From positions 249,156 through 313,155 of the forward strand of contig NZ_LMMV01000023.1 of the NCBI RefSeq assembly GCF_001422405.1: DNA of 64,000 bases, given 5' to 3'. Of this stretch, positions 1-64,000 are shown in pieces. Under the pieces are notes generated by a model. That model did not search any database and had not been told where the DNA came from. It saw nothing but the letters and a program-made list of their open reading frames with translations. How positions within the stretch are numbered: the stretch's first letter is position 1; every line of letters begins with the position of its first letter. The DNA is from Pseudorhodoferax sp. Leaf267. GTDB lineage: Bacteria > Pseudomonadota > Gammaproteobacteria > Burkholderiales > Burkholderiaceae_C. The translations under genes were made by a program, and so were the position numbers.

Positions 1-1
1 C

Positions 2-346
2 CATGCGCGCGCCGCCACGGCCGCGCAGACCGACTGGGCGCGCATCGCGGCGCTCTACGGCCGGCTGGCACAGGTCGCGCCTTCGCCCGTGGTCGAGCTC
101 AACCGTGCGGTGGCGGTCGGCATGGCCGAGGGGCCGGCGGCCGGGCTCGCGCTGGTCGACCGCCTGTTGGGCGACAAGGCCCTGCGCCACTACCAATGGC
201 TGCCCAGCGTGCGCGCCGACCTGCTGGCCCGGCTGGGCCGGCACGAGGAGGCGCGCGCCGAGTGGCTGCGTGCGGCCGAGCTGGCGCACAACGGCGCCGA
301 GCGGTCCTTGCTGCTGGCGCGGGCCGAGGCCGCGCCCAGGCGCTGA
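2..346 (+). CDS. ECF RNA polymerase sigma factor, C-terminal part (5' truncated by window edge)
   Basis: The frame is open from the first bases, so the N-terminus lies outside the window. The visible 114 residues are the C-terminal helical region of ECF sigma factors of the SigJ/ECF42 kind (DUF6596/TPR-like tail): a helix with W-A-R-I-A-A-L-Y-G, then the characteristic P-V-V-E-L-N-R-A-V-A-V stretch, and repeated Ala/Leu/Arg helices to the stop. Such factors often work with a YCII-domain protein encoded upstream, which cannot be seen here. The gene converges on the iclR-type gene, with only 6 bases between the two stop codons. Family placement is from the conserved tail only; DNA-binding regions 2 and 4 are not visible. 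Confidence 0.75.
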   Translation, partial: HARAATAAQTDWARIAALYGRLAQVAPSPVVELNRAVAVGMAEGPAAGLALVDRLLGDKALRHYQWLPSVRADLLARLGRHEEARAEWLRAAELAHNGAERSLLLARAEAAPRR

Positions 347-352
347 AACGCA

Positions 353-1150
353 TCAGTCGGGCGCAGCGCGTTCGTACGCGCGCTGCACGTCGCCCACCAG
401 CTGCAGCAGGCTGGGCGACAACTGCGCGGCGATGCGCGCCATCGGCTCGGCCGTGGACACGCTGACGTTCAACGCATAGATCGCGTCGCCCCACACCAGT
501 GGCGCGGCCAGCGCCACCACCTCGGGCTGCCAGGACGCGGCGCACCAGCCATCGCGCTGCACGCCCGTGCGTGCGGCCTCGATCTCGCGTGCCATCGCGG
601 CCCAACCGGCGCCCCGGCGCTGGCGGAACGCGGCCATCAGCGCCTTGCGCCGCGGCTCGGGCGCGACGGCCAGGTAGGCACGGCCCAGCGAGGTCGGCTC
701 CATCGGGATGCGCTGGCCCGACACCACGTGGCGCAGGACCACGCGGCGGTTGTAGCGGATGGACTCCAGGTAGACCATCTCGTCGCGGTCGGGTGCCGCC
801 AGCCCCACGTTGATATGCATGCGCTCGGCCAGCGCGCGCATCAGCGGCGCGGCCAGCGCCAGCACCTGCGAGCCCGAGCGCATGGCGTGGCCCAGGCCCA
901 GCACGGCCGGTGCCAGCCGGTAGGCGCGCCGGGCCTGGTCCAGCTGCAGCATGCCGGTGCCCACCAGCGTCTGCGTCAAGCGGCTGACGGTGGATTTCGA
1001 CAGGCCGGTGCGCTCGGCCAGCTCGCCATTGCCCAGCAGCTCGGAGCCCTGGCGGAACGCGCGCAGCAGCTCGATGCCGCGTTCCAGCGAACGGTTGGCA
1101 GGCGACAGGCCGGGCTTGTCGTGGGCGAGGGTGCTGCGGATGGCGTGCAT
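353..1150 (-). CDS. IclR family transcriptional regulator
   Basis: This 265-residue protein has the usual IclR length and layout. A winged helix-turn-helix covers about residues 20-80 (L-A-E-R-T-G-L-S-K-S-T-V-S-R-L recognition region at 44-58), followed by a linker and a ligand-binding domain to the end. It is divergent from the operon that begins at 1308, and a perfect 15-bp palindrome sits between the two start codons, so it probably senses the operon's substrate or a CoA or acid intermediate and controls both directions. IclR proteins can activate or repress; the sequence does not say which. Start chosen at the ATG whose complement is at 1148-1150, giving a short N-terminal arm before the HTH. 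Confidence 0.9.
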   Translation of the reverse strand: MHAIRSTLAHDKPGLSPANRSLERGIELLRAFRQGSELLGNGELAERTGLSKSTVSRLTQTLVGTGMLQLDQARRAYRLAPAVLGLGHAMRSGSQVLALAAPLMRALAERMHINVGLAAPDRDEMVYLESIRYNRRVVLRHVVSGQRIPMEPTSLGRAYLAVAPEPRRKALMAAFRQRRGAGWAAMAREIEAARTGVQRDGWCAASWQPEVVALAAPLVWGDAIYALNVSVSTAEPMARIAAQLSPSLLQLVGDVQRAYERAAPD

Positions 1151-1180
1151 GGGTCGGTCTCCAGGGCAGCCGGATCATAG

Positions 1181-1195
1181 TTCCACTCAGTGGAA
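1181..1195. promoter_or_regulatory. Perfect palindrome, candidate IclR operator
   Basis: The bases TTCCACTCAGTGGAA form an exact inverted repeat, with 7-base arms around a single central C. It lies 30 bases upstream of the IclR start codon and about 110 bases before the start of the binding-protein gene, the normal place for an IclR operator in a divergent promoter region. Length and symmetry fit the roughly 15-bp sites known for this family. I could not pick out a convincing -35/-10 pair for either direction. Confidence 0.65.
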
Positions 1196-1307
1196 TTGGG
1201 CGGGTTACTTTCGCCGCCCTTGTTTCTAAGCTCCGGGCACGGTGATCGACACACGACGCCGCCAGCAACCCGGGCCGTCCAGCCCTCACCGCATCGGAGA
1301 CACACAC

Positions 1308-2300
1308 ATGCATCCACACGCCCTTCGCCCCCTGCGCACCCTGCGCGCCCTGGCCGGCTTCGTGCTCGCCGGCAGCCTGCTCGTCGGTGGCGCCGCGCCC
1401 GCCAGCACCTTTCCCAACAAGCCGGTGCGCATCGTCGTGCCGTTCGCGCCGGGCGGCGGCACCGACCTGATCGCCCGCACGCTGGGCCAGGAGATGTCCA
1501 AGGACCTGGGCCAGCCGGTCATCATCGACAACAAGCCCGGCGCCGGCACCATCATCGGCACTGACGCCATCGCCAAGGCCGCGCCCGATGGCTACTCGCT
1601 GGTGATGGCCAGCTTCGCGCACGCGGTCAACCCCAGCCTGCAGAGCAAGCTGCCGTTCGACAACGCCAAGGCCTTCGCGCCGGTGATGCTGGTCGGCCGC
1701 GGGCCCAACGTGCTGGTGGTGCGCCCGGCCAGCCCGTTCAAGACAGTGGCCGATCTGCTGGCCGCCGCCAAGGCCAATCCTGGCAAGCTGACCTATGCCT
1801 CGCAGGGCGCCGGCACCTCGGCACACCTGGCCGGCGAGATGTTCGACAACCTGGCCAAGGTCAAGACCCTGCACATCCCCTACCGCGGCGCCGGCCCGGC
1901 GATGACCGACCTCATGGGCGGGCAGGTGGAGATGTTCTTCGGAACGGCCGCGGCCGTCGCGCCGTTCGTGGAGCGAGGCCAGCTGCGCGCCATCGCGGTG
2001 ACCAGCGCGGAGCCTTCTGCCGCGTTCAAGGGCGTGCCCACGGTCGGCGCCACCATCCCTGGCTACGCGGTGGAAAGCTGGTACGGGCTCTACGCGCCGG
2101 CCGGCACGCCGCAGGACGTGATTGCCCGCCTGAACGCCGCTGCGCGCAAGGCCGCGCGCGCGCCGGATTTCGCGCGCAAGGTCGAGCAGGAGGGTTTGAA
2201 CATCAGCGCCGGCAACCCGGCCGAGCTCGACACCTACGTGCGCGCCGAAGAAGCCCGCTGGGCCCGCATCGTCAAGGAAAACGGCATCAAGGCCGACTGA
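1308..2300 (+). CDS. Tripartite tricarboxylate transporter substrate-binding protein (Bug/TctC family)
   Basis: A periplasmic solute receptor of 330 residues. Residues 1-33 are a signal peptide (basic start, hydrophobic core, A-P-A-S cut region). The mature part opens with the family signature F-P-N-K-P-V-R-I-V-V-P-F and P-G-G-G-T-D (about 35-53), and later has H-I-P-Y-R-G-A-G-P. Bug proteins bind small carboxylates with two bridging waters. No TctA/TctB membrane genes are encoded nearby, which is common for orphan Bug receptors in Burkholderiales; such a receptor may feed an unlinked transporter or act in sensing. An upstream GTG at 1242 is in frame, but the ATG at 1308 has a purine-rich site (CGGAGA) and starts a proper signal peptide. 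It is the first gene of the IclR-linked operon. Confidence 0.93.
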   Translation: MHPHALRPLRTLRALAGFVLAGSLLVGGAAPASTFPNKPVRIVVPFAPGGGTDLIARTLGQEMSKDLGQPVIIDNKPGAGTIIGTDAIAKAAPDGYSLVMASFAHAVNPSLQSKLPFDNAKAFAPVMLVGRGPNVLVVRPASPFKTVADLLAAAKANPGKLTYASQGAGTSAHLAGEMFDNLAKVKTLHIPYRGAGPAMTDLMGGQVEMFFGTAAAVAPFVERGQLRAIAVTSAEPSAAFKGVPTVGATIPGYAVESWYGLYAPAGTPQDVIARLNAAARKAARAPDFARKVEQEGLNISAGNPAELDTYVRAEEARWARIVKENGIKAD

Positions 2301-2326
2301 ACGCCCACAACCTCTAGGAGACCGCC

Positions 2327-3118
2327 ATGGCCTACGAACTCATCACCCTGCAGGTGCACGACAGCATCGCCACGCTGACCCTGAACCGCCCGGACAAGCG
2401 CAACGCCATGAGCGACGACATGCGCACCGAATTCGTCGATGCGCTGGAACGCGTGGCCGCCGACAAGACCATCAAGGCCCTGGTGCTGACGGGAGCCGGC
2501 AAGGGCTTTTGCGCCGGTGGCGACATCGCCGGCATGCAAAAGCGCATGAACGCACCGACCGGCGAAGTGGGCTTCAACGGCTGGCACCGCCAGCAGCGCG
2601 TGCACCATGTGCAGGCCCTGCTGCACACCATGCCCAAGCCGGTGATCGCGGCCGTCAACGGCGCGGCCTCGGGCCTGGGTGCGGACACGGCGCTGGCCTG
2701 CGACTTCGTCATCGCCAGCGAATGGGCCAGCTTCACCTGGTCGTACATCCACCGCGGCATCATTCCCGATGGCGGCGGCATGTACTTCCTGCCGCGCCGC
2801 GTGGGCCTGCCCCGCGCCAAGGAGCTGATCTTCACGGGGCGCGTGGTGAAGGCGGACGAAGCCGTATCGCTCGGCATCGTCGACCGCACCACCAGCGCCG
2901 AGACGCTGGTGGCCGATGCGCAGGCCTGGGCCGCCGAACTGGGCAAGGGTTCCGCCACCGCGCTGGCGCTGACCAAGACCATCCTGAACCAGAGCTTCGA
3001 GCTGTCCTCGCACAACGTGTTCGCCCAGGGCAGCCAGGCGCAGGGCATCTGCTACACCAGCAGCGAGCACCGCGCCTCGGTCGAAGCCTTCCTCGCCAAG
3101 TCCGCCGCCAAGGAGTGA
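2327..3118 (+). CDS. Enoyl-CoA hydratase/isomerase family protein
   Basis: A 263-residue crotonase-fold enzyme, the usual length. The first oxyanion-hole segment is clear at residues 52-70 (L-V-L-T-G-A-G-K-G-F-C-A-G-G-D). The second is N-G-A-A-S-G-L-G-A-D-T-A-L-A-C-D, followed by P-D-G-G-G-M-Y-F-L-P-R-R-V-G. In this family such proteins hydrate or isomerise enoyl-CoA thioesters. The replacement of the common A-G-G-G by S-G-L-G makes a classic short-chain hydratase less certain. It follows the binding protein by 26 bases with a good ribosome site (AGGAG) and precedes the acyl-CoA synthetase, so it probably acts on the CoA ester that enzyme makes. Confidence 0.9.
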   Translation: MAYELITLQVHDSIATLTLNRPDKRNAMSDDMRTEFVDALERVAADKTIKALVLTGAGKGFCAGGDIAGMQKRMNAPTGEVGFNGWHRQQRVHHVQALLHTMPKPVIAAVNGAASGLGADTALACDFVIASEWASFTWSYIHRGIIPDGGGMYFLPRRVGLPRAKELIFTGRVVKADEAVSLGIVDRTTSAETLVADAQAWAAELGKGSATALALTKTILNQSFELSSHNVFAQGSQAQGICYTSSEHRASVEAFLAKSAAKE

Positions 3119-3122
3119 TGCC

Positions 3123-5210
3123 ATGACCAACGCCATTTCCCGCCTGCTGCAACCGCGCAGCGTCGCCGTCATCGGCGCCTCGGCCGACGCCGGCAAGACC
3201 GCGGGCCGCCCCGTGTCCTACCTCGTCAAGCACGGCTTCGCGGGCGCCATCTATCCCGTCAACCCCAAGGTCGACCGCATCGGCGAGCTGGCCTGCTACC
3301 CCGACATCGCATCGCTGCCCGGCGTGCCCGACGTGGGCATCGTGCTGCTGGGCGCCGAGCGTGCCCACCTGGCCGTGCGCGACCTGGCCGCACGTGGCTG
3401 CGCCGCCGCCATCGTGCTGGCCAGCGGCTACACCGAGACCGGCGAAGACGGCGCGCGTCGCCAGCGGCAACTGATCGAAGCCGCGGGCAGCATGCGCATC
3501 CTGGGCCCCAACACCATCGGCCTGGTGAACCTGACCGACAACATCGTGCTGTCGGCCACCGGCGCGCTGGAGATGGAGCACTTCCCTGTAGGCGGCATCG
3601 GCGTGGTGTCGCAGAGCGGCGGCATCCTGGGTGCGCTGCTGTCGCGCGCCGCGGCACGCGGCGTGGGCCTGTCCAAGCTGATCTCCACCAGCAACGAGGT
3701 GGATTTGGAGCTGGCCGACTTCATCGACCACCTGGCCGACGACGAAGCGACGAAGGTCATCGCGCTGTATGTGGAAACCGTGCGCGACCCGGCCAAGTTC
3801 CGCAACGCCTGCCTGAAGGCCGCGCGCAACGGCAAGCCGGTGGTGGCCTTCAAGATCGGCCGCTCCGAAGCCGGCGCCAAGGCAGCCGTGTCGCACACCG
3901 GCGCACTGGCCGGCGCCGACCGCATGTACGACGCGCTGTTCCAGCAGGTCGGCGTGATCCGCGCGCAGACCTTCGGCGAGCTGCTGGACATCCCGGCTGC
4001 GCTGGCCACCGGCCGCAAGCTGCAGGGCAAGCGCGTGGCCATCCTCACGTCCACGGGTGGCGCCGGCACATTGGTGTCGGACGATCTGGGCATGGCCGGC
4101 TTCGACACTCCCGCGCCCGACGCGGCCACGGCCGAGGCCCTGCGCGCGCTGCAGACCGGCGACCACGCCGTGCTGGACCGCAACCCCATCGACGTGACGC
4201 TCGCCGGCCTGCAGCCCGCGCTGCTGCGCGGCGCCATCGACGTGCTGCTCAAGAGCGACAGCTACGACGCGCTGACCATCATCGTGGGCTCGTCCAGCCT
4301 GGCTAGCCCCAAGCTGCTGGCCGGCGCCATCCAGGACTGCCTGCCGAACTCCGACAAGCCGGTGATCGCCTATGTGAGCCCGCATGCGCCCGAAGTCGGC
4401 GCCCTGCTGACGCAGCGCGGCGTGCCCGCCTTCCCGGCGCCAGAAAGCTGCACGGCAGCGCTGCGCGCGATGTTCCAGGTGGCGCAGCTGCAGCCGCAGG
4501 TGGAGGCCAGTGCGCCTGTGGCGGCGGTGGCGGTGGACGACCTGTCATCGGGCTCGCTCGACGAGTACCAGGCCAAGCAGCTGTTCACGCGCTTCGGCGT
4601 GCCTTGCGCGGGCGAGCGCATCGTCTCCACGCCGGCCGAGGCCGAGGCCGCGGCGCGCGAACTGGGTGGCCGTGTGGTGCTGAAGATCCTGTCGGCCGAG
4701 ATCACGCACAAGAGCGACGTGGGCGGCGTGGCCGTGGGCCTGACGGCCGACACCGTCGGCGCGCGCCTGGTGGCGATGGCGGCCGAGGTCGAGGCCAAGG
4801 CCGGCGTGCAGCCCAGGCGCTTCCTGGTGCAGGAGATGGTGGGCGGCGGCACCGAGCTGATCCTGGGCATGCACCGCGACGCGCTGGGCACGGCCATCCT
4901 GCTGGGCATGGGGGGAGTGACGGCCGAGCTGTTCAAGGACACCACGATGCGCCTGCTGCCGCCCGAGGGGGGCCTGTCGCGCGCCGATGCGCTGGCCATG
5001 GCGCAGGCGCTCAAGAGCTGGCCGCTGCTGGACGGCTTCCGGGGACGGCCCAAGGCCGATGTCGAGGCCCTGGTCACGGCCATCGTGGCGTTCTCGCAGA
5101 TGACGGCGCAGCTGGGCGAGCGACTGGTCGAGGCCGAGATCAACCCGGTGTTCGTGTTGCCGCAAGGGCAGGGCGTGCGCGCGGCCGACGGCGTGGTGGT
5201 GCTGGCATGA
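3123..5210 (+). CDS. Acetate--CoA ligase family protein, NDP-forming acyl-CoA synthetase
   Basis: At 695 residues this is a fused alpha-beta type acyl-CoA synthetase. The N-terminus is a CoA-binding Rossmann domain (S-V-A-V-I-G-A-S, about 14-21). The middle carries the succinyl-CoA-synthetase-like ligase domain with the S-H-T-G-A-L-A-G motif, whose His258 is the expected phosphohistidine. The C-terminal third is an ATP-grasp domain (V-V-L-K-I-L-S-A-E-I-T-H-K-S-D-V-G-G). The reaction is acid + CoA + NTP to acyl-CoA + NDP + phosphate, and the substrate cannot be read from sequence. The start is 4 bases after the hydratase stop and the last codons overlap the thiolase start (ATGA), so translation is coupled. 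Confidence 0.92.
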   Translation: MTNAISRLLQPRSVAVIGASADAGKTAGRPVSYLVKHGFAGAIYPVNPKVDRIGELACYPDIASLPGVPDVGIVLLGAERAHLAVRDLAARGCAAAIVLASGYTETGEDGARRQRQLIEAAGSMRILGPNTIGLVNLTDNIVLSATGALEMEHFPVGGIGVVSQSGGILGALLSRAAARGVGLSKLISTSNEVDLELADFIDHLADDEATKVIALYVETVRDPAKFRNACLKAARNGKPVVAFKIGRSEAGAKAAVSHTGALAGADRMYDALFQQVGVIRAQTFGELLDIPAALATGRKLQGKRVAILTSTGGAGTLVSDDLGMAGFDTPAPDAATAEALRALQTGDHAVLDRNPIDVTLAGLQPALLRGAIDVLLKSDSYDALTIIVGSSSLASPKLLAGAIQDCLPNSDKPVIAYVSPHAPEVGALLTQRGVPAFPAPESCTAALRAMFQVAQLQPQVEASAPVAAVAVDDLSSGSLDEYQAKQLFTRFGVPCAGERIVSTPAEAEAAARELGGRVVLKILSAEITHKSDVGGVAVGLTADTVGARLVAMAAEVEAKAGVQPRRFLVQEMVGGGTELILGMHRDALGTAILLGMGGVTAELFKDTTMRLLPPEGGLSRADALAMAQALKSWPLLDGFRGRPKADVEALVTAIVAFSQMTAQLGERLVEAEINPVFVLPQGQGVRAADGVVVLA

Positions 5211-6409
5211 CACAGGCGTTCATCTGCGACGCCGTGCGCACCCCCTTCGGCCGCTACGGCGGCAGCCTCTCGTCCGTCCGCACCGACGACCTGGGCGCCG
5301 TGCCGCTCAAGGCCCTGATGGCCCGCCACCCGAACCTGGACTGGGAGGCCGTGGCCGACATCGTCTACGGCTGCGCCAACCAGGCCGGCGAAGACAACCG
5401 CAACGTGGCCCGCATGTCGGCGCTGCTGGCCGGCCTGCCCGTGGGCCTGCCCGGCAGCACGGTGAACCGGCTGTGCGGCTCGGGCCTGGACGCGCTGGGC
5501 ACGGCCGCGCGCGCCATCAAGTCGGGCGAAGCCAGCCTGATGCTGGCCGGCGGCGTGGAGAGCATGAGCCGTGCGCCCTTCGTGGTGGGCAAGGCCGAGA
5601 GCGCGTTCTCGCGCGCCGCCAAGATCGAGGACACCACCATCGGCTGGCGTCTGGTCAACCCGAAGATGAAGGCCCTGCACGGCGTGGACAGCATGCCCGA
5701 GACGGCCGAGAACGTGGCCACGGACTACAGGATCTCGCGCGAAGACCAGGACCGGATGGCCCTGGCCTCGCAGCGCAAGGCCGTCGCGGCGCAGCAGCGC
5801 GGCTTTTTCGACGCCGAGATCGTGCCCGTCACCGTGCCGCAGAAAAAGGGCGACCCGCTGGTGGTGGCACGCGACGAGCATCCGCGCGAGACCAGCCTGG
5901 AAGTGCTGGCCAAACTCAAGGGCGTGGTGCGGCCCGATGGCACGGTCACCGCCGGCAACGCCTCCGGCGTGAACGACGGCGCCTGCGCGCTGCTGCTGGC
6001 CGACGAGGCCGGCGCCGCCCGCCACGGCCTCACGCCGCGCGCCCGCGTGGTGGCCATGGCCACGGCCGGCGTGCCGCCGCGCACCATGGGCATGGGCCCG
6101 GCACCGGCCACGCGCAAGGTGCTGGCCCTGGCCGGCCTCACGCTGGCGCAGCTGGACGTAATCGAACTCAACGAAGCCTTCGCAGCGCAGGGCCTGGCCG
6201 TGCTGCGCGACTTGGGCCTGGCCGACGACGATGCGCGCGTGAACCCGAACGGCGGCGCCATTGCGCTGGGCCACCCGCTGGGCGCCTCCGGCGCGCGGCT
6301 GGCCACCACGGCCGTCAACCAGCTGCATGCCAGCGGCGGGCGCTACGCGCTGGCCACCATGTGCATCGGCGTGGGCCAGGGCATCGCCGTGGTGCTGGAG
6401 CGGGTATGA
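5207..6409 (+). CDS. Thiolase, acetyl-CoA C-acyltransferase
   Basis: A complete 400-residue degradative thiolase with all three catalytic positions: nucleophile Cys90 in N-R-L-C-G-S-G, His356 in G-H-P-L-G-A-S-G, and Cys386 in M-C-I-G-V-G-Q-G. It resembles the PcaF/beta-ketoadipyl-CoA thiolase class by its G-R-Y-G-G and G-C-A-N-Q-A-G-E-D-N-R-N segments, although substrate chain length cannot be assigned with certainty. It would split the beta-ketoacyl-CoA made in this operon. The start overlaps the synthetase stop, and its own stop overlaps the ATG of the next gene. Confidence 0.93.
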   Translation: MTQAFICDAVRTPFGRYGGSLSSVRTDDLGAVPLKALMARHPNLDWEAVADIVYGCANQAGEDNRNVARMSALLAGLPVGLPGSTVNRLCGSGLDALGTAARAIKSGEASLMLAGGVESMSRAPFVVGKAESAFSRAAKIEDTTIGWRLVNPKMKALHGVDSMPETAENVATDYRISREDQDRMALASQRKAVAAQQRGFFDAEIVPVTVPQKKGDPLVVARDEHPRETSLEVLAKLKGVVRPDGTVTAGNASGVNDGACALLLADEAGAARHGLTPRARVVAMATAGVPPRTMGMGPAPATRKVLALAGLTLAQLDVIELNEAFAAQGLAVLRDLGLADDDARVNPNGGAIALGHPLGASGARLATTAVNQLHASGGRYALATMCIGVGQGIAVVLERV

Positions 6410-7392
6410 AGCACATCACCGTATCCCGCCGCGCCTGGCTGGCAGCGCTGGCCGTCAGCCTCGCAAGCCCCTTCGCAGCACCTGTTGCCGCACAGACCTT
6501 CCCGAACAAGCCCCTCCGCCTGATCGTGCCCTTCCCCGCAGGCGGCGGCACCGATGCCATGGCACGCGCCCTGGGCGACGCACTGTCGCGCGACCTGGGC
6601 TAGCCCGTGATCGTGGACAACAAGTCCGGTGCCGGCACCGTCATCGGCAACGACGCGGCGGCCAAGAGCCCGCCGGACGGCCACACGCTGCTGCTGAACA
6701 CCAGCGCGATCGCCATCGTGCCCAGCCTGCACCCCAAGCTGCCGTACCCGGCCGAGACCGCGTTCGCGCCCGTCATGCTGCTGGGCCGCGCGCCGAGCGT
6801 GGCGGTGGTGCGCACCGAGAGCCCTTTGAGGTCGGCCGCCGACTTCATCGCCCAGGCCCGCGCCAGGCCCGGCCAGATGGCCTATGGTTCGGCCGGCAAC
6901 GGCGCGTCCACGCACCTGGCGGCCGAGCTGCTCAAGAGCAAGGCCAAACTGTTCGTGACGCATGTGCCGTACCGCGGCGCGGCGCCCGTCATCAACGACG
7001 TGATCGCCGGCCAGATCGACCTGGCCTTCGGCACGCTGCCCAGCGTGGCGCCCATGCTCGCGGGCGGCAAGCTGCGCGCGCTGGCCGTGACGGGCGCCAG
7101 GCGCTCGCCCCTGCTGCCCGATGTGCCGACCTTCGCCGAAGCCGGCGTGCCGGGCTACGACGCGGACGGGTGGTATGCCGTGTACGTGCCCGGTGCGACG
7201 CCAGCGCCCATCGTCGAGCAGCTGCATGCCGCGCTGCGGCGCGCGGCGCAGACCGAAGGCTTCCAGCGCCGCGCCGCCGCCGAAGGGCTGGCGCTGACAT
7301 TGGACACGCCGCAGGACACCACCCGCATCGTGCGCGCGGAGGAGGCCAAATGGCGCCAGGTGATCAAGGCCCAGTCCATCAAGATGGAATGA
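6406..7392 (+). pseudogene. Second Bug/TctC binding protein gene interrupted by an in-frame TAG
   Basis: Read through, this is a normal Bug receptor of 328 codons. It has a twin-arginine-like basic start and signal peptide (residues 1-29), F-P-N-K-P-L-R-L-I-V-P-F and P-A-G-G-G-T-D, then V-P-Y-R-G-A-A-P, and a normal C-terminus. Codon 66 (6601-6603) is TAG. The intact paralogue at 1308 has CAG at the same place (D-L-G-Q-P-V-I), so one C-to-T change explains it. Frame and codon use continue unchanged to 7392. A GTG at 6607 could restart translation, but the product would lack the signal peptide and first lobe. It is either a recent nonsense mutation or a base-call error. The flanking genes overlap it by four bases, so polarity could affect the hydrolase and PrpD genes. 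Confidence 0.85.
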
Positions 7393-8270
7393 GCACCGCC
7401 GCGCCCCCCGCAGGTGATCGTGCCGCAGCCGAAGGCCGTCCCGTGATCGCCGCGCTCGACCGTCTGGCCCAGCGCCACGCAGTGGACAGCCACGGTGGCC
7501 GCGCGGTCTGGCGCGTGTTCGGCCAGGGCCGCCCGCTGGTGCTGCTGCACGGCGGCCACGGCAGCTGGCTGCACTGGGCGCGCAACATCAAGACGCTGGC
7601 CGCGCAGCGCAGCGTTTGCGTGCCCGACCTGCCGGGCTACGGCGAATCCGATGCCACGGCCGAGTCCACGTTGCCCCTGCTGCTGCAGCGGCTGGCCGGC
7701 AGCCTGGACACGCTGCTGGGCGGTAGCACGCCGATCGACCTGGCCGGCTTCTCGTTCGGTGGCCTGGTGGCGGCTCACCTGGCGGCCACGCGCGGCGGCG
7801 TGGACCGGCTGGCCCTGCCGGGCCCGGGCGGCCACGGCGGCCCGCGGCGGCCAAGGGCGGTACTGGTGAACTGGCGCGCCGCAGCGGCATCAGGCGGCGC
7901 CGCCGCGCTGCAAGAGGCCATGCGCCACAACCTGCTGGCCCACATGCTGCACGCCGACACCAGCGTCGACGCGCAGGCCCTGGAGATCCACACACAGGCC
8001 TGCCAGCACACGCGCTTTCGCAGCAAGCCGATCTCGCGCGCGGGCGTGCTGCAGGCCCTGCTGCCCCAGGTCGCCCGCAGCCTGCTGCTGGCCTGGGGCG
8101 AGCACGACGTGACGGCCGACCCCGTGCCGCTCGCGCCCGCGCTGGCCGCCTGCCATCCCCACTGCCGCACCGCCATCGTGCCCAACGCGGGCCACTGGGT
8201 GCAGTACGAAGCCGCACCCGCCATCCACACGCTGCTGGGCCCCTGGCTCGCGGCACCGACCCCCGACTGA
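7389..8270 (+). CDS. Alpha/beta hydrolase
   Basis: A 293-residue alpha/beta hydrolase. The oxyanion region is L-V-L-L-H-G-G-H-G-S (about 51-60), the nucleophile elbow is G-F-S-F-G-G with Ser122, the acid is probably Asp240 (G-E-H-D-V-T-A-D-P), and the base is His269 (N-A-G-H-W-V-Q-Y-E). The H-G-G and W-V-Q-Y-E parts recall carbon-carbon hydrolases and carboxylesterases of aromatic-acid pathways, but no substrate can be named. The start ATG overlaps the stop of the broken binding-protein gene. A more internal start (V or L near residue 20) is possible because the first 25 residues are low in conserved content. Confidence 0.88.
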   Translation: MSTAAPPAGDRAAAEGRPVIAALDRLAQRHAVDSHGGRAVWRVFGQGRPLVLLHGGHGSWLHWARNIKTLAAQRSVCVPDLPGYGESDATAESTLPLLLQRLAGSLDTLLGGSTPIDLAGFSFGGLVAAHLAATRGGVDRLALPGPGGHGGPRRPRAVLVNWRAAAASGGAAALQEAMRHNLLAHMLHADTSVDAQALEIHTQACQHTRFRSKPISRAGVLQALLPQVARSLLLAWGEHDVTADPVPLAPALAACHPHCRTAIVPNAGHWVQYEAAPAIHTLLGPWLAAPTPD

Positions 8271-8283
8271 AGGAGACACCCCC

Positions 8284-9624
8284 ATGCACGCCACCGAGAC
8301 ATTCGGCCACTACGCCCAGGACTACCACCACACCGCGCTGCCCGACGAGGTGATCCACCACGCCAAGCGCGCGGTGATCGACTGGTACGCCTCGCTGTTC
8401 CCCGGCCTGGCGGCCGACCCGCTGGCGCAGCTCGAGCAGGTGCTGGCCGACGACCTGGACCGCGGCCGCGCGCGGCTGGGCAACGGCCGCCGCGCCACGG
8501 CCCGCGCCGCCGCGCTGTACAACGGCACGGCCGCCCACGCGGCCGAGGTGGACGACAGCTTCCGCGACGCGATGTACCACCCCGGCGCGGCCACCATCGC
8601 CGCCGCGCTGGCCGCCAGCCAGGACGCCGGCGCCAGCGGCCTGGACTTCCTGCGCGCGCTGGTGCTGGGCTACGAGGTCTCCACCCGCATCGGCGTGGTG
8701 CTGGGCCGGCCGCACTACCAGTTCTGGCACAACACCGGCACCGTGGGCACCTTCGGCGCTGCAGCCGCAGCCGGTGGCGCCTTGCGGCTCGGCGCCCAGC
8801 CCTTCGCGCACGCGCTGGCCACGGCCGCCACCTTCGCGGCCGGGCTGCAGCAGGCCTTTCGCATGGATTCCATGTCCAAGCCGCTGCACGCCGGCCGCGC
8901 GGCCGAGGGCGGCCTGCTGGCCGCGCAGATGGCCGCGCGCGGCGTGACCGGCTCGCTGGACGTGCTGGACGGCGACGCCGGCCTGGGCCAGGCCATGAGC
9001 AACGGGCCGGACTGGTCGCAGGTCGGCGCCACGCTGGGCCGCGACTTCCACATCACGCGGCTGACCTTCAAGAACCACATCGGCTGCGGCCACACCTTCG
9101 CGGCCATCGACGGCGCGCTGGCGCTGCGCGAACAGCACGGCCTGCAGGCCGACGACATCGCCCACGTGCAGGTGGACACCTACCGGCCCGCGCTCGACAT
9201 CGCCTGCTACGAGAGGCCGACTACCGCCAACGAAGCCCGCTTCAGCCTGCGCTACGTGGTGGCCACGGCGCTGGCGCGCGGCAGCGTGCGGCTGGCGGCC
9301 TACGAGCCCGCACAGCTGGCCGACGCACGTGTGCGCGAGCTGATGACCCGCATCGACGTGCGCGTGGACCCGGCGATCGACGCGGCCTTCCCCGGCCAGC
9401 GCGCGGCGCGGGTGGAGATCACCACGCGCAACGGTGCCAAGCTCGTGCACCTGCAGCCCAATCGCAAGGGCGACCCGGAATTGCCGCTGTCGGACGGGGA
9501 GCTGGAGAGCAAGTTCCTGGAACTCGCAAGCCCGGTGCTGGGCACGGCGCTTGCCCGCGCCATGCTGGCGGAGCTCTGGTCGCTGGAACGCGCCGTCGCG
9601 CCCCCGGCCGTGCACGGCCGATGA
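8284..9624 (+). CDS. MmgE/PrpD family protein
   Basis: A full-length (446 residues) member of the 2-methylcitrate dehydratase/cis-aconitate decarboxylase/iminosuccinate-type family. Typical features are the all-helical N-terminal domain with an A-A-E-V-D-D-S-F segment (about 80-87), the G-Y-E-V-S-T-R-I-G segment, H-N-T-G-T-V-G-T-F-G, and K-P-L-H-A-G-R-A-A-E-G-G. The fold is known, but the family covers several dehydratases and decarboxylases and many members are uncharacterised. It has a strong ribosome site (AAGGAGA) 13 bases after the hydrolase and is the last gene of the operon, so it may hydrate, dehydrate or decarboxylate a polycarboxylate brought in by the Bug receptor. Confidence 0.9.
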   Translation: MHATETFGHYAQDYHHTALPDEVIHHAKRAVIDWYASLFPGLAADPLAQLEQVLADDLDRGRARLGNGRRATARAAALYNGTAAHAAEVDDSFRDAMYHPGAATIAAALAASQDAGASGLDFLRALVLGYEVSTRIGVVLGRPHYQFWHNTGTVGTFGAAAAAGGALRLGAQPFAHALATAATFAAGLQQAFRMDSMSKPLHAGRAAEGGLLAAQMAARGVTGSLDVLDGDAGLGQAMSNGPDWSQVGATLGRDFHITRLTFKNHIGCGHTFAAIDGALALREQHGLQADDIAHVQVDTYRPALDIACYERPTTANEARFSLRYVVATALARGSVRLAAYEPAQLADARVRELMTRIDVRVDPAIDAAFPGQRAARVEITTRNGAKLVHLQPNRKGDPELPLSDGELESKFLELASPVLGTALARAMLAELWSLERAVAPPAVHGR

Positions 9625-9632
9625 CAACGAAA

Positions 9633-9655
9633 AAGGCCCGCACGCGGCGGGCCTT
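9633..9655 (-). terminator. Rho-independent terminator hairpin
   Basis: A perfect 9-bp stem (AAGGCCCGC / GCGGGCCTT) closes a 5-base loop. Read on the minus strand the stem is followed by a run of five T (complement of 9630-9634), so it best serves transcripts coming from the nuclease gene or the structured RNA region to its right. On the plus strand the hairpin follows the MmgE/PrpD stop by 8 bases, but only two T follow it, so it may end both transcripts. Confidence 0.8.
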
Positions 9656-9678
9656 GAAGAATTGGCCGTGGACTCTTG

Positions 9679-9827
9679 CGCGGTCCACGTTTACGACCCT
9701 TGGTGAGGATTCATCCGGATGCGCTCCGGAGCGGCGGAAGGATGCCTGCTCTTCGACAGCCCACACCACTTGGTGGGCAAGGGGCGCGTTGCCCAGGACT
9801 GCATGATGCCGTGGCCATGTGACCGCG
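9679..9827 (-). ncRNA. Structured non-coding region, possible 6S-like RNA (unconfirmed)
   Basis: No plausible gene covers these 149 bases between the nuclease stop and the terminator. On the minus strand the two ends can pair (CGCGGTCAC with GTGGACCGCG, one bulge). Inside are further pairings: CCCTTG with CAAGGG, AGGCATCC with GGATGAATCCT, and local hairpins GGGCAA/TTGCCC and GCCCAC/GTGGGC. A closing stem, open centre and apical stem followed at once by a terminator with a T-run is the layout of 6S RNA, which would bind sigma70 RNA polymerase. I cannot confirm the consensus by eye and saw no clear promoter. It could equally be a structured 3' untranslated region of the nuclease transcript. 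Confidence 0.3.
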
Positions 9828-9859
9828 CCGTGTCAGCCGCCGCCGCGACCGGCCGTGCG

Positions 9860-10894
9860 TCAAACCGGCGATGTCGGCGTCACAGGCCGGTACTTGAACG
9901 CGGCGCGGATGACGCCGTGGTCCGTCGTGCCCAGGGCCTTGTGGTCCTCGAAGTTCAGGTGGTCGTTGTTGATCACCAGCCCGTCGAACAGCCAGATGCG
10001 CTTGCGGCTGTTGTCGTAGAACTCCTGGCTCACGAGGATGTGGTCCAGCGACTCGCGGATGTCCTGGTGCACATGGGTGTAGTACACGTCGCGCGTGTCG
10101 CGGTACTCCTGCAGCGTTTGCGCGGTGTAGAGCGCCACGTCGCCGCCGCCGTCCGAATCGCCGACCAGGTAGCGTGGCTGGTCGGTCAGGATGTTGGCCG
10201 TGTTGCTGTGCTGGCCGTCGTTGATGTCGCCCAGCACCACCACGGGCGTGTCGTTGCCCTTCATGGTCTCGCTGAGCAAGAAGCGCAGCGCTGCCGCCTC
10301 GGCCGTGCGGCGGATGGTGGACAACGCCGAGCCCAGGCCCTTGGCATGCTTGCCGTAGGTGGTCTTGTCGTACCAGTCTTCCTTGAACACCTGCGTGGGC
10401 GCCTTGGACTTGAAATGGCACACGAAGACCTCGACGGCGGGCTTGTCCGTGCGCGGGCGCATGGCGAAGTGCAGCACCGGCCGCGAGAAGCCCTGGATGT
10501 TCACGCTGATCTGCGGCGTCTGCGGGTCCTCGCCCTTGGAGCGCAGCACGAAGCCAGGCGGGAACGCGCTGATCCAGTCGGGCGTGCCGATCAGCAGGCC
10601 CTTGCGCACGATGGCGGCGCAGACGATCTTGCGGCCATCGGCATCGGGTGGCACGAGCACGTCGTACTGGTCGGCCATGCCCGATGCGGCCAGCGCCTGG
10701 ACCAGCGCGTCGGCATGCCAGAGCTCCTGGAAGCCGCAGACATCGGGCGCCAGCAGCCGGAGCTGGCTGGCTGCCCATGCGATCTTCTGGTCGTACTGCT
10801 CGGGCGTCCAGCCGGCACCCGTGTAGATGCGCCTGCCGGGCAGGTTCAGGTTGAACAGGTTGAAGGTGGCCAGGGTCAGGCGGGACAGTTTCAT
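9860..10894 (-). CDS. Endonuclease/exonuclease/phosphatase (EEP) family protein
   Basis: A 344-residue EEP-fold hydrolase. The metal/phosphate residues are recognisable in order: A-T-F-N-L-F-N-L-N near the start (about 8-16), F-Q-E-L-W with the metal-binding Glu, the H-F-K-S-K segment, G-D-I-N-D-G, then L-D-H-I-L-V-S and T-T-D-H-G-V-I near the end. This set fits Mg-dependent DNases and phosphodiesterases rather than sphingomyelinases, but the substrate is unknown. No clear signal peptide is present. The start ATG is preceded by AGGAG on the minus strand; an open frame extends much further upstream but has no family residues. A terminator lies about 200 bases downstream. Confidence 0.85.
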   Translation of the reverse strand: MKLSRLTLATFNLFNLNLPGRRIYTGAGWTPEQYDQKIAWAASQLRLLAPDVCGFQELWHADALVQALAASGMADQYDVLVPPDADGRKIVCAAIVRKGLLIGTPDWISAFPPGFVLRSKGEDPQTPQISVNIQGFSRPVLHFAMRPRTDKPAVEVFVCHFKSKAPTQVFKEDWYDKTTYGKHAKGLGSALSTIRRTAEAAALRFLLSETMKGNDTPVVVLGDINDGQHSNTANILTDQPRYLVGDSDGGGDVALYTAQTLQEYRDTRDVYYTHVHQDIRESLDHILVSQEFYDNSRKRIWLFDGLVINNDHLNFEDHKALGTTDHGVIRAAFKYRPVTPTSPV

Positions 10895-11052
10895 CGTTTG
10901 CTCCTGCAAGGGTGGCATGCACGCTAGTGCGCGGATGTGACAGCCTGATGCGGGTGCCGCACATGCACGGGGCGGCCTTGCGCCACCTGGCAGGCTACGC
11001 GCCTGGCACCCCGCGCGCATCCACCGTTCGCAGGAGGGCGCCGCGCTGTGCG

Positions 11053-11604
11053 TCAGGCCGCGGCGGGGCGGCCCAGCTTCAGCGGCGCCAGCGCGTCCAG
11101 CACGCTGCGCAGCTGCGCGTCGCTGAGCTTCTCGAGCACGACCAGGCCGGCGCGCAACAGCTCGCTCTTCTTGGTGGGGCGCTTGAAGTCCAGCGTGCGC
11201 TCCTTCAGCGTGGCGATGCGGTCGAAGTCCTCGCGCGGCATGGTGAAGCTGTCGCGCACGAGCTTGGTCTTGGACTTGGCCTTCACGGGCTCGGCCGCAT
11301 GCGCGGTGCGGTCCTGCTTCCTGGACTTGGCCACGGTGGCCGGCGCCGGCACGTGTGCGGGGCTGGCCTTCTTCGCCGACACGGTGGCGGCCTTGGCGGG
11401 GCGGGACTTCACGGGGGCTGGCGTGCGCGCGGCCTGCGTTGCCCGGCTCTTCGCAGCCCCCGCCTTGCGCGGCGCGGCCTTCTTCGCGGGGGATGGGGTG
11501 GCCGCGGGTGCGGCCGCAGCCACGGCAGCAGGCGCTGGCGCGTTGGCAGTCAGGGGAGCGGCTGGGCTGCAAGCCTGGGTCGTGTCGGTGGTGTTCGGTT
11601 GCAT
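11053..11604 (-). CDS. Basic-tailed protein with a C-terminal ribbon-helix-helix-like domain
   Basis: The 183-residue product has two parts. Residues 1-110 are almost entirely Ala, Pro, Lys, Thr and Ser with repeated A-P-A-P, P-A-K-K-A-A-P-R-K and A-K-S-R pieces, like histone-H1-type bacterial nucleoid proteins. Residues about 113-180 look folded: a strand (L-V-R-D-S-F-T-M-P), a helix (R-E-D-F-D-R-I-A-T-L-K-E-R) and a second helix (K-K-S-E-L-L-R-A-G-L-V-V-L-E-K-L), which is the order of a ribbon-helix-helix DNA-binding fold. I infer a DNA-binding nucleoid or regulatory protein. A 23-bp perfect palindrome lies 22 bases upstream of the start, so it may regulate itself. No family name can be given. 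Confidence 0.7.
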   Translation of the reverse strand: MQPNTTDTTQACSPAAPLTANAPAPAAVAAAAPAATPSPAKKAAPRKAGAAKSRATQAARTPAPVKSRPAKAATVSAKKASPAHVPAPATVAKSRKQDRTAHAAEPVKAKSKTKLVRDSFTMPREDFDRIATLKERTLDFKRPTKKSELLRAGLVVLEKLSDAQLRSVLDALAPLKLGRPAAA

Positions 11605-11625
11605 GGGGATAGATTGGTCGATGGA

Positions 11626-11655
11626 AAGGTGTAAATGATTTACACCTTATTCTAG
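11626..11655 (-). promoter_or_regulatory. Palindromic operator overlapping a promoter -10 box
   Basis: Bases 11626-11648 hold two exact 10-base arms, AAGGTGTAAA and TTTACACCTT, around a TGA spacer. On the minus strand a TAGAAT hexamer (11650-11655) is placed directly upstream, so transcription of the gene that starts at 11604 would begin inside the palindrome. A repressor bound here would block initiation. The natural candidate is the RHH-like protein encoded next to it. A clear -35 was not seen. Confidence 0.6.
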
Positions 11656-11691
11656 GCGCGCACTCCGCTGCGCCCCTGTGGCGCGCCGATG

Positions 11692-12705
11692 TCACGAACG
11701 TGGGTGCGTGCCGATCTGGTGGGCGCAGGTGGTGCCGGTGGCGAAGTCGCGCAGGTTCGCCAGCGTGACCTGCGAGATCTCGCGCAGCGCCTCCACCGTG
11801 AAGAAGCCCTGGTGGCCCGTGACCAGCACGTTCGGGAAGGTCATGAGCCGCTGGAACTGGTCGTCTTCGATGATGTCGCCCGAGCGGTCCTGGAAGAACA
11901 GCGCGCCCTCCTGCTCGTAGACGTCGATGGCCAGGTGGCCGAGGTGGCGCGACTTCAGCGCGGTGATCACGGCTGCGGTGTCCACCAGCGCGCCGCGCGA
12001 GGTGTTGACCAGCATGGCGCCAGGCCGCATGCGGGCCAGGGCGGCGGCGTCGATCAGGTGGCGCGTGGCGTCGGTCAGCGGGCAGTGCAGCGAGACGATG
12101 TCGGCGCGCTGCAGCAGCGCGTCCAGCGGCACCATCGTGCCCAGCGCGGCAAAGGCGGGCGAGGGCGCCGGGTCGCAGCCCAGCACCACGCAGCCCATGC
12201 CGTGCAGGATGCGCGCGGTGGCCATGCCGATCTGGCCGGTGCCGACGATGCCCACGGTCTTGCCGTGCAGCGTCACGCCGAGCAGGCCGTCCAGCGCGAA
12301 GTTGCCCTCGCGCACGCGGTTGTAGGCGCGGTGGGTGTTGCGGTTCAGCGTCATGATGAGGGCCAGCGCATGCTCGGCCACGGCTTCGGGCGCATAGGCC
12401 GGCACGCGGGCGACGAACAGCCCCAGCCGCGCAGCCTCGGCCACGTCCAGCTGGTTGAAGCCGGCGCAGCGCAGCAGCACGGCGCGCACGCCGCCCTGGG
12501 CCAGGGCCTGCAGCGTGGGCGCATCCAGCCGGTCGTTGACGAACACGCAGACGGCCTCGCAGCCCATCGCCAGCGCCGCCGTCTCGGGGGCCAGGGCGGC
12601 GTCGAAGTACCGGCATTGCAGGCCGGCGGGGCCGGCGCCCCGAGCACGGGCTTCCTCCAGGAAACGCCGGTCGTAGAGGCGGGCGCTGAACACGGCAAGT
12701 TGCAT
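11692..12705 (-). CDS. D-2-hydroxyacid dehydrogenase, D-lactate dehydrogenase-like
   Basis: A 337-residue NAD-dependent D-2-hydroxyacid dehydrogenase, close in length and motif order to fermentative D-lactate dehydrogenase LdhA. The split catalytic domain starts M-Q-L-A-V-F-S; the NAD-binding motif is V-G-I-V-G-T-G-Q-I-G (about 150-159); the catalytic Arg is in N-T-S-R-G-A-L-V-D, the acidic partner follows in the I-D-V-Y-E-Q-E-G segment, and the catalytic His is in T-G-H-Q-G-F-F-T. The expected reaction is pyruvate + NADH to D-lactate, in the cytosol. Other 2-ketoacids remain possible. It is divergent from fusA. Confidence 0.88.
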   Translation of the reverse strand: MQLAVFSARLYDRRFLEEARARGAGPAGLQCRYFDAALAPETAALAMGCEAVCVFVNDRLDAPTLQALAQGGVRAVLLRCAGFNQLDVAEAARLGLFVARVPAYAPEAVAEHALALIMTLNRNTHRAYNRVREGNFALDGLLGVTLHGKTVGIVGTGQIGMATARILHGMGCVVLGCDPAPSPAFAALGTMVPLDALLQRADIVSLHCPLTDATRHLIDAAALARMRPGAMLVNTSRGALVDTAAVITALKSRHLGHLAIDVYEQEGALFFQDRSGDIIEDDQFQRLMTFPNVLVTGHQGFFTVEALREISQVTLANLRDFATGTTCAHQIGTHPRS

Positions 12706-12807
12706 GGGGACTCCTGGCGGACGGAAGGGGCAGCTTAGCCCCTTGAAATCGCGGCATGCAGCATTACCTGGATTCGTCTAAGCTCTTTGCCTTACCTGGA
12801 GTCTCCG

Positions 12808-12843
12808 ATGTACCAAGTCGCCCCCCTGCCCACCCGCCCTTGA
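12808..12843 (+). CDS. Candidate 11-codon leader peptide upstream of fusA
   Basis: A short open frame encodes [11 protein letters not shown] and stops with TGA. It has a good ribosome site (GGAG at 12798-12801, 6 bases before ATG), unlike fusA itself. The stop codon overlaps the first arm of the hairpin series described in the next entry. Proline-rich peptides that end in proline are slow to translate and terminate, which is what a ribosome-sensing leader needs. Translation is inferred; no homologue is known to me. Confidence 0.5.
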
Positions 12844-12909
12844 GCCGACTCCGCGCGGCTCTCCCGTTTGTTCGGGACCGGCCGCCGCTTTTTTTGTGCG
12901 GTCCGGTCC
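12842..12909 (+). promoter_or_regulatory. fusA: Attenuator-like leader of fusA: competing hairpins and T-run
   Basis: Three structures can form between the leader-peptide stop and fusA. Hairpin A pairs 12842-12847 with 12856-12861 (GAGCCG/CGGCTC). The second is a strong terminator-type stem: 12853-12859 pairs with 12881-12888 (one bulge), with 12862-12866/12873-12877 inside it, followed directly by seven T at 12889-12895. Hairpin A and this stem share bases 12856-12859 and exclude each other. A third pairing, GGACCGG 12875-12881 with CCGGTCC 12903-12909, would also break the terminator and fold the T-run into its loop. This is the architecture of transcription attenuation coupled to leader translation. 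Confidence 0.6.
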
Positions 12910-12928
12910 ACCCTGCAGTGAGACTGCC

Positions 12929-15037
<2,109 letters not shown>

Positions 15038-15079
15038 GTGGCCAGCGGGGGCGCTGGCCGCCTGCGCAAGAATGCGCGC

Positions 15080-16537
15080 ATGGTGCGCAAGCATTCCCCG
15101 TTGCTGTGGTGGCTGCTGGCCTGGGCCGTGCTGAGCCTGGCCGGCAGCCTGCTGCTGGCGCGCCTGGCGCTGGAGCGCCACCATGCCGCGTTCGAAACCG
15201 AAGCGCGCATCGTGCACCGGCTGCTGAGCCAGCGCGTGGTCGCGCACGACGCGGTGCTGGCCACGTTGGCGCTGCTGCAGCCCGGTGGCGACGACGCGAT
15301 GGCGCGGCTGCCCTCGGTCTACCCGCAGATCCTGTCCGTCAGCCGCAGCATTGCGGCCACGCCATGGGCCGACGCCGCGCTGCGCGAGGCCCAGGCCATT
15401 TCCCGCACGGCCAAAGGGCCGGTTCTGGCCGACATGGACATCGCCCAGGGCCGCTACCGCATGGTGCTGGCGGCCGAGCCCGCCGCCTATGCGCTGCAGG
15501 TCGACATCCGCAGCATGGTGCCCTGGAGCGAATGGCCCATGGCGCCGGCCGACAGCCCCGTCGCCATCGCGCTCGAGCTTGGCGGCCAGCGCCTGGCGCT
15601 GCAGCCCGGCCGCATCGCGGAGCGCGGCTGGTCCTACGACTTCCACAAGACGCTGGCTGCGGCCAGCCAGCCCTTCGACGTGGTGGCCCGGCGCACCGTG
15701 CGCTGGGCCGAGCTGCCCTGGGGCCAGATGCTGGCCTGGTCGGCCATGCTGGCCGCCGCGCTGGCGGTGGCGCGCTGGCTGCAGCAGCAGGCGGCCGCGC
15801 GCCGGCGGGCCGAGGCGCTGCTGCGCCTGGGGCAGGTCGGCCGCCTGAACGCGCTCGGCGAGCTCGCGGCCGGCATGGCGCATGAACTGAACCAGCCGCT
15901 GACCGCGCTGCTGGCCAATACCCAGGCCGCGCGCCGGCTGATCGCCGAGGAGCCGCCCGAGCTCGACACGGCGCGCAACGCCATGGGCCAGGCCGTGGAG
16001 CAGGCGCGCCGCGCGTCCGAGGTGGTGGGCCGGCTGCGCCGCGCCGTCGAGCGGCCCGAGCTGGGCGCCGCCGTGCAGCCGGTGGACCTGCACGCCGCGG
16101 TGCTCAAGGCGCTGGACCTGCTGGAGCCTGAGCTGCGCCGGCGCGGTGTCGCGCTGCAGGTCGATGGCATGGCCGGGCTGCGCGTGCTGGCCGACCCTGT
16201 CGCGCTGGAGCAGATCGTGCACAACCTGCTGCTCAACGCGCTGCAGGCGCTGGAGCAGACGCCGGCCGCCGGCCGCAGCCTGGCCTTGTCGCTCGCGCGC
16301 GAGCCGGCGCAAGGCGTGCTGGCCGTGCAGGACAGCGGCCCCGGCCTGCCGGCCGAGGTGCTGCCCCATGTGTTCGAGCCGTTCTTCAGCACGCGCGCGG
16401 GCGGGCTGGGCCTGGGCTTGAGCCTGTGCGAAAGCCTGGCCAGCGGCATGGGCGGCAGCCTGAGCGCGGCCAATGCGGCGTTGCGCGGGGCCGTGTTCCG
16501 CCTGCGCCTGCCCTTGGCCGAGGGCGCCGCTGCATGA
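15080..16537 (+). CDS. Membrane sensor histidine kinase
   Basis: A 485-residue class I kinase. Transmembrane helix 1 spans about residues 8-27 and helix 2 about 217-235, leaving a periplasmic sensing domain of about 190 residues with no recognised motif. The phosphorylated residue is His268 in M-A-H-E-L-N-Q-P, the FixL/TodS-like H-box. The ATPase domain follows, with H-N-L-L-L-N-A-L (N box), D-S-G-P-G-L-P (G1) and G-L-G-L-G-L-S-L (G2). The start is the ATG at 15080. A GTG directly after fusA is possible, but an AAGAAT box lies just before the ATG. It overlaps the response regulator gene by four bases, making a two-component operon. Confidence 0.9.
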   Translation: MVRKHSPLLWWLLAWAVLSLAGSLLLARLALERHHAAFETEARIVHRLLSQRVVAHDAVLATLALLQPGGDDAMARLPSVYPQILSVSRSIAATPWADAALREAQAISRTAKGPVLADMDIAQGRYRMVLAAEPAAYALQVDIRSMVPWSEWPMAPADSPVAIALELGGQRLALQPGRIAERGWSYDFHKTLAAASQPFDVVARRTVRWAELPWGQMLAWSAMLAAALAVARWLQQQAAARRRAEALLRLGQVGRLNALGELAAGMAHELNQPLTALLANTQAARRLIAEEPPELDTARNAMGQAVEQARRASEVVGRLRRAVERPELGAAVQPVDLHAAVLKALDLLEPELRRRGVALQVDGMAGLRVLADPVALEQIVHNLLLNALQALEQTPAAGRSLALSLAREPAQGVLAVQDSGPGLPAEVLPHVFEPFFSTRAGGLGLGLSLCESLASGMGGSLSAANAALRGAVFRLRLPLAEGAAA

Positions 16538-17163
16538 CGCCGAACACCCACGCGCCGCTGGTGCACCTGATCGACGACGACGCAGCCGTGCGCGAGGCGC
16601 TGGCGCTGCTGATCGCCACCATCGGCCTGCGCGTGCAGGCCTGGGCCGACCCGGCGGAGTTCCTTGCGCGCTTCGACCGCCAGGCCATCGGCGCCATCGT
16701 GCTCGATGTGCGCATGCCCGGCATCGGCGGGCTCACGGTGCTGGAGCGGCTGGTGGACGAGGGCGTGGACCAGCCGGTGATCCTGCTGACCGGCCACGGC
16801 ACGGTGGAGATGTGCCGGCGCGCGTTCAAGGCCGGCGCGGCCGAGTTCCTGGAAAAGCCGGTCGACGAAGACCTGCTGATCGAGACGCTGCAGAACGCCG
16901 TGCGCCAGCATGTGCGCTCGCGCGAGCGGCACGAGGCAGACCGCGCCGCGCGCGAGCGCTATGCCCAGCTGTCCCCACGCGAGCGCGAGGTGCTGGGCCT
17001 GATCGTGGGAGGGCTCACCAACAAAGAGATCGGCCGCGCACTGGGCCTGTCGCCGCGCACGGTGGAGGCGCACCGCGCGCACCTGTTCGACAAGCTCGAG
17101 GCCGCCTCGCTGGCGCATCTGATCCGCGGCTACGCCAGCCTGGCGGACGCCGACCCCGCGTAG
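16534..17163 (+). CDS. Response regulator, FixJ/NarL type with LuxR DNA-binding domain
   Basis: The 209-residue protein has an N-terminal receiver domain (acidic pocket I-D-D-D near residue 13-16, phospho-acceptor Asp58 in V-L-D-V-R-M-P-G, Lys in L-E-K-P-V-D) and a C-terminal LuxR-type HTH (L-S-P-R-E-R-E-V-L-G-L-I, then T-N-K-E-I-G-R-A-L and S-P-R-T-V-E-A-H-R). This is the FixJ arrangement and pairs it with the kinase upstream, with which it overlaps by ATGA. A 6-bp inverted repeat immediately downstream, in front of the HbpS-like gene, is a candidate target site. Confidence 0.93.
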   Translation: MTPNTHAPLVHLIDDDAAVREALALLIATIGLRVQAWADPAEFLARFDRQAIGAIVLDVRMPGIGGLTVLERLVDEGVDQPVILLTGHGTVEMCRRAFKAGAAEFLEKPVDEDLLIETLQNAVRQHVRSRERHEADRAARERYAQLSPREREVLGLIVGGLTNKEIGRALGLSPRTVEAHRAHLFDKLEAASLAHLIRGYASLADADPA

Positions 17164-17165
17164 TT

Positions 17166-17185
17166 CTACGCAGGGCCGGGCGTAG
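17166..17185. promoter_or_regulatory. Inverted repeat CTACGC-N8-GCGTAG, candidate response-regulator site
   Basis: Exact 6-base arms separated by 8 bases lie just after the regulator stop codon and 67 bases before the start of the HbpS-like gene. LuxR-type response regulators bind such short, spaced inverted repeats. The same bases could form a weak hairpin in RNA, but no T-run follows, so I prefer a protein-binding site over a terminator. Confidence 0.4.
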
Positions 17186-17251
17186 CCGCCCGCATGGCGG
17201 CGCGGCGGCGGCATTCCTACAGTGCAGGCTCTTCCAACGGAACACACTTTC

Positions 17252-17743
17252 ATGCACGCCAAGACCCTTCTCGCCGCCAGCCTGCTGGCCTTCGCCGCCC
17301 ACGGCGCCAACGCCCAGGCCGTGCGCACCGAGCGCAACATGTCGCTGGAGCTGGCCAACCAGGTCGCCAGCGCAGCCGTCGCCGCCTGCGCCGCCAATGG
17401 CTACGCCGTGGCCGCCACCGTGGTCGATCACGCCGGCAGCGTGCGCGCCGTGCAGCGCGCCGACAACGCCGGCCCGCACACGCTGGCATCGAGCGAGCGC
17501 AAGGCCTTCACCTCCGCCTCGGCCAAGAGCCCCACGCAGGCCATGATGGAGGGCGCGCAGAAGAACCCCGGTGGCGCCAACCTGGTCTATCTGCCGGGCT
17601 TTCTGCTGCTGGGCGGCGGCGTGCCGATCAAGGTCGGCAACGAGACCATCGGCGCGGTCGGCGTCGGCGGTGCGCCCGGCGGGCACCTGGACGAGCAGTG
17701 CGCAGTTGCGGCCATCGCCAAGGTGCAGGACCTGCTGAAGTGA
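17252..17743 (+). CDS. Secreted GlcG/HbpS family (heme-binding-like) protein
   Basis: A 163-residue protein of the GlcG/HbpS fold. Residues 1-23 form a signal peptide ending A-N-A-Q, so the product should be periplasmic. Family marks are the V-V-D-H-A-G-S-V-R-A-V-Q-R-A-D-N-A stretch, the central A-S-S-E-R-K-A-F-T-S-A-S, and the C-terminal G-G-G-V-P-I and I-G-A-V-G-V-G-G-A-P-G-G-H-L-D segments. HbpS of Streptomyces binds heme and modulates the SenS sensor kinase, and here the gene lies directly after a kinase/regulator pair. The start is the ATG after an AACGGAAC site; an upstream ATG at 17222 would spoil the signal peptide. Confidence 0.88.
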   Translation: MHAKTLLAASLLAFAAHGANAQAVRTERNMSLELANQVASAAVAACAANGYAVAATVVDHAGSVRAVQRADNAGPHTLASSERKAFTSASAKSPTQAMMEGAQKNPGGANLVYLPGFLLLGGGVPIKVGNETIGAVGVGGAPGGHLDEQCAVAAIAKVQDLLK

Positions 17744-18417
17744 GGCGGCTACTCGCGGCCTGTGCCATGGCCTGGGCCGTCGCCGCTGCGGCGCAGACCG
17801 CGCCGACGTTGGAGGAGGCCGCGCGCTACACCGGCCTGCTGGCCGCTGCCCAGCGCGGCGACGTCGCCAAGCTCGACCGGCTGCTGGCCGCCAACGCCGA
17901 CGTGAACGCGCGCGACGGCCACGGCCGCACGCCCCTGCACGTGGCCACGTTCGCGCGCCAGCACGCGGCCATCCGCCGCCTGGCCGCGGCCGGCGTCGAC
18001 CTGGGCGCGCTGGAGAACGACCGCTACGACGCCGTCACCATCGCCGCCGTCGCAGGCGACGAGGACACGCTGCGCCTGCTGCTGTCGCTTGGTGCCAGTG
18101 CCAGGCTGGTCACCAGCCGCTACGACGGCACGGCGCTGATCGCGGCGGCCCACCTGGGCCATGCCGGCGTCGTGCGCCACTTGATTGCGGCCGGTGCGCC
18201 GCTGGACCATGTGAACAACCTGCACTGGACGGCCGCGATCGAGGCCGTGGTGTTGGGCGACGGCGGCCCGCGCCACCAGGAGACGCTGGCCGCGCTGATC
18301 GCCGCAGGCGCCAACCTCCAACTGGCCGACCGGACGGGCCATACGCCACTGGCGCTGGCCCGCGCGCGAGGCTATGCGGCCATGGTGGCGATGCTGGAGC
18401 GGGCCGGCGCGCGTTGA
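17740..18417 (+). CDS. Secreted ankyrin repeat protein
   Basis: The GTG at 17740 overlaps the preceding stop (GTGA) and begins a 225-residue protein with a short signal peptide (M-R-R-L-L-A-A-C-A-M-A-W-A-V-A-A-A-A-Q). About five ankyrin units follow; clear helices start at G-R-T-P-L-H-V-A-T-F-A-R, A-V-T-I-A-A-V-A-G-D-E-D-T, G-T-A-L-I-A-A-A-H-L-G-H and G-H-T-P-L-A-L-A-R-A-R-G. Ankyrin repeats bind proteins, and periplasmic ankyrin proteins in Gram-negative bacteria often partner redox or heme proteins. The tight coupling to the HbpS-like gene suggests the two act together. The stop lies 4 bases from the tyrS stop. Confidence 0.85.
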   Translation: MRRLLAACAMAWAVAAAAQTAPTLEEAARYTGLLAAAQRGDVAKLDRLLAANADVNARDGHGRTPLHVATFARQHAAIRRLAAAGVDLGALENDRYDAVTIAAVAGDEDTLRLLLSLGASARLVTSRYDGTALIAAAHLGHAGVVRHLIAAGAPLDHVNNLHWTAAIEAVVLGDGGPRHQETLAALIAAGANLQLADRTGHTPLALARARGYAAMVAMLERAGAR

Positions 18418-18421
18418 GCGA

Positions 18422-19666
18422 TCAGCCCAGCGTCACACGCGCGAACTTGCGCTTGCCCACCTGCACCACATAGGTCCCTGCCGCCAGCTTCAAACCCTTG
18501 TCGCTGACCACACTGGAATCCACGCGCACACCGCCGCCGTCGATCAGCCGGTTGCCTTCGCCGGTGGAGGCCGCCAGCCCGGCTGCCTTCAACAGCGCGC
18601 CGATGCCCATGGGCGCGCCGCTGAGCTGCACCTCGGGAATCTCGTCCGGCACGCCGCCCTTGCTGCGGTGGATGAAGTCCTGCTCGGCCGCCTCGGCCGC
18701 CTGGGCGCTGTGGAAGCGCGCCGTGATCTCCTTGGCCAGCGCGACCTTGGCGTCCTTGGGGTTGCGGCCGGCCTCGACCTCGGCTTTCAGCTTCGCGATC
18801 TGCGCTTCGCTCTGGAACGACAGCAGCGTGTACCAGCGCCACATCAGCACGTCGCTGATCGACAGCACCTTGGCGAACATGCTGTTGGGCGCCTCGGAGA
18901 TGCCGATGTAGTTGTTCTTGCTCTTGGACATCTTCTCCACGCCGTCCAGCCCTTCGAGCAGCGGCATGGTGAGGATGCACTGCGGCTCCTGGCCGTATTC
19001 GGCCTGCAGGTGCCGGCCCATCAGCAGGTTGAACTTCTGGTCGGTGCCGCCTAGCTCCAGGTCGCTCTTGAGCGCCACCGAGTCGTAGCCCTGCATCAGC
19101 GGGTAGAGGAACTCGTGCACGCTGATCGGCGTGCCGGCATGGAAGCGATCGTGGAAGTCGTTGCGCTCCATCATGCGCGCCACGGTGTACTTGGCGGCCA
19201 GCTGGATCAGGCCGCGCGTGCCCAGCGGGTCGCTCCACTCGCTGTTGTAGCGGATCTCGGTCTTGCTCGGGTCCAGCACCAGGCTGGCCTGCTGGTAGTA
19301 GGTCTGAGCGTTGGCCTCGATCTGCTCGCGCGTGAGCGGCGGGCGCGTGCTGTTGCGGCCCGAGGGGTCGCCGATGGTGGTGGTGAAGTCGCCGATCAGG
19401 AAGATGACCGTATGGCCCAGGTCCTGCAACTGGCGCATCTTGTTCAGCACCACCGTGTGGCCGATGTGGATGTCGGGGGCAGTCGGGTCCAGGCCCAGCT
19501 TGATACGCAGCGGTCGGCCGCTGGCTTCGGCCTTTTGCAGCTTGCGGACCCAGTCGGCCTGGGGGATCAATTCGTCGACACCACGCAGCGTGACGGCCAA
19601 GGCTTCCTGTATGCGATCAGTAAGAGGTAACGAAGACACAACAGATGTGTCCACAGTCGAATCCAT
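18422..19666 (-). CDS. tyrS: Tyrosine--tRNA ligase
   Basis: A 414-residue class I aminoacyl-tRNA synthetase. The HIGH motif is H-I-G-H at 67-70 and the second signature is K-M-S-K-S at 245-249. The C-terminal 65 residues are an S4 RNA-binding domain. Length and the G-D-F-T-T-T-I-G-D segment match the TyrRZ-like bacterial form. It charges tRNA-Tyr. The ATG at 19666 is preceded by GGAAAG on the minus strand; a longer in-frame reading exists upstream but carries no family sequence. It is divergent from the M23 peptidase gene. Confidence 0.96.
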
Positions 19667-19679
19667 AGGGGCTTTCCAT

Positions 19680-19708
19680 TTGTTGCGGGCAGGTGACATG
19701 GCTATACT
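19680..19708 (+). promoter_or_regulatory. Sigma70-type promoter for the M23 peptidase gene
   Basis: TTGTTG (19680-19685), a 17-base spacer and TATACT (19703-19708) make a good housekeeping promoter reading to the right. It would start transcription near 19715, leaving a leader of about 110 bases before the peptidase start. It also lies just in front of the divergent tyrS. Confidence 0.55.
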
Positions 19709-19823
19709 GCGCCCGGGTTTTGCATCGATTTTAGGTTGCGCTGTAAGACGAAACCCCGACTTCCAGCAATCTGCGCTCGCGGATTCGCCTCGTTCTCTGT
19801 CAGCCATTCTGGGGATACAGCTT

Positions 19824-21158
19824 TTGAAAAACGGATGGGTTGCCGTGATGGATTCTGTTGTGCCAGCATTGCAGCGCCATCCCAAACGTCTCACGGCCTT
19901 CGTCGCGGCACTGCTGCTGTGCGGTGGCGGTGGCGCCTTCGCCGTGGCTTCGCTGGCCCCCGATGCCGCCGACATGCCGGTCCGCGAAGTGGCCTATGCC
20001 GTCGATACCCTGCCGCTGCAGGCGCAGGTCGATGCGCTGGACGTGCACCGCTTCAACCTGTACCGCTCCGAGACCACGCGCTCCAGCGACACCGCGCGCT
20101 CGCTGCTCGATCGCCTGGGCATTCAGGACGCCGCAGCCGTGGCCTACCTGAGCAGCGACGCGCGTGTGCGCCAGGCGCTGCTGGGCCGCGCAGGCCGCGC
20201 GGTGACGGCCGAGGCCACCGACGACCACCGCCTGCACAAGCTCAGCGTGCGCTGGGCGGCCGATGGCAACAATTTCCAGCGCCTGGTCATCGAGCGCGGC
20301 GAGCGTGGCTTCGCATCGCGCGTCGAGCAGGCGCCGCTGGTCGCCAGCAGCCAGCTGGCCAGCGGCACGATCCGCAGCACGCTGTTCGCCGCGACCGATG
20401 ACGCCGGCCTGCCCGAGTCCGTCGCGACGCAGGTGGCCGAGATGTTCGCGGCCGACATCGATTTCCGCGCGCTGCGCAAGGGCGACCGCTTCTCCGTGGT
20501 CTACGAGACGCTAGAGGCCGACGGCGAAGTGCTGCGCGCCGGCCGTGTGCTCAGCGCCGAGTTCGAGAGCAACGGCAAGACGCACCAGGCCATGTGGTTC
20601 CAGGAGCCCGGCCAGAAGGGTGGCTACTACGCGCTGGACGGCCAGAGCCTGCGCCGCGCGTTCCTGACCTCGCCCATGGAGTTCTCGCGCATGACCAGCG
20701 GTTTTGCGAACCGCTTCCACCCCATCCTGCAGACCTGGCGTGCCCACCTGGGGGTGGACTACGCGGCACCGATCGGGACCGCCGTGCGCACGGTGGGCGA
20801 TGGCGTGATCGAGTTCGCCGGCGTGCAGAACGGTTTCGGCAACGTGATCTATGTGAAGCACCGCAACGACATGGTCACGGTTTATGCCCACCTGAGCCGC
20901 ATCCTCGTCAAGAAGGGCGAGTCCGTGGAGCAGGGCACCGAGATTGGCGCCGTCGGCATGACGGGCTGGACCACCGGCCCGCACCTGCACTTTGAATTCC
21001 GCGTGAACGGCGAGCACCAGGACCCGACCACGATCGCCAAGCAGTCCGAGGTCGGCACCGTCTCGGCTGCGGCCAAGGCGCAGTTCGAGCGCACGGCCTC
21101 CGTGATGCGCCAGCAGCTGTCCTCGGCGGCCGCGATCCAGCAAGCCAGCGCCGAATAA
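19824..21158 (+). CDS. M23 family metallopeptidase, MepM-like murein endopeptidase
   Basis: A 444-residue inner-membrane-anchored murein hydrolase. One hydrophobic helix at about residues 22-42 anchors it; a long periplasmic stretch with OapA/LysM-like spacing follows, and the C-terminal LytM domain has the zinc ligands His308 and Asp312 (R-A-H-L-G-V-D-Y) and the H-L-H motif at 387-389, plus Y-A-H-L-S. It should cut peptide cross-links between D-Ala and mDAP. The TTG at 19824 is chosen because the K-N-G-W-V-A-V start resembles relatives and a GGGGAT site precedes it; the ATG at 19848 is the alternative. It is transcribed together with anmK. Confidence 0.9.
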
Positions 21159-21168
21159 GGCGCGCACC

Positions 21169-22287
21169 GTGGCCGGGCGCTACATCGGCCTGATGTCCGG
21201 CACCTCGCTGGACGGCGTGGACGGCGTGCTGGCCCACCTCGATGGCGACGCGGTGCAGGTGCAGGCCCACGTGGCATGCGCTTTCGATCCCGCCCTGCGC
21301 CAGGAGCTCCTGGCCCTCAATTCCCCCGGCCCCAATGAGTTGCACCGCGCCGCGCTGGCCGGCAACGGCGTAGCGCGCGCCTATGCCGACGTGGTGCAGC
21401 GCCTGCTGCAGGCCACCGGACTGCAGCCGGCCGACGTGGCCGCCATCGGCGCTCACGGCCAGACCGTGCGCCACCAGCCGCTGGCCTTCGACGGCGTGGG
21501 CTACACGCTGCAATTGATCAACCCCTCGTTGCTGGCCGAGCTGGTCGGCATCGACGTGATCGCGGATTTCCGCAGCCGCGACCTGGCGGCCGGCGGGCAG
21601 GGCGCACCGCTGGTGCCGGCGTTCCACCAGGCCGTGTTCGGCGGTGACGCTGCCGCGCTGGCCGTGCTGAACCTGGGTGGCATCTCCAACCTCAGTGTGC
21701 TGCCGGGACGCGGGCACGGCGGTGCCATCCTCGGATTCGATTGCGGGCCGGGCAACGCGCTGCTGGACATGTGGTGCCAGCGCCATCGCGGCCAGCCCTA
21801 CGACGCGGGCGGTGCCTGGGCCGCCAGCGGCACGGTTGTGCCAGGCCTGCTGGCCGCGTTGTGCGCCGAGCCCTACCTCGCACTGCCGCCGCCCAAGAGC
21901 ACCGGCCGCGACCTGTTCCATCCCGGCTGGCTAGATGCCCACCTGGCCGCCTGGCCCGGCCTGGCACCGGCCGACGTGCAGGCCACGCTGGCGGCGTTCA
22001 CGGCCGAGGCCTGCGTGCAGGCCGTGCGCCGCCACGCACCGGCGGCGCGGCGCCTGGTGGTCTGCGGCGGCGGCGCCTTCAACGACGACCTGATGCAGCG
22101 CCTGCAGGCGGGCCTGCCGACGCTGGCCGTGCAGTCCTCACAGGGGCTGGGCCTGCCGCCGCAGCAGGTCGAGGCCGCGGCCTTTGCCTGGCTCGCCAGC
22201 CGCACACGCGAGCGCCTGAGCGGCAACCTGGCCAGCGTGACCGGCGCGCGCGGGCCGCGCATTCTGGGCGCCACCTATCCGGCCTGA
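21169..22287 (+). CDS. anmK: Anhydro-N-acetylmuramic acid kinase
   Basis: A 372-residue sugar kinase of the Hsp70/actin-like AnmK family. It begins with the phosphate-binding signature Y-I-G-L-M-S-G-T-S-L-D-G-V-D (about 5-18); later come I-G-A-H-G-Q-T-V-R-H, N-L-G-G-I-S-N-L and D-C-G-P-G-N-A-L-L-D. It phosphorylates and opens 1,6-anhydroMurNAc released by lytic transglycosylases, sending it back to MurNAc-6-P in cell-wall recycling. The start is a GTG, 10 bases after the peptidase stop. Being next to a murein peptidase and two beta-lactamase-like genes gives a cell-wall theme. Confidence 0.95.
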   Translation: MAGRYIGLMSGTSLDGVDGVLAHLDGDAVQVQAHVACAFDPALRQELLALNSPGPNELHRAALAGNGVARAYADVVQRLLQATGLQPADVAAIGAHGQTVRHQPLAFDGVGYTLQLINPSLLAELVGIDVIADFRSRDLAAGGQGAPLVPAFHQAVFGGDAAALAVLNLGGISNLSVLPGRGHGGAILGFDCGPGNALLDMWCQRHRGQPYDAGGAWAASGTVVPGLLAALCAEPYLALPPPKSTGRDLFHPGWLDAHLAAWPGLAPADVQATLAAFTAEACVQAVRRHAPAARRLVVCGGGAFNDDLMQRLQAGLPTLAVQSSQGLGLPPQQVEAAAFAWLASRTRERLSGNLASVTGARGPRILGATYPA

Positions 22288-22426
22288 GCGGCGGCGTCTG
22301 TAGGCCAATGCCCCGAGGTGGGCGCAGTCTCGCAACCGTTTGTTTTAGAAGCCTTTTTTCGCGCGGGTGAACCAGTGCGCCGGTTTGGTGATGTCGCGAC
22401 TCGGTGTCATCATTTCCCACCGTGGT

Positions 22427-22447
22427 CGGCCACCTTCGCGGTGGCCG
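22427..22447 (+). other. Perfect hairpin in the leader of the small membrane protein
   Basis: Eight-base arms CGGCCACC and GGTGGCCG close a TTCGC loop, 10 bases before the ribosome site of the next gene. There is no T-run, so it is not an intrinsic terminator. It may be an mRNA-stabilising or regulatory structure. The rest of the 185-base gap after anmK holds no gene I can support. Confidence 0.45.
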
Positions 22448-22472
22448 CCGTCACGACAGGAGTGGATTGTTC

Positions 22473-22628
22473 ATGTGGTTGTTGGTGCTCGTGGTCGGGC
22501 TGAGCGGCATCGCCGTTGCGGTCTTTACTTGGTATGTGCAGTGGCGCAAGGCCAGGAGGATCGAGCACGCGCGCCTGTGGCGTGAGCACCATGACTGGCA
22601 GGAAACCACGAAGCGGGATGGGCCTTAG
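22473..22628 (+). CDS. Small single-pass membrane protein
   Basis: A 51-residue open frame with a good ribosome site (CAGGAG, spacing about 10). Residues 2-21 are one hydrophobic transmembrane helix (W-L-L-V-L-V-V-G-L-S-G-I-A-V-A-V-F-T-W-Y); the remaining 30 residues are strongly basic and polar (W-R-K-A-R-R-I-E-H-A-R and so on), so the tail should face the cytoplasm. It overlaps the start of the first beta-lactamase-like gene. I do not recognise a family. Its RBS, composition and overlap make it likely to be real. Confidence 0.6.
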   Translation: MWLLVLVVGLSGIAVAVFTWYVQWRKARRIEHARLWREHHDWQETTKRDGP

Positions 22629-23751
22629 GGGCAGCGCCGGCAAGGGCTGGCTCACCGTCCTGCTGGCCTGCGCACTGGGCGTGTCGTCGGCCTGGTCGGC
22701 AAGCGGCGACAGCCTCGCGCGGCTCGGCCCGGAGCTGGCGCGCATCGATGCCGAGGGCGGTCCGCGCATCGGCGTCTACGTGCGTGATCTGGCGACCGGC
22801 GCGTCGGCCTCGCACCATGCCAGCGAGCACTGGTACCTCGCCTCCACGGTCAAGGTGCCCATCGCCATCGCCGTGCTGCGCGGCATCGCGCGCGGCGACT
22901 ACGACCTGGAGACGCCCATCACCCTGCGCGCGACCGACTACGTGGACGGTGCCGGCCGCACCAACAGCCAGCCCGTGGGCACGGGTTTGTCGATCCGCTT
23001 CCTGATGGAGCAGATGATCATCCACAGCGACAACACGGCCAGCGACATGCTGATCGGGCTGGTCGGGCTGCCTCAGGTCAATGCGGTGGTGCAGGCCATC
23101 GCGCCCGATGCCTTCGGCCCGATCACGACGCTGGCCGAAGTGCGGCGCGCCACCTACGGCCACCTGGTGCCCGGCGCGCAGCGCCTGGCCGGGCGCGATT
23201 TGCTGGTGCTGCGCCAGCAGCGCACGGACGACGAGCGCCTGCAGTACCTGGCGCGCGTAGTGCGCGTGCCGGTGGCGCAATTCCAGTTGCCCACGCTGGA
23301 GCAGGCCTACACGGCCTACTACGCGAGCGGCCTGAATGCGGGGCGGCTCGATGCCTACGGCGAGCTGCTGGCGCAGCTGGTCGACGGCAAGCTGCTGGCC
23401 CCCGAGCAGACACGCTACCTGATGGGCCTGATGGAGCGCGTGGCCACCGGCACGCAACGCATCCAGGCCGGCCTACCGCCAGGCGCGCGCTTCGCCCACA
23501 AGACCGGCACGCAGCGTGCGCGATTCTGCGATGCCGGCATCGTCCGCACGGCGACCGGCTCCTACGAGCGTGGCGTGCTGGTCGTGGCGTGCACGCAGGG
23601 CGATCTCTCGCTGGTCCGCGCGGAACGCGCCTTGCGGCAGGTCGGCACTGCCCTGTGCCGTTCCGGCCTGTTGACCCAAGGAGTTCCCGATGCGCCTGCC
23701 TGCCCCGTTGTGCCGCCTGCTCGTACTGTGCCTGCTGCTGGCGGGGGCTGA
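22618..23751 (+). CDS. Class A beta-lactamase-like serine hydrolase, copy 1
   Basis: A 377-residue exported serine hydrolase of the penicillin-recognising fold. A signal peptide covers residues 1-28. The three core motifs are present: S-T-V-K (Ser76, Lys79), S-D-N (137-139) and K-T-G (295-297). The omega-loop E-x-x-L-N of true class A enzymes is not seen; the matching stretch reads T-Y-G-H-L-V-P-G. An extra segment of about 40 residues precedes Q-A-Y-T-A-Y-Y-A-S-G. It may be a beta-lactamase, a D,D-peptidase or an esterase. Starts at 22591 or 22618 are possible; the latter gives the cleaner signal peptide. Its end overlaps copy 2 by 62 bases. Confidence 0.85.
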   Translation: MGLRGSAGKGWLTVLLACALGVSSAWSASGDSLARLGPELARIDAEGGPRIGVYVRDLATGASASHHASEHWYLASTVKVPIAIAVLRGIARGDYDLETPITLRATDYVDGAGRTNSQPVGTGLSIRFLMEQMIIHSDNTASDMLIGLVGLPQVNAVVQAIAPDAFGPITTLAEVRRATYGHLVPGAQRLAGRDLLVLRQQRTDDERLQYLARVVRVPVAQFQLPTLEQAYTAYYASGLNAGRLDAYGELLAQLVDGKLLAPEQTRYLMGLMERVATGTQRIQAGLPPGARFAHKTGTQRARFCDAGIVRTATGSYERGVLVVACTQGDLSLVRAERALRQVGTALCRSGLLTQGVPDAPACPVVPPARTVPAAGGG

Positions 23752-24748
23752 GGCCGCGCGCGCGGCCGACTGGCGCGAGGCGCTGCAGCAGGATGTCGAG
23801 CGGCTGGACCGCGACACCCCGGGGGAACTGGGCGTCTATGTGAAGAGGCTGGCCGATGGCACGACGATGTCATACGGCGCCGACAAGCCCTGGTACCTGG
23901 GCTCCACGGCCAAGCTGCCGATCGCCGTCGCCGTGCTGCAGCAAGCCCAGGCCGGCAGCCTGCGGCTCACCGATGAACTGCGGCTGCAAGACACGGACAA
24001 GGTCGACGGTTCCGGCCCGCTGGTCTGGAACAAGGCGGGCACCGCCTACAGCATCGACACGCTGCTCACGCGCATGCTGGGCGACAGCGACAACACGGCC
24101 GCCAACATGCTGGTGCGCGCGGTGGGGCCTGAGCGCCTGGAGCGCAGCGCCACGGCGGCATTCGGCGCGCGCGCCACCCTGACCGACTTCACGCAGGTGC
24201 GCCGCGACGTCTACGCCGAGCTGCACCCCGATGCACGCCGGCTCACGAACCGCCAGCTGGTTGAGATTGCGGCCGCGCCCATGGGGCCCAGGCGCGTGGA
24301 TGCGGTGCGCCGCGCGCTGCAGCTCCAGCCTGCCGACCTGCAGCGCAGCGACATCGCCGAGGCCTATGCGCGCTATTACGCGAGCGGCCGCAACAGCGTG
24401 AGCCTGGTCGCCTATGGCGGCCTGCTGGAGCGCCTGGTGCGCGGCGAGCTGCTGGCGCCGGCCGGCACCGCGCGCCTCTTCAAGGCCTTGAAGTTCGAGA
24501 CCCGCGGCGACTACCGGCTGGAGGCCGGCTTGCCGCCTCAGGTGCGCTTCATCCACAAGACCGGCACGCAATTCGAACGCGCCTGCCACATGGGCGTGAT
24601 CGATCCGCAGGACGGCGGCGCGCAGGCCATCGTGCTGGCCGTCTGTGCGGCCGGCCTGGACGAGCACCGGGTCGCGGGCCGGCTGTTCGAGCAGGTCGGC
24701 ACCGCGATCAGCCGGGCGCTGCTGCCGACAGGCGCCGCAACGAAGTAA
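23690..24748 (+). CDS. Class A beta-lactamase-like serine hydrolase, copy 2
   Basis: A 352-residue paralogue of the preceding gene with signal peptide 1-25 and motifs S-T-A-K (Ser72, Lys75), S-D-N (133-135) and K-T-G (290-292). Here the loop region reads V-Y-A-E-L-H-P-D, so Glu177 could play the deacylation role that copy 1 appears to lack. Shared pieces with copy 1 include A-Y-A-R-Y-Y-A-S-G and the R-F-I-H-K-T-G-T-Q end. It has a strong ribosome site (AAGGAG) inside the end of copy 1. The pair therefore arose by tandem duplication and divergence and is co-translated. The action should be periplasmic. Confidence 0.87.
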   Translation: MRLPAPLCRLLVLCLLLAGAEAARAADWREALQQDVERLDRDTPGELGVYVKRLADGTTMSYGADKPWYLGSTAKLPIAVAVLQQAQAGSLRLTDELRLQDTDKVDGSGPLVWNKAGTAYSIDTLLTRMLGDSDNTAANMLVRAVGPERLERSATAAFGARATLTDFTQVRRDVYAELHPDARRLTNRQLVEIAAAPMGPRRVDAVRRALQLQPADLQRSDIAEAYARYYASGRNSVSLVAYGGLLERLVRGELLAPAGTARLFKALKFETRGDYRLEAGLPPQVRFIHKTGTQFERACHMGVIDPQDGGAQAIVLAVCAAGLDEHRVAGRLFEQVGTAISRALLPTGAATK

Positions 24749-24769
24749 GCACACGAACAACGGGGTGCA

Positions 24770-24813
24770 TTGCGCCCAGACCAGGTTCTCATGCAAAATA
24801 GCACGACCGTTCG
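24770..24813 (+). promoter_or_regulatory. Promoter and candidate TetR operator of the beta-oxidation operon
   Basis: TTGCGC (24770-24775) and CAAAAT (24794-24799), 18 bases apart, form a plausible promoter. Just downstream CGACCGTTCG (24804-24813) is an imperfect palindrome with 8 of 10 symmetric positions, resembling the ACGNNCGT-type cores of TetR regulators of fatty-acid genes. It would cover the transcription start of the regulator gene, suggesting autorepression. This was assigned by eye only. Confidence 0.35.
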
Positions 24814-24827
24814 ATTCATTGAGAACC

Positions 24828-25538
24828 ATGCGTACCCCTCCTACCGCTCCACGCACACGCCGCGCCGGCAATGCCGCCACGCCGCGTGAGGGCAAGGGCC
24901 AGCAGACCAAGGCCGCCATCGTCGATGCCGCCCTGAGCCTGGCCGCGCAGATGGGCCTGGAGGGCCTGTCCATCGGGGCCGTGGCCGAGCTCACGCAGAT
25001 GAGCAAGTCCGGCGTGTTCGCGCACTTCGGCTCGCGCGAGGAGCTGCAGATCTCCGTCGTGCGCGAGTACTACCATCGCTTCGAACACGAGGTGTTCTAC
25101 CCGGCGCTGCAGGTCGAGCGCGGCCTGCCGCGCGTGCGCGCGCTCTTCGCCAACTGGATGCAGCGCGTGGCCGTGGAAATCCAGTCCGGCTGCATCTTCA
25201 TCAGCGGGGCGGCCGAGTTCGACGACCGGCCCGGCCCGGTGCGCGACGCGCTGGTCGGCTCGGTCAAGTCCTGGCTGGCCGCGATGGACAAGGCCGTGGC
25301 CCAGGCGCGCGAGGTCGGCCACCTGCGCGCCGATGCGGATGCGCGCCAGATGGCCTTCGAGATCCACGGCCTGATCCTCGCGCTGCACTACGAAGAGCGC
25401 TTCCTGCACAACCCCGGCTCCATCCACCGCGCCGAAGCCGGCTTTCAGCACATCCTGGAGCGCTACGGCGCCCCGCCTCCTTCTGCTGCGCCCCGTCGCG
25501 CACGCACCGCCAAACCCGTATCCCGCCCCAAGGAGTAA
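24828..25538 (+). CDS. TetR/AcrR family regulator of the beta-oxidation operon
   Basis: A 236-residue TetR protein. The N-terminus is a basic extension rich in Arg and Thr (1-22). The HTH lies at about 44-68 (L-S-I-G-A-V-A-E-L-T-Q-M-S-K-S-G-V-F-A-H-F-G-S). The ligand domain follows, and the C-terminus is again basic and Pro-rich. It ends 4 bases before the acyl-CoA dehydrogenase start, so it is the first gene of that operon and probably represses it until a long-chain acyl-CoA binds, as FadR/PsrA-type TetR proteins do. The ATG at 24828 was chosen; the open frame upstream has no HTH relation. Confidence 0.9.
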   Translation: MRTPPTAPRTRRAGNAATPREGKGQQTKAAIVDAALSLAAQMGLEGLSIGAVAELTQMSKSGVFAHFGSREELQISVVREYYHRFEHEVFYPALQVERGLPRVRALFANWMQRVAVEIQSGCIFISGAAEFDDRPGPVRDALVGSVKSWLAAMDKAVAQAREVGHLRADADARQMAFEIHGLILALHYEERFLHNPGSIHRAEAGFQHILERYGAPPPSAAPRRARTAKPVSRPKE

Positions 25539-25542
25539 ACCC

Positions 25543-27339
25543 ATGCCCAGCTACACCCCGCCTCTGCGCGACATGCAATTCGTGCTGCACGAAGTGCTGC
25601 GCGTCACCGACGAGTTCAAGGCCATGCCTGCCTATGCCGAGGTCGATGCCGACACCATCAACGCCGTGCTGGAAGAGGGCGGCAAGTTCGCCGCCCAGGT
25701 CACCTTCCCGCTGAACCAGATCGGCGACGAGCAGGGCTGCACGCTCGACAAGGCCACCCATGAGGTCAAGACGCCCGCGGGCTTCAAGGAGGCCTACGCG
25801 CAATTCATCGAAGGCGGGTGGGCCGCCGTCAGCAGCGACCCGGAGTACGGCGGCCAGGGCCTGCCGCTGGTCGTGAGCCAGTGCTTCTACGAAATGCTGA
25901 ACTCGGCCAACCAGGCCTGGACCATGTACCCCGGCCTGTCGCACGGCGCGCACGCCGCGTTGCATGCGCACGGCACCGATGCGCAAAAGGCGCTCTACCT
26001 GCCCAAGCTCACGAGCGGCGAATGGACCGGCTCCATGTGCCTGACCGAGCCGCATTGCGGCACCGACCTGGGCCTGCTGCGCACCAAGGCCGAGCCGCAG
26101 CCAGACGGCAGCTACCGGCTCACCGGCAACAAGATCTTCATCTCGGCCGGCGAGCACGACATGGCCGCCAACATCGTGCACCTGGTGCTGGCCCGCCTGC
26201 CCGACGCGCCCCCGGGCAGCAAGGGCATCAGCCTGTTCGCCGTCCCCAAGTTCAATGTCAACGCCGACGGCAGCGTGGGCAGCCGCAACGGCATTTATTG
26301 CGGCGGCATCGAACACAAGATGGGCATCCACGGCAACTCCACCTGCCAGATGGTGCTGGAGGACGCGGCCGGCACGCTGGTCGGCGAGCCGCACAAGGGC
26401 CTGGCCGCGATGTTCGTGATGATGAACGCCGCACGCCTGGGCGTGGGCAACCAGTCGCTGGGCCTGACCGAGGTGGCCTACCAGAACGCGCTGGCCTATG
26501 CGAAGGACCGTCTGCAGATGCGATCGCTCTCCGGCACCAAGGCCAAGGACAAGCCGGCCGACCCCATCATCGTGCACCCCGACGTGCGCAAGATGCTGCT
26601 GACCGCCAAGGCCTACGCCGAGGGAGGCCGCGCACTCATGATGTTCTGCGGCGTGCTGCTCGACAAGGAACACCACCACCCCGACGCCAAGGTGCGCAAG
26701 GACAGCGGCGAGATCCTCGCGCTGCTCACGCCCATCGTGAAGGCCTTCCTCACCGACAACGGCTGGGCCGCCACCACGGGCTGCCAGCAAGTGTTCGGCG
26801 GCCACGGCTACATCCGCGAATGGGGCATGGAGCAATACGTGCGCGACGCGCGCATCAACATGATCTATGAAGGCACCAACACCATCCAGGCGCTGGACCT
26901 GCTGGGCCGCAAGGTGCTGTCCAACAACGGCGCCTCGCTGCGCAAGTTCGGCAAGCTGGTCGGCGCGCTGGTCGAGGAGGAGGGCGTTAACGAGAAGATG
27001 GCCGAGTTCATCAACCCGCTGGCGATGCTGGGCGAGCAGATGACCAAGTTCACGACCGAGCTGGGCTTCAAGGGCCTGCAGAACCCCGACGAGGTGGGTG
27101 CCGCTGCCGTGGACTACCTGCGCGTGGCCGGACACCTGGTGTTCGCCTACTTCTTTGCGCGCATGGCGCAGACCGCGCTGCGCGCTATCGCGGCCGGCAG
27201 CACCGATCCGTTCTACACCGCCAAGCTGCAGACCGCGCGCTTCTATTTCGCCAAGCTGTTCCCCGAGACGGCAAGCCTCATGCGCACCGCGCGCGGAGGC
27301 AGCAAGGCGCTGATGGATACCGAGGCGGCACTGGCCTGA
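25543..27339 (+). CDS. Acyl-CoA dehydrogenase, long FadE/AidB-like type with C-terminal extension
   Basis: At 598 residues this is the long form of acyl-CoA dehydrogenase. The first part is an N-terminal extension (Y-T-P-P-L-R-D-M-Q-F-V-L), then the FAD-binding core with M-C-L-T-E-P-H-C-G-T-D, F-I-S-A-G-E-H-D, and the catalytic-loop signature I-Y-E-G-T-N-T-I-Q-A-L-D-L. A dehydrogenase C-terminal domain of about 130 residues follows. It introduces the trans-2 double bond in acyl-CoA, passing electrons to ETF. It heads the structural genes under the TetR regulator, and all later steps of beta-oxidation are encoded downstream. Confidence 0.94.
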   Translation: MPSYTPPLRDMQFVLHEVLRVTDEFKAMPAYAEVDADTINAVLEEGGKFAAQVTFPLNQIGDEQGCTLDKATHEVKTPAGFKEAYAQFIEGGWAAVSSDPEYGGQGLPLVVSQCFYEMLNSANQAWTMYPGLSHGAHAALHAHGTDAQKALYLPKLTSGEWTGSMCLTEPHCGTDLGLLRTKAEPQPDGSYRLTGNKIFISAGEHDMAANIVHLVLARLPDAPPGSKGISLFAVPKFNVNADGSVGSRNGIYCGGIEHKMGIHGNSTCQMVLEDAAGTLVGEPHKGLAAMFVMMNAARLGVGNQSLGLTEVAYQNALAYAKDRLQMRSLSGTKAKDKPADPIIVHPDVRKMLLTAKAYAEGGRALMMFCGVLLDKEHHHPDAKVRKDSGEILALLTPIVKAFLTDNGWAATTGCQQVFGGHGYIREWGMEQYVRDARINMIYEGTNTIQALDLLGRKVLSNNGASLRKFGKLVGALVEEEGVNEKMAEFINPLAMLGEQMTKFTTELGFKGLQNPDEVGAAAVDYLRVAGHLVFAYFFARMAQTALRAIAAGSTDPFYTAKLQTARFYFAKLFPETASLMRTARGGSKALMDTEAALA

Positions 27340-27345
27340 ATTGCC

Positions 27346-27780
27346 ATGAAGAAGACCCTCCTGCTGGCCGTGATCGGCCTCGCGTCGGCCGCTTCCTGGG
27401 CACAGATGACCCCCGTGGGCCGCTGGCACAGCATCGACGACAAGACCGGCGAGACCAAGGCGCAGATGCTGATCGCCGAGAGCGGCGGCGTGCTGAACGG
27501 CCGCATCGAGAAGCTGCTGCGCAAGGGTGCCGATCCCGAGGCCCGCTGCACCGCCTGCACCGACGAGCGCAAGGACCAGCCCATGGTGGGCCTGGAGATC
27601 ATCCGCGGTGCCAAGAAGGCCGAGGGCGCGCAAGTGTGGGAGGGCGGCAAGATCCTCGACCCCGAGTCCGGCAAGAGCTACACACTGCGGCTCACGCCCA
27701 TCGACGGCGGCGCCAAGCTCGAAGTGCGCGGCTCCTTCGGCCCCTTCGGCCGCACCCAGACCTGGGTCCGCGTTCCTTGA
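27346..27780 (+). CDS. DUF2147 family secreted protein
   Basis: A 144-residue protein with a signal peptide (M-K-K-T-L-L-L-A-V-I-G-L-A-S-A-A-S-W-A-Q, cut near 20) and the DUF2147 body: P-V-G-R-W-H-S-I-D-D near the start, the N-G-R-I-E-K-L segment, a C-T-A-C-T pair and G-L-E-I-I-R-G, and the F-G-R-T-Q-T-W-V-R end. The family is common in Burkholderiales beta-oxidation operons, and its role is unknown. It lies 6 bases after the dehydrogenase and 11 before the fused hydratase/dehydrogenase, so it is co-transcribed with them. The product should be periplasmic, which is odd among cytosolic enzymes. Confidence 0.88.
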   Translation: MKKTLLLAVIGLASAASWAQMTPVGRWHSIDDKTGETKAQMLIAESGGVLNGRIEKLLRKGADPEARCTACTDERKDQPMVGLEIIRGAKKAEGAQVWEGGKILDPESGKSYTLRLTPIDGGAKLEVRGSFGPFGRTQTWVRVP

Positions 27781-27791
27781 AAGCACCAGAC

Positions 27792-30191
27792 ATGACGAAA
27801 TTCCAAGTGAAGAAGGTGGCCGTGCTCGGCGCCGGCGTGATGGGCGCGCAGATCGCGGCCCACCTCGTGAACGTGCGCGTGCCTGTCGTTCTATTCGATC
27901 TCCCAGCCAAGGAAGGCCCGAAGAACGGTATCGTCACGCGCGCCGTGGAGGGCTTGAAAAAGCTCAAGCCGGCGCCGCTCGCGGTGGCCGACGACGCCGC
28001 GCTGATCCAGCAGGCCAACTACGAAGAGCACCTGGCACAACTGGCCGAATGCGACCTCGTGATCGAGGCGATCGCCGAGCGCATGGACTGGAAGCGCGAC
28101 CTGTACGCCCGGATCGCGCCGCACCTGGCGCCGCATGCCATCGTGGCGTCCAACACTTCGGGGCTGTCGATCACGCAGCTCTCCGAATCGCTGCCCGAGG
28201 CGATCCGCCCGCGTTTCTGCGGCATTCATTTCTTCAACCCGCCGCGCTACATGTACCTGGTGGAGCTGATCGCCACACCGTCCACCGCGCCGCAGGTGAT
28301 GGACGACCTGGAGACCTTCGTCACCAGCACGCTGGGCAAGGGCGTGGTGCGCGCCAAGGACACGCCCAACTTCATCGCCAACCGCATCGGCATCGCCGGC
28401 ATGCTGGCCACGATGAAGGAAGTCGAGAACCACGGCCTCAGCTACGACGTGGTCGACGACCTGACCGGCAAGAAGCTGGGCCGCGCGAGTTCCGGCACCT
28501 TCCGCACGGCCGACGTCGTGGGCCTGGACACCATGGGCCATGTCATCAAGACGCTGCAGGACACGCTGAGCGCCGAGACCGACCCGTTCTATGCCAGCTT
28601 CGAGACGCCGCCCGTGCTCCAGGCGCTGCTGGAGCTGGGCCACCTGGGCCAGAAGACCAAGGGCGGCTTCTACAAGAAGGTCGGCCGCGACGTGCTGCGC
28701 TTCGAGCTGGAGAGCCGCAGCTACGTGCCGGGCGGCGAGAAGGCCGACGAGGTCTACGGCCGCATGCTGAAGAAGCCGGCCGCCCAGCGCCTGAAGCTGC
28801 TGCGCGAGGCCGAGGGTCCGCAGGGTCGCTTCCTCTGGGCCATCCTGCGCAACAGCTTCCACTACGCCGCCGTGCATCTGGCCGGCATCGCCGAGACCGC
28901 GCGCGATGTGGACTTCGCGATGCGCTGGGGCTTCGGCATGCAGCAGGGGCCGTTCGAGCTGTGGCAGGAAGCCGGCTGGCTGCAGGTGGCGCAGTGGGTG
29001 CAAGAAGACATCGACGCTGGCAAGGCGCTCTCCACCGCGCCGCTGCCCGCCTGGGTCTTCGAAGGCCCGGTCGCGCAGGCCGGCGGCGTGCACACGGCCG
29101 AGGGCTCGTGGAACCCGACCAGCGGCCGTTTCGAGCCGCGGCGCCAGTTGCCCGTGCACGCGCGCCAGCTGTTCCCCGAGACCGTGCGCGGCAGCGGTGC
29201 GCAGGGCTTCGCCACATCCGGCAAGACCGTGCACGAGACCGATGCCGTGCGGCTGTGGACGCTCGACGACGAGGTGCTGATCGCCAGCATCAAGACCAAG
29301 ATGCACGCCATCAGCCCCGAGGTGGCCGAAGGCGTGGCGCTGGCCGTCGAGCTGGCCGAGAAGGACTACCAGGGCGTGGTGATCTGGTCCGGCGACGAGC
29401 CGTTCTCGGCCGGCGCCGACCTGCAGGCCATGCTGCCGGCCTTCATGGCCGTGGGCGTGGCCGCGATCGAGGATGCGGAAGGCTTTTTGCAGCACACCAT
29501 GCTCAAGCTGCGCTATGCCGGCGTGCCGGTGGTGTCGGCCGTGCGCGGCCTGGCGCTGGGCGGCGGTTGTGAACTGGCCGTGCACTCCGCCCGCCGCGTG
29601 GTGGCGATGGAGAGTTACATCGGCCTGGTCGAGGTCGGCGTGGGCCTGGTGCCCGGTGCCGGTGGCCTCACCTACATCGCGCGCCGCGCGGCCGAGAACG
29701 CGGCCACGTCGACCGACAAGGATCTGCTGAAGTTCGTGAGCGAAGGCTTCACGGCCGCGGCCATGGCCAAGGTCGGCACCAGTGCGCTGGAGAGCCGCAA
29801 GCTGGGCTACCTGCTGGACTCCGACATCGTGGTGCCGAACAAGGACGAACTGCTGTTCGTGGCCATCGCCGAGGCCAAGGCCCTGGCGAACAGCGGCTGG
29901 CGCCCGCCCATGAAAAGGCTGTTCCCCGTGGCAGGCCGCAGTGCCAAGGCCACCATCCTCGGCCAGCTCGTGAACATGCGCGACGGCGGCTTCATCAGCG
30001 CGCACGACTTCCACATCGCCGGCCTGATCGCCGGTGTGCTGACGGGCGGCGATGTCGACGCCGGCACGCTGGTCAGCGAGGACTACCTGATGACGCTGGA
30101 GCGCAAGGCCTTTTGCTCGCTGATCGTGCACCCGAAGACGCAGGAGCGCATCTTGGGCATGCTGAACACGGGCAAGCCGTTGCGGAATTGA
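27792..30191 (+). CDS. 3-hydroxyacyl-CoA dehydrogenase / enoyl-CoA hydratase fusion
   Basis: A 799-residue fusion in the order dehydrogenase then hydratase (the reverse of FadB/FadJ). The NAD motif V-L-G-A-G-V-M-G lies at about 11-18, and the signature F-I-A-N-R-I-G and the 3HCDH C-terminal domain follow. The last 290 residues form a crotonase fold with E-P-F-S-A-G-A-D-L and L-A-L-G-G-G-C-E-L oxyanion-hole segments. It performs hydration and NAD-dependent oxidation in beta-oxidation and should pair with the thiolase encoded after the inserted DUF559 gene. The ATG at 27792 lies 11 bases after the DUF2147 stop. Confidence 0.95.
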   Translation: MTKFQVKKVAVLGAGVMGAQIAAHLVNVRVPVVLFDLPAKEGPKNGIVTRAVEGLKKLKPAPLAVADDAALIQQANYEEHLAQLAECDLVIEAIAERMDWKRDLYARIAPHLAPHAIVASNTSGLSITQLSESLPEAIRPRFCGIHFFNPPRYMYLVELIATPSTAPQVMDDLETFVTSTLGKGVVRAKDTPNFIANRIGIAGMLATMKEVENHGLSYDVVDDLTGKKLGRASSGTFRTADVVGLDTMGHVIKTLQDTLSAETDPFYASFETPPVLQALLELGHLGQKTKGGFYKKVGRDVLRFELESRSYVPGGEKADEVYGRMLKKPAAQRLKLLREAEGPQGRFLWAILRNSFHYAAVHLAGIAETARDVDFAMRWGFGMQQGPFELWQEAGWLQVAQWVQEDIDAGKALSTAPLPAWVFEGPVAQAGGVHTAEGSWNPTSGRFEPRRQLPVHARQLFPETVRGSGAQGFATSGKTVHETDAVRLWTLDDEVLIASIKTKMHAISPEVAEGVALAVELAEKDYQGVVIWSGDEPFSAGADLQAMLPAFMAVGVAAIEDAEGFLQHTMLKLRYAGVPVVSAVRGLALGGGCELAVHSARRVVAMESYIGLVEVGVGLVPGAGGLTYIARRAAENAATSTDKDLLKFVSEGFTAAAMAKVGTSALESRKLGYLLDSDIVVPNKDELLFVAIAEAKALANSGWRPPMKRLFPVAGRSAKATILGQLVNMRDGGFISAHDFHIAGLIAGVLTGGDVDAGTLVSEDYLMTLERKAFCSLIVHPKTQERILGMLNTGKPLRN

Positions 30192-30205
30192 GCAAGCCCC
30201 CCGCC

Positions 30206-30239
30206 CCTTCCCCCTTTGGGGGAAGGTTGGGATGGGGGC
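30206..30239 (+). repeat. Left 34-bp inverted repeat flanking the DUF559 gene
   Basis: The repeat consists of a 21-base hairpin (CCTTCCCCC TTT GGGGGAAGG) followed by TTGGGATGGGGGC. Its reverse complement occurs at 30601-30634 with a single difference in the hairpin loop. It starts 14 bases after the stop of the fused dehydrogenase gene. Confidence 0.9.
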
Positions 30240-30254
30240 ACGCCCGCCAACCAC

Positions 30255-30641
30255 ATGCAACACCAAGCCACCAGCACAGCCCAGGCGCATGCCCGCGCGT
30301 TGCGCCACGCCATGACCGATTCGGAACGGCGCCTGTGGTCGCGGCTGCGCCTGGAACAGCTCGGTGTGAAGTTCCGGCGCCAGCACCCCATAGGCCCCTA
30401 CATCGCCGACTTCGCTTGCCTGTCGCGCCGTTTGATCGTGGAGCTGGACGGTTCGCAGCATGCGGCGCAGGCCAGTGCCGACGCGCGTCGTGATGCATTC
30501 CTGAACGGGCAGGGCTTCTTCGTTCTTCGCTTCCCGTCGGACGCGCCACTGCGCAACATGGACGGGGTGCTGCAAACGAACGTTCAGTGGCTGGCCGACA
30601 GCCCCCATCCCAACCTTCCCCCAGAGGGGGAAGGAGCTTGA
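30255..30641 (+). CDS. DUF559 domain protein, Vsr-like endonuclease fold, inside an inverted-repeat element
   Basis: The 128-residue frame encodes a DUF559 protein. Its restriction-endonuclease-like core runs R-R-L-W-S-R-L-R-L-E-Q-L-G, K-F-R-R-Q-H-P-I-G-P-Y-I-A-D-F-A-C, L-I-V-E-L-D-G-S-Q-H and a closing F-F-V-L-R-F. The D-F and E-L-D-G residues are the usual metal-binding set of Vsr-like nucleases. The last 12 residues (H-P-N-L-P-P-E-G-E-G-A) are encoded by the right inverted repeat, showing that gene and repeat travelled together. It splits the fused dehydrogenase from its thiolase in an otherwise tight operon. A TTG at 30216 inside the left repeat could be an alternative start. Function is unknown; mobility of the element is inferred. 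Confidence 0.85.
   Translation: MQHQATSTAQAHARALRHAMTDSERRLWSRLRLEQLGVKFRRQHPIGPYIADFACLSRRLIVELDGSQHAAQASADARRDAFLNGQGFFVLRFPSDAPLRNMDGVLQTNVQWLADSPHPNLPPEGEGA
30601..30634 (-). repeat. Right 34-bp inverted repeat flanking the DUF559 gene
   Basis: The sequence GCCCCCATCCCAACC followed by a TTCCCCC AGA GGGGGAAGG hairpin is the reverse complement of the left repeat with one mismatch (AGA against AAA in the loop). It overlaps the 3' end of the DUF559 coding sequence and lies 16 bases before the AAGGAG site of the thiolase gene. Confidence 0.9.
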
Positions 30642-30663
30642 CCCCCTTTCAAGGAGTTTGACC

Positions 30664-31872
30664 ATGAGCAAACAAATCCAGGACGCCTACATCGTCGCCG
30701 CCACCCGCAGCCCCATCGGCCGCTCGCACCGCGGCACCCTGCGCAACCTGCGGCCCGACGAACTGCTCGCCGCCGTGCTGCGCGCCGCCATGGCCCAGGT
30801 GCCAGGGCTGGACCCCAAATCCGTCGAAGACGTGATCTGCGGCTGCGCCATCCCCGAGGCGCAGCAGGGCCTGAACGTGGCGCGCATCGGCGCCGTGCTG
30901 GCCGGCCTGCCGCACAGCGTGGGCGGCATCACCGTGAACCGCTTCTGCGCCTCGGGCCTGTCGGCCGTGCAGATGGCGGCCGACCGCATCCGCGTTGGCG
31001 AGGCCGACGTGATGATCGCCGCCGGCACCGAGAGCATGAGCATGGTGCCCATGATGGGCAACTCGCCCTCGCTGTCGCCCACCATCTTTGCCGACACGCA
31101 GAACATCGACGACTACGGCATCGCCTACGGCATGGGCCTCACGGCCGAGAAGGTGGCGCAGCAATGGAAGGTCGGCCGCGAGGCGCAGGACGCCTTCGCC
31201 GTCGAGTCGCACCGGCGCGCGCTGGCCGCGCAGCAGGCCGGCGACTTCGCGGGCGAGATCACGCCCATCGAGGCCACGGACCGCACGGCCGACCTGGCCA
31301 CGGGCGAATCCATCGCCAAGACGCGCACGCTGGCGCTGGACGAAGGCCCCAGGCCCGACACCAGCCTGGAGGGCCTGGCCAAGCTACGCCCGGTGTTCGC
31401 CGCGCGCGGCTCGGTCACGGCAGGCAACAGCTCGCAGACCTCGGACGGCGCCGGTGCGCTGATCCTCGTGAGCGAGCGCGCGCTCCAGCAATACGGCCTC
31501 ACGCCGCTGGCCCGCTTCGCCGGCTACGCCAGCCGCGGCGTGCCGCCCCACCTGATGGGCATCGGCCCCATCGAGGCGATCCCCGCGGCGCTGCGCAATG
31601 CCGGCCTGCAACTGAACGACATCGACTGGATCGAGCTCAACGAAGCCTTCGCCGCCCAGTCGCTGGCCGTGATCAACACCCTCGGCCTGGACCCGGCCAA
31701 GGTCAACCCCCTGGGCGGTGCCATCGCGCTGGGCCATCCGCTGGGCGCGACGGGCGCTATCCGGTCCGCGACAGTCGTGCATGCCCTGCGCCGCAAGAAT
31801 CTGAAGTACGGCATGGTCACGATGTGCGTGGGCATGGGCCAGGGCGCCGCTGGTATCTTCGAGCGGGTGTGA
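30664..31872 (+). CDS. Acetyl-CoA C-acyltransferase (thiolase, FadA-like)
   Basis: A 402-residue thiolase with nucleophile Cys95 (N-R-F-C-A-S-G), His358 (G-H-P-L-G-A-T-G) and Cys388 (M-C-V-G-M-G-Q-G). It resembles the FadA/acetyl-CoA acyltransferase class and should complete beta-oxidation with the fused dehydrogenase/hydratase. The ATG at 30664 is chosen over an in-frame TTG six bases earlier because AAGGAG is properly spaced to it. The inserted DUF559 element sits immediately upstream, so this gene may now depend on read-through or on promoter activity from the element. Confidence 0.95.
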   Translation: MSKQIQDAYIVAATRSPIGRSHRGTLRNLRPDELLAAVLRAAMAQVPGLDPKSVEDVICGCAIPEAQQGLNVARIGAVLAGLPHSVGGITVNRFCASGLSAVQMAADRIRVGEADVMIAAGTESMSMVPMMGNSPSLSPTIFADTQNIDDYGIAYGMGLTAEKVAQQWKVGREAQDAFAVESHRRALAAQQAGDFAGEITPIEATDRTADLATGESIAKTRTLALDEGPRPDTSLEGLAKLRPVFAARGSVTAGNSSQTSDGAGALILVSERALQQYGLTPLARFAGYASRGVPPHLMGIGPIEAIPAALRNAGLQLNDIDWIELNEAFAAQSLAVINTLGLDPAKVNPLGGAIALGHPLGATGAIRSATVVHALRRKNLKYGMVTMCVGMGQGAAGIFERV

Positions 31873-31891
31873 ACCAGAACGAGGGGGAGAC

Positions 31892-32701
31892 ATGGACGCG
31901 CATTTCGTCGACCAGGGCGTGGCATTGCAGGCCGATGGCGACGACCACTACACGGGCGCCGCACACGCGGCCTGGGGCAACATGGTCGGCCCGTTCGGCG
32001 GCATCACGGCCGCCACCGCGCTGAACGGCGTGCTGCAGCATCCGAGGCTGCTGGGCGCGCCGGTCGCGCTGACGGTCAACTACGCCAGCGCGCTCGCGCC
32101 CGCACCGTTCCGCCTGTCGGCCATGCCCGTGCGCACCAACCGCTCGACCCAGCACTGGACCATGACGATCACGCAGGACGGCTCGGACGAGGCTGTGCTC
32201 ACGGCCACGGCCGTGACCGCCGCGCGGCGCGAGACCTGGAGCCAGAACGACATGGCGCTGCCGCCCGCCCCGCGGCCGCAGGACGTGGAGCGCCTGCAGC
32301 TGCGCGGCGTCGAATGGCTCAACCGCTACGACATGCGGCCCGTGCATGGCGCGCTCCCCAAGGCCTGGGACGGCAGCGGCGATCACAGCCTCACGCAGAT
32401 GTGGGTGCGCGACGATCCGCAGCGCCCGCTGGATTTCGTGTCGCTCGCGGCCCTGTCCGACGTGTTCTATCCGCGCGTGTGGCTGCGCCGCGCCACGCGC
32501 GTGCCGGCCGGCACCGTGTCCATCACCACTTACTTCCATGCCGACGCCGCCATGCTGGCGCGCACCGGCACGGGCTACCTGTTCGCCCAGGCGCAGGCCC
32601 AGGCCTTTCGCAACGGGTTCTTCGACCAGACCGCGCAGCTGTGGAACGAGGCCGGTGAGCTGCTCGCCACGTCCCACCAGATCGTCTACTACAAGGAATG
32701 A
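31892..32701 (+). CDS. Acyl-CoA thioesterase, double hotdog (TesB-like)
   Basis: A 269-residue thioesterase of the two-hotdog type. The N-terminal hotdog has the G-N-M-V-G-P-F-G-G-I-T-A-A-T-A-L central helix (about 29-44), and the second half carries P-L-D-F-V-S-L-A-A-L-S-D-V-F and the closing F-D-Q-T-A-Q-L-W-N-E-A-G-E-L-L-A-T-S-H-Q. It should hydrolyse acyl-CoA to free acid and CoA, perhaps to relieve CoA trapping during beta-oxidation. It has a strong ribosome site (GGGGGAGA). Its stop overlaps an ATG of the next gene. Confidence 0.9.
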   Translation: MDAHFVDQGVALQADGDDHYTGAAHAAWGNMVGPFGGITAATALNGVLQHPRLLGAPVALTVNYASALAPAPFRLSAMPVRTNRSTQHWTMTITQDGSDEAVLTATAVTAARRETWSQNDMALPPAPRPQDVERLQLRGVEWLNRYDMRPVHGALPKAWDGSGDHSLTQMWVRDDPQRPLDFVSLAALSDVFYPRVWLRRATRVPAGTVSITTYFHADAAMLARTGTGYLFAQAQAQAFRNGFFDQTAQLWNEAGELLATSHQIVYYKE

Positions 32702-32703
32702 CC

Positions 32704-33468
32704 ATGAGCGATGTCCTGATCCACGCCGAAGCCGGCGTCACCACCATCACCTTCAACCGCGTCGACAAGAAGAACTCGATCACGGGCGCCATGTACGGCG
32801 CGCTGGCCGACGCGCTGGCCGCGGCGGAGGCCGACCCGGTGCAGCGCGTGGTCGTGCTGCAAGGGCACGAGACCATCTTCAGTGCGGGCAACGACATCGG
32901 CGACTTTCTGAACGCGCCGCCCAGCGGCGAAGACTCGCCGGTGTTCCGCTTCCTGCGCGGCATCGCCGGCTTCTCCAAGCCGCTGATCGCCGCCGTCTGC
33001 GGCCCGGCCGTGGGCGTGGGCACGACCATGCTGTTCCATTGCGACCTGGTCTATGCCGGCGACAACGCCGCGTTCTCCATGCCCTTCGTGAACCTGGGCC
33101 TGGTGCCCGAGGCCGCGTCCAGTCTGCTGGTGCCGCAGATGCTGGGCTACCACCGCGCGGCCGAGGCGCTGCTGCTGGGCGAGCCCTTCATGGCCGAGGC
33201 CGCGCTCGAGGTGGGCCTGGTCAACCGCGTCGTGCCGCCGTCCGAGGTGACCAACCTGGCCCAGGCCCAGGCGCGCAAGCTGGCGGCCAAGCCGCTGGCC
33301 TCGCTGGTGGCCACCAAGAAGCTGCTCAAGAAGGGCAGCGCCGACCAGGTGCTCGCGCGCATGGACGAAGAAGGCGCGATCTTTCGCCGCATGCTGGCCG
33401 AGCCGGCCGCGCGCGAGGCGTTCGGCGCGTTCATGGAGCGGCGCAAGCCCGATTTCTCCAAGCTGTGA
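32704..33468 (+). CDS. Enoyl-CoA hydratase
   Basis: A 254-residue crotonase-fold protein. The first segment is V-V-L-Q-G-H-E-T-I-F-S-A-G-N-D-I-G-D-F (about 57-75) and the second P-A-V-G-V-G-T-T-M-L-F-H-C-D; then A-L-E-V-G-L-V-N-R-V-V. The S-A-G-N-D form is typical of enoyl-CoA isomerase/hydratase relatives acting on odd or branched substrates. It is the last gene of the operon. The ATG at 32704 has an AAGGA site 7 bases before it, while the ATG at 32698, which overlaps the thioesterase stop, is too close to it. Its TGA abuts the stop of the convergent PQ-loop gene (TGATCA). Confidence 0.9.
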   Translation: MSDVLIHAEAGVTTITFNRVDKKNSITGAMYGALADALAAAEADPVQRVVVLQGHETIFSAGNDIGDFLNAPPSGEDSPVFRFLRGIAGFSKPLIAAVCGPAVGVGTTMLFHCDLVYAGDNAAFSMPFVNLGLVPEAASSLLVPQMLGYHRAAEALLLGEPFMAEAALEVGLVNRVVPPSEVTNLAQAQARKLAAKPLASLVATKKLLKKGSADQVLARMDEEGAIFRRMLAEPAAREAFGAFMERRKPDFSKL

Positions 33469-33804
33469 TCAGCGCGTCTCGTACCCGGTCGGTACCGGCG
33501 CAAGCCCTGCATAGGCGGCGGCCAACGCGCGCTTCCATTGCAGCCGCCGTCGCAGCGCGATGCCGGTCACGGCGCTGCAGCCGACCAGGTTGATCAGCGA
33601 GATCAGCAGTAGGGGCAGGTCGTGCACGACCTGCGTGCTGTACAGCACGGCGAACACGTGCGAGATGGACCAGGAGGCCCAGGTCAGCAGCGACACCGAG
33701 CGGGCCCCGTCCCTGCAGCGCCACACGGCGTGGATCTGCGGGAAGTACGACACAACGCGCAGCGCGTTCGTGCCCAGGTAGAGCCAGACGATGGCGGCCA
33801 GCAT
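33469..33804 (-). CDS. PQ-loop repeat (SWEET-like) membrane protein
   Basis: The 111-residue protein has three transmembrane helices and one PQ-loop repeat: Y-L-G-T-N-A-L-R-V-V-S-Y-F-P-Q-I-H-A-V-W, a charged loop (R-C-R-D-G-A-R), then S-V-S-L-L-T-W-A-S-W-S-I-S-H-V-F and L-P-L-L-L-I-S-L-I-N-L-V-G-C. Half-size proteins of this sort (SemiSWEETs) dimerise into transporters for sugars or similar solutes. The start is the ATG at 33804, with a GAGG site; an ATG at 33840 is in frame but lacks a site. The 175 bases between this gene and the sensor kinase stop hold nothing I can name. Confidence 0.78.
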   Translation of the reverse strand: MLAAIVWLYLGTNALRVVSYFPQIHAVWRCRDGARSVSLLTWASWSISHVFAVLYSTQVVHDLPLLLISLINLVGCSAVTGIALRRRLQWKRALAAAYAGLAPVPTGYETR

Positions 33805-34015
33805 GGGCGCCTCGGGGATGGGGGTGGACCACACAGGCATGCTAGCGATCCGGCCGGGCCGGCCTGGGTTGTGGCCGCGACCCGGCGGCCGGGCAGGGGC
33901 TGTGCATGCGCCGTGCGGCGAGGATGGGCGGCATGGCGGTCTCCTTCGTGCGATGGACGCCGACGCGCGGCGCATGCAGCCACTCTAGGAAACCAGGGCG
34001 CCGGCGGGAATGCCG

Positions 34016-35896
34016 TCAGGACGGCAGGGCGTCGCGCGTTCGCGGGATGGGAAGGCGCAGCACGATGCGCGTGCCGCGCGCGGTCGCGGGCCGTTCGAGC
34101 CGGCCGCCCAGTCGTTCGGCGCGCGCGTGCATGTTGGACAGGCCGCGGCCCGCGGGGCTGCCCGTGGTTTCAAGGCCCACGCCGTCGTCGCTCACCTCCA
34201 GCACCAGCGCGTCGTCCTGCAGCGCGATCTGCACGCGCACCTGGCTGGCCCGCGCATGCTTGAGCACATTGGTCAGGGCCTCCTGCCCGATGCGCAGCAC
34301 CTGCAGCACCACATGGGGTTGCAGGGCCTGCACGGCATCGGGCAGCTCGGTGTGCCAGTGCGTGGCCAGGCCGGCGTCGCGCAGCCGCGTGTCCCAGCGG
34401 AAGCGGAAGTCGACCAGTGCCGTACGAAAGTCGCCGTCGCCCGAGGCCAGGGCCTCGATCGCCACGCGCATCTCGTCGATGGCCGCGCGCAGCATGCCCG
34501 TCATCTGCTGCGGCTGCAGCGCGCCACGTTCGGCGCGCAGCAGCGAGGTGAACAGCTGCGCGCCCAGGCCGTCGTGCAGGTCGGCCATGATGCGCTGGCG
34601 CTCGTCGGTGGCGGCCTGCTCGCGCTGCAGCGCGGCGATACGCGCGTAGCTGGCGGCGATCTCGGCTTCGCGCTGGGCCACGCGGGCCTCCAGCGTGCGG
34701 TGCGATTCCTCCAGCGCGCGCAGGTTGCGCACATAGCGCAGCGTGATCAGCCCGCCCATGGTCAGCAGCAGCAGGTTGGCACCGTAGTGCAGCAGGAAGA
34801 AGCGGTGTGCGCTCCATTGCGGCAGCGCCGCGCTGAACCAGGGCGACTGCAGGGCGATCAGGTAGTCGTGCACGCCGGACAGCAGCGTCAGCACGAAGAC
34901 CAGGGCAATCAGGATGCGCTCGGCCGACGGCCGGCGCCACGCGGCCCCCACCGCGACCAGGGCGCCCATCACGCCGATCGGGATCAGCCCGGCCACCCAC
35001 CAGCGCGCCACCCACTGCTCGGCGCCCGCACTGGCGCCGCCCAGCAGGTAGACCAGCGGGCCAAGCGCCCACCAGCCCAGCAGCGCGCGCAGCAGCCAGC
35101 GTGGCTGCCAGTGCGCCACGTGCAGCGCGAACAGCGCCAGCAGCACGATGAAGCCGCCGTTGCTGGCGTGGTAGAGCAACCGCCAGGGCGGCCAGGCCCA
35201 GGCCGGCAGCACGTCGAAGACGAAGGTCGTGGTGCGCAGCGCCCACACCACGCCGATCAACCCGGCGATGCCGTACACCTGCTCCTGCGGGCGCCGCAGC
35301 CAGATGTAGAGCGCGAACAGCCCGGCCACCAGCGACACGACGACGGTGATGACCGGCACCGTGCGCACGAAGAACAGCCGCAGGTCGAACTGCCCCTGCA
35401 GCACGCTCTGCGGACCCAGCACCAGCCGTGGCAGCAGGGCCGCGGCGGGCGCCTGCGAAGCCGCCACGCGCAGCTGCAGCCGGTTGGCCCCGGCCCGCAG
35501 CTGGCTGGGTGGCAGCGCCAGCAGGTGCGGGCGCTCCCAGCGCACGCGCGTGTCCTGCGTGGTCTCGGGCACCGCGCCGATCAGCTGGCCGTTGAGCCAG
35601 ATGCGACCGCCCCCGTAGAAGTAGGGCAGGTACAGCATCCAGGCATCGTGCTGCATGTGCTCCATGGCGTCGGCCGGCAGCGTGAAGACCAGCTGGTACC
35701 AGGCCACCGGCGCCGGCTGTGCGTCGGGCAGGGGCACGCTGTGCCAGCGCGGGTCGCGCGCGTCGGGCGGCAGGGCGTCGTCCGCGCGCAGCAGTTCGGC
35801 CTGGGCCGGCTCCAGGGCCTGGGCCTGCACCGCGCCGCCAGCCAGCCAGGCGGCCAGCAGCAGCGCGCTACAGCAGACCCAGCTGCGCAGCTTCAT
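34016..35896 (-). CDS. 7TM sensor histidine kinase (7TMR-DISM type, HisKA_3)
   Basis: At 626 residues it has a signal peptide (1-25), a periplasmic carbohydrate-binding-like DISM domain (about 30-185, with W-Y-Q-L-V-F-T-L-P), seven transmembrane helices (about 190-400), a coiled coil (L-E-E-S-H-R-T-L-E-A-R-V-A-Q-R-E), and a HisKA_3 domain with phospho-acceptor His441 in M-A-D-L-H-D-G-L-G-A-Q. The ATPase domain ends with S-D-D-G-V-G-L and G-R-G-L-S-N-M-H-A-R. Kinases of this type control surface and sugar responses. The ATG at 35896 overlaps the regulator's last 29 bases, so the pair is translationally coupled. Confidence 0.92.
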   Translation of the reverse strand: MKLRSWVCCSALLLAAWLAGGAVQAQALEPAQAELLRADDALPPDARDPRWHSVPLPDAQPAPVAWYQLVFTLPADAMEHMQHDAWMLYLPYFYGGGRIWLNGQLIGAVPETTQDTRVRWERPHLLALPPSQLRAGANRLQLRVAASQAPAAALLPRLVLGPQSVLQGQFDLRLFFVRTVPVITVVVSLVAGLFALYIWLRRPQEQVYGIAGLIGVVWALRTTTFVFDVLPAWAWPPWRLLYHASNGGFIVLLALFALHVAHWQPRWLLRALLGWWALGPLVYLLGGASAGAEQWVARWWVAGLIPIGVMGALVAVGAAWRRPSAERILIALVFVLTLLSGVHDYLIALQSPWFSAALPQWSAHRFFLLHYGANLLLLTMGGLITLRYVRNLRALEESHRTLEARVAQREAEIAASYARIAALQREQAATDERQRIMADLHDGLGAQLFTSLLRAERGALQPQQMTGMLRAAIDEMRVAIEALASGDGDFRTALVDFRFRWDTRLRDAGLATHWHTELPDAVQALQPHVVLQVLRIGQEALTNVLKHARASQVRVQIALQDDALVLEVSDDGVGLETTGSPAGRGLSNMHARAERLGGRLERPATARGTRIVLRLPIPRTRDALPS

Positions 35897-36530
35897 AGAC
35901 CGCTTCGCCGCGCGAATGCACGGCAAGCTTGCGGTAGATCTTCTTTACATGGGCGACGACCGTGTGCGGCGAGATCTCCATGAGCTCGCCGATGGTCTCG
36001 AAGCTGAAGCCCTTGGCCACCATGCGCAGCAGCTCGGTCTCGCGCGTGGTGAGCGGTGTGGCCGATGGCAGCGGCGTGGCGCTGGCGGCCGTCGCCGGCT
36101 CCTTGGCGGGCTGGCGCAGCCGCGCCAGGATGCGGCGCGCGATCCCCGGGCTGATCGGCGCGCCGCCTGCGCGCAGTTCGTGGATGCTGGCCGCGATGCG
36201 CTGGGCCGAGGCGTCCTTGAGCAGATAGCCTGCGGCGCCGGCCTCGATGGCGGCGACCACGTGGCTGTCGTCGGCGAACATGGTGACCACCAGCACGTCG
36301 CAGTCCGGCTGCTGGCGCGCGGCATGGGCGATGACCTCCACGCCGCCGATGTCGGGCAGGCCCAGGTCGACCAGCAGCACGTCGGGCCGCTGCACGTCCA
36401 GCATCGCGATGCCGGCCCGCCCGCCCGTGACCGCGCCGACCAGGCTCAGGGCCGGGTCGTCCATCACCGCGTCGGAGAAACGCCGCACGAATTCGGGCTC
36501 GTCCTCCACGATCAGCACTCTGGTGGTCAT
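35868..36530 (-). CDS. LuxR/NarL family response regulator
   Basis: The 220-residue protein has a receiver domain with acidic residues at 10-11, phospho-acceptor Asp55 (L-L-V-D-L-G-L-P-D), Thr in V-V-T-M-F-A, and Lys in Y-L-L-K-D-A-S-A, then a linker rich in Pro and Ala and a LuxR HTH (T-T-R-E-T-E-L-L-R-M-V-A-K-G-F-S, then E-I-S-P-H-T-V-V-A-H-V-K-K-I-Y-R-K-L). It is the partner of the 7TM kinase that overlaps it downstream. It is divergent from nadM, with 189 bases between the starts and no recognised operator. Confidence 0.93.
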   Translation of the reverse strand: MTTRVLIVEDEPEFVRRFSDAVMDDPALSLVGAVTGGRAGIAMLDVQRPDVLLVDLGLPDIGGVEVIAHAARQQPDCDVLVVTMFADDSHVVAAIEAGAAGYLLKDASAQRIAASIHELRAGGAPISPGIARRILARLRQPAKEPATAASATPLPSATPLTTRETELLRMVAKGFSFETIGELMEISPHTVVAHVKKIYRKLAVHSRGEAVYEAAQLGLL

Positions 36531-36719
36531 CCGTTCTCCGCGGGGATCTGTCGCGATGGCGCATTCTGACCACCGAGCGTTGTTCGTGCCACCCCGCGCA
36601 TGCGGGATGGCCTGCGACTGTGCCCCCGGCACGACACACCTGTAACGGCGGCGGGCTTCGCGCGCATGCGCACAATGGGTGCCCCGCCGCGGCACGCCCG
36701 CTCTCGCAACGGAGTTCCC

Positions 36720-37766
36720 ATGCCCTCTCGCGCTTTCGACCTGGCCGTGTGCATCGGCCGCTTCCAACCGTTCCACAGCGGCCACCTGGCCCTGCTGCGC
36801 GAGGCCCTGCGCGTGGCGCGCCGCGCCGTGGTCGTAATCGGCTCGGCCTTCCAGGCGCGCACGCCGCGCAACCCCTGGACCTGGCAGGAGCGCGCCGAGA
36901 TGGTGCGCCAGGCCCTGCCCGAGGCCGAACGCGAGCGCATCGACGTGCTGCCCATGCGCGATTACTACGACCAGCCGCGCTGGGTGCAGGCCGTGCGCCA
37001 GGCCGTGGCGCAGGCTGCGCCCGATGCCAGCAGCATCGCCCTGGTCGGGCATTTCAAGGACGCGACCAGCGTCTACCTGCGCGACTTTCCCCAATGGAAG
37101 CTGTTGCCCGTGGACAAGCTGGGCCACTACGACGGCACGCCCCTGCGCGACGCGCTGCTGGGCGCGCCGGCCGGGCAGGCCCAGGCTGCGCTGACCGGCA
37201 TCGCGGCCAGCCTGCCGGCCAACACGCTGGAGTTCCTGCGCCAGTGGCTGCGCGACGCGCCGCTGGCGCAGCTGGCCGAGGAGTGGCGCGCGCTGAAGGA
37301 CGGCCGCGCCGCGTGGGCCGGCTCCCCCTATCCGCCCGTCTTCGTGACCGTGGACACGGTGATCCGCTGCCAGGGCCGGGTGCTGCTGATCCGCCGCGGC
37401 CAGGCGCCGGGCAAGGGCCTGCTGGCGGTGCCGGGCGGCTTCCTGGAGCAGCGCGACACGGTCTACCAGTCCGCCGTGCGCGAACTGGAGGAAGAAACCA
37501 ACCTGGCCATGCTGGAGCCTGCGCTGCGCAAGTGCCTGAAGGAGGTCGCCGTGTTCGACCACCCGGACCGCAGCCAGCGCGGCCGTGTGGTCACGCATGC
37601 GCACTACTTCGACCTGGGCGACCGCGCGCTGCCGGCCGTGGAGGCGGGGGACGATGCGCGTTCGGTGGAGTGGGTGGCGATCGACCGGGTCGCGGCGCTG
37701 GAGGACCAGTTCCACGATGACCACTTCCACATGCTGGACCACTTCCTGGCCATCACGCCGCGCTGA
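36720..37766 (+). CDS. nadM: Nicotinamide-nucleotide adenylyltransferase fused to a Nudix hydrolase
   Basis: A 348-residue fusion. Residues 1-170 are an NMN adenylyltransferase with the signature G-R-F-Q-P-F-H-S-G-H (13-22) and V-G-H-F-K-D-A-T-S; residues about 205-348 are a Nudix domain with the box G-F-L-E-Q-R-D-T-V-Y-Q and R-E-L-E-E-E-T (240-262). The first Glu of the box is replaced by Asp. Fusions like this (Synechocystis slr0787, Francisella NadM) make NAD from NMN and hydrolyse ADP-ribose, so both parts feed NAD metabolism. The ribosome site is CGGAG, 4 bases before the ATG. It is divergent from the response regulator gene. Confidence 0.93.
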   Translation: MPSRAFDLAVCIGRFQPFHSGHLALLREALRVARRAVVVIGSAFQARTPRNPWTWQERAEMVRQALPEAERERIDVLPMRDYYDQPRWVQAVRQAVAQAAPDASSIALVGHFKDATSVYLRDFPQWKLLPVDKLGHYDGTPLRDALLGAPAGQAQAALTGIAASLPANTLEFLRQWLRDAPLAQLAEEWRALKDGRAAWAGSPYPPVFVTVDTVIRCQGRVLLIRRGQAPGKGLLAVPGGFLEQRDTVYQSAVRELEEETNLAMLEPALRKCLKEVAVFDHPDRSQRGRVVTHAHYFDLGDRALPAVEAGDDARSVEWVAIDRVAALEDQFHDDHFHMLDHFLAITPR

Positions 37767-37944
37767 GCGGCATGTCCAGCTCCGGCGGCGGGCCGGGCAC
37801 CCATGGCTTCAGCCCGCCTGGCGCGCCGCTTGCACATGCAGCGGTGCGGACCCAGCGCGCGCGTCTGACAATCGGTGGCAGCCGCGTCCGACGCGGCCGT
37901 GGGCGCGTGGATGCGACAGTCTGCCCGTCGCTGCCAGACTCCTG

Positions 37945-39039
37945 GTGGCCCTGGAGTTCGCGATTTCGTCCACGCCTGCTTCCATCGCTGCGCCGCCCGG
38001 CCTGATCTACGTCAGCGACGACGTGCCCGGCATATCGCGCCATCGCCGCGGCAAGGGCTTCGCCTACCGCAAGCCCGACGGCTCCACGCTGTCGGACGCC
38101 GGCCACCTGCAGCGCATCCGCGCGCTGGCGATCCCGCCGGCCTACACCCAGGTCTGGATCTGCACGCATGCGGACGGCCACATCCAGGCCACGGGCCGCG
38201 ATGCGCGCGGCCGCAAGCAGTACCGCTACCACTCCGCCTGGCGCGAGGCGCAGGATGCGGACAAGTACCAGCGGCTGTTGGCCTTCGCCGACGTGTTGCC
38301 GCGCATCCGCCGCGTGGTGCAGCGCGACCTGGCGCTGCCGGTGGGCCAGCAGATCCAGCGTGCCTCGGTGCTGGCGGCCATCGTGCGGCTGCTGGACACC
38401 ACGCTGGTGCGCGTGGGCAACGACAGCTATGCGCGCAGCAACGGCTCGTTCGGCCTCACCACGCTGCGCGCGCGCCATGCGCAGTTGAAGGGCAGCCAGA
38501 TCAAGCTGCGCTTCAAGGGCAAGAGCGGCGTGGAGCACGACGTGGCCGTGGACGACCCGCGTGTGGCGCGCATCGTGCGCCGCTGCCAGACGCTGCCGGG
38601 CCAGGAGCTGTTCCAGTACCTGGACGATGACGGGGGACGCCACACCATCGGTTCGGCCGACGTCAACGACTATCTGCGCGAGGCCAGTGGCGCCGAGTTC
38701 ACGGCGAAGGACTTCCGCACCTGGCATGGCAGCGTGCACGCGCTGTCGCTGGCGGCCCAGCAGCCTTCGGCGCCCGACAGCACGCTCACCGCGCGCCGCA
38801 GCGCGGCCAAGGCCGTGCTGGCCGAGGTGGCGCGGCGCCTGGGCAACACGGTGGCCGTGTGCCGCAAGGCCTACGTGCACCCCGACGTGCTGGCGCTGAT
38901 GATGGGCGAGCGCGACAGCCTGCCGGCCGCCGGGCTCACCCCCAAGCGCAAGGCCGGCCTGTCGGTGGACGAGCGCCGCTTCCTGTCCTTCCTGGCCACG
39001 GCCGCGGCCCCGCTGCGCACGAAAAGGCCGCGTCGCTAG
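37945..39039 (+). CDS. DNA topoisomerase IB
   Basis: A 364-residue eukaryote-like type IB topoisomerase. The N-terminal domain has G-L-I-Y-V-S-D-D-V-P-G-I and K-G-F-A-Y; the catalytic domain has the active-site Arg region D-F-R-T-W-H-G-S and the nucleophile Tyr310 in C-R-K-A-Y-V-H-P. These enzymes relax supercoils with a 3'-phosphotyrosine intermediate and are usual in Proteobacteria as a single gene of about 350 residues. The start is uncertain: I used the GTG at 37945 because the frame upstream looks like shadow sequence from nadM and no better start codon with a ribosome site is present. The stop lies 10 bases before cca. Confidence 0.88.
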   Translation: MALEFAISSTPASIAAPPGLIYVSDDVPGISRHRRGKGFAYRKPDGSTLSDAGHLQRIRALAIPPAYTQVWICTHADGHIQATGRDARGRKQYRYHSAWREAQDADKYQRLLAFADVLPRIRRVVQRDLALPVGQQIQRASVLAAIVRLLDTTLVRVGNDSYARSNGSFGLTTLRARHAQLKGSQIKLRFKGKSGVEHDVAVDDPRVARIVRRCQTLPGQELFQYLDDDGGRHTIGSADVNDYLREASGAEFTAKDFRTWHGSVHALSLAAQQPSAPDSTLTARRSAAKAVLAEVARRLGNTVAVCRKAYVHPDVLALMMGERDSLPAAGLTPKRKAGLSVDERRFLSFLATAAAPLRTKRPRR

Positions 39040-39049
39040 ACTTGCCCGC

Positions 39050-40291
39050 ATGCAGATCTACAAAGTGGGCGGCGCCGTGCGCGACGCACTGATGGGGCTT
39101 GCCGTGAACGACCGCGACTGGGTGGTCGTGGGCGGCTCGCCCGAGCAGATGGTGGCCGCGGGCTACCTGCCGGTCGGCAAGGACTTCCCGGTGTTCCTGC
39201 ATCCGCAGACGCGCGAGGAATACGCGCTGGCCCGCACCGAGCGCAAAACCGCGCGCGGCTACCACGGCTTTGCCTTCCATGCCGCGCCCGATGTCACGCT
39301 GGAGCAGGACTTGGCCCGCCGGGACCTGACCATCAACGCCATGGCCCAGCCGGCGGACGCGCAGGGCCTGGACGGCGTGGTCGACCCGTTCCATGGCCGC
39401 CAGGACCTGCACGATCGCGTGCTGCGCCACGTGTCCGATGCGTTCGGCGAAGACCCGGTGCGCATCCTGCGCCTGGCCCGCTTCGCCGCGCGCTTCGCCG
39501 ACTTCTCGGTGGCGCCGGCCACGATGCACATGATGCGGGGCATGGTCGAAGACGGTGAGGTGGATGCCCTGGTGGCCGAACGCGTCTGGCAGGAACTGGC
39601 GCGCGGCCTCATGGAGGCCCGGCCCTCGCGCATGTTCGAGGTGCTGCGCGACTGCGGCGCGCTGGCCCGGCTGCTGCCCGAGGTCGATGCGCTGTGGGGC
39701 GTGCCGCAGCGTGCCGACCACCACCCCGAGGTCGACACCGGTGTGCACCTGATGCTGGTGCTGGACATGGCGGCCCGGTTGCAGGCGTCGCTGGCCGTGC
39801 GCTTCGCCTGCCTGTGCCACGACCTGGGCAAGGCCACCACGCCGGCGGACGTGTTGCCGCGCCATATCGGGCACGAGCAGCGCAGCGCCGCATTGCTGCG
39901 GGGCCTGTGCGAACGCCTGCGCGTGCCGCACGAGTGCCGCGATCTGGCCGATGTGGTGGCGCGCGAGCACGGCAATATCCACCGCAGCGCCGAATTGGGA
40001 GCGGCCGCGCTGTTGCGCCTGTTCGAGCGCTGCGATGCCATCCGCAAACCGCGGCGCTTTGCGGATGCGCTGCTGGCCTGTGAATGCGATGCACGCGGGC
40101 GCAAGGGTTTGGAGCAATCCGCCTATCCCCAGCGCCAGCGATTGCTGCAGGCATTGGACGCGGTTTTGGCCGTGGCGACGGAGGCCATTGCAGCGCAGGC
40201 GGTCGCGGCGGGGCGCAAGGGGCCGGATATCGGCAGTGCGATCCAGGCCGCACGCCTTGCGGCACTGCAGGATTATCTGGCGGCGGCCTGA
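39050..40291 (+). CDS. cca: CCA tRNA nucleotidyltransferase (multifunctional, with HD domain)
   Basis: A 413-residue class II CCA-adding enzyme. The nucleotidyltransferase signature is K-V-G-G-A-V-R-D-A-L-M-G (about 4-15), with catalytic acids in the N-D-R-D-W-V-V-V segment. R-R-D-L-T-I-N-A-M-A and the E-D-P-V-R-I-L-R tRNA part follow. The C-terminal HD phosphohydrolase domain has H-P-E-V-D-T-G-V-H and C-H-D-L-G-K, as in the E. coli type enzyme. It repairs or adds the 3' CCA. A TAGACT box lies 7 bases before the ATG and no Shine-Dalgarno site is visible, so the mRNA may be leaderless. A strong terminator lies 23 bases downstream. Confidence 0.95.
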   Translation: MQIYKVGGAVRDALMGLAVNDRDWVVVGGSPEQMVAAGYLPVGKDFPVFLHPQTREEYALARTERKTARGYHGFAFHAAPDVTLEQDLARRDLTINAMAQPADAQGLDGVVDPFHGRQDLHDRVLRHVSDAFGEDPVRILRLARFAARFADFSVAPATMHMMRGMVEDGEVDALVAERVWQELARGLMEARPSRMFEVLRDCGALARLLPEVDALWGVPQRADHHPEVDTGVHLMLVLDMAARLQASLAVRFACLCHDLGKATTPADVLPRHIGHEQRSAALLRGLCERLRVPHECRDLADVVAREHGNIHRSAELGAAALLRLFERCDAIRKPRRFADALLACECDARGRKGLEQSAYPQRQRLLQALDAVLAVATEAIAAQAVAAGRKGPDIGSAIQAARLAALQDYLAAA

Positions 40292-40314
40292 GCCGGCAAG
40301 TCAGAGCGCCAATG

Positions 40315-40343
40315 AAAATGCCGAGCCCAAGGCTCGGCATTTT
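40315..40343. terminator. Perfect bidirectional intrinsic terminator
   Basis: A 13-base exact stem (AAAATGCCGAGCC / GGCTCGGCATTTT) encloses a CAA loop. Each direction ends with a short T-run, and it lies between the convergent cca and H-NS-like genes, 23 and 30 bases from their stops. It serves both. Confidence 0.92.
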
Positions 40344-40373
40344 GTAGGAGTGCGACTACAACACCGCGGAGGT

Positions 40374-40682
40374 TCAAGCGATCAGGTACTGCTCGCGATT
40401 CTGGTCGGCGATCCACTTCGGTGGCTTGCCGCGGCCCGTCCAGGTGTCGCCAGTGGCCGGATTGCGGTACTTCGGGGCCACCTTCTGGCCGGCGGAAGCG
40501 CTGACCTTGCCGGATTTCCCGGCGCGACGCGGATTACCGAAAATGTCATCGGCCGTGAGTTCGAATTCGGCGACCAGTGCTCGCACCTTGTCGACGGCTT
40601 CCTGGTTTTCACGCTGGCGCGCTTCCTGAATCTGGCGTTCGAGGTTTTCGCGTTGCTGGAGAAGTTCTTTGTAGCTGCTCAT
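40374..40682 (-). CDS. H-NS family nucleoid protein
   Basis: The 102-residue protein has an N-terminal coiled coil (L-L-Q-Q-R-E-N-L-E-R-Q-I-Q-E-A-R-Q-R-E) and a C-terminal DNA-binding motif Y-R-N-P-A-T-G-D-T-W-T-G-R-G-K-P-P-K-W-I, the T-W-x-G-R-G-x-x-P core of the H-NS/BpH3 family in beta-proteobacteria. It should oligomerise on AT-rich, often acquired DNA and silence it. The ATG at 40682 has a GGGAAAG site; an ATG four codons earlier lacks one. A clear TATAAT box lies 41 bases upstream. Confidence 0.93.
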   Translation of the reverse strand: MSSYKELLQQRENLERQIQEARQRENQEAVDKVRALVAEFELTADDIFGNPRRAGKSGKVSASAGQKVAPKYRNPATGDTWTGRGKPPKWIADQNREQYLIA

Positions 40683-40722
40683 CGTCTTTCCCATTCACAT
40701 GCCCGAAGTGGCAAGCGAGCGG

Positions 40723-40728
40723 ATTATA
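40723..40728 (-). promoter_or_regulatory. Consensus -10 box of the H-NS-like gene
   Basis: Read on the minus strand this is TATAAT, an exact match to the sigma70 -10 consensus, 41 bases upstream of the start codon. The region before it is AT-rich for this genome (a GATTTGATTTGC stretch), but no good -35 hexamer lies at 16-18 bases, so an extended or activator-dependent promoter is possible. Confidence 0.6.
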
Positions 40729-40852
40729 GGCAGCAAATCAAATCGCGCTCGTTACGCAAATACCCGTAGACAAAAAGTTGATGTCACGCGGCTGGCTTCG
40801 CGGGATACTGAAATTCAGTCCTGCGATTATGGTTTTGCCGCGCCACACCGAA

Positions 40853-41794
40853 TCACCGCTGCACCAGGGCCAGCGCTGCATAATCGCCCACCCGATTCTC
40901 CAGACCGGCCGCGCGCAAGACGACGCCGGAGGTCATGGCGGGGAAATGCGCGCCCATTTCTGGTTCCAGGCGCGGCAACAGCAATTCACGGTGGTGCCAG
41001 AACACGCTGCCGCCCAGGCTGATGCGTTCCAGATCGAGCGTGGTGACCAGGTTGTAGAGCATGCGGCCCAGCACGCGGCACAGGCCGTCGACAACCGCCA
41101 AGGCATGGGCATCGCCGCTGCCGGCGCTCTCCATCCAGTGCGCAGCACCCTGGCCGAAGCGGCGCTCGATCGCATTGCCGGCGACCAGGCCTTCCACGTC
41201 GCCGATGTTGCCGCAGCCGCACAGGGCCTGCGCATCGTCGCTCACGAACATGTGGCCGGCATGGCCAGCGTTGCCGTTCTTGCCGCGCAGGATCTGGCCG
41301 TCCACGCACAGGCCGACACCGATGCCGGTGCTCCAGGTCACATAGGCGCAATGGGCCGCGCCCTGCAGCGCGCCCCAGCGGCGCTCGGCTTCCAGCGCGG
41401 CCACGCAGTCGTTCTCCACGCGCAGCTGCGCGAACCGGCGGGCCAGCGGCGCCTCCACCGGCACGCTGTTCCAGTCGTTCGGCAGGCCGCGCGCGGGGCC
41501 GGCCAGGCCGCCGCAGATGTTGGGCGTGGCCAGTTCGATGCGCCCGTCGCGCACGAGGAACGGGCCGGCCGAGGACACGCCGGCCGTCTGCACCTGGTCC
41601 GGCGCGACGCCGGCCTCGGCGCAGGCCTCGTCCACCATGCGCAGGATCTGCTGCGACAGCGCATCCGGCGTGCCGGTCTTGGCCGTGGGCTCGCTGCGCC
41701 GCGCGACGATGGTGGGCAGGGCATCTGCGCCCGGGGTGTCGGGCGACAGTCCGACGGCGACCTTGGTGCCGCCGATGTCGATACAGGCTTTCAT
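40853..41794 (-). CDS. ROK family sugar kinase
   Basis: A 313-residue ROK protein without an N-terminal HTH, so an enzyme rather than a repressor. It begins C-I-D-I-G-G-T-K (4-11) for phosphate binding; the catalytic Asp is in V-E-N-D-C-V-A-A-L, the H-x-x-G-H helix is G-N-A-G-H-A-G-H, and the zinc loop reads C-G-C-G-N-I-G-D, with Asp where the last Cys of the usual C-x-C-G-x-x-G-C would be. It phosphorylates a hexose, possibly glucose or N-acetylglucosamine. A (GA)6-7 tract lies just before its ribosome site. Confidence 0.88.
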   Translation of the reverse strand: MKACIDIGGTKVAVGLSPDTPGADALPTIVARRSEPTAKTGTPDALSQQILRMVDEACAEAGVAPDQVQTAGVSSAGPFLVRDGRIELATPNICGGLAGPARGLPNDWNSVPVEAPLARRFAQLRVENDCVAALEAERRWGALQGAAHCAYVTWSTGIGVGLCVDGQILRGKNGNAGHAGHMFVSDDAQALCGCGNIGDVEGLVAGNAIERRFGQGAAHWMESAGSGDAHALAVVDGLCRVLGRMLYNLVTTLDLERISLGGSVFWHHRELLLPRLEPEMGAHFPAMTSGVVLRAAGLENRVGDYAALALVQR

Positions 41795-41806
41795 GTCGGA
41801 AACTTC

Positions 41807-41819
41807 CTCTCTCTCTCTC
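41807..41819 (-). repeat. Dinucleotide repeat (CT/GA) before the ROK kinase start
   Basis: Thirteen bases of uninterrupted CT repeat on the plus strand read as GAGAGAGAGAGAG on the minus strand, directly ahead of a GGAAG site and the ROK start, and touching the stop codon of the DUF2905 gene. A change in repeat number would alter the ribosome-site region. Confidence 0.85.
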
Positions 41820-42012
41820 AGATCAGTTTGGCGATGAGGCTGGCGACGGCGCTGAGCAGGATGGTGCTCATCAAGGGGATGAACCAGACGCGGCCGAACA
41901 GCTTGAAACGCAGGTCCCCCGGCAGCTTGCCGAAGCCCAGCTTGCCCAGGAACGGGTGCAGCCAGTTGATCAGCATCAGGGCCAGGAAGACGACGATGAG
42001 CCAGCGCAGCAT
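41818..42012 (-). CDS. DUF2905 family small membrane protein
   Basis: The 64-residue protein has two hydrophobic helices (residues 3-18 and 43-63) separated by a conserved loop (L-G-K-L-G-F-G-K-L-P-G-D-L-R-F), the pattern of DUF2905. The family is widespread and uncharacterised. It lies between a MidA-like methyltransferase and the ROK kinase on the same strand; its start is only 3 bases from the methyltransferase stop, so the two are co-transcribed. Confidence 0.9.
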   Translation of the reverse strand: MLRWLIVVFLALMLINWLHPFLGKLGFGKLPGDLRFKLFGRVWFIPLMSTILLSAVASLIAKLI

Positions 42013-42014
42013 GT

Positions 42015-43127
42015 CTAGAGCGTATGGCTGCGGTCGCCGTGCGTGAAGCCCAGCGCGTCCCAGGGCGCGACGCCCTTGGACAGCGCCAGCACCTTGAACA
42101 ACTCGCCCATCTCGTGCTCGGCGATCAGCCGGTGCGCCATGCTGCGCTGCGCAAGCTCGGCCGCCTCCATGCGCTGCACCAGGCCGCAGTTGATGAGGAA
42201 GCGCGCCTGGCTGGTGTAGCCCAGCACATCCCAGCCGGCGTCCTGCGCGGCCACGGCGATGCCGCTGAAGTCGACATGGGCCGTGATGTCCTTGGCGCCG
42301 ACGTCGGCCAGCGGATCGGCGTCGGCGCGGTGCGCCTGGTGGCACATCACGGTGCCGCCGCTGCGCTGTGGGTGGTAGTACTCGGCTTCGGGAAAGCCGT
42401 AGTCCAGCATCAAGGCGGCGCCGCGCACCACGTGGTCGGCCAGCGTCCGCACGAAGGCCTGGCCTTGCGCGTGGATCTCGGTCAGGTAGTCGTGCGGGCC
42501 GGAGATGGGTACGGGCGGGCGCAGGTCGGTCGGCCGGTCGTGCCAGGCGAAGCCGTCGCCGGCCAGCGCCACGCCGCGCTCGTGCCAGACGCCAGCGCGC
42601 CGCTGCAGCAGCTGGACCGGCATCGCGTCCAGCACCTCGTTGCCGACGACCACGCCATGGATCTGCGCGGGCAGGGCGTCGGCCCATTGCAGCTTGTGGG
42701 CATGGCGCTGCAGCGTAGCCTGCTGGCGCGCGCGCAGGCTGCCGGACAGGTCGACGATGGTGTAGCGGCGCACGGCGTCGCCGAGCTGCTCGAGCAGCTG
42801 CAAGGCCAGCGCACCCGTGCCGGCACCGAACTCCCAGACCTCGTCGGTGTCGGTTGCCCGCAAGGCCTCGCCGACCTGGGCGGCCAGCGTGCGGCCGAAC
42901 AACGGCGACAGCTCGGGCGCGGTCACGAAGTCGCTACCCAAGCCCGCGCCCGTGGGCATGGCGCCGAACTTCAGGCTGTCGTGCGCGTAGTAGCCCAGGC
43001 CCGGCGTGTACAGCGCCAGCGCCATGAAGCGGTCGAAGCCCAGCCATCCGCCAGCCTGGGCGATGGCCTGGGCGATGTGGGCTTGCAAAAGGGGGCTTCC
43101 AGTAGGATGCGCGTTCGTTTCGTGCAC
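42015..43127 (-). CDS. MidA-like class I SAM-dependent methyltransferase (DUF185)
   Basis: A 370-residue protein of the NDUFAF7/MidA family. The N-terminal arm has the family stretch G-F-D-R-F-M-A-L-A-L-Y-T-P-G-L-G-Y-Y; the SAM-binding motif is V-W-E-F-G-A-G-T-G-A-L-A (about 97-108), and V-V-G-N-E-V-L-D-A-M-P-V and the later L-M-L-D-Y-G-F segment complete the fold. The eukaryotic relative methylates an arginine in complex I, whereas the bacterial role is unclear. The start is the GTG at 43127, 18 bases from the divergent SDR start. Confidence 0.88.
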   Translation of the reverse strand: MHETNAHPTGSPLLQAHIAQAIAQAGGWLGFDRFMALALYTPGLGYYAHDSLKFGAMPTGAGLGSDFVTAPELSPLFGRTLAAQVGEALRATDTDEVWEFGAGTGALALQLLEQLGDAVRRYTIVDLSGSLRARQQATLQRHAHKLQWADALPAQIHGVVVGNEVLDAMPVQLLQRRAGVWHERGVALAGDGFAWHDRPTDLRPPVPISGPHDYLTEIHAQGQAFVRTLADHVVRGAALMLDYGFPEAEYYHPQRSGGTVMCHQAHRADADPLADVGAKDITAHVDFSGIAVAAQDAGWDVLGYTSQARFLINCGLVQRMEAAELAQRSMAHRLIAEHEMGELFKVLALSKGVAPWDALGFTHGDRSHTL

Positions 43128-43144
43128 CCCAGGATTCTGACCGA

Positions 43145-43945
43145 ATGACCACCGCTTCTTTGCCGCCCGTGCGCACGGTGCTCGTGACCGGCGCCGGCCG
43201 CCGGCTCGGCCGTGCAATTGCGCTGGACCTGGCGGCCGCGGGCTGGCAGGTCGCCGTGCATTACCGCAGCTCGCGCGACGAGGCCCTGCAGACCGTGGCC
43301 GACTGCGCAGCCGCAGCGCCCGGCCTGCGCCATGCGGCCTTCGGCTGCGACCTGGCCGACGAGGCCGCCACGCGCGCGCTGCTGCCGCAGGCCGCGCAGG
43401 CGCTGGGCGCGGTCGATGCGGTGGTGAACAACGCCTCGCTGTTCGAGCACGACAGCGTGGCCGATTTCGGCTATGACGCCATGGAGCGGCATTGGCGCAG
43501 CAACACCGGCGCGCCCATCGTGCTGGCCCAGCAACTGCATCAGCACCTGCTCGCGCGCGGCGCCGCGCCCATGGCCGGGGCCGTGGTGAACCTGCTCGAC
43601 CAGAAGCTGTGGAACCCGAACCCCGACTTCCTGAGCTACACCTTGTCCAAGGCCGCGCTGGAGGCCGCGACCACCGTGCTGGCGCAGGCGCTGGCGCCGC
43701 TGGTGCGCGTGGTCGGCGTGGCGCCGGGGCTGACCATGACCAGCCATCTGCTCAGCGACGCCGAATTCGCAGCGCGCCACCGGCTGTCGCCGCTGGGCCG
43801 CTCGTCCACGGCCGAGGACGTGGCTGCCAGCGTGCGCTTCGCGCTGGCGAACCGGTCCATCACCGGCACCACGCTGCTGGTGGACGGCGGCCAGCACCTG
43901 ATGAAGTTCGACCGAGATTTCTCGCTGATGCAGAACCCGACATGA
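43145..43945 (+). CDS. SDR family oxidoreductase, pteridine-reductase/FolM-like
   Basis: A 266-residue short-chain dehydrogenase. The NADP motif is V-T-G-A-G-R-R-L-G-R (about 14-23), with an Arg at the position typical of pteridine reductases (T-G-x-x-x-R-x-G). N-N-A-S-L-F follows, then a Y-T-L-S-K catalytic pair and a G-T-T-L-L-V-D-G-G-Q end. Its translationally coupled neighbour is dihydroneopterin aldolase, so a role in reducing a dihydropterin or folate is the best guess. The stop overlaps the folB start (ATGA). Confidence 0.85.
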   Translation: MTTASLPPVRTVLVTGAGRRLGRAIALDLAAAGWQVAVHYRSSRDEALQTVADCAAAAPGLRHAAFGCDLADEAATRALLPQAAQALGAVDAVVNNASLFEHDSVADFGYDAMERHWRSNTGAPIVLAQQLHQHLLARGAAPMAGAVVNLLDQKLWNPNPDFLSYTLSKAALEAATTVLAQALAPLVRVVGVAPGLTMTSHLLSDAEFAARHRLSPLGRSSTAEDVAASVRFALANRSITGTTLLVDGGQHLMKFDRDFSLMQNPT

Positions 43946-44313
43946 CCACTACCGCCGGCACCCAGACCCTGCACCTGACCGGGCTGCGCTTCGATGCCAA
44001 CCTGGGCATCCTGGACACGGAGCTGACCACGCCCCAGCCGATCCAGGTCGACGCCGAGCTGAACCTGGGCACCCAGCCGCTGCGCCCGCGCGACGACGAC
44101 ATCACCCACGTGCTGGACTACCGCAAGGTGCGCCAGATCATCATCGACGAGTGCACGGCCGAGCATGTGAACCTGCTGGAAAGCCTGATCGGCAAGCTGG
44201 CCCAGCGGCTGCTGCTGCTGCCCGGCGTGCTGGGGGTGCGCGTGCAGATCGCCAAGCTGGAGATCTTCGACGACTGCGAAGTGGCGATCCGGGTCGAGGC
44301 CGGCCAGTGGTGA
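43942..44313 (+). CDS. folB: Dihydroneopterin aldolase
   Basis: A 123-residue FolB. Typical features are [13 protein letters not shown] near the start, the V-L-D-Y-R-K-V-R helix and the [13 protein letters not shown] segment bearing the Glu that contacts the pterin, and V-A-I-R at the end. It splits dihydroneopterin to hydroxymethyl-dihydropterin and glycolaldehyde in folate synthesis. It overlaps the pteridine-reductase-like gene by four bases and lies 73 bases before ttcA. Confidence 0.93.
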
Positions 44314-44386
44314 GCTGCTGAAAAGCCCCGCGCGGCGCCCCCATGCCGGCTTGGCGGAAAATCCCGCTCTTGCCCCAAGGATCTGT

Positions 44387-45319
44387 ATGACTGCCGCCTG
44401 GACTGAAGACGCCCCCGCCACCGCCGTTCCCTCGCCTGTCGGCGATAGCTTCAAGATCGAACGCGAAACCCACAAGCTGGAAAAGCGCCTGTGCCGTCTC
44501 ATGGGCCAGGCCATCGTGGACTACAACATGGTGGAGCAGGGCGACAAGGTCATGGTCTGCATGTCCGGCGGCAAGGACAGCTATGCCATGCTGGACATCC
44601 TGCTCAAGCTGCGCGCGCGCGCGCCCATCAGCTTCGACATCGTCGCGGTCAACCTGGACCAGAAGCAGCCCGGCTTTCCCGAGCATGTGCTGCCCGAGTA
44701 CCTGCGCAGCACGGGCGTGCCCTTCCACATCGAGGAGCAGGACACCTACAGCATCGTCAAGCGCGTGATCCCCGAGGGCAAGACCACCTGCGGCCTGTGC
44801 AGCCGGCTGCGGCGCGGCATTCTGTACCGCGTGGCCGACGAGCTCGGCGCCACCAAGATCGCGCTTGGCCACCACCGCGACGACATCCTGCAGACGCTGC
44901 TGCTCAACATGTTCTTCGCCGCCAAGCTCAAGAGCATGCCCCCCAAGCTGGTGAGCGACGACGGGCGCCACATCGTGATCCGCCCGCTGGCCTATGTGCC
45001 CGAGCGCGACCTCGTCCGCTGGGCCGCGCACCGCGCGTTCCCCATCATCCCGTGCACGCTGTGCGGCAGCCAGGAGAACCTGCAGCGCAAGCAGGTCGCG
45101 TCCATGCTGCAGGAGTGGGAGAAGAAGCACCCGGGCCGCGTGGAAAACATGTTCACGGCTTTGCAGAATGTCGTGCCGTCGCACCTGCTGGACGGAACCC
45201 GTTACGACTTCAAGGGTCTGAAGACCACGGGGGTGCCCGATCCCGACGGCGACAAGGCGTTCGACGCCGAGGACATCGCGGCCCCTGTCGCACCGCTGAT
45301 GCAGATCGTCCGGCTCTGA
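44387..45319 (+). CDS. ttcA: tRNA 2-thiocytidine(32) synthetase TtcA
   Basis: A 310-residue TtcA. The PP-loop is S-G-G-K-D-S (60-65), and Cys135-x-x-Cys138 (T-C-G-L-C-S) with a later Cys in P-C-T-L-C-G-S bind the iron-sulphur cluster. H-H-R-D-D and the L-K-S-M-P-P-K-L segment are also typical. It thiolates C32 of certain tRNAs using ATP. The ATG at 44387 follows CCAAGGATCTGT and is preceded in frame by another Met at 44351 without a ribosome site. Confidence 0.95.
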
Positions 45320-45350
45320 GCCGCAGCGGTGCCTTTTGAGGAAGGTTGCC

Positions 45351-46001
45351 ATGCGGATTGAGATGCGGATTTCCACCCTCGCGGCCATGGCTGCAGCCGT
45401 GCTGCTGTCGGGCTGTGCGACCAGTTACGTCGTCGACAACCAGGTGCAGACCTTCTCGGCCCTGCAGACCGTGCCGACGCCGGCCACCTACCGGTTCGAG
45501 CGGCTGCCGTCGCAGCAATCGGCGCCGGGCGGGCAGGCGCGGCTCGAAGCCGCGGCCGAGCCGGCGCTGGCCAAGGCCGGCATGGTGCGCAACGACGGTG
45601 CTGCCCGTTACAGCGTGTTGATCGACAGCACCGTGCTCAGCAGCACGCAGGTCGTCGACCCGTGGATGTACAGCCGCTTCGGCCCCTGGGGTCCCTACGG
45701 CCGGCGCTTCTACGGCGGGGGCTTCTACGGTGGCGGTTTCTACGGCGGGGCCTGGGGGCCGGCCTGGGGCTACCGCTACGACATGTGGGACCGCAGCTAT
45801 GCGCAGCGCGAAGTCAGCGTGATCATCCGCAACCTGGCCAACCAGGAGGTCGTCTACGAGACGCGCGCCGTGCACGAGTCGCGCTGGCCTGACGACCCGG
45901 CTCTGCTCGCGCCCATGTTCGACGCGGCGCTCAGCAGCTTTCCGCAGCCGCCGGCCGGTGTGCGGCGCGTGAACATCGAGCTGCCCAAGGCGCAGCAGTA
46001 G
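45351..46001 (+). CDS. DUF4136 domain lipoprotein
   Basis: The 216-residue protein has a lipobox L-S-G-C at 19-22 after a basic start, so it is exported and lipid-modified. The body is DUF4136-like (Y-R-F-E-R-L-P-S-Q-Q; a V-L-I-D-S-T-V-L strand), with a glycine/tyrosine-rich loop of repeated Y-G-G-G-F near residues 120-140, then V-S-V-I-I-R-N-L and E-V-V-Y-E-T-R. The function is unknown, and an envelope role is inferred. It has a strong GAGGAAGG site before the ATG at 45351 and converges on the oxygenase gene. Confidence 0.87.
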   Translation: MRIEMRISTLAAMAAAVLLSGCATSYVVDNQVQTFSALQTVPTPATYRFERLPSQQSAPGGQARLEAAAEPALAKAGMVRNDGAARYSVLIDSTVLSSTQVVDPWMYSRFGPWGPYGRRFYGGGFYGGGFYGGAWGPAWGYRYDMWDRSYAQREVSVIIRNLANQEVVYETRAVHESRWPDDPALLAPMFDAALSSFPQPPAGVRRVNIELPKAQQ

Positions 46002-46004
46002 GGC

Positions 46005-46919
46005 TCAACGCGCGTAGGTCGCGGCGAAGCGCTGCTGCAGGTAGGCCGCCGCCGTGACCGGCGCATGCCGCGGCGCCTCGCCGGCCGGCACGCAGCTCGG
46101 GATCGCGCTGACCAGCGCCTCCGGGTTCGGGTCCAGGAAGAACGCGATCGAATAACGCTCCTGCATGGGCGCCAGCACGCGGTGCGGCGTGGAAACGTAC
46201 ACGTCGTTGGACCAGCGCATCAAACAGTCGCCGATGTTGCAGATGAAGCCTCCCGGCACGGCCGGCGCGTCGATCCATTGCCCATCGCGCCGGCGCACCT
46301 GCAGGCCGGCCACGCCGTCCGTGGCCAGCAGCGTCACGTTGCCGTAGTCCGTGTGGGCGCCGGCACCCGCCTGGCCGGCAGGCGCGTCGGTGCCAAAACG
46401 CACGGGGTAGTGCAGCAGGCGCAGCGCAGCCTGGGGCCGGTCCAGCTTGTCGTCGAAGAAGGTCTCGGGCAGGCCCAGGTCCAGAGCAAACGCGCGGTGC
46501 AGCCGCTGGCCGACCGCCAGCACGGCGTCGAAATACGCCTGCGCCGGCGCGCGCCAGCCGGCGATCGGCGGCCAGATGTTGGGCGGGCGCTCGGCCTCGT
46601 CGGTCCAGATCAGGTTGTAGGCTTCCTTGAGGTCGGGCGCCGTGGTCTCGTCCAGCGCTTCGACGCCCAGGCCCACATAGCCGCGGTTGTGGCCGTGCCG
46701 CGCGATGGCCAGGTCGCGCTTGGCCGCGGCCGGCAATGCGAACAAGGCGTGCGCAGCGGCGAAGGCGCCGGCCATGCAGGCGGCCGGCACGCCGTGGCCC
46801 GTGATGGCGAAGAAGCCGGTGCCGCGGCAGGCTTGGCCGATCTGTTGCGCGACAGCCTGGCGCGCCGGCAGGTCCTCGCTGGCCAGGGCCGAGATGTTGA
46901 TGCGGGGGATGCTGTCCAT
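46005..46919 (-). CDS. 2-oxoglutarate/Fe(II) oxygenase, isopenicillin N synthase-like
   Basis: A 304-residue 2OG oxygenase with iron ligands His189, Asp191 (A-H-T-D-Y-G-N) and His246 (T-P-H-R-V), and the 2-oxoglutarate site Arg255-x-Ser257. The N-terminus has the IPNS-family G-F-F-A-I-T-G-H-G-V-P. It is the last gene of the minus-strand operon that starts at 51635, so it may hydroxylate a side-chain or free substrate of that pathway. Start choice is uncertain between 46919 and 46931 (both ATG), the latter with a GGGG stretch before it. Confidence 0.85.
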   Translation of the reverse strand: MDSIPRINISALASEDLPARQAVAQQIGQACRGTGFFAITGHGVPAACMAGAFAAAHALFALPAAAKRDLAIARHGHNRGYVGLGVEALDETTAPDLKEAYNLIWTDEAERPPNIWPPIAGWRAPAQAYFDAVLAVGQRLHRAFALDLGLPETFFDDKLDRPQAALRLLHYPVRFGTDAPAGQAGAGAHTDYGNVTLLATDGVAGLQVRRRDGQWIDAPAVPGGFICNIGDCLMRWSNDVYVSTPHRVLAPMQERYSIAFFLDPNPEALVSAIPSCVPAGEAPRHAPVTAAAYLQQRFAATYAR

Positions 46920-46944
46920 GTGGGCAAGCATAGCCCCGTGCAAC

Positions 46945-48132
46945 TCAGTGCATGGCCTCGTACAAGGTCACGACGCAGGCCCCGCCCAGGCCCAGGTTGT
47001 GCGCCAGCGCGAGCCGCGCGCGCTCCACCTGGCGCGCCTCGGCCGTGCCGCGCAGCTGGTGCGTGAGCTCGTAGCACTGGGCCAGGCCGGTCGCGCCCAG
47101 CGGGTGGCCCTTGGACAGCAGGCCGCCCGAGGGGTTGGTCACCACGCGCCCGCCATAGGTGTTGTCGCCGGCCGCGATGAAGGCCGCAGCTTTGCCTTCG
47201 CCGCACAGGCCCAGCGCCTCGTAGCTGATGAGCTCGTTGTGCGCGAAGCAATCGTGCAGTTCCACCGCGTCCAGGTCGTGCGGGCCGACGCCCGCCTGCT
47301 CGTACACCATCTGCGCCGCCTCGCGGCTCATGCCGTAGCCTACGACCTGCATCATGTCGCCGCTGGTCAAGGCCTCGGGCCGGTCGGTGGTCATGGCCTG
47401 CGCGCGGATGCGCACCGCGCGCGACAGGCCGTGGCACTTGGCGTAGCCCTCGGACACCAGCAGCGCAGCCGCCGCGCCGCAGGTGGGCGGGCAGGCCATG
47501 AGCCGCGTCATGACCTCGGGCCACAGCACGGGCGCTGCCATCACGTCTCCGGTCGTGAGCTCCTTGCGCAGCAACGCCAGCGGGTTCTGGGCCGCGTGCC
47601 GGCTGGCCTTGGCGCGGATGGCGGCAAAGGCCTGCAACGGCGTGCCGTGCTTGCGCATGTGGGCCAGGCCGGCGCCGCCGAAGTAGCGCAGCGCCAGCGG
47701 CAGCTCGGCCATGCCGACCAGCGCATCGGCTTGGCGGTCGAAGTCCTCGAACGGGCTGGGCCGGTCGTCGAACACCACGCCCAGGGCGCCCGGCAACATG
47801 TGCTCGAAGCCCAGCACCAGCGCGCATTCCACTGCGCCGCTGGCAATCGCCTGGCGCGCGAGGAACAGCGCCGTGGAGCCGGTGGCGCAGTTGTTGTTGA
47901 CGTTGAAGATCGGAATGCCGTGCATGCCCAGCCGGTACAGTGCCTTCTGGCCGCTGGTGGAGTCGCCGTAGACATAGCCGGCGTAGGCCTGCTGCACATG
48001 GTCGTAGCCGATGCCGGCATCGGCCAGCGCGTCGCGCGCGGCCTGCTCGGCCATCACGGGGTAGGGCGCGTTGGCGCCGGGCTTGACGAAGGGCACCATG
48101 CCCACGCCTGCCACGTACACGTCGTTTGTCAT
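46945..48132 (-). CDS. Thiolase, SCP2/lipid-transfer type acetyl-CoA acetyltransferase
   Basis: A 395-residue thiolase of the type that differs from FadA: nucleophile Cys82 in N-N-N-C-A-T-G-S, followed by the long C-A-L-V-L-G-F-E-H-M segment, and E-L-H-D-C-F-A-H-N-E, then G-H-P-L-G-A-T-G. The family acts on branched, steroid or bile-acid CoA esters, or as ketothiolase partners for DUF35 proteins (none seen nearby). Its stop is 26 bases from the oxygenase start, and its start overlaps the ligase stop. Confidence 0.87.
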   Translation of the reverse strand: MTNDVYVAGVGMVPFVKPGANAPYPVMAEQAARDALADAGIGYDHVQQAYAGYVYGDSTSGQKALYRLGMHGIPIFNVNNNCATGSTALFLARQAIASGAVECALVLGFEHMLPGALGVVFDDRPSPFEDFDRQADALVGMAELPLALRYFGGAGLAHMRKHGTPLQAFAAIRAKASRHAAQNPLALLRKELTTGDVMAAPVLWPEVMTRLMACPPTCGAAAALLVSEGYAKCHGLSRAVRIRAQAMTTDRPEALTSGDMMQVVGYGMSREAAQMVYEQAGVGPHDLDAVELHDCFAHNELISYEALGLCGEGKAAAFIAAGDNTYGGRVVTNPSGGLLSKGHPLGATGLAQCYELTHQLRGTAEARQVERARLALAHNLGLGGACVVTLYEAMH

Positions 48133-49670
48133 GGTGTCTGGCGCGCCAGCAGGGTGGCGCGCACCTCCTTCTTGAGCACCTTGCCCACCTTGGAGCGCGG
48201 CAGGTCGGGCCAGACTTCGACCTGCTTGGGCGCCTTCACGCTGCCCAGCCGCGCCTTCACGAAGGCCTGCGCGTCCTCGGGGCTCAGCGACTGGCCGGGC
48301 GCGAGCTGCAGTACGGCCACCACGCGCTCGCCCCATTTGTCGTCGGGCAGGCCGATCACGGCGCTGTCCTGGATGGCAGGGTGCTGCAGCAGCGCCTGTT
48401 CGACCTCGGCCGAGTACACGTTGAAGCCGCCGCTGATGATCATGTCCTTGGCGCGGTCGACGATGTACAAATACCCGTCCGGCGACAGCCGGCCGATGTC
48501 GCCCGTGTGGTGCCAGCCATGCTGGCCGACCTCGGCCGTGGCATCGGGGTTCTTGTAGTAGCCCATCATGACCAGCGAGCCGCGCACGACGATCTCGCCC
48601 ACCTCGCCGTTCGCAAGCAGCCGGCCTTCGCCGTCCATGATGCCGACCTGCACCAGGGGGCCGGGCTTGCCGGCGGACGACAGCCGCTCGCGCGCCACCG
48701 AGCCGTCGGCATGGAAATGGTCGCGCGGCGCCATCATCGAGACCATCATCGGCGCCTCGGTCTGCCCGAAGAGTTGCGCCATCACGGGGCCGATGCGCTG
48801 CAGGGCTTCTTCCAGCCGCGCCGCCGACATGGGCGCCGCGCCGTACCAGAAGCACTGCAGCGAATCGCGCGGCGTGCTGTCCAGCGCCGGGTGCTGCAGC
48901 AGCATGTAGATCAGCGTGGGCGGCAGGAAGGTGTGGGTCACGCGGTACTGTGCGACGGCCCGCAGGAAGGCGTCCAGGTCGGGCTTGGGCAGGATGACCA
49001 CGCGCCCGCCCAGCGCCATGATGGGCAGGCACAGCACGCCGGCCGCATGGGTGAGCGGTGCCAGCGCCAGGTAGGTGGGCCGGCCGTCGAAGGGGTAGCC
49101 CATCAGCGTCAGCGCCGTCATGGCCTCCAGGTTGCGGCCCGACAGCATCACGCCCTTGGGCTGGCCCGTGGTGCCGCCAGTGCCGGGCAGCATCACGAGG
49201 TCGCCGGCCGGCGCCACGTGCAGCGGCGCATCGCTCGTGCCCTCCAGCCAGTCGGCCAGCGAGGGCGCGAAGTCCAGGCGCTTGTCGATGCACACCAGCG
49301 CCTTCAAACCCGGCAATTCGGCGCGCATGGCCTGCACCATGGGCGCGTAGTTGCTGTGGAACAGCAGCGCCACGCAATCGAAGTTCTGCAGCACCCAGAG
49401 GTTTTCCGACGTCTCGTTGCGCGGGTTGATCGGGCACCAGACTGCGGCCGCACGCGAGATGCCGAACACGCAGCCAAAGGCCGTCGCGTCGTTGCTGGAC
49501 AGCACGGCCACCTTCTCGCCCGGCGCCACGCCGGCCCGCTGCAGGCCACGGCCGACCTTGTGGCTCAGGCGCTGGACCTGGGCGTAGCTCCAGTCCTGCC
49601 CGTTCATCGTGAAGCAGGGCGCGTCCGCACCCAGTTGGGCGCCCTTGTCGAGGTAGTCGACGAGCTGCAT
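48129..49670 (-). CDS. AMP-dependent acyl-CoA synthetase/ligase
   Basis: A 513-residue ANL-superfamily ligase. The AMP-binding motif is T-G-G-T-T-G-Q-P-K-G-V-M-L-S (about 166-179), then Y-G-A-A-P-M, F-G-Q-T-E-A-P-M, and the hinge region T-G-D-I-G-R-L-S-P-D-G-Y-L-Y-I-V-D-R-A-K-D, with a C-terminal lysine in a K-A-P-K-Q-V segment. It activates an unknown carboxylic acid to acyl-AMP and then to acyl-CoA. It is translationally coupled to the thiolase. Confidence 0.92.
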   Translation of the reverse strand: MQLVDYLDKGAQLGADAPCFTMNGQDWSYAQVQRLSHKVGRGLQRAGVAPGEKVAVLSSNDATAFGCVFGISRAAAVWCPINPRNETSENLWVLQNFDCVALLFHSNYAPMVQAMRAELPGLKALVCIDKRLDFAPSLADWLEGTSDAPLHVAPAGDLVMLPGTGGTTGQPKGVMLSGRNLEAMTALTLMGYPFDGRPTYLALAPLTHAAGVLCLPIMALGGRVVILPKPDLDAFLRAVAQYRVTHTFLPPTLIYMLLQHPALDSTPRDSLQCFWYGAAPMSAARLEEALQRIGPVMAQLFGQTEAPMMVSMMAPRDHFHADGSVARERLSSAGKPGPLVQVGIMDGEGRLLANGEVGEIVVRGSLVMMGYYKNPDATAEVGQHGWHHTGDIGRLSPDGYLYIVDRAKDMIISGGFNVYSAEVEQALLQHPAIQDSAVIGLPDDKWGERVVAVLQLAPGQSLSPEDAQAFVKARLGSVKAPKQVEVWPDLPRSKVGKVLKKEVRATLLARQTP

Positions 49671-49677
49671 GCGGGCC

Positions 49678-50811
49678 TCAGACGTGGACCGTCATGATCG
49701 GCGGCTGCACCAGCCCGAAGCTGCGCAGCGCGCCCAGCAGCTCGTGGTGGCCAAAGGCCTGGCAGCCCGACGCGAAGCCCACGCGCTTGGGCGGCTGCTG
49801 CAGCAACCATGACGCGGCGAAAGCCTGCAGCAGCCCGGTCTGCTTGTAGTTGCAGTTGCCGTAGATCACGCAGTGCGCGCGGCCCAGCGGCCCGCTGGCG
49901 TGCACGGAGTCGACCGACTTGTTGATGCGCGGGTTCTCGCGCGGCGGCATGGTGTTCATGACGCCGGCTGCGGTCTTCGACAGTGCGGCGTAGCGGTCCT
50001 CTGCGTTCATGCCTTCGGTGGCCTTCAGCGCGGCCTCGACGATCTTGGGCACGCCCAGCATCAGCGGCTTGTTGAACACGCCACCCAGCACCTTCACGTT
50101 GGCCACGCGCGGATCGCGCTTGAACCACACTGGGTGCGAAGTGCCGCCCCAAGGCAGGGCCAGCGCCATCTCGTGCTGGCCGGGGATGGCCAGCTGGTAC
50201 AGGCCGGCATCGGGCTGCCATTCGACGTACTGGTTCTGCTGGAGGTGGAAGGCCTTGGAGGTGGCGGCGTTGACCAGGATGGTCTGCGTGGACGCGATGG
50301 TCGGGCTGCCACCCCAGAAGACCGCAATATCCAGCGTGTCCAGGCCCGGCGTTTCCAGGCACAGCTGGGCCGCGATCTCGCCCGTGGTGTACATCTGCGC
50401 CAGGCCGGGCGACAGCAGCAGGCCGGCCTTGGCGAACCGGGCGCCGAACTCCTGGTCGAGCGTGATCAGCCAGTCCTGCTCGCCGGTGGTGTCGGTGTAG
50501 TGGCAGCCGGCGGCCAGGCAGGCCTGCACGACCTCGGGGCCGAACTTGGCGAACGGGCCGACCGTGTTCAGCACCACGGAGGCGCCCTTGAACAGCGCCG
50601 TGAGCGCCTCGGTGTCGTGCGCAACCTCGACGATTTCGTAGTCCGCCGTCTCGATGCCTGGCACGAACGATCGCATCGCCTCGTCCAGCTTGTCCTGGCT
50701 GCGGCCGGCGGCGATGAAGGACAGGCCCAGCTCGCGCAGGTACTCGCAGATCAGCCGGCCGGTGTAGCCGCTCGCGCCGTAGACGATGACGGGCTTCTTG
50801 GTGTTGCTCAT
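49678..50811 (-). CDS. Saccharopine dehydrogenase family protein
   Basis: The 377-residue protein has an N-terminal Rossmann motif P-V-I-V-Y-G-A-S-G-Y-T-G-R-L (about 7-20) characteristic of the saccharopine dehydrogenase-like/trans-enoyl reductase group, followed by V-V-L-N-T-V-G-P-F and G-C-H-Y-T-D-T-T-G-E. In other bacteria such proteins act as oxidoreductases on acyl or lipid substrates; true saccharopine activity is unlikely in this setting. The ribosome site is AAGGAA. It lies 20 bases after the SDR gene and 7 before the ligase. Confidence 0.82.
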   Translation of the reverse strand: MSNTKKPVIVYGASGYTGRLICEYLRELGLSFIAAGRSQDKLDEAMRSFVPGIETADYEIVEVAHDTEALTALFKGASVVLNTVGPFAKFGPEVVQACLAAGCHYTDTTGEQDWLITLDQEFGARFAKAGLLLSPGLAQMYTTGEIAAQLCLETPGLDTLDIAVFWGGSPTIASTQTILVNAATSKAFHLQQNQYVEWQPDAGLYQLAIPGQHEMALALPWGGTSHPVWFKRDPRVANVKVLGGVFNKPLMLGVPKIVEAALKATEGMNAEDRYAALSKTAAGVMNTMPPRENPRINKSVDSVHASGPLGRAHCVIYGNCNYKQTGLLQAFAASWLLQQPPKRVGFASGCQAFGHHELLGALRSFGLVQPPIMTVHV

Positions 50812-50831
50812 ATTGGTTCCTTGGGAAAGGT

Positions 50832-51635
50832 CTACATGCCCATGCCGCCATCGACCGGCAGGCCGATGCCGGTGATGAAGCGCGAGGCGTCCGAACACAG
50901 AAAGACCACGGCGTCGGCCATGTCGGCCACTTCACCCAGGCGGCCCAGCGGGGTCTGGTCGACGATGGCACCGATGGCGCCCTCGACGGAGGGGAACAGC
51001 CCGGCCGCCACGACGTCGGCCGCCAGCTTGGCGCCCATCTGCGTGGGCACCAGGCCGGGGTAGACGCAGTTCACGCGCACGCCGTAGCCCAGCTTGCCGG
51101 CCTCCATGGCGGCCACGCGCGTGGCGCGGTCCACGGCCGACTTGGTGGCCGAGTAGCCCGCGATCGCCGGGAACGCGATGGTGGCGGCGACCGACGCGAT
51201 GTTGACGATGGCGCCGCCCTTGCCGGCTTCACCGCCCGGGCGCATGGCGTGGAACGCGTGCTTCATGCCGATCAGCGTGCCGACCACGTTCACGTCGAAC
51301 ATCCTGCGCAGGCTGTCGGCCTGGACATCGGCGATGAGCGAGGTGATCTCGATGCCGGCGTTGTTGACGAGGATGTCGAAGCCGCCGAGCTCGGCCACCG
51401 TGGCCTGCACCGCGTGCGCCCAGTCGGCCTCCTGCGTCACGTCCATGTGCACGAAGCCGGCCTTGCCGCCGGCTGCGCTGATGCTGCCGGCCATGTCGCG
51501 GCCGGGGCCGTCTTGCAGGTCGCCGATCATCACGGCCGCGCCGGCCCTGGCCAGCGCCTGCGCCATGCCCGCCCCCAGGCCTTGCGCACCGCCCGTGACC
51601 AGGGCGCGGCGGCCCTGCAGGTTGTAGCTCGTCAT
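50832..51635 (-). CDS. SDR family NAD(P)-dependent oxidoreductase
   Basis: A 267-residue classical SDR: cofactor motif T-G-G-A-Q-G-L-G (15-22), N-N-A-G in L-V-N-N-A-G-I-E-I, Ser near S-V-A-A-T, and Y-S-A-T-K for the catalytic pair, ending with V-D-G-G-M-G-M. It is probably a 3-hydroxyacyl-CoA or alcohol dehydrogenase. It is the first gene of the operon that runs left to the oxygenase and has an AAGGAG site. It is divergent from the TetR gene across a clear inverted repeat. Confidence 0.92.
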   Translation of the reverse strand: MTSYNLQGRRALVTGGAQGLGAGMAQALARAGAAVMIGDLQDGPGRDMAGSISAAGGKAGFVHMDVTQEADWAHAVQATVAELGGFDILVNNAGIEITSLIADVQADSLRRMFDVNVVGTLIGMKHAFHAMRPGGEAGKGGAIVNIASVAATIAFPAIAGYSATKSAVDRATRVAAMEAGKLGYGVRVNCVYPGLVPTQMGAKLAADVVAAGLFPSVEGAIGAIVDQTPLGRLGEVADMADAVVFLCSDASRFITGIGLPVDGGMGM

Positions 51636-51654
51636 CTCGTCTCCTTCTTGTCTT

Positions 51655-51686
51655 GACACTTGTCAGAATAAAACTGGGCAAGTGTC
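51655..51686. promoter_or_regulatory. Inverted repeat GACACTTG-N16-CAAGTGTC, candidate TetR operator
   Basis: Exact 8-base arms are separated by 16 bases in the 94-base gap between the divergent SDR and TetR starts. A perfect TTGACA hexamer (51653-51658) overlaps the left arm. A TetR protein bound here could silence both directions. Two half-sites 24 bases apart (centre to centre) suggest two dimers or one looped dimer. Confidence 0.7.
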
Positions 51687-51729
51687 CAAACTATGGGGTT
51701 TACACGGCCTGTGCTATCTTTGTTGGCCC

Positions 51730-52371
51730 ATGCGCACCCCCACCACGCCCACGCCCGAGAAGTTCGAACAGCGCCGCGCCGAACTCGGCGAGGCCACGTT
51801 GCAGACACTCGCCACGCTGGGCTACGCGCGCACCAGCCTGCGCGAGATCGCGCAGAACTCGGCCTTCTCGCACGGTGTGCTGCACTACTACTTCAGCGAC
51901 AAGACCGACCTGATTCTGTGCAGCGTGCGCCAGTACAAGGCGCGCTGCGTCACGCGCTACGACAGCGTGGTCGACCAGGCGCAGGACCACGACCGGTTGC
52001 TCAAGGGCTTTCTCGACACGCTGGGCGAGACCCTGCGCGACGAGGCCCCTTTGCACCGCCTGTGGTACGACCTGCGCGCGCAGGCCATGTTCGAGGCCGC
52101 GTTCCAGGGCGACGTGGCCGTCATCGACAAAAGCCTCGAAAAGATGATCTGGAACGTCGTCGCCCGCCTGGCCCAGCTGGCCGGCGTAAGCGAGGGCCTG
52201 CCCAGCCCCGCGCTGGCCTACGCCACGATCGATGGCGTGTTCCAGCAGGCGCTGCTCAAGCACCTGTCTGGCGACAAGAAGGCGATCGCCACCATGAAGC
52301 GCGACGTGGCGGCATTGCTGGCCGCGTTGCTGTCGCCGGCGGCACGTGCGCGTGCCTGCGCTGCCAACTGA
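51730..52371 (+). CDS. TetR/AcrR family regulator
   Basis: The 213-residue protein has an N-terminal HTH at about 24-60 (T-L-A-T-L-G-Y-A-R-T-S-L-R-E-I-A and H-G-V-L-H-Y-Y-F-S-D-K-T). The ligand domain follows, with an A-L-A-Y-A-T-I-D-G-V-F-Q-Q-A segment. It is divergent from the SDR-thiolase operon and probably represses it. The ATG at 51730 is chosen; an upstream ATG at 51682 lies inside the operator. The product ends with a short Ala/Arg tail. Confidence 0.9.
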   Translation: MRTPTTPTPEKFEQRRAELGEATLQTLATLGYARTSLREIAQNSAFSHGVLHYYFSDKTDLILCSVRQYKARCVTRYDSVVDQAQDHDRLLKGFLDTLGETLRDEAPLHRLWYDLRAQAMFEAAFQGDVAVIDKSLEKMIWNVVARLAQLAGVSEGLPSPALAYATIDGVFQQALLKHLSGDKKAIATMKRDVAALLAALLSPAARARACAAN

Positions 52372-52552
52372 TTCGGGGCCCGTTCACGATGCGCTTGTCG
52401 GCGGGGCTGTCGCGTCGCCCGGCGGCCAAGGCAGGCACAGCTCCATCACCGTGCAAGAGCGCCGCCACTTGCTGCGTCTGCCAATGTGCCGGAGCGCTGC
52501 AGCGGGGCGGGAAGGTCGGACAGCGCCTGCAATGTGGTCAGAGGGTTCTTCG

Positions 52553-52738
52553 TCACTCTCCCAACCGGCACGGCCGATGACATTGCGGGAGCGGCCCGTG
52601 TGCGAAGGCGCCGGGCGCCAAGCCGGATGCCACGGGGCGTGTCGGCGGTGCCTGCGTCACGTGCCTTGCGGTTGGGCCGTGGGGCGAGGCCGCGTCGGCG
52701 GCGGTGCCGGTGGCGAACAAAGGGTCGAGGGTCAGCAT
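52553..52738 (-). CDS. Possible small or decayed gene, unknown
   Basis: A 61-residue frame starts with an ATG preceded by a strong AGGAGAG site on the minus strand. The product (L-T-L-D-P-L-F-A-T-G-T-A-A-D-A-A-S and so on) is Ala/Pro-rich and matches no family I know. Because the ribosome site is unusually good and the sequence in the other frame continues sensibly, this may be the 5' end of a frameshifted gene rather than a functional peptide. Confidence 0.25.
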   Translation of the reverse strand: MLTLDPLFATGTAADAASPHGPTARHVTQAPPTRPVASGLAPGAFAHGPLPQCHRPCRLGE

Positions 52739-52872
52739 GGCGTCTCTCCTGTCGCGTTTCGGTGCACCGATGGTCGATCCGCAAGGCGACGCTGCCTCTA
52801 CCCAGCGCCTGGGGCGGCTGTCCCCAGGAATGGGATGCGCCGATCCCGTCTGGCCGAGCCCGGCAGCCCTCC

Positions 52873-52878
52873 TAGAAT
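52873..52878 (+). promoter_or_regulatory. TAGAAT -10 box directly before the histidine phosphatase start
   Basis: TAGAAT ends 6 bases before the ATG at 52885. If used, transcription would start at or near the A of the ATG, giving a leaderless mRNA. No Shine-Dalgarno site is seen in front of this gene, which fits that reading. No good -35 was found. Confidence 0.45.
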
Positions 52879-52884
52879 TTGCGC

Positions 52885-53523
52885 ATGAACGCCACCCGCA
52901 TCATCGCCATCCGCCACGGCGAAACCGCCTGGAACGTGGACACCCGCATCCAGGGCCACCTGGACATCCCGCTGAACGACACCGGCCGCTGGCAGGCCCG
53001 GCGCCTGGGCGCGGCGCTGGCACACGAAGCCATCGCCTGCGTCTATGCCAGCGACCTGGGGCGCGCGCACCAGACCGCACAGGCCGTGGCCGACTCGGCC
53101 GGCCTGGCCGTGGTCAGCGACGTCGGCCTGCGCGAGCGCGCCTTCGGCATCTTCGAGGGCCGCACCTTCGCCGAGATCGAGACGGACTGGCCCGATCAGG
53201 CCCTGCGCTGGCGCAAGCGCGACCCGGCCTTCGAGCCCGAGGGCGGCGAGTCGCTGCTGCGCTTTCGCGAACGCATCGTGGGCACCTTGAACCGGCTGGC
53301 AGCCGGACACCCCGGCGAGCAGATCGTGGTCGTGGGCCATGGCGGCGTGATGGACGTGCTGTACCGCGCCGCCACGGGGCAGGAGCTGCAGGCGCCGCGC
53401 ACCTGGGCGCTCGGCAATGCCGCGATCAACCGCCTGCTGTGGACGCCCGACGGCCTGACGCTGGTCGGCTGGGCCGACACCGGCCACCTGGACGACGCGG
53501 CACTCGACGAGACGACCGCATGA
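52885..53523 (+). CDS. Histidine phosphatase superfamily protein (phosphoglycerate-mutase-like)
   Basis: A 212-residue protein with the RHG motif A-I-R-H-G-E-T-A-W-N (8-17), in which His11 is the phospho-acceptor, and the second catalytic His in V-V-G-H-G-G-V-M-D. A T-R-I-Q-G-H-L-D-I-P-L-N-D-T-G loop and S-D-L-G-R-A-H-Q-T-A are typical of the cobC/PhoE/GpmB branch. It is often annotated as phosphoglycerate mutase, but phosphatase activity on small phosphates is more likely. It overlaps the next gene by ATGA. Confidence 0.92.
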   Translation: MNATRIIAIRHGETAWNVDTRIQGHLDIPLNDTGRWQARRLGAALAHEAIACVYASDLGRAHQTAQAVADSAGLAVVSDVGLRERAFGIFEGRTFAEIETDWPDQALRWRKRDPAFEPEGGESLLRFRERIVGTLNRLAAGHPGEQIVVVGHGGVMDVLYRAATGQELQAPRTWALGNAAINRLLWTPDGLTLVGWADTGHLDDAALDETTA

Positions 53524-54665
53524 CGGCAGCCGCCAAGCCGGGCGACGCGGTCGACGCCATCGACACCCCGGCCCTGGTCATCGACCTGGACGCCATGGAC
53601 CGCAACATCGCGCGCATGGCCGCGTTCGCGCACCAGCACGGCGTGCGCTGGCGCCCGCACGCCAAGATGCACAAGAGCGCAGCCCTGGCGCAGCGCCTGA
53701 TGGCCGCAGGCGCCGTCGGCGCCTGCGTGCAGAAGACGGCCGAGGCCGAGGCGCTGGCCGCGGGTGGCGTGCCCGACCTGTACATCAGCAACGAGGTCAT
53801 CGCACCGGCCAAGCTGGCGCGCGTGGCGGCGCTGGCGCACACGCTGCAGCTGCGCGGCGGGCGTCTCGCCATCGCGGTGGACAGTGCGCTGGGCGTGGAC
53901 CGGCTCACCCAGGCGCTGGCCGGCCGCACCGATGCCATCGACGTCTTCGTGGAGATCGACGTGGGCCAGGGCCGCTGCGGCGTGGCGCCGGGCCCCAATG
54001 CGGCCACGCTGGCGCAACGCATCGCGCGCTCGCCCGCCTTGCGCTTGGCCGGCCTGCAGGCCTACCACGGCCGCGCCCAGCACCTGCGCAGCGCCGACGA
54101 GCGCCGCAGCGCCATCGCGGCCGTGCTGCAGCTGGTGCGCGATACGCACCAGGCCTTCGCCGACATCGGCCTGCCCGTGCCGCTGGTCACCGGCGCCGGC
54201 ACGGGCAGCATGGCCAACGAGGCTGCCAGCGGCGTCTACGGCGAGCTGCAGAGCGGCTCGTTCCTGTTCATGGACGCCGACTACGCGGCCAACGAGGCCG
54301 ACGCGGCCCAGCCGCGCTTCGAGCACGCGCTGTTCGTGAAGTCGCAGGTCATCAGCGCCAGCGCCCGCCACGCGGTCTGCGACGCCGGCCACAAGAGCCA
54401 CGCCATCGATTCGGGCCTGCCGCAGGTCGCACGGCCCGATGGCGGTGTGCCCTGGCGTTATGCCAACGGCGGCGACGAGCATGGCCTGCTGCACGCGGAC
54501 GACGGCCAGGCCCTGCCCGCGCTGGGCGACACGGTGTGGCTCATCCCCGGGCATTGCGACCCCACGGTGAACCTGCACGACGCCATGGTCGGCGTGCGCG
54601 GCGGCCTCGTGCACGGCCAGGTGGCCGAGCTGCTGCCCGTCGACGCGCGGGGCGCGCTGCGGTGA
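53520..54665 (+). CDS. DSD1-type PLP enzyme (D-serine dehydratase/D-threonine aldolase family)
   Basis: A 381-residue fold-type III PLP enzyme. The lysine that holds PLP is Lys49 (W-R-P-H-A-K-M-H-K-S). The middle contains the barrel (F-V-E-I-D-V-G-Q-G-R-C-G), and the C-terminal domain has the zinc motif P-G-H-C-D-P-T-V-N-L-H-D with His and Cys as ligands. Members dehydrate D-serine or cleave D-threonine to glycine and acetaldehyde; which one cannot be decided. It overlaps both neighbours by four bases (ATGA at its start, GTGA at its end). Confidence 0.9.
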   Translation: MTAAAKPGDAVDAIDTPALVIDLDAMDRNIARMAAFAHQHGVRWRPHAKMHKSAALAQRLMAAGAVGACVQKTAEAEALAAGGVPDLYISNEVIAPAKLARVAALAHTLQLRGGRLAIAVDSALGVDRLTQALAGRTDAIDVFVEIDVGQGRCGVAPGPNAATLAQRIARSPALRLAGLQAYHGRAQHLRSADERRSAIAAVLQLVRDTHQAFADIGLPVPLVTGAGTGSMANEAASGVYGELQSGSFLFMDADYAANEADAAQPRFEHALFVKSQVISASARHAVCDAGHKSHAIDSGLPQVARPDGGVPWRYANGGDEHGLLHADDGQALPALGDTVWLIPGHCDPTVNLHDAMVGVRGGLVHGQVAELLPVDARGALR

Positions 54666-55597
54666 GCGCACGCAGGCCGCGGCGCAGACATGGGCTGGCG
54701 CTGGCGGCCGCGCTGCTGATCGGCGCGGCGCAGGCGGCCACGCTGCAGGTCGGCCCCGGCCGTGGCTACGCCAGCATCGCGCAGGCGGCGCAGGCCGCGC
54801 GCGAGGGCGACACGGTCGAGGTCCAGGCCGGCGAGTACCGGGCCGACGTCGCCATCTGGGCGCAGCAGCGGCTCGTGTTGCGCGCGGTCGGCGGCCGCGT
54901 GCGGCTGATCGCCGACGGCGCCATCGCCGAGGGCAAGGCGCTCTGGGTCGTGCGCGGCGGCGACATCCGCGTCGAGGGCTTCGACTTCAGCGGTGCGCGC
55001 GCGCCCTGGCGCAACGGCGCCGGCATCCGTTTCGAGTCCGGCCGCCTGCAGGTGGTCGACTGCAGCTTCGTCGACAACGAGAACGGCATCCTGACCGCCG
55101 GCGACCCGCAGGCCGAGCTGGTGATCGAGCGCAGCCTGTTCCAGGGCAACGGCGCGGGCGACGGCCAGAGCCACAACCTGTACGTGGGCACCATCGGCCA
55201 GCTGCGCGTGACGGACAGCCAGTTCCGCGACGCGCGCGTCGGCCACCTGCTCAAGAGCCGCGCGGCCATCAACGAGATCCACCGCAACCTGCTGGTCGAC
55301 AGCGACACGGGCAGCGCCAGCTACGAGCTGGAGTTCCCGAGCGGGGGCGTTGCCCGCGTCACGCACAACCTGCTGCGCCAGGGGCCGCGCACCGAGAACG
55401 AGACCATGGTGTCGTTCGGCGCCGAGGGCTATCGGTGGGCGCGCAACGAACTCGTGCTGCATGACAACCAGCTGGTCGACGACCGGCCCGAGGGCGGCGT
55501 GTACCTGTGGGTGGCGCCTGGCGATCGCACGGTGGACGTGCAGGGCAACCGTCTGCAGGGCGCGAGCCGCACGCGCGCCCAGGTGCTGGCGTACTGA
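54662..55597 (+). CDS. Secreted right-handed parallel beta-helix protein
   Basis: The GTG at 54662 starts a 311-residue protein with an Arg-rich signal peptide (1-26, ending Q-A-A). The body reads L-Q-V-G-P-G-R-G-Y-A-S-I-A-Q-A-A-Q-A-A-R-E-G-D-T-V-E-V, the usual opening of polysaccharide-acting beta-helix proteins (pectin-lyase-like), and later shows strand pairs spaced by about 22 residues (G-F-D-F-S-G, D-C-S-F-V-D-N-E-N-G, R-S-L-F-Q-G-N, N-L-Y-V-G). No catalytic residues could be picked. It should sit in the periplasm or outside the cell. It is coupled to the DSD1-type gene by GTGA. Confidence 0.82.
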   Translation: MSARRPRRRHGLALAAALLIGAAQAATLQVGPGRGYASIAQAAQAAREGDTVEVQAGEYRADVAIWAQQRLVLRAVGGRVRLIADGAIAEGKALWVVRGGDIRVEGFDFSGARAPWRNGAGIRFESGRLQVVDCSFVDNENGILTAGDPQAELVIERSLFQGNGAGDGQSHNLYVGTIGQLRVTDSQFRDARVGHLLKSRAAINEIHRNLLVDSDTGSASYELEFPSGGVARVTHNLLRQGPRTENETMVSFGAEGYRWARNELVLHDNQLVDDRPEGGVYLWVAPGDRTVDVQGNRLQGASRTRAQVLAY

Positions 55598-55609
55598 GCC
55601 GCCGCGCGG

Positions 55610-56809
55610 CTAGCGCCGCGCCGCAACCAGCGTGCGCAGCAGCTGGCGGTTCACCTCTTCCACAGCCATCCCGTGCGAGCGGCACACGGTGCGCAGCGTC
55701 TTGGTGTCGTCGCCCTCCAGCGCGCGCGAGACCTGCAGGGCGGGGGCGTACGGGCCGGTGCGCTTGACGGTCGCGGCGTAGATGCGGTCGGAAAGCGGCA
55801 GGCGGTTCAGCGCCACGCCCAGTGGCTCGTGCAGCAGGCTGTCCAGCTCGGCGAACAGGCCGCACAGGTAGACCTCGCGGCGCAGGCCGTCCTCGGAGCC
55901 GGCGTCCAGCAGATGCTCGGTCAGCCGCGCGCGCAGGACCATCTGGGTCTTCACGGGCCGCAGGTCGGGGTCGGTCGCGGCATGGGGCAACTGGTCGGCC
56001 AGCCAGCGGCCCAGCGCGCTGTAGCCCAGCATCATCAGGCCGTGCCGCACCGACTCGATGCCGGTGCGCAGGCCCATGGAGGCCGAGTTCGTGAACGACA
56101 GGAAGCGGTAGGCCAGCACCGGCTCCTCGCGCACGATGGCCTCGATCTTTTCCATCGACTGGTCGGCGTCCACGGCCTTGGCCACGCGCAGGATCAGCGG
56201 GTGGTCCGGCGGCACGGGCAGGTGGCGGTGGGCGTGCAGCACGTCCTCCTCGGGCCAGCCGACCAAGGCCAGCGCGTCGCGCTGGTCCAGGCAGTGCTGG
56301 GCCAGGGCGCGGCTGACGATGCCCTCGTACAGCTGGCCGCCGAGCACCGGGCTGGTCGCGCCCGGCATCGCACTGGCCGCCTGCAGGGCCGCCACGGCGC
56401 TTTGCGGCGACAGGTGCAGCAGCCGCAGCGCGAAGCAGTGCTGCAGCGTGGCGTTCGGCCAGTCCTCCAGCGCACCGCGCCAGACCAGCGTGACGCCGCG
56501 CGCGTGTGCCAGCTGGGCGCGCTCGGCGATGTCGGGCTCGCTGAGCCACTCGTTGCGCACCTCGATCCAGTAGTCGCCGGCCGGCGCGTGGGCCAGCATG
56601 TCGGACAGCAGCCGGCGGTTGTGCATGGACAGCAGCAGCTGCGGCGTGTCCATGGTGGAGAGCTCTTCCAGCGCCGCCACCAGGTGCACGGCATCGATCG
56701 CGCCGCCCTGGGCCGCTTCGATGAACAGCTGGACGCCCGCCAGCTCGCGCAGCTTGTTCCAGAACGGGCGGTAGCCCAGGGTGATGCTGCCGAGAACCGA
56801 TTGCGTCAT
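55610..56809 (-). CDS. EAL-like/HDOD domain signalling protein
   Basis: A 399-residue protein. The C-terminal half is an HDOD domain (about 190-370) with P-P-D-H-P-L-I-L-R-V, I-E-A-I-V-R-E-E-P-V-L-A-Y-R-F-L and T-G-I-E-S-V-R-H-G-L-M-M-L-G. The N-terminal half resembles the degenerate EAL-like part of YuxH/CdgJ-type proteins. HDOD proteins of this sort regulate motility or c-di-GMP responses through protein contacts. It is the gene after flgL on the same strand (11 bases away) and so may be part of the flagellar operon and adjust motility. Confidence 0.83.
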   Translation of the reverse strand: MTQSVLGSITLGYRPFWNKLRELAGVQLFIEAAQGGAIDAVHLVAALEELSTMDTPQLLLSMHNRRLLSDMLAHAPAGDYWIEVRNEWLSEPDIAERAQLAHARGVTLVWRGALEDWPNATLQHCFALRLLHLSPQSAVAALQAASAMPGATSPVLGGQLYEGIVSRALAQHCLDQRDALALVGWPEEDVLHAHRHLPVPPDHPLILRVAKAVDADQSMEKIEAIVREEPVLAYRFLSFTNSASMGLRTGIESVRHGLMMLGYSALGRWLADQLPHAATDPDLRPVKTQMVLRARLTEHLLDAGSEDGLRREVYLCGLFAELDSLLHEPLGVALNRLPLSDRIYAATVKRTGPYAPALQVSRALEGDDTKTLRTVCRSHGMAVEEVNRQLLRTLVAARR

Positions 56810-56820
56810 GTCTTGCGTGG

Positions 56821-58089
56821 CTAGCGAATGAAGTCGAACAAGGACATTTTCTGGATCGACGCGTAGGTCTGCAGCGCAGCCTGGTAGCCGGTCTCCTGGT
56901 TCTTGAAGTCCGAGAGGCCTTTGATCATATCCATGTCCTCCGCGCGCGAGCGGTCGGATTCGGACTGCACCGAGCGTTCTTCCTGGGTATCGCTGATGCG
57001 GTCGGCGCGGTTCAGCAGGTCGCCGGCCTGGCCGCGCACGGCGCCGATGCGCTCCAGGCTCGTGTCCACCTGCGCCAGCGAGATGGCCAGCGTATGGTTG
57101 AAGCTGGCGTCGGTGCTGCTGGCGCCCTTGGTCGTGCTGCCCGGTGCATACAGGCCGGCGATGGCCCGGTCCAGCACACCGAACACGCTGGGCCGATCGG
57201 CGGGCACGGTAGGGTTCACCTCCAGCGTGTCGCCATTCTTCGGCACGCCCTTGACGACCACCGAGATGCCGCCCATCGTGACCGACTGGCCCGGCGTGTA
57301 GGCCTGGGCCGGGCTGGTCGTGGCCGGTGGCTGGTTGTTCGTCACGGTGTAGGTCGTGGCGCCCGTCGTGGCGTCCACGGCGAACTGCAGCGTGAAGTCG
57401 GTGCCGGCGCTGGCCATCAGGCTGGCGTCCTTGACCACGCCGATGTCGGTGTAGGCCTGGCCCTGGTTGCCGGCGCCCAGGCTCACCTGGAACACGCCGT
57501 TGCCCTCGGGCACGTCCATCCAGGTGGCGCGGCCGTCCAGCGTGAGCGGGATCGCGACCTGGCTGCCCGCCAGCTGCCCGGCCAGGCCGTTGAAGCTGTA
57601 GTCGGGGTCGGGCGGCGTGCCGTCCGCGCTGGTCTCAAAGGGGGCCGAGGTGCTGCCCAGGCCGTGGAACAGCGGCATGCCGTTGGCGTCCTTGCGGTTC
57701 GCCAGGCTCACCAGCTCCTCGCGCAGGCCCACCAGCTGCTTGGCGATGGTTTCGCGCTCGGTCGGGCTGTTGGCGCCATTGCCGGCCTGCACCAGCAGGT
57801 CGCGGAACTGCTGCAGGATCTGCGTCGAATCGCCCAGCGTGGACTCGCCCAGCGAGATCGCGCTCTTTTGCACCTCCAGCGCGCGCTGCTCCACCGCGAT
57901 GCGCGCGATACGCATCTGCGCGCGCTCGGCCTGCGCGGCCGAGGTCGGGTCGTCGCTGGCCCGCGTCACGCGCTTGCCCTCGGTCAGCTTGGCCTGCAGG
58001 TCGGCCAGCTGGTTCTGCCGCGCCTGCAAGGTGCGGATCGCGTTGTCGTAGGTGTTGGCGGTCCCCAGGCGGGTGAAGGTATTGGCCAT
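56821..58089 (-). CDS. flgL: Flagellar hook-associated protein 3
   Basis: A 422-residue HAP3. The N-terminus has the flagellin-family helix R-L-G-T-A-N-T-Y-D-N-A-I-R-T-L-Q-A-R-Q-N-Q and the C-terminus L-S-D-F-K-N-Q-E-T-G-Y-Q-A-A-L-Q-T-Y, both needed for assembly at the hook-filament junction. The middle is a variable domain of Gly/Thr-rich strands. It lies 57 bases after flgK on the same strand, the last flagellar gene of the cluster before the HDOD gene. Confidence 0.95.
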   Translation of the reverse strand: MANTFTRLGTANTYDNAIRTLQARQNQLADLQAKLTEGKRVTRASDDPTSAAQAERAQMRIARIAVEQRALEVQKSAISLGESTLGDSTQILQQFRDLLVQAGNGANSPTERETIAKQLVGLREELVSLANRKDANGMPLFHGLGSTSAPFETSADGTPPDPDYSFNGLAGQLAGSQVAIPLTLDGRATWMDVPEGNGVFQVSLGAGNQGQAYTDIGVVKDASLMASAGTDFTLQFAVDATTGATTYTVTNNQPPATTSPAQAYTPGQSVTMGGISVVVKGVPKNGDTLEVNPTVPADRPSVFGVLDRAIAGLYAPGSTTKGASSTDASFNHTLAISLAQVDTSLERIGAVRGQAGDLLNRADRISDTQEERSVQSESDRSRAEDMDMIKGLSDFKNQETGYQAALQTYASIQKMSLFDFIR

Positions 58090-58146
58090 CTCAGGTGCTC
58101 CGTTGTGCGTCGGGCGCGCATGCGTGGCGCTGGCTGCGGCGCGGCG

Positions 58147-60054
58147 TCATGCGGTGATCGTGGCAATCAGGCTGTCGAAAATCGATTGTGCGACCTGGAT
58201 CATCTTGGCCGAGGCCTGGTAGGCCTGCTGGTACTGGATCAGCTTGGCGGCCTCCTCGTCCAGGTTCACGCCGGAAACGCCGCTGCGCTGCGCCTCCAGG
58301 CTGTCGGCGATGGACTGCGAGACCTCGGCGCCGTACTGCGCGCTTTGCGCGCGCACGCCGATCTGCGAGATCAGCGACGCGTAGCCGTCCGACATCGGTG
58401 CCTGGTCGAACAGCTTCATGTCGCGCAGCTCCATCAGCGCCTGCGCGTTCCCGGCGTCCAGCGGCGCGAACGCCGGATTGATCGGCCCCACGGTCACCGT
58501 GTCGCCGGGCTGGGCCGCGCCGTTGAGCTTGAGCATCCAGTCCGGCGGCGTGGCGCCGCTGTGCGTGATGGTGTCGCCGGGGCTGTAGGCGATCGGCGTG
58601 GCGGTCGGGTCGTCCGAGCGCGTGTAGCTCGTGGAGGTCACGAAGGTGATGGTCACGTTGGCCGGCACCGGCACAGCGCTGGCGCGCAGGCTGGCCACCG
58701 TCAGGCCGCCGGTGTTGGTCGTGCCCATGGCGGCCTGCACCGGGCTGGCCACGGCCAGCGCACGCGGCGAGGCGAACATCGTGTTGATGCCGGCCGCCGC
58801 GTTGCTGAACGGGCGCAGCAGGAACATGTCGCCCGTGGCGGCCGTGCCCGTCACGTCGATCGCCAGGCCGTCCACCGTGGGCGGCGGTCCGGCGTCCACG
58901 GCCGGGAAGCTGTTGTCCGACAGGCGCTCCACCGTGAAGGTGGTCGGCGAGGTGAACACCACGCGGTAGTCGGACGCCTGCAGCGTGGGCGCCGTGGCGG
59001 GCGAGGCCACGCGCACGCCGACGCTGGCCGTGCCGGTGTTGTTGGCCGCGGCCACGCCGCCGGGCATCGCGATGGCGCTGAACAGGTTGCCGCCGGGCTT
59101 GCCGTCCAGGTCCACGCCCAGCTGGTGCTGCGCGTTCACCACGGTCGTGATCGACACCGCCATGCGGCCCAGCAGGTTGGCGGCCTCGACCAGGTCCTCG
59201 TTCTGGAAGCGCATCAGCCCGCTGATGGAGCCACCGCCCAGCATGTCCTCGCGCAGCGCCGCAACCGCGTGGCCGTTGGTGATGTTGAGCTGGCTGCGCG
59301 TCGGGTCCAGCGGGTTGGGCTGGATCGCCAGCTGCGCGGCGCGCGTGCCCTGCACCAGGGGCTGGCTCTGCGCGGCGAACACGCTGATGGTGCCGTCGTT
59401 GTTGTCCAGCGAGGTGGTCTGGACGTACTGGTTCAGGTCGCTCACCAGCTTGTCGCGCTTGTCCAGCAGGTCGTTGGGCGACTGGCCCGAGCCCTGAGCC
59501 TTCTGGATCTCGGCGTTGACATTGGCGATGCCGCGCGCCAGCGTGTTGACCGCGTCCACGCTGTTCTGCAGCTCCTCGGTCAGCCCGCTTTGCAGGTTGG
59601 ACAGCTGCGTGGCGGCGTCGTTGAAGCGCGTGGCCGTCTCCGAGGCGCGCGTCAGCACCACGGTGCGTGCCGTCAGGTCGGTGGGCGAGCTGACCACGTC
59701 GGTGAACGCGTTGAGCATCTCGTTGACCGATGCGCCCAGGCCGGTCTTGCCGGTTCCGAACACGTCCTCCAGCTGCAGCAGCTTCTGCGCGCGGGCCACG
59801 TCCTGCGCCGCGACCGACTTGGACAGCGTGGCCTGGCGCGTCAGGTAGGCGTCGAACACGCGCTCGATCGCCACCACGTCCACACCCTTGCCGATGAAGC
59901 CGCTGCCGCTGAACTGGCCCTCCACCGTGGCCAGCTGCGCGACCTGGCGCGAATAGCCGACCGTGTTGGCGTTCGAGATGTTGTGGCCGGCCGTCTGCAG
60001 CGCGACCTGGTTGGCCAGCAGCGCGCGCGTGCCGACGTTGAGGATGTTGCTCAT
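58147..60054 (-). CDS. flgK: Flagellar hook-associated protein 1
   Basis: A 635-residue HAP1. It begins with the rod/hook motif N-I-L-N-V-G-T-R-A-L-L-A-N-Q-V-A-L-Q-T and A-G-H-N-I-S-N-A-N-T-V-G-Y-S-R-Q, and ends with N-L-D-E-E-A-A-K-L-I-Q-Y-Q-Q-A-Y-Q-A-S-A-K-M. The central part carries the variable domain common in beta-proteobacteria. It caps the hook before filament growth. The start is 3 bases after the flgJ stop, so the two are coupled. Confidence 0.96.
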   Translation of the reverse strand: MSNILNVGTRALLANQVALQTAGHNISNANTVGYSRQVAQLATVEGQFSGSGFIGKGVDVVAIERVFDAYLTRQATLSKSVAAQDVARAQKLLQLEDVFGTGKTGLGASVNEMLNAFTDVVSSPTDLTARTVVLTRASETATRFNDAATQLSNLQSGLTEELQNSVDAVNTLARGIANVNAEIQKAQGSGQSPNDLLDKRDKLVSDLNQYVQTTSLDNNDGTISVFAAQSQPLVQGTRAAQLAIQPNPLDPTRSQLNITNGHAVAALREDMLGGGSISGLMRFQNEDLVEAANLLGRMAVSITTVVNAQHQLGVDLDGKPGGNLFSAIAMPGGVAAANNTGTASVGVRVASPATAPTLQASDYRVVFTSPTTFTVERLSDNSFPAVDAGPPPTVDGLAIDVTGTAATGDMFLLRPFSNAAAGINTMFASPRALAVASPVQAAMGTTNTGGLTVASLRASAVPVPANVTITFVTSTSYTRSDDPTATPIAYSPGDTITHSGATPPDWMLKLNGAAQPGDTVTVGPINPAFAPLDAGNAQALMELRDMKLFDQAPMSDGYASLISQIGVRAQSAQYGAEVSQSIADSLEAQRSGVSGVNLDEEAAKLIQYQQAYQASAKMIQVAQSIFDSLIATITA

Positions 60055-60057
60055 GGC

Positions 60058-60912
60058 CTAGGCGTTCAAGGCGCGCTGCACCTGCAGCGTGCTGTTGATC
60101 ACGCGCGACAGCTTGCCCGCGTAGTCCGGGTCGGTGGCATAGCCGGCGCGCTTGAGCTCGGTCGCGAAGGCCACGGCCGAGCCGGTCTGCGCGCGCGCCT
60201 TTTCGTAGCGCGGGCTGTTGTTGATGAGCTTGGCGTAGTCGCGGAACGAGTCCTCGTAGGAATCGTAGGCGCGGAACTTGGCCTTCATCTTGCGCGGCTC
60301 GCCGTTCACGTACTCGGTGGTCGTGACCTCGGCCACCTTGCCCGTCCAGCCTGCGCCGGCCTTGATGCCGAACAGGTTGAACGAGGTGCTGCCGTCGGCA
60401 TGCTTGATCTCTCGCTTGCCCCAGCCGGTCTCGTGCGCGGCCTGGCCGATCATGAAGCTGGCCGGGATGCCGCTGGTCTGCTCGATGCGCGCGGCCGCGT
60501 CCTGGTGCTGCTGCACGAAGCCGGTCTTGCCGGCGCCGGTGGCGCCTGCGCGCGAAACCTTCTCGCTGGCGGCCGGCAGCACACGCGTGTTGTCCATGCC
60601 CACCGTCTGGCGCGACAGCTGGCGCTCGATCGCGGCCGACAGGCCTCCTGGCAGGCCGGACATGGACACGGACATCTGCTGGTCCAGCAGGTCGCTGCTC
60701 ATGTCGGTCTGGGCGCTGTCCAGCATGCCGGACTTCATCGTCGCCTGGCGCATGCTCTTGATCAGCTCGCGCATGAACAGCGACTCGAGCTGCTTGGCCG
60801 CCTCCTTGATCGCGGCGGCGCCGTCCTTGTTGGCCGTGGCCTTCAGCGCGTCCAGCGAACGCGCATCGGCGGCGAGCGAATTGCTGTTCGTGGCTGTTGG
60901 AGACAGAGACAT
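60058..60912 (-). CDS. flgJ: Flagellar rod-assembly muramidase/glucosaminidase
   Basis: The 284-residue FlgJ has two domains. Residues 10-110 form the rod-binding domain (K-E-A-A-K-Q-L-E-S-L-F-M-R-E-L-I-K-S-M-R), and residues 130-284 the glucosaminidase domain with Q-A-A-H-E-T-G-W-G-K-R bearing the catalytic Glu, plus F-N-L-F-G-I-K. It opens the peptidoglycan for the rod and caps rod growth. The ATG at 60912 was chosen because the longer frame upstream is a shadow of a palindromic repeat. Bidomain FlgJ is typical of beta- and gamma-proteobacteria. Confidence 0.95.
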   Translation of the reverse strand: MSLSPTATNSNSLAADARSLDALKATANKDGAAAIKEAAKQLESLFMRELIKSMRQATMKSGMLDSAQTDMSSDLLDQQMSVSMSGLPGGLSAAIERQLSRQTVGMDNTRVLPAASEKVSRAGATGAGKTGFVQQHQDAAARIEQTSGIPASFMIGQAAHETGWGKREIKHADGSTSFNLFGIKAGAGWTGKVAEVTTTEYVNGEPRKMKAKFRAYDSYEDSFRDYAKLINNSPRYEKARAQTGSAVAFATELKRAGYATDPDYAGKLSRVINSTLQVQRALNA

Positions 60913-61008
60913 GGGGCTACTCCGCCGTACGGTTGAGCTGCATCGGCGTGCGGAGCGACGTCCTTTCGGTGGCACCCGCGGAACCGGCTCTGCCGGGCCG
61001 CTGGGTGC

Positions 61009-61024
61009 GCCCCCTGCAGGGGGC
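61009..61024. repeat. REP-like palindrome between flgJ and flgI
   Basis: GCCCCCTGCAGGGGGC is a perfect 16-base palindrome with a C/G-rich surround (a GGGTGC stretch before it, ATGCGC after). It occupies the only sizeable gap (153 bases) in the flgF-flgL cluster. Similar GC-rich palindromes occur in repeated copies in Comamonadaceae intergenic DNA; no second copy is in this window. Confidence 0.6.
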
Positions 61025-61065
61025 ATGCGCGCACACGCAGTGGGCGCGAAACGGGGGGGAGCCTG

Positions 61066-62181
61066 TCATATCACCTCCAGTTCCGCGTTCAGGGCCCCCG
61101 CCGCCTTGATGGCCTGCAGGATGGCCAGCAGGTCCTGCGGCGTGGCGCCCAGCGCGTTCAGCGCGCGCACCACGTCGGCCAGTTGCGGCGCCGGCGGCAG
61201 CGACAGCAGCTTGCCGGGCTCCTGCTTGACCTGGATGTCGGACTGCTGCGTGACCACGGTCTGGCCCTGCGAGAACGGTGCCGGCTGGCTGATGACCGGC
61301 GTGCTCGCGATGCTGACCGACAGGTTGCCGTGCGCGATGGCGCAAGGCCCCAGCGTCACCGACTGGTTCAGCACGATGGAGCCGGTGCGCGAGTTGATCA
61401 CCACCTTGGCCGAGGGGGCGGTCTGCTCCACGCGCAGCTCCTCCAGCTCGGCGATGAAGTTGACGCGTGCGTTCGGGTTCGTCGGGGCGCGCACCTGCAC
61501 CGTGCGGCCGTCCAGCGCCTGGGCCAGGCCCTGGCCCAGCCGGTCGTTGATGACGGCGGCCACGCGGCGCGCGGTCTGGAAGTCCGAAGCGTCCAGCCCC
61601 AGCGTCACGAAGTCGCCCTGCTGCAGCGGCGATGGCACGCTGCGCTCGACCTGGGCGCCGTTCGGGATGCGCCCGGCCGACAAATGGTTGATCTGCACCT
61701 TGCTGCCGCCGGCCGCGGCGCCCGCGCCGGCCACCACCAGGCTGCCCTGGGCCAGTGCGTAGATCTCGCCGTCGGCCCCGCGCAGCGGCGTGGCGATCAG
61801 CGTGCCGCCCTTGAGCGACTTGGCATTGCCCATGGAGGACACGGTCACGTCGACGAACTGGCCGGGCTGGGCGAAGGCCGGCAGCTGGGCGGTGATCAGC
61901 ACGGCCGCCACGTTCTTGAGCTGTAGCTGCGATGCGGCCGCGGCGGGCAGCGTGATGCCCTGCTGCTGCAGGTAGTTCGACAGGCTCTGCGTCGTGTAGG
62001 GCATCTGCGTGGTCTGGTCGCCCGTGCCGTCCAGGCCCACGACCAGGCCGTAGCCGGTCAGCTGGTTGCTGCGCACGCCTTGCACGGCGGCCAGTTCCTT
62101 GATGCGCATGGCCTGCGCCGGTGCGGCCAGCAGCGACAGCGCGGCGAGCAGCGGGAGGAGAAAGCGCAGGGCGTGGGGCAT
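61066..62181 (-). CDS. flgI: Flagellar P-ring protein
   Basis: A 371-residue FlgI with signal peptide 1-23 (A-P-A-Q-A cut). The mature part has M-R-I-K-E-L-A-A-V-Q-G-V-R-S-N-Q-L-T-G-Y-G (starting about 25), G-T-G-D-Q-T and N-V-A-A-V-L-I-T-A-Q, and ends with L-N-A-L-G-A-T-P-Q-D-L-L-A-I-L-Q-A-I-K-A-A-G-A-L. It forms the P-ring in the peptidoglycan layer. The ATG at 62181 is used; a TTG three codons earlier is a weaker option. It lies 52 bases after flgH. Confidence 0.95.
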   Translation of the reverse strand: MPHALRFLLPLLAALSLLAAPAQAMRIKELAAVQGVRSNQLTGYGLVVGLDGTGDQTTQMPYTTQSLSNYLQQQGITLPAAAASQLQLKNVAAVLITAQLPAFAQPGQFVDVTVSSMGNAKSLKGGTLIATPLRGADGEIYALAQGSLVVAGAGAAAGGSKVQINHLSAGRIPNGAQVERSVPSPLQQGDFVTLGLDASDFQTARRVAAVINDRLGQGLAQALDGRTVQVRAPTNPNARVNFIAELEELRVEQTAPSAKVVINSRTGSIVLNQSVTLGPCAIAHGNLSVSIASTPVISQPAPFSQGQTVVTQQSDIQVKQEPGKLLSLPPAPQLADVVRALNALGATPQDLLAILQAIKAAGALNAELEVI

Positions 62182-62233
62182 GGCGTGCAATCGTGGGTCA
62201 GGGGTGGAGGGCCTGCCGCGATTGTGCGAAGCC

Positions 62234-62923
62234 TCAGAACGGCAGAACGCTCAAAAAGAACCGCGCCAACCAGCCAATTACCTGGGCATCTTGCTGCTGG
62301 CCGCGGCCGCGCGATTCCACGCGCACGTTGGCCACGGCGGTGGAGGGCACGACGCTGCCGGGCAGCACGGCGCGCGGGTCCACCGTGCCCGAGAAGCGCA
62401 GCACGTCCACGTTCTGGTTCACGCCGATCTGCTTGTCGCCGGCGACCTGCAGATGGCCGTTGGGCAGCACGTCGACCACGGTCACGGTGATGGTGCCGCT
62501 GAAGGTGTTGGCGCTCTGCGTGCCGCCGCTGCCCTCGAAGCTGTTTTCCGACTCCGCGCCCACGGCCAGCTTGCCGAGCAGCTTGGAGCCCAGGAACGGA
62601 AAGCCGGTGATGCCGCTGCTGACCGAGCCCGACTTGTCCACCGTGGACGAGGAACGCTGGCTGGCATTGATGTTCTCCACCACCTGCACCGTCAGCGAAT
62701 CGCCCACCAGGCGCGGCCTGCGGTCTTCGAACATGGGCCGGTAGCGCACGGTGGAGTACAGGCCGCCGGTGGCCACGGGCGGGGCCTGCGGCGCCATCGC
62801 CACGGGCCGGGTCGTGATCGGGTCGGGGAACTCGACCTTGGGCGTTTGCTGCAAGGTCTCGCAGCCGGCCAGCCAGAACGCGGCCAGGGCCAGCAGCCAG
62901 GGCCGCAGGGATGTGTGTGTCAT
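62234..62923 (-). CDS. flgH: Flagellar L-ring lipoprotein
   Basis: A 229-residue FlgH. The lipobox is L-A-G-C at 18-21, so it is an outer-membrane lipoprotein. Typical elements are G-G-L-Y, D-R-R-P-R-L-V-G-D-S-L-T-V-Q-V-V-E, G-N-I-N-like N-I-N-A-S-Q, and G-H-L-Q-V-A-G-D-K-Q-I near the C-terminus, followed by V-D-P-R-A-V. It forms the L-ring. It lies 8 bases after the flgG stop. Confidence 0.95.
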   Translation of the reverse strand: MTHTSLRPWLLALAAFWLAGCETLQQTPKVEFPDPITTRPVAMAPQAPPVATGGLYSTVRYRPMFEDRRPRLVGDSLTVQVVENINASQRSSSTVDKSGSVSSGITGFPFLGSKLLGKLAVGAESENSFEGSGGTQSANTFSGTITVTVVDVLPNGHLQVAGDKQIGVNQNVDVLRFSGTVDPRAVLPGSVVPSTAVANVRVESRGRGQQQDAQVIGWLARFFLSVLPF

Positions 62924-62931
62924 GGCCGCTC

Positions 62932-63714
62932 CTACAGCTGCGAGAGCTTCTGCAGCATCTGGTCGGAGGTCTGCACCGCCTTGGAGTTCATCTCGTAGGC
63001 GCGCTGCGTCTGGATCATGGTGACCAGCTCCTGCACCACGTTCACGTTCGAGGTCTCCAGGTAGCTCTGCTTCATGATGCCCAGGCCGTTGGTGCCCGGC
63101 GTGCCGCCCTGCGGCTGGCCCGAGGCCGCGGTCTCGGTGAAGATGTTCTGGCCGCGCGGCTCCAGGCCGGGCGGGTTCACGAAGTTGGACATGGCCAGCG
63201 TGCCCACGGTCTGCGGCGTGGCGTTGTTGGGCAGCACCACCGACACCGTGCCGGTCTCGCTGATGCTCACCGACAGCGCGTTCGGCGGAATCGTCACGCC
63301 GTTGGCCACGGGCAGGCCGTTGGCCGTGACCATGCGGCCCTGCGAGTCGACCTGGAAGCTGCCGTCGCGCGTGTAGCCCACCGTGCCGTCGGGCAGCTGG
63401 ATGTTGAAGAAGCCGTTGCCGTTGATGGCCACGTCGAAGGCGTTGTTCGTGAGCTGCAGGCTGCCCTGCGCATACGAGCGGCTGGTCGCCACGGTGCGCA
63501 CGCCCAGGCCCAGCTGCAGGCCGGTGGGCAGCTGCTCGGCCTCGGTGTTGTTGGCCCCGACCTGGCGCAGGTTCTGGTAGATCAGGTCTTCGAACACCGC
63601 CGTGGCGCGCTTGTAGCCCGTGGTCGACACGTTGGCCAGGTTGTGCGAGATGACGTCCAGCTGGGTCTGCTGGGCTTCCATGCCGGTCTTGGAGATCCAG
63701 AGCGAATTGATCAT
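62932..63714 (-). CDS. flgG: Flagellar distal rod protein
   Basis: The 260-residue FlgG begins [20 protein letters not shown] and contains the rod motif [14 protein letters not shown], with the [10 protein letters not shown] central part and the C-terminal helix [16 protein letters not shown]. The length is normal (about 260). It lies 15 bases after the flgF stop and is co-transcribed. Confidence 0.97.
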
Positions 63715-63729
63715 GGTGGTTCCTTGTCC

Positions 63730-64000
63730 TTATCCTTGAACGCCCAGCAGCTGGCTGGCGCTCTTGTCGCCGGCTTCGGCGAGTTGCAGCAATCGCATCT
63801 GGGTCTCGAACTGGCGCGCGACCTGGATCATCCCGACCATGGTCTCGACCGCGTTGACGTTGGAGCTCTCCAGCGCGCCGGCCGCCATGCGTGCGTTGGC
63901 GTCGGCCTCCAGCGGGTCGCCGGTCGTGGTGCGGAACAGGCCGTCGTCGCTGCGCTTGAGCGGGTTGTCCGCGGTCGGCGTGGCCAGCTTGAGCCGGCCC
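63730..64000 (-). CDS. flgF: Flagellar proximal rod protein FlgF, C-terminal part (cut by window edge)
   Basis: The last 89 residues of a rod protein are visible, ending in A-L-E-S-S-N-V-N-A-V-E-T-M-V-G-M-I-Q-V-A and R-Q-F-E-T-Q-M-R-L-L. This is the shared C-terminal helix of FlgB/C/F/G proteins, and its place directly upstream of flgG identifies it as flgF. The N-terminus lies beyond the right edge. It ends with TAA, 15 bases before the flgG start. Confidence 0.93.
   Translation of the reverse strand, partial: GRLKLATPTADNPLKRSDDGLFRTTTGDPLEADANARMAAGALESSNVNAVETMVGMIQVARQFETQMRLLQLAEAGDKSASQLLGVQG

Follow-up and report, generated by a model that had tools for sequence, protein, structure and literature searches.

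A predicted leader-peptide attenuator upstream of a second EF-G gene in Pseudorhodoferax and Hylemonella

Both amino-acid operons and drug-resistance genes are known to be controlled by attenuators that respond to translation of a leader. In the trp and leu attenuators, a short leader open reading frame (ORF) is combined with mutually exclusive RNA pairings such that a terminator forms without translation and again after full translation, while a ribosome positioned mid-leader permits read-through.

The comparisons that follow draw on parts of the published accounts. In Pseudomonas aeruginosa, the PA5471.1 leader peptide and predicted terminators precede armZ, a gene induced upon ribosome impairment, and the sections of the paper used here present transcription attenuation in this Gram-negative bacterium as proposed, not proven (PMC12057347). 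We liken armZ by its layout, not by its leader sequence, to the locus described below, which lies upstream of a second EF-G gene, fusA2; the armZ product is an anti-repressor of an efflux operon and not, as that of fusA2 is, a translation factor (PMC12057347, in part). The hflXr leader of Listeria (rli80) has a 14-residue ORF, alternative folds, and a premature terminator upstream of a gene whose product acts on ribosomes; according to the excerpted text it differs in its RLR stalling motif, in its induction by particular drugs, and in its target, a ribosome-splitting factor homologue (PMC6310831). Attenuators also precede the ribosomal-protection genes tet(M) and tet(Q), the latter being listed as translation level in the portion of the source considered (PMC5418344); these are drug-resistance genes, whereas fusA2 scores as a genuine EF-G. 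The fusB gene, whose product acts on EF-G, is probably under translational attenuation in the account given by part of another paper (PMC12190993). In streptococci, a terminator-like rpsL-leader element precedes fusA in the str operon, between rpsG and fusA; it is discussed as a ribosomal protein leader, and the passages of that report on which we draw describe no leader peptide, whereas the fusA2 leader has an ORF (PMC2965389). Searches of the open-licence PMC literature gave no description of a leader-peptide attenuator for an EF-G gene.

The window, by which we mean the entire 64-kb stretch of Pseudorhodoferax sp. Leaf267 DNA that was analysed, encodes a complete second EF-G (Table 1). FusA2 matched its EF-G equivalog model at 1169 bits (cut-off, 659) and the protection-protein model tet_protect at 406 bits, under the cut-off of 775 for that model; the latter match indicates that the protection-protein and EF-G families are related. 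An initial sequence-only reading of the locus had called this fusA a stand-alone copy, which agrees with the finding that the genome's other EF-G, a 78% identical paralogue, is on another contig. The gene ending upstream of that other copy (L002) we take to be rpsG, that is, the str operon. Upstream of the fusA2 leader is a 2-hydroxyacid dehydrogenase gene (11692-12705, minus strand) that is divergent from it, so the terminator described below does not close a co-directional upstream gene. On the other side, 15038-17163 (plus strand), directly after fusA2, encodes a two-component pair: a histidine kinase with HisKA and HATPase_c domains, and a response regulator that is FixJ-like and has a GerE domain. 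A role for this pair was considered and set aside; among 14 loci compared in relatives, 2 (L054 and L064) carry it behind fusA2, and several of the remaining 12 stop too soon to show whether it is there.

The same reading had pointed to a leader ORF with a Shine-Dalgarno (SD) sequence, a hairpin at its stop codon (A), an overlapping terminator stem (B), seven T residues, and a further pairing (C) ahead of fusA, and all of these can be read directly from the sequence (Table 1). The 5' arm of hairpin A begins inside the leader stop codon, and its 3' arm is part of the 5' arm of terminator B. Pairing C ends 7 nt before an SD-like AGTGAG of fusA2. In the fold of the window's leader, GGAGTC (12798-12803) can pair as well with GACTCC (12847-12852), which lies partly within the loop of hairpin A and partly next to it.

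Table 1. Positions in the window of fusA2 and of the predicted elements upstream of it
Feature	Coordinates	Strand	Basis or remark
Putative RpoH (sigma-32 type) promoter	12742-12767	+	Sequence match; CTTGAA 12742-12747, 14-nt spacer, CATTAC 12762-12767
Leader SD, GGAG	12798-12801	+	Invariant in 9/9 leaders
Leader ORF, 11 codons	12808-12843	+	Read from sequence, putative translation; ATG 12808 to TGA 12841-12843
Hairpin A, proposed antiterminator	12842-12861	+	6 bp GAGCCG/CGGCTC, 8-nt loop; 6/6 pairs invariant in 9/9
Intrinsic terminator B, stem	12853-12888	+	Predicted, by sequence; T7 12889-12895 directly after
Pairing C	12875-12909	+	12875-12885 (3' arm of B) with 12898-12909, the strand past the T-run; T-run inside loop
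fusA2, complete second EF-G	12929-15037	+	ATG 12929; TIGR00484 EF-G equivalog

The T-run of terminator B is the sole run of seven or more T or A residues in the window, which has a GC content of 70%. B received a d score of 28.6 in the window and of 3.3 to 21.7 in the other eight leaders described below, and thus above 0 in 9 of 9; the T-run is interrupted in 8 of the 9 leaders, and d is only 3.3 to 8.4 in three. Dinucleotide shuffling of 12706-12928 yielded a terminator with d of at least 28 in 0 of 500 trials, and a scan of both strands of the 64 kb, restricted to strong T tails, found two terminators with d of at least 15, B included. The other one (9634, minus strand, d 31.1) lies between a plus-strand and a minus-strand gene and looks ordinary. 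Folding energies of the leader region were only mildly low (z scores of -1.80 and -1.82), and B was missed by a simple search for terminators in 12300-15300, probably because of a bulge and a mismatch in the stem. At the Rfam gathering cut-off, no matches were found in the window or in three relatives' loci; below it, the sRNA family Hrs13 resembled 12831-12895 at 20 bits against a cut-off of 52.

The leader was found upstream of fusA2 in nine genomes: six of Pseudorhodoferax, the window's genus, in which it was present in 6 of 6 genomes examined, and three of a second genus (Hylemonella gracilis and its kin). When FusA2 was used to search 200 family genomes, at least 10 fusA2-type copies with 82% identity or higher were returned, one of them the window's own. 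Among those 10 listed copies, the leader precedes three, all of the window's genus, and by eye is absent before the seven of other genera (L011-L017; pattern count, 0). A degenerate pattern applied to 399 family genomes gave seven matches including the window's genome, one of them in another genus. The covariance model R1 matched 3 of 26 genomes of the second genus, and only these three among 12 second-genus genomes checked have a second EF-G (89-91% identity). Across 398 family genomes, R1 gave eight matches including the window's genome and no further genus, and model R2, run over 399 genomes of the order, recovered the window's own leader only; both large searches used stricter filters, under which weak copies may go undetected. 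A strict pattern scan of a named genome collection returned 14 stretches, 6 before fusA and 8 without fusA nearby; the named matches were Pseudorhodoferax soli, P. aquiterrae, P. sp. Leaf265, Leaf274, a strain deposited as Variovorax boronicumulans, and Hylemonella gracilis. At L078 (G399:C1:3778430-3780295), where the leader layout is the usual one, the fusA2 frame stops early, at about 627 residues as opposed to 702, and this copy may be broken.

In a protein tree of 31 EF-G sequences, the nine leader-bearing FusA2 proteins formed one clade with support 100/100. Under midpoint rooting, the window's FusA2 is the first branch of this clade, outside Hylemonella and the five other Pseudorhodoferax sequences, so features common to the window and the rest are likely ancestral to the clade. 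The window's fusA1 groups inside the genus, unlike its fusA2 (L001), which lies outside five species of its own genus and the second genus; this mismatch in placement hints at gene transfer or fast change.

All nine leaders retain the ORF with its ATG, TGA, final proline codon, SD, and frame, at a length of 36 or 42 nt (11 or 13 codons), and the segments flanking the ORF vary in length by 1 to 3 nt. The peptides of relatives include MYQVARTLAFTHP (three genomes), MYQIARTPVLLVP, MYQVAYPLISP, and MYPSAHTLTLP. In the last, a one-base insertion and a one-base deletion cancel, leaving the frame intact and the residues changed, with MYPSA in place of MYQVA; the peptide starts with MYQ[VI]A in the remaining 8 of 9. 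The leader frame thus appears to be under selection, and its residues much less so.

Invariant columns made up 34 of 38 in the paired arms of A, B, and C versus 6 of 30 in the loops (Fisher p 8e-9, uncorrected for relatedness and computed on columns and sequences that are not independent). Five of the nine leaders are close relatives (L039, L038, L040, L009, and L010); the others are L069, L067, L068, and the window's. The loop of hairpin A is invariant in 2 of 8 columns. Pairing C can form 11 of 11 pairs in 9 of 9 leaders, with one double change (A-U in the window, G-C elsewhere), a single event that 60 of 500 shuffles reached as well. In its aligned register, B showed no covariation among the nine leaders; the window's B is in a shifted register, with, by eye, a T-A pair where relatives show G-C. 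A helix between leader codons and the loop of hairpin A contains one double change, Arg CGC to His CAC with a loop C to T, and 195 of 500 shuffles scored as high. There is little covariation to count because the paired arms hardly vary. Conservation of the ORF and base pairs in relatives had been proposed as a check on the sequence-only reading; both are kept in nine genomes, and this check did not refute it. Covariation across the nine leaders is nevertheless thin.

Upstream of the leader ORF, the sequence resembles a promoter of the RpoH type, for which the consensus is a CTTGAA -35 element, a spacer of about 13 to 15 nt, and a CCCCAT-like -10 element. CTTGAA is invariant in 9 of 9 leaders, while the preceding 29 columns are 40% identical. 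The groES promoters of six of these genomes read CTTGAA-N14-CCTTAT-like, with the same -35 element and, by eye, the same 14-nt spacing as in the leader. At the -10 position are CATTAC in the window, a weak match, CATCAC or CCCTAC in the five relatives, and CGCCAT or CACCAT in the second genus. The second genus thus likely has a heat-shock promoter here, and the window may have one. Scanning 12300-15300 for sigma-70 promoters found none; a TAnnnT block, which in the window reads TAAGCT (12779-12784), shows partial conservation, and no -35 partner for it was seen. Just past the putative promoter, the block TCGTTTGnTCTA (ATTCGTCTA in the window; 12772-12784) is conserved; it may contain the transcription start or act as a further promoter element.

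To represent the ribosome in structure prediction, we folded the RNA to the end of the T-run from an assumed start site (12775 in the window) and treated the ribosome as an unpaired footprint. With no ribosome, the predicted terminator probability was 0.79 to 1.00 in 9 of 9 leaders, and with the stop codon in the A site it was 0.81 to 1.00 in 9 of 9. With a ribosome mid-leader, at the best codon, the antiterminator A reached at least 0.99 in 7 of 9; the value was 0.65 for L068 and 0.00 for the window. Ribosomes freed A up to codon 10 of a 13-codon leader or codon 8 of an 11-codon leader. All three states exceeded 0.8 in 6 of 9, a seventh leader being at 0.79. Across 18 settings, which varied the temperature (30 or 37 C), the footprint, and the start site (by plus or minus 12), the minima for the seven clear leaders were 0.76 for the antiterminator, 0.79 for the terminator without a ribosome, and 0.72 for the terminator at the stop; L068 was borderline, its antiterminator ranging from 0.29 to 0.79.

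The contribution of the leader codons was gauged with 200 dinucleotide shuffles of these codons per sequence. The no-ribosome terminator was matched or exceeded by 3, 4, 3, 0, and 9 of 200 shuffles (L039, L038, L040, L009, and L010, respectively) and by 0, 5, and 0 of 200 (L069, L067, and L068), against 37 of 200 for the window, whose codon order thus does not stand out from the shuffles. The three-state test (all above 0.8) was passed by 31, 25, 76, 36, 116, 44, 5, and 0 of 200 shuffled leaders, in the order just given, and by 0 for the window. Since shuffled leaders often pass it, the three-state pattern alone is weak evidence, and most of the switch comes from A and B themselves. In 8 of 9 leaders, the codons favor the no-ribosome OFF state above chance, via pairing with the loop of hairpin A, although codon order adds little in L068, whose shuffles average 0.96 for this terminator. 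The codon-loop helix forms 8 or 9 of its 9 pairs in seven of the sequences; L067 has 5 of them and the window 4. Shifted by 2 columns, the helix pairs well too.

The window's own leader makes the weaker case. It has 11 codons and lacks the codon-loop pairing, the SD-loop pairing being possible instead. Its terminator B has more pairs and the uninterrupted T7, and at the T-run B wins in every ribosome state at equilibrium. Hairpin A is predicted to form first, with a probability of 0.95 while the 3' arm of B has yet to be synthesized and of 0 with a ribosome near the stop. So stable is B in this copy that a switch would have to be kinetic, A being made before the 3' arm of B is transcribed; in this model the window's switch may thus be kinetic, or the copy may be set to OFF.

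Several explanations could account for these features. The sequence-only reading had assigned the leader to the attenuator type, a leader ORF with mutually exclusive folds, and this assignment gains support from the nine genomes, drawn from two genera, that retain it while the ORF changes length in frame. It had also proposed sensing of a proline-rich peptide, and the leader could more broadly be an attenuator that senses one given amino acid, such as proline or leucine, or one peptide, such as a nascent chain that stalls the ribosome, comparable to the trp and leu leaders or to drug-induced stalling peptides. The window's peptide does have 4 prolines among 11 residues, the Pro-stop and the MYQ[VI]A start recur as described above, and by eye one Leu codon falls late in the permissive zone of each leader. 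However, only the last proline, before the stop, is kept in all nine, the inner prolines are not, and none of the nine peptides has a run of codons for one amino acid. The mid-leader codons differ as well: P6 L7 P8 in the window; R6 T7 L8 A9 and then S or F at position 10 in the five relatives; and T7 P8 V9 L10 (L069), Y6 P7 L8 (L067), and H6 T7 L8 (L068) in the second genus. The replacement of MYQVA by MYPSA with the frame restored likewise argues against a peptide-specific sensor, and we consider sensing of one amino acid or peptide improbable, although leucine is a possible signal. It also seems unlikely that B is simply a constitutive terminator, which would generate a short RNA (the mRNA of a small peptide or an sRNA) with fixed read-through into fusA2 and no sensing. 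The dominance of B in every predicted state of the window would fit this explanation, as would an sRNA family as the sole, weak Rfam look-alike; yet hairpin A, for which a terminator has no need, is invariant in the nine leaders, in 8 of 9 the codon order favors the no-ribosome terminator over most shuffles, and the reading frame is preserved.

Regulation could instead act on translation of fusA2, with A, B, and C setting access to its start or with a protein such as EF-G binding the hairpins. The proximity of C to the fusA2 SD-like sequence and its formation potential in all nine leaders are compatible with such control, and the U-rich loop of C could serve as a protein-binding site. When fold A or fold B was forced, however, the mean unpaired probability at the fusA2 start differed by at most 0.09 for the SD and by at most 0.19 for the AUG; this similar access argues for transcription as the level of control. 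Translation-level control moreover leaves the leader ORF and the T-run unexplained, and we regard it as very improbable. From the sequence comparisons, the fusA2 leader is probably a ribosome-mediated transcription attenuator, an attenuator of a known kind with an unusual target, an EF-G gene.

Such a ribosome-mediated attenuator would operate as follows. Transcription would start about 33 to 35 nt before the leader ORF, and RNA polymerase would then meet a choice. Without a ribosome, leader codons 4 to 7 would pair with the loop of A, A would not be made, B would form, and transcription would stop. A ribosome that reached the stop codon in time would cover the 5' arm of A with its footprint, and B would again form and end transcription. 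A ribosome held mid-leader would cover the leader codons, allowing A to form and to take the 5' arm of B, with read-through into fusA2; after read-through, C, which can form only once the T-run has been transcribed, may hold the 3' arm of B too. The initial proposal that slow termination at the leader stop switches the gene runs counter to these predictions, in which a stop-bound ribosome covers A, favors the terminator, and so lowers rather than raises fusA2 expression. The constant Pro-stop may instead hold the ribosome at the stop and thereby secure the OFF state.

The predicted logic of ORF, folds, and three states is that of the trp and leu type. The fusA2 leader differs from those leaders, and from his, in having no kept run of control codons, in its target, a translation factor, and in the extra strand C after the T-run. 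As no single amino acid has such a run, the leader probably responds to slow elongation of any kind. Too little translocation capacity would slow elongation and so lead to more EF-G, and with the leader OFF in the absence of a ribosome and ON with a slow one, the cell could tell the two apart. Tentatively, then, the leader may be a feedback sensor in which slow translocation at almost any early codon, distinguished from absent initiation, turns on a second EF-G under a heat-shock promoter and matches capacity to need. If true, this would be a direct loop from ribosome speed to the factor that sets ribosome speed. Placed before an ordinary EF-G paralogue, such an attenuator would offer a natural readout of how fast ribosomes elongate, and it would also suggest a purpose for the second EF-G in these bacteria.
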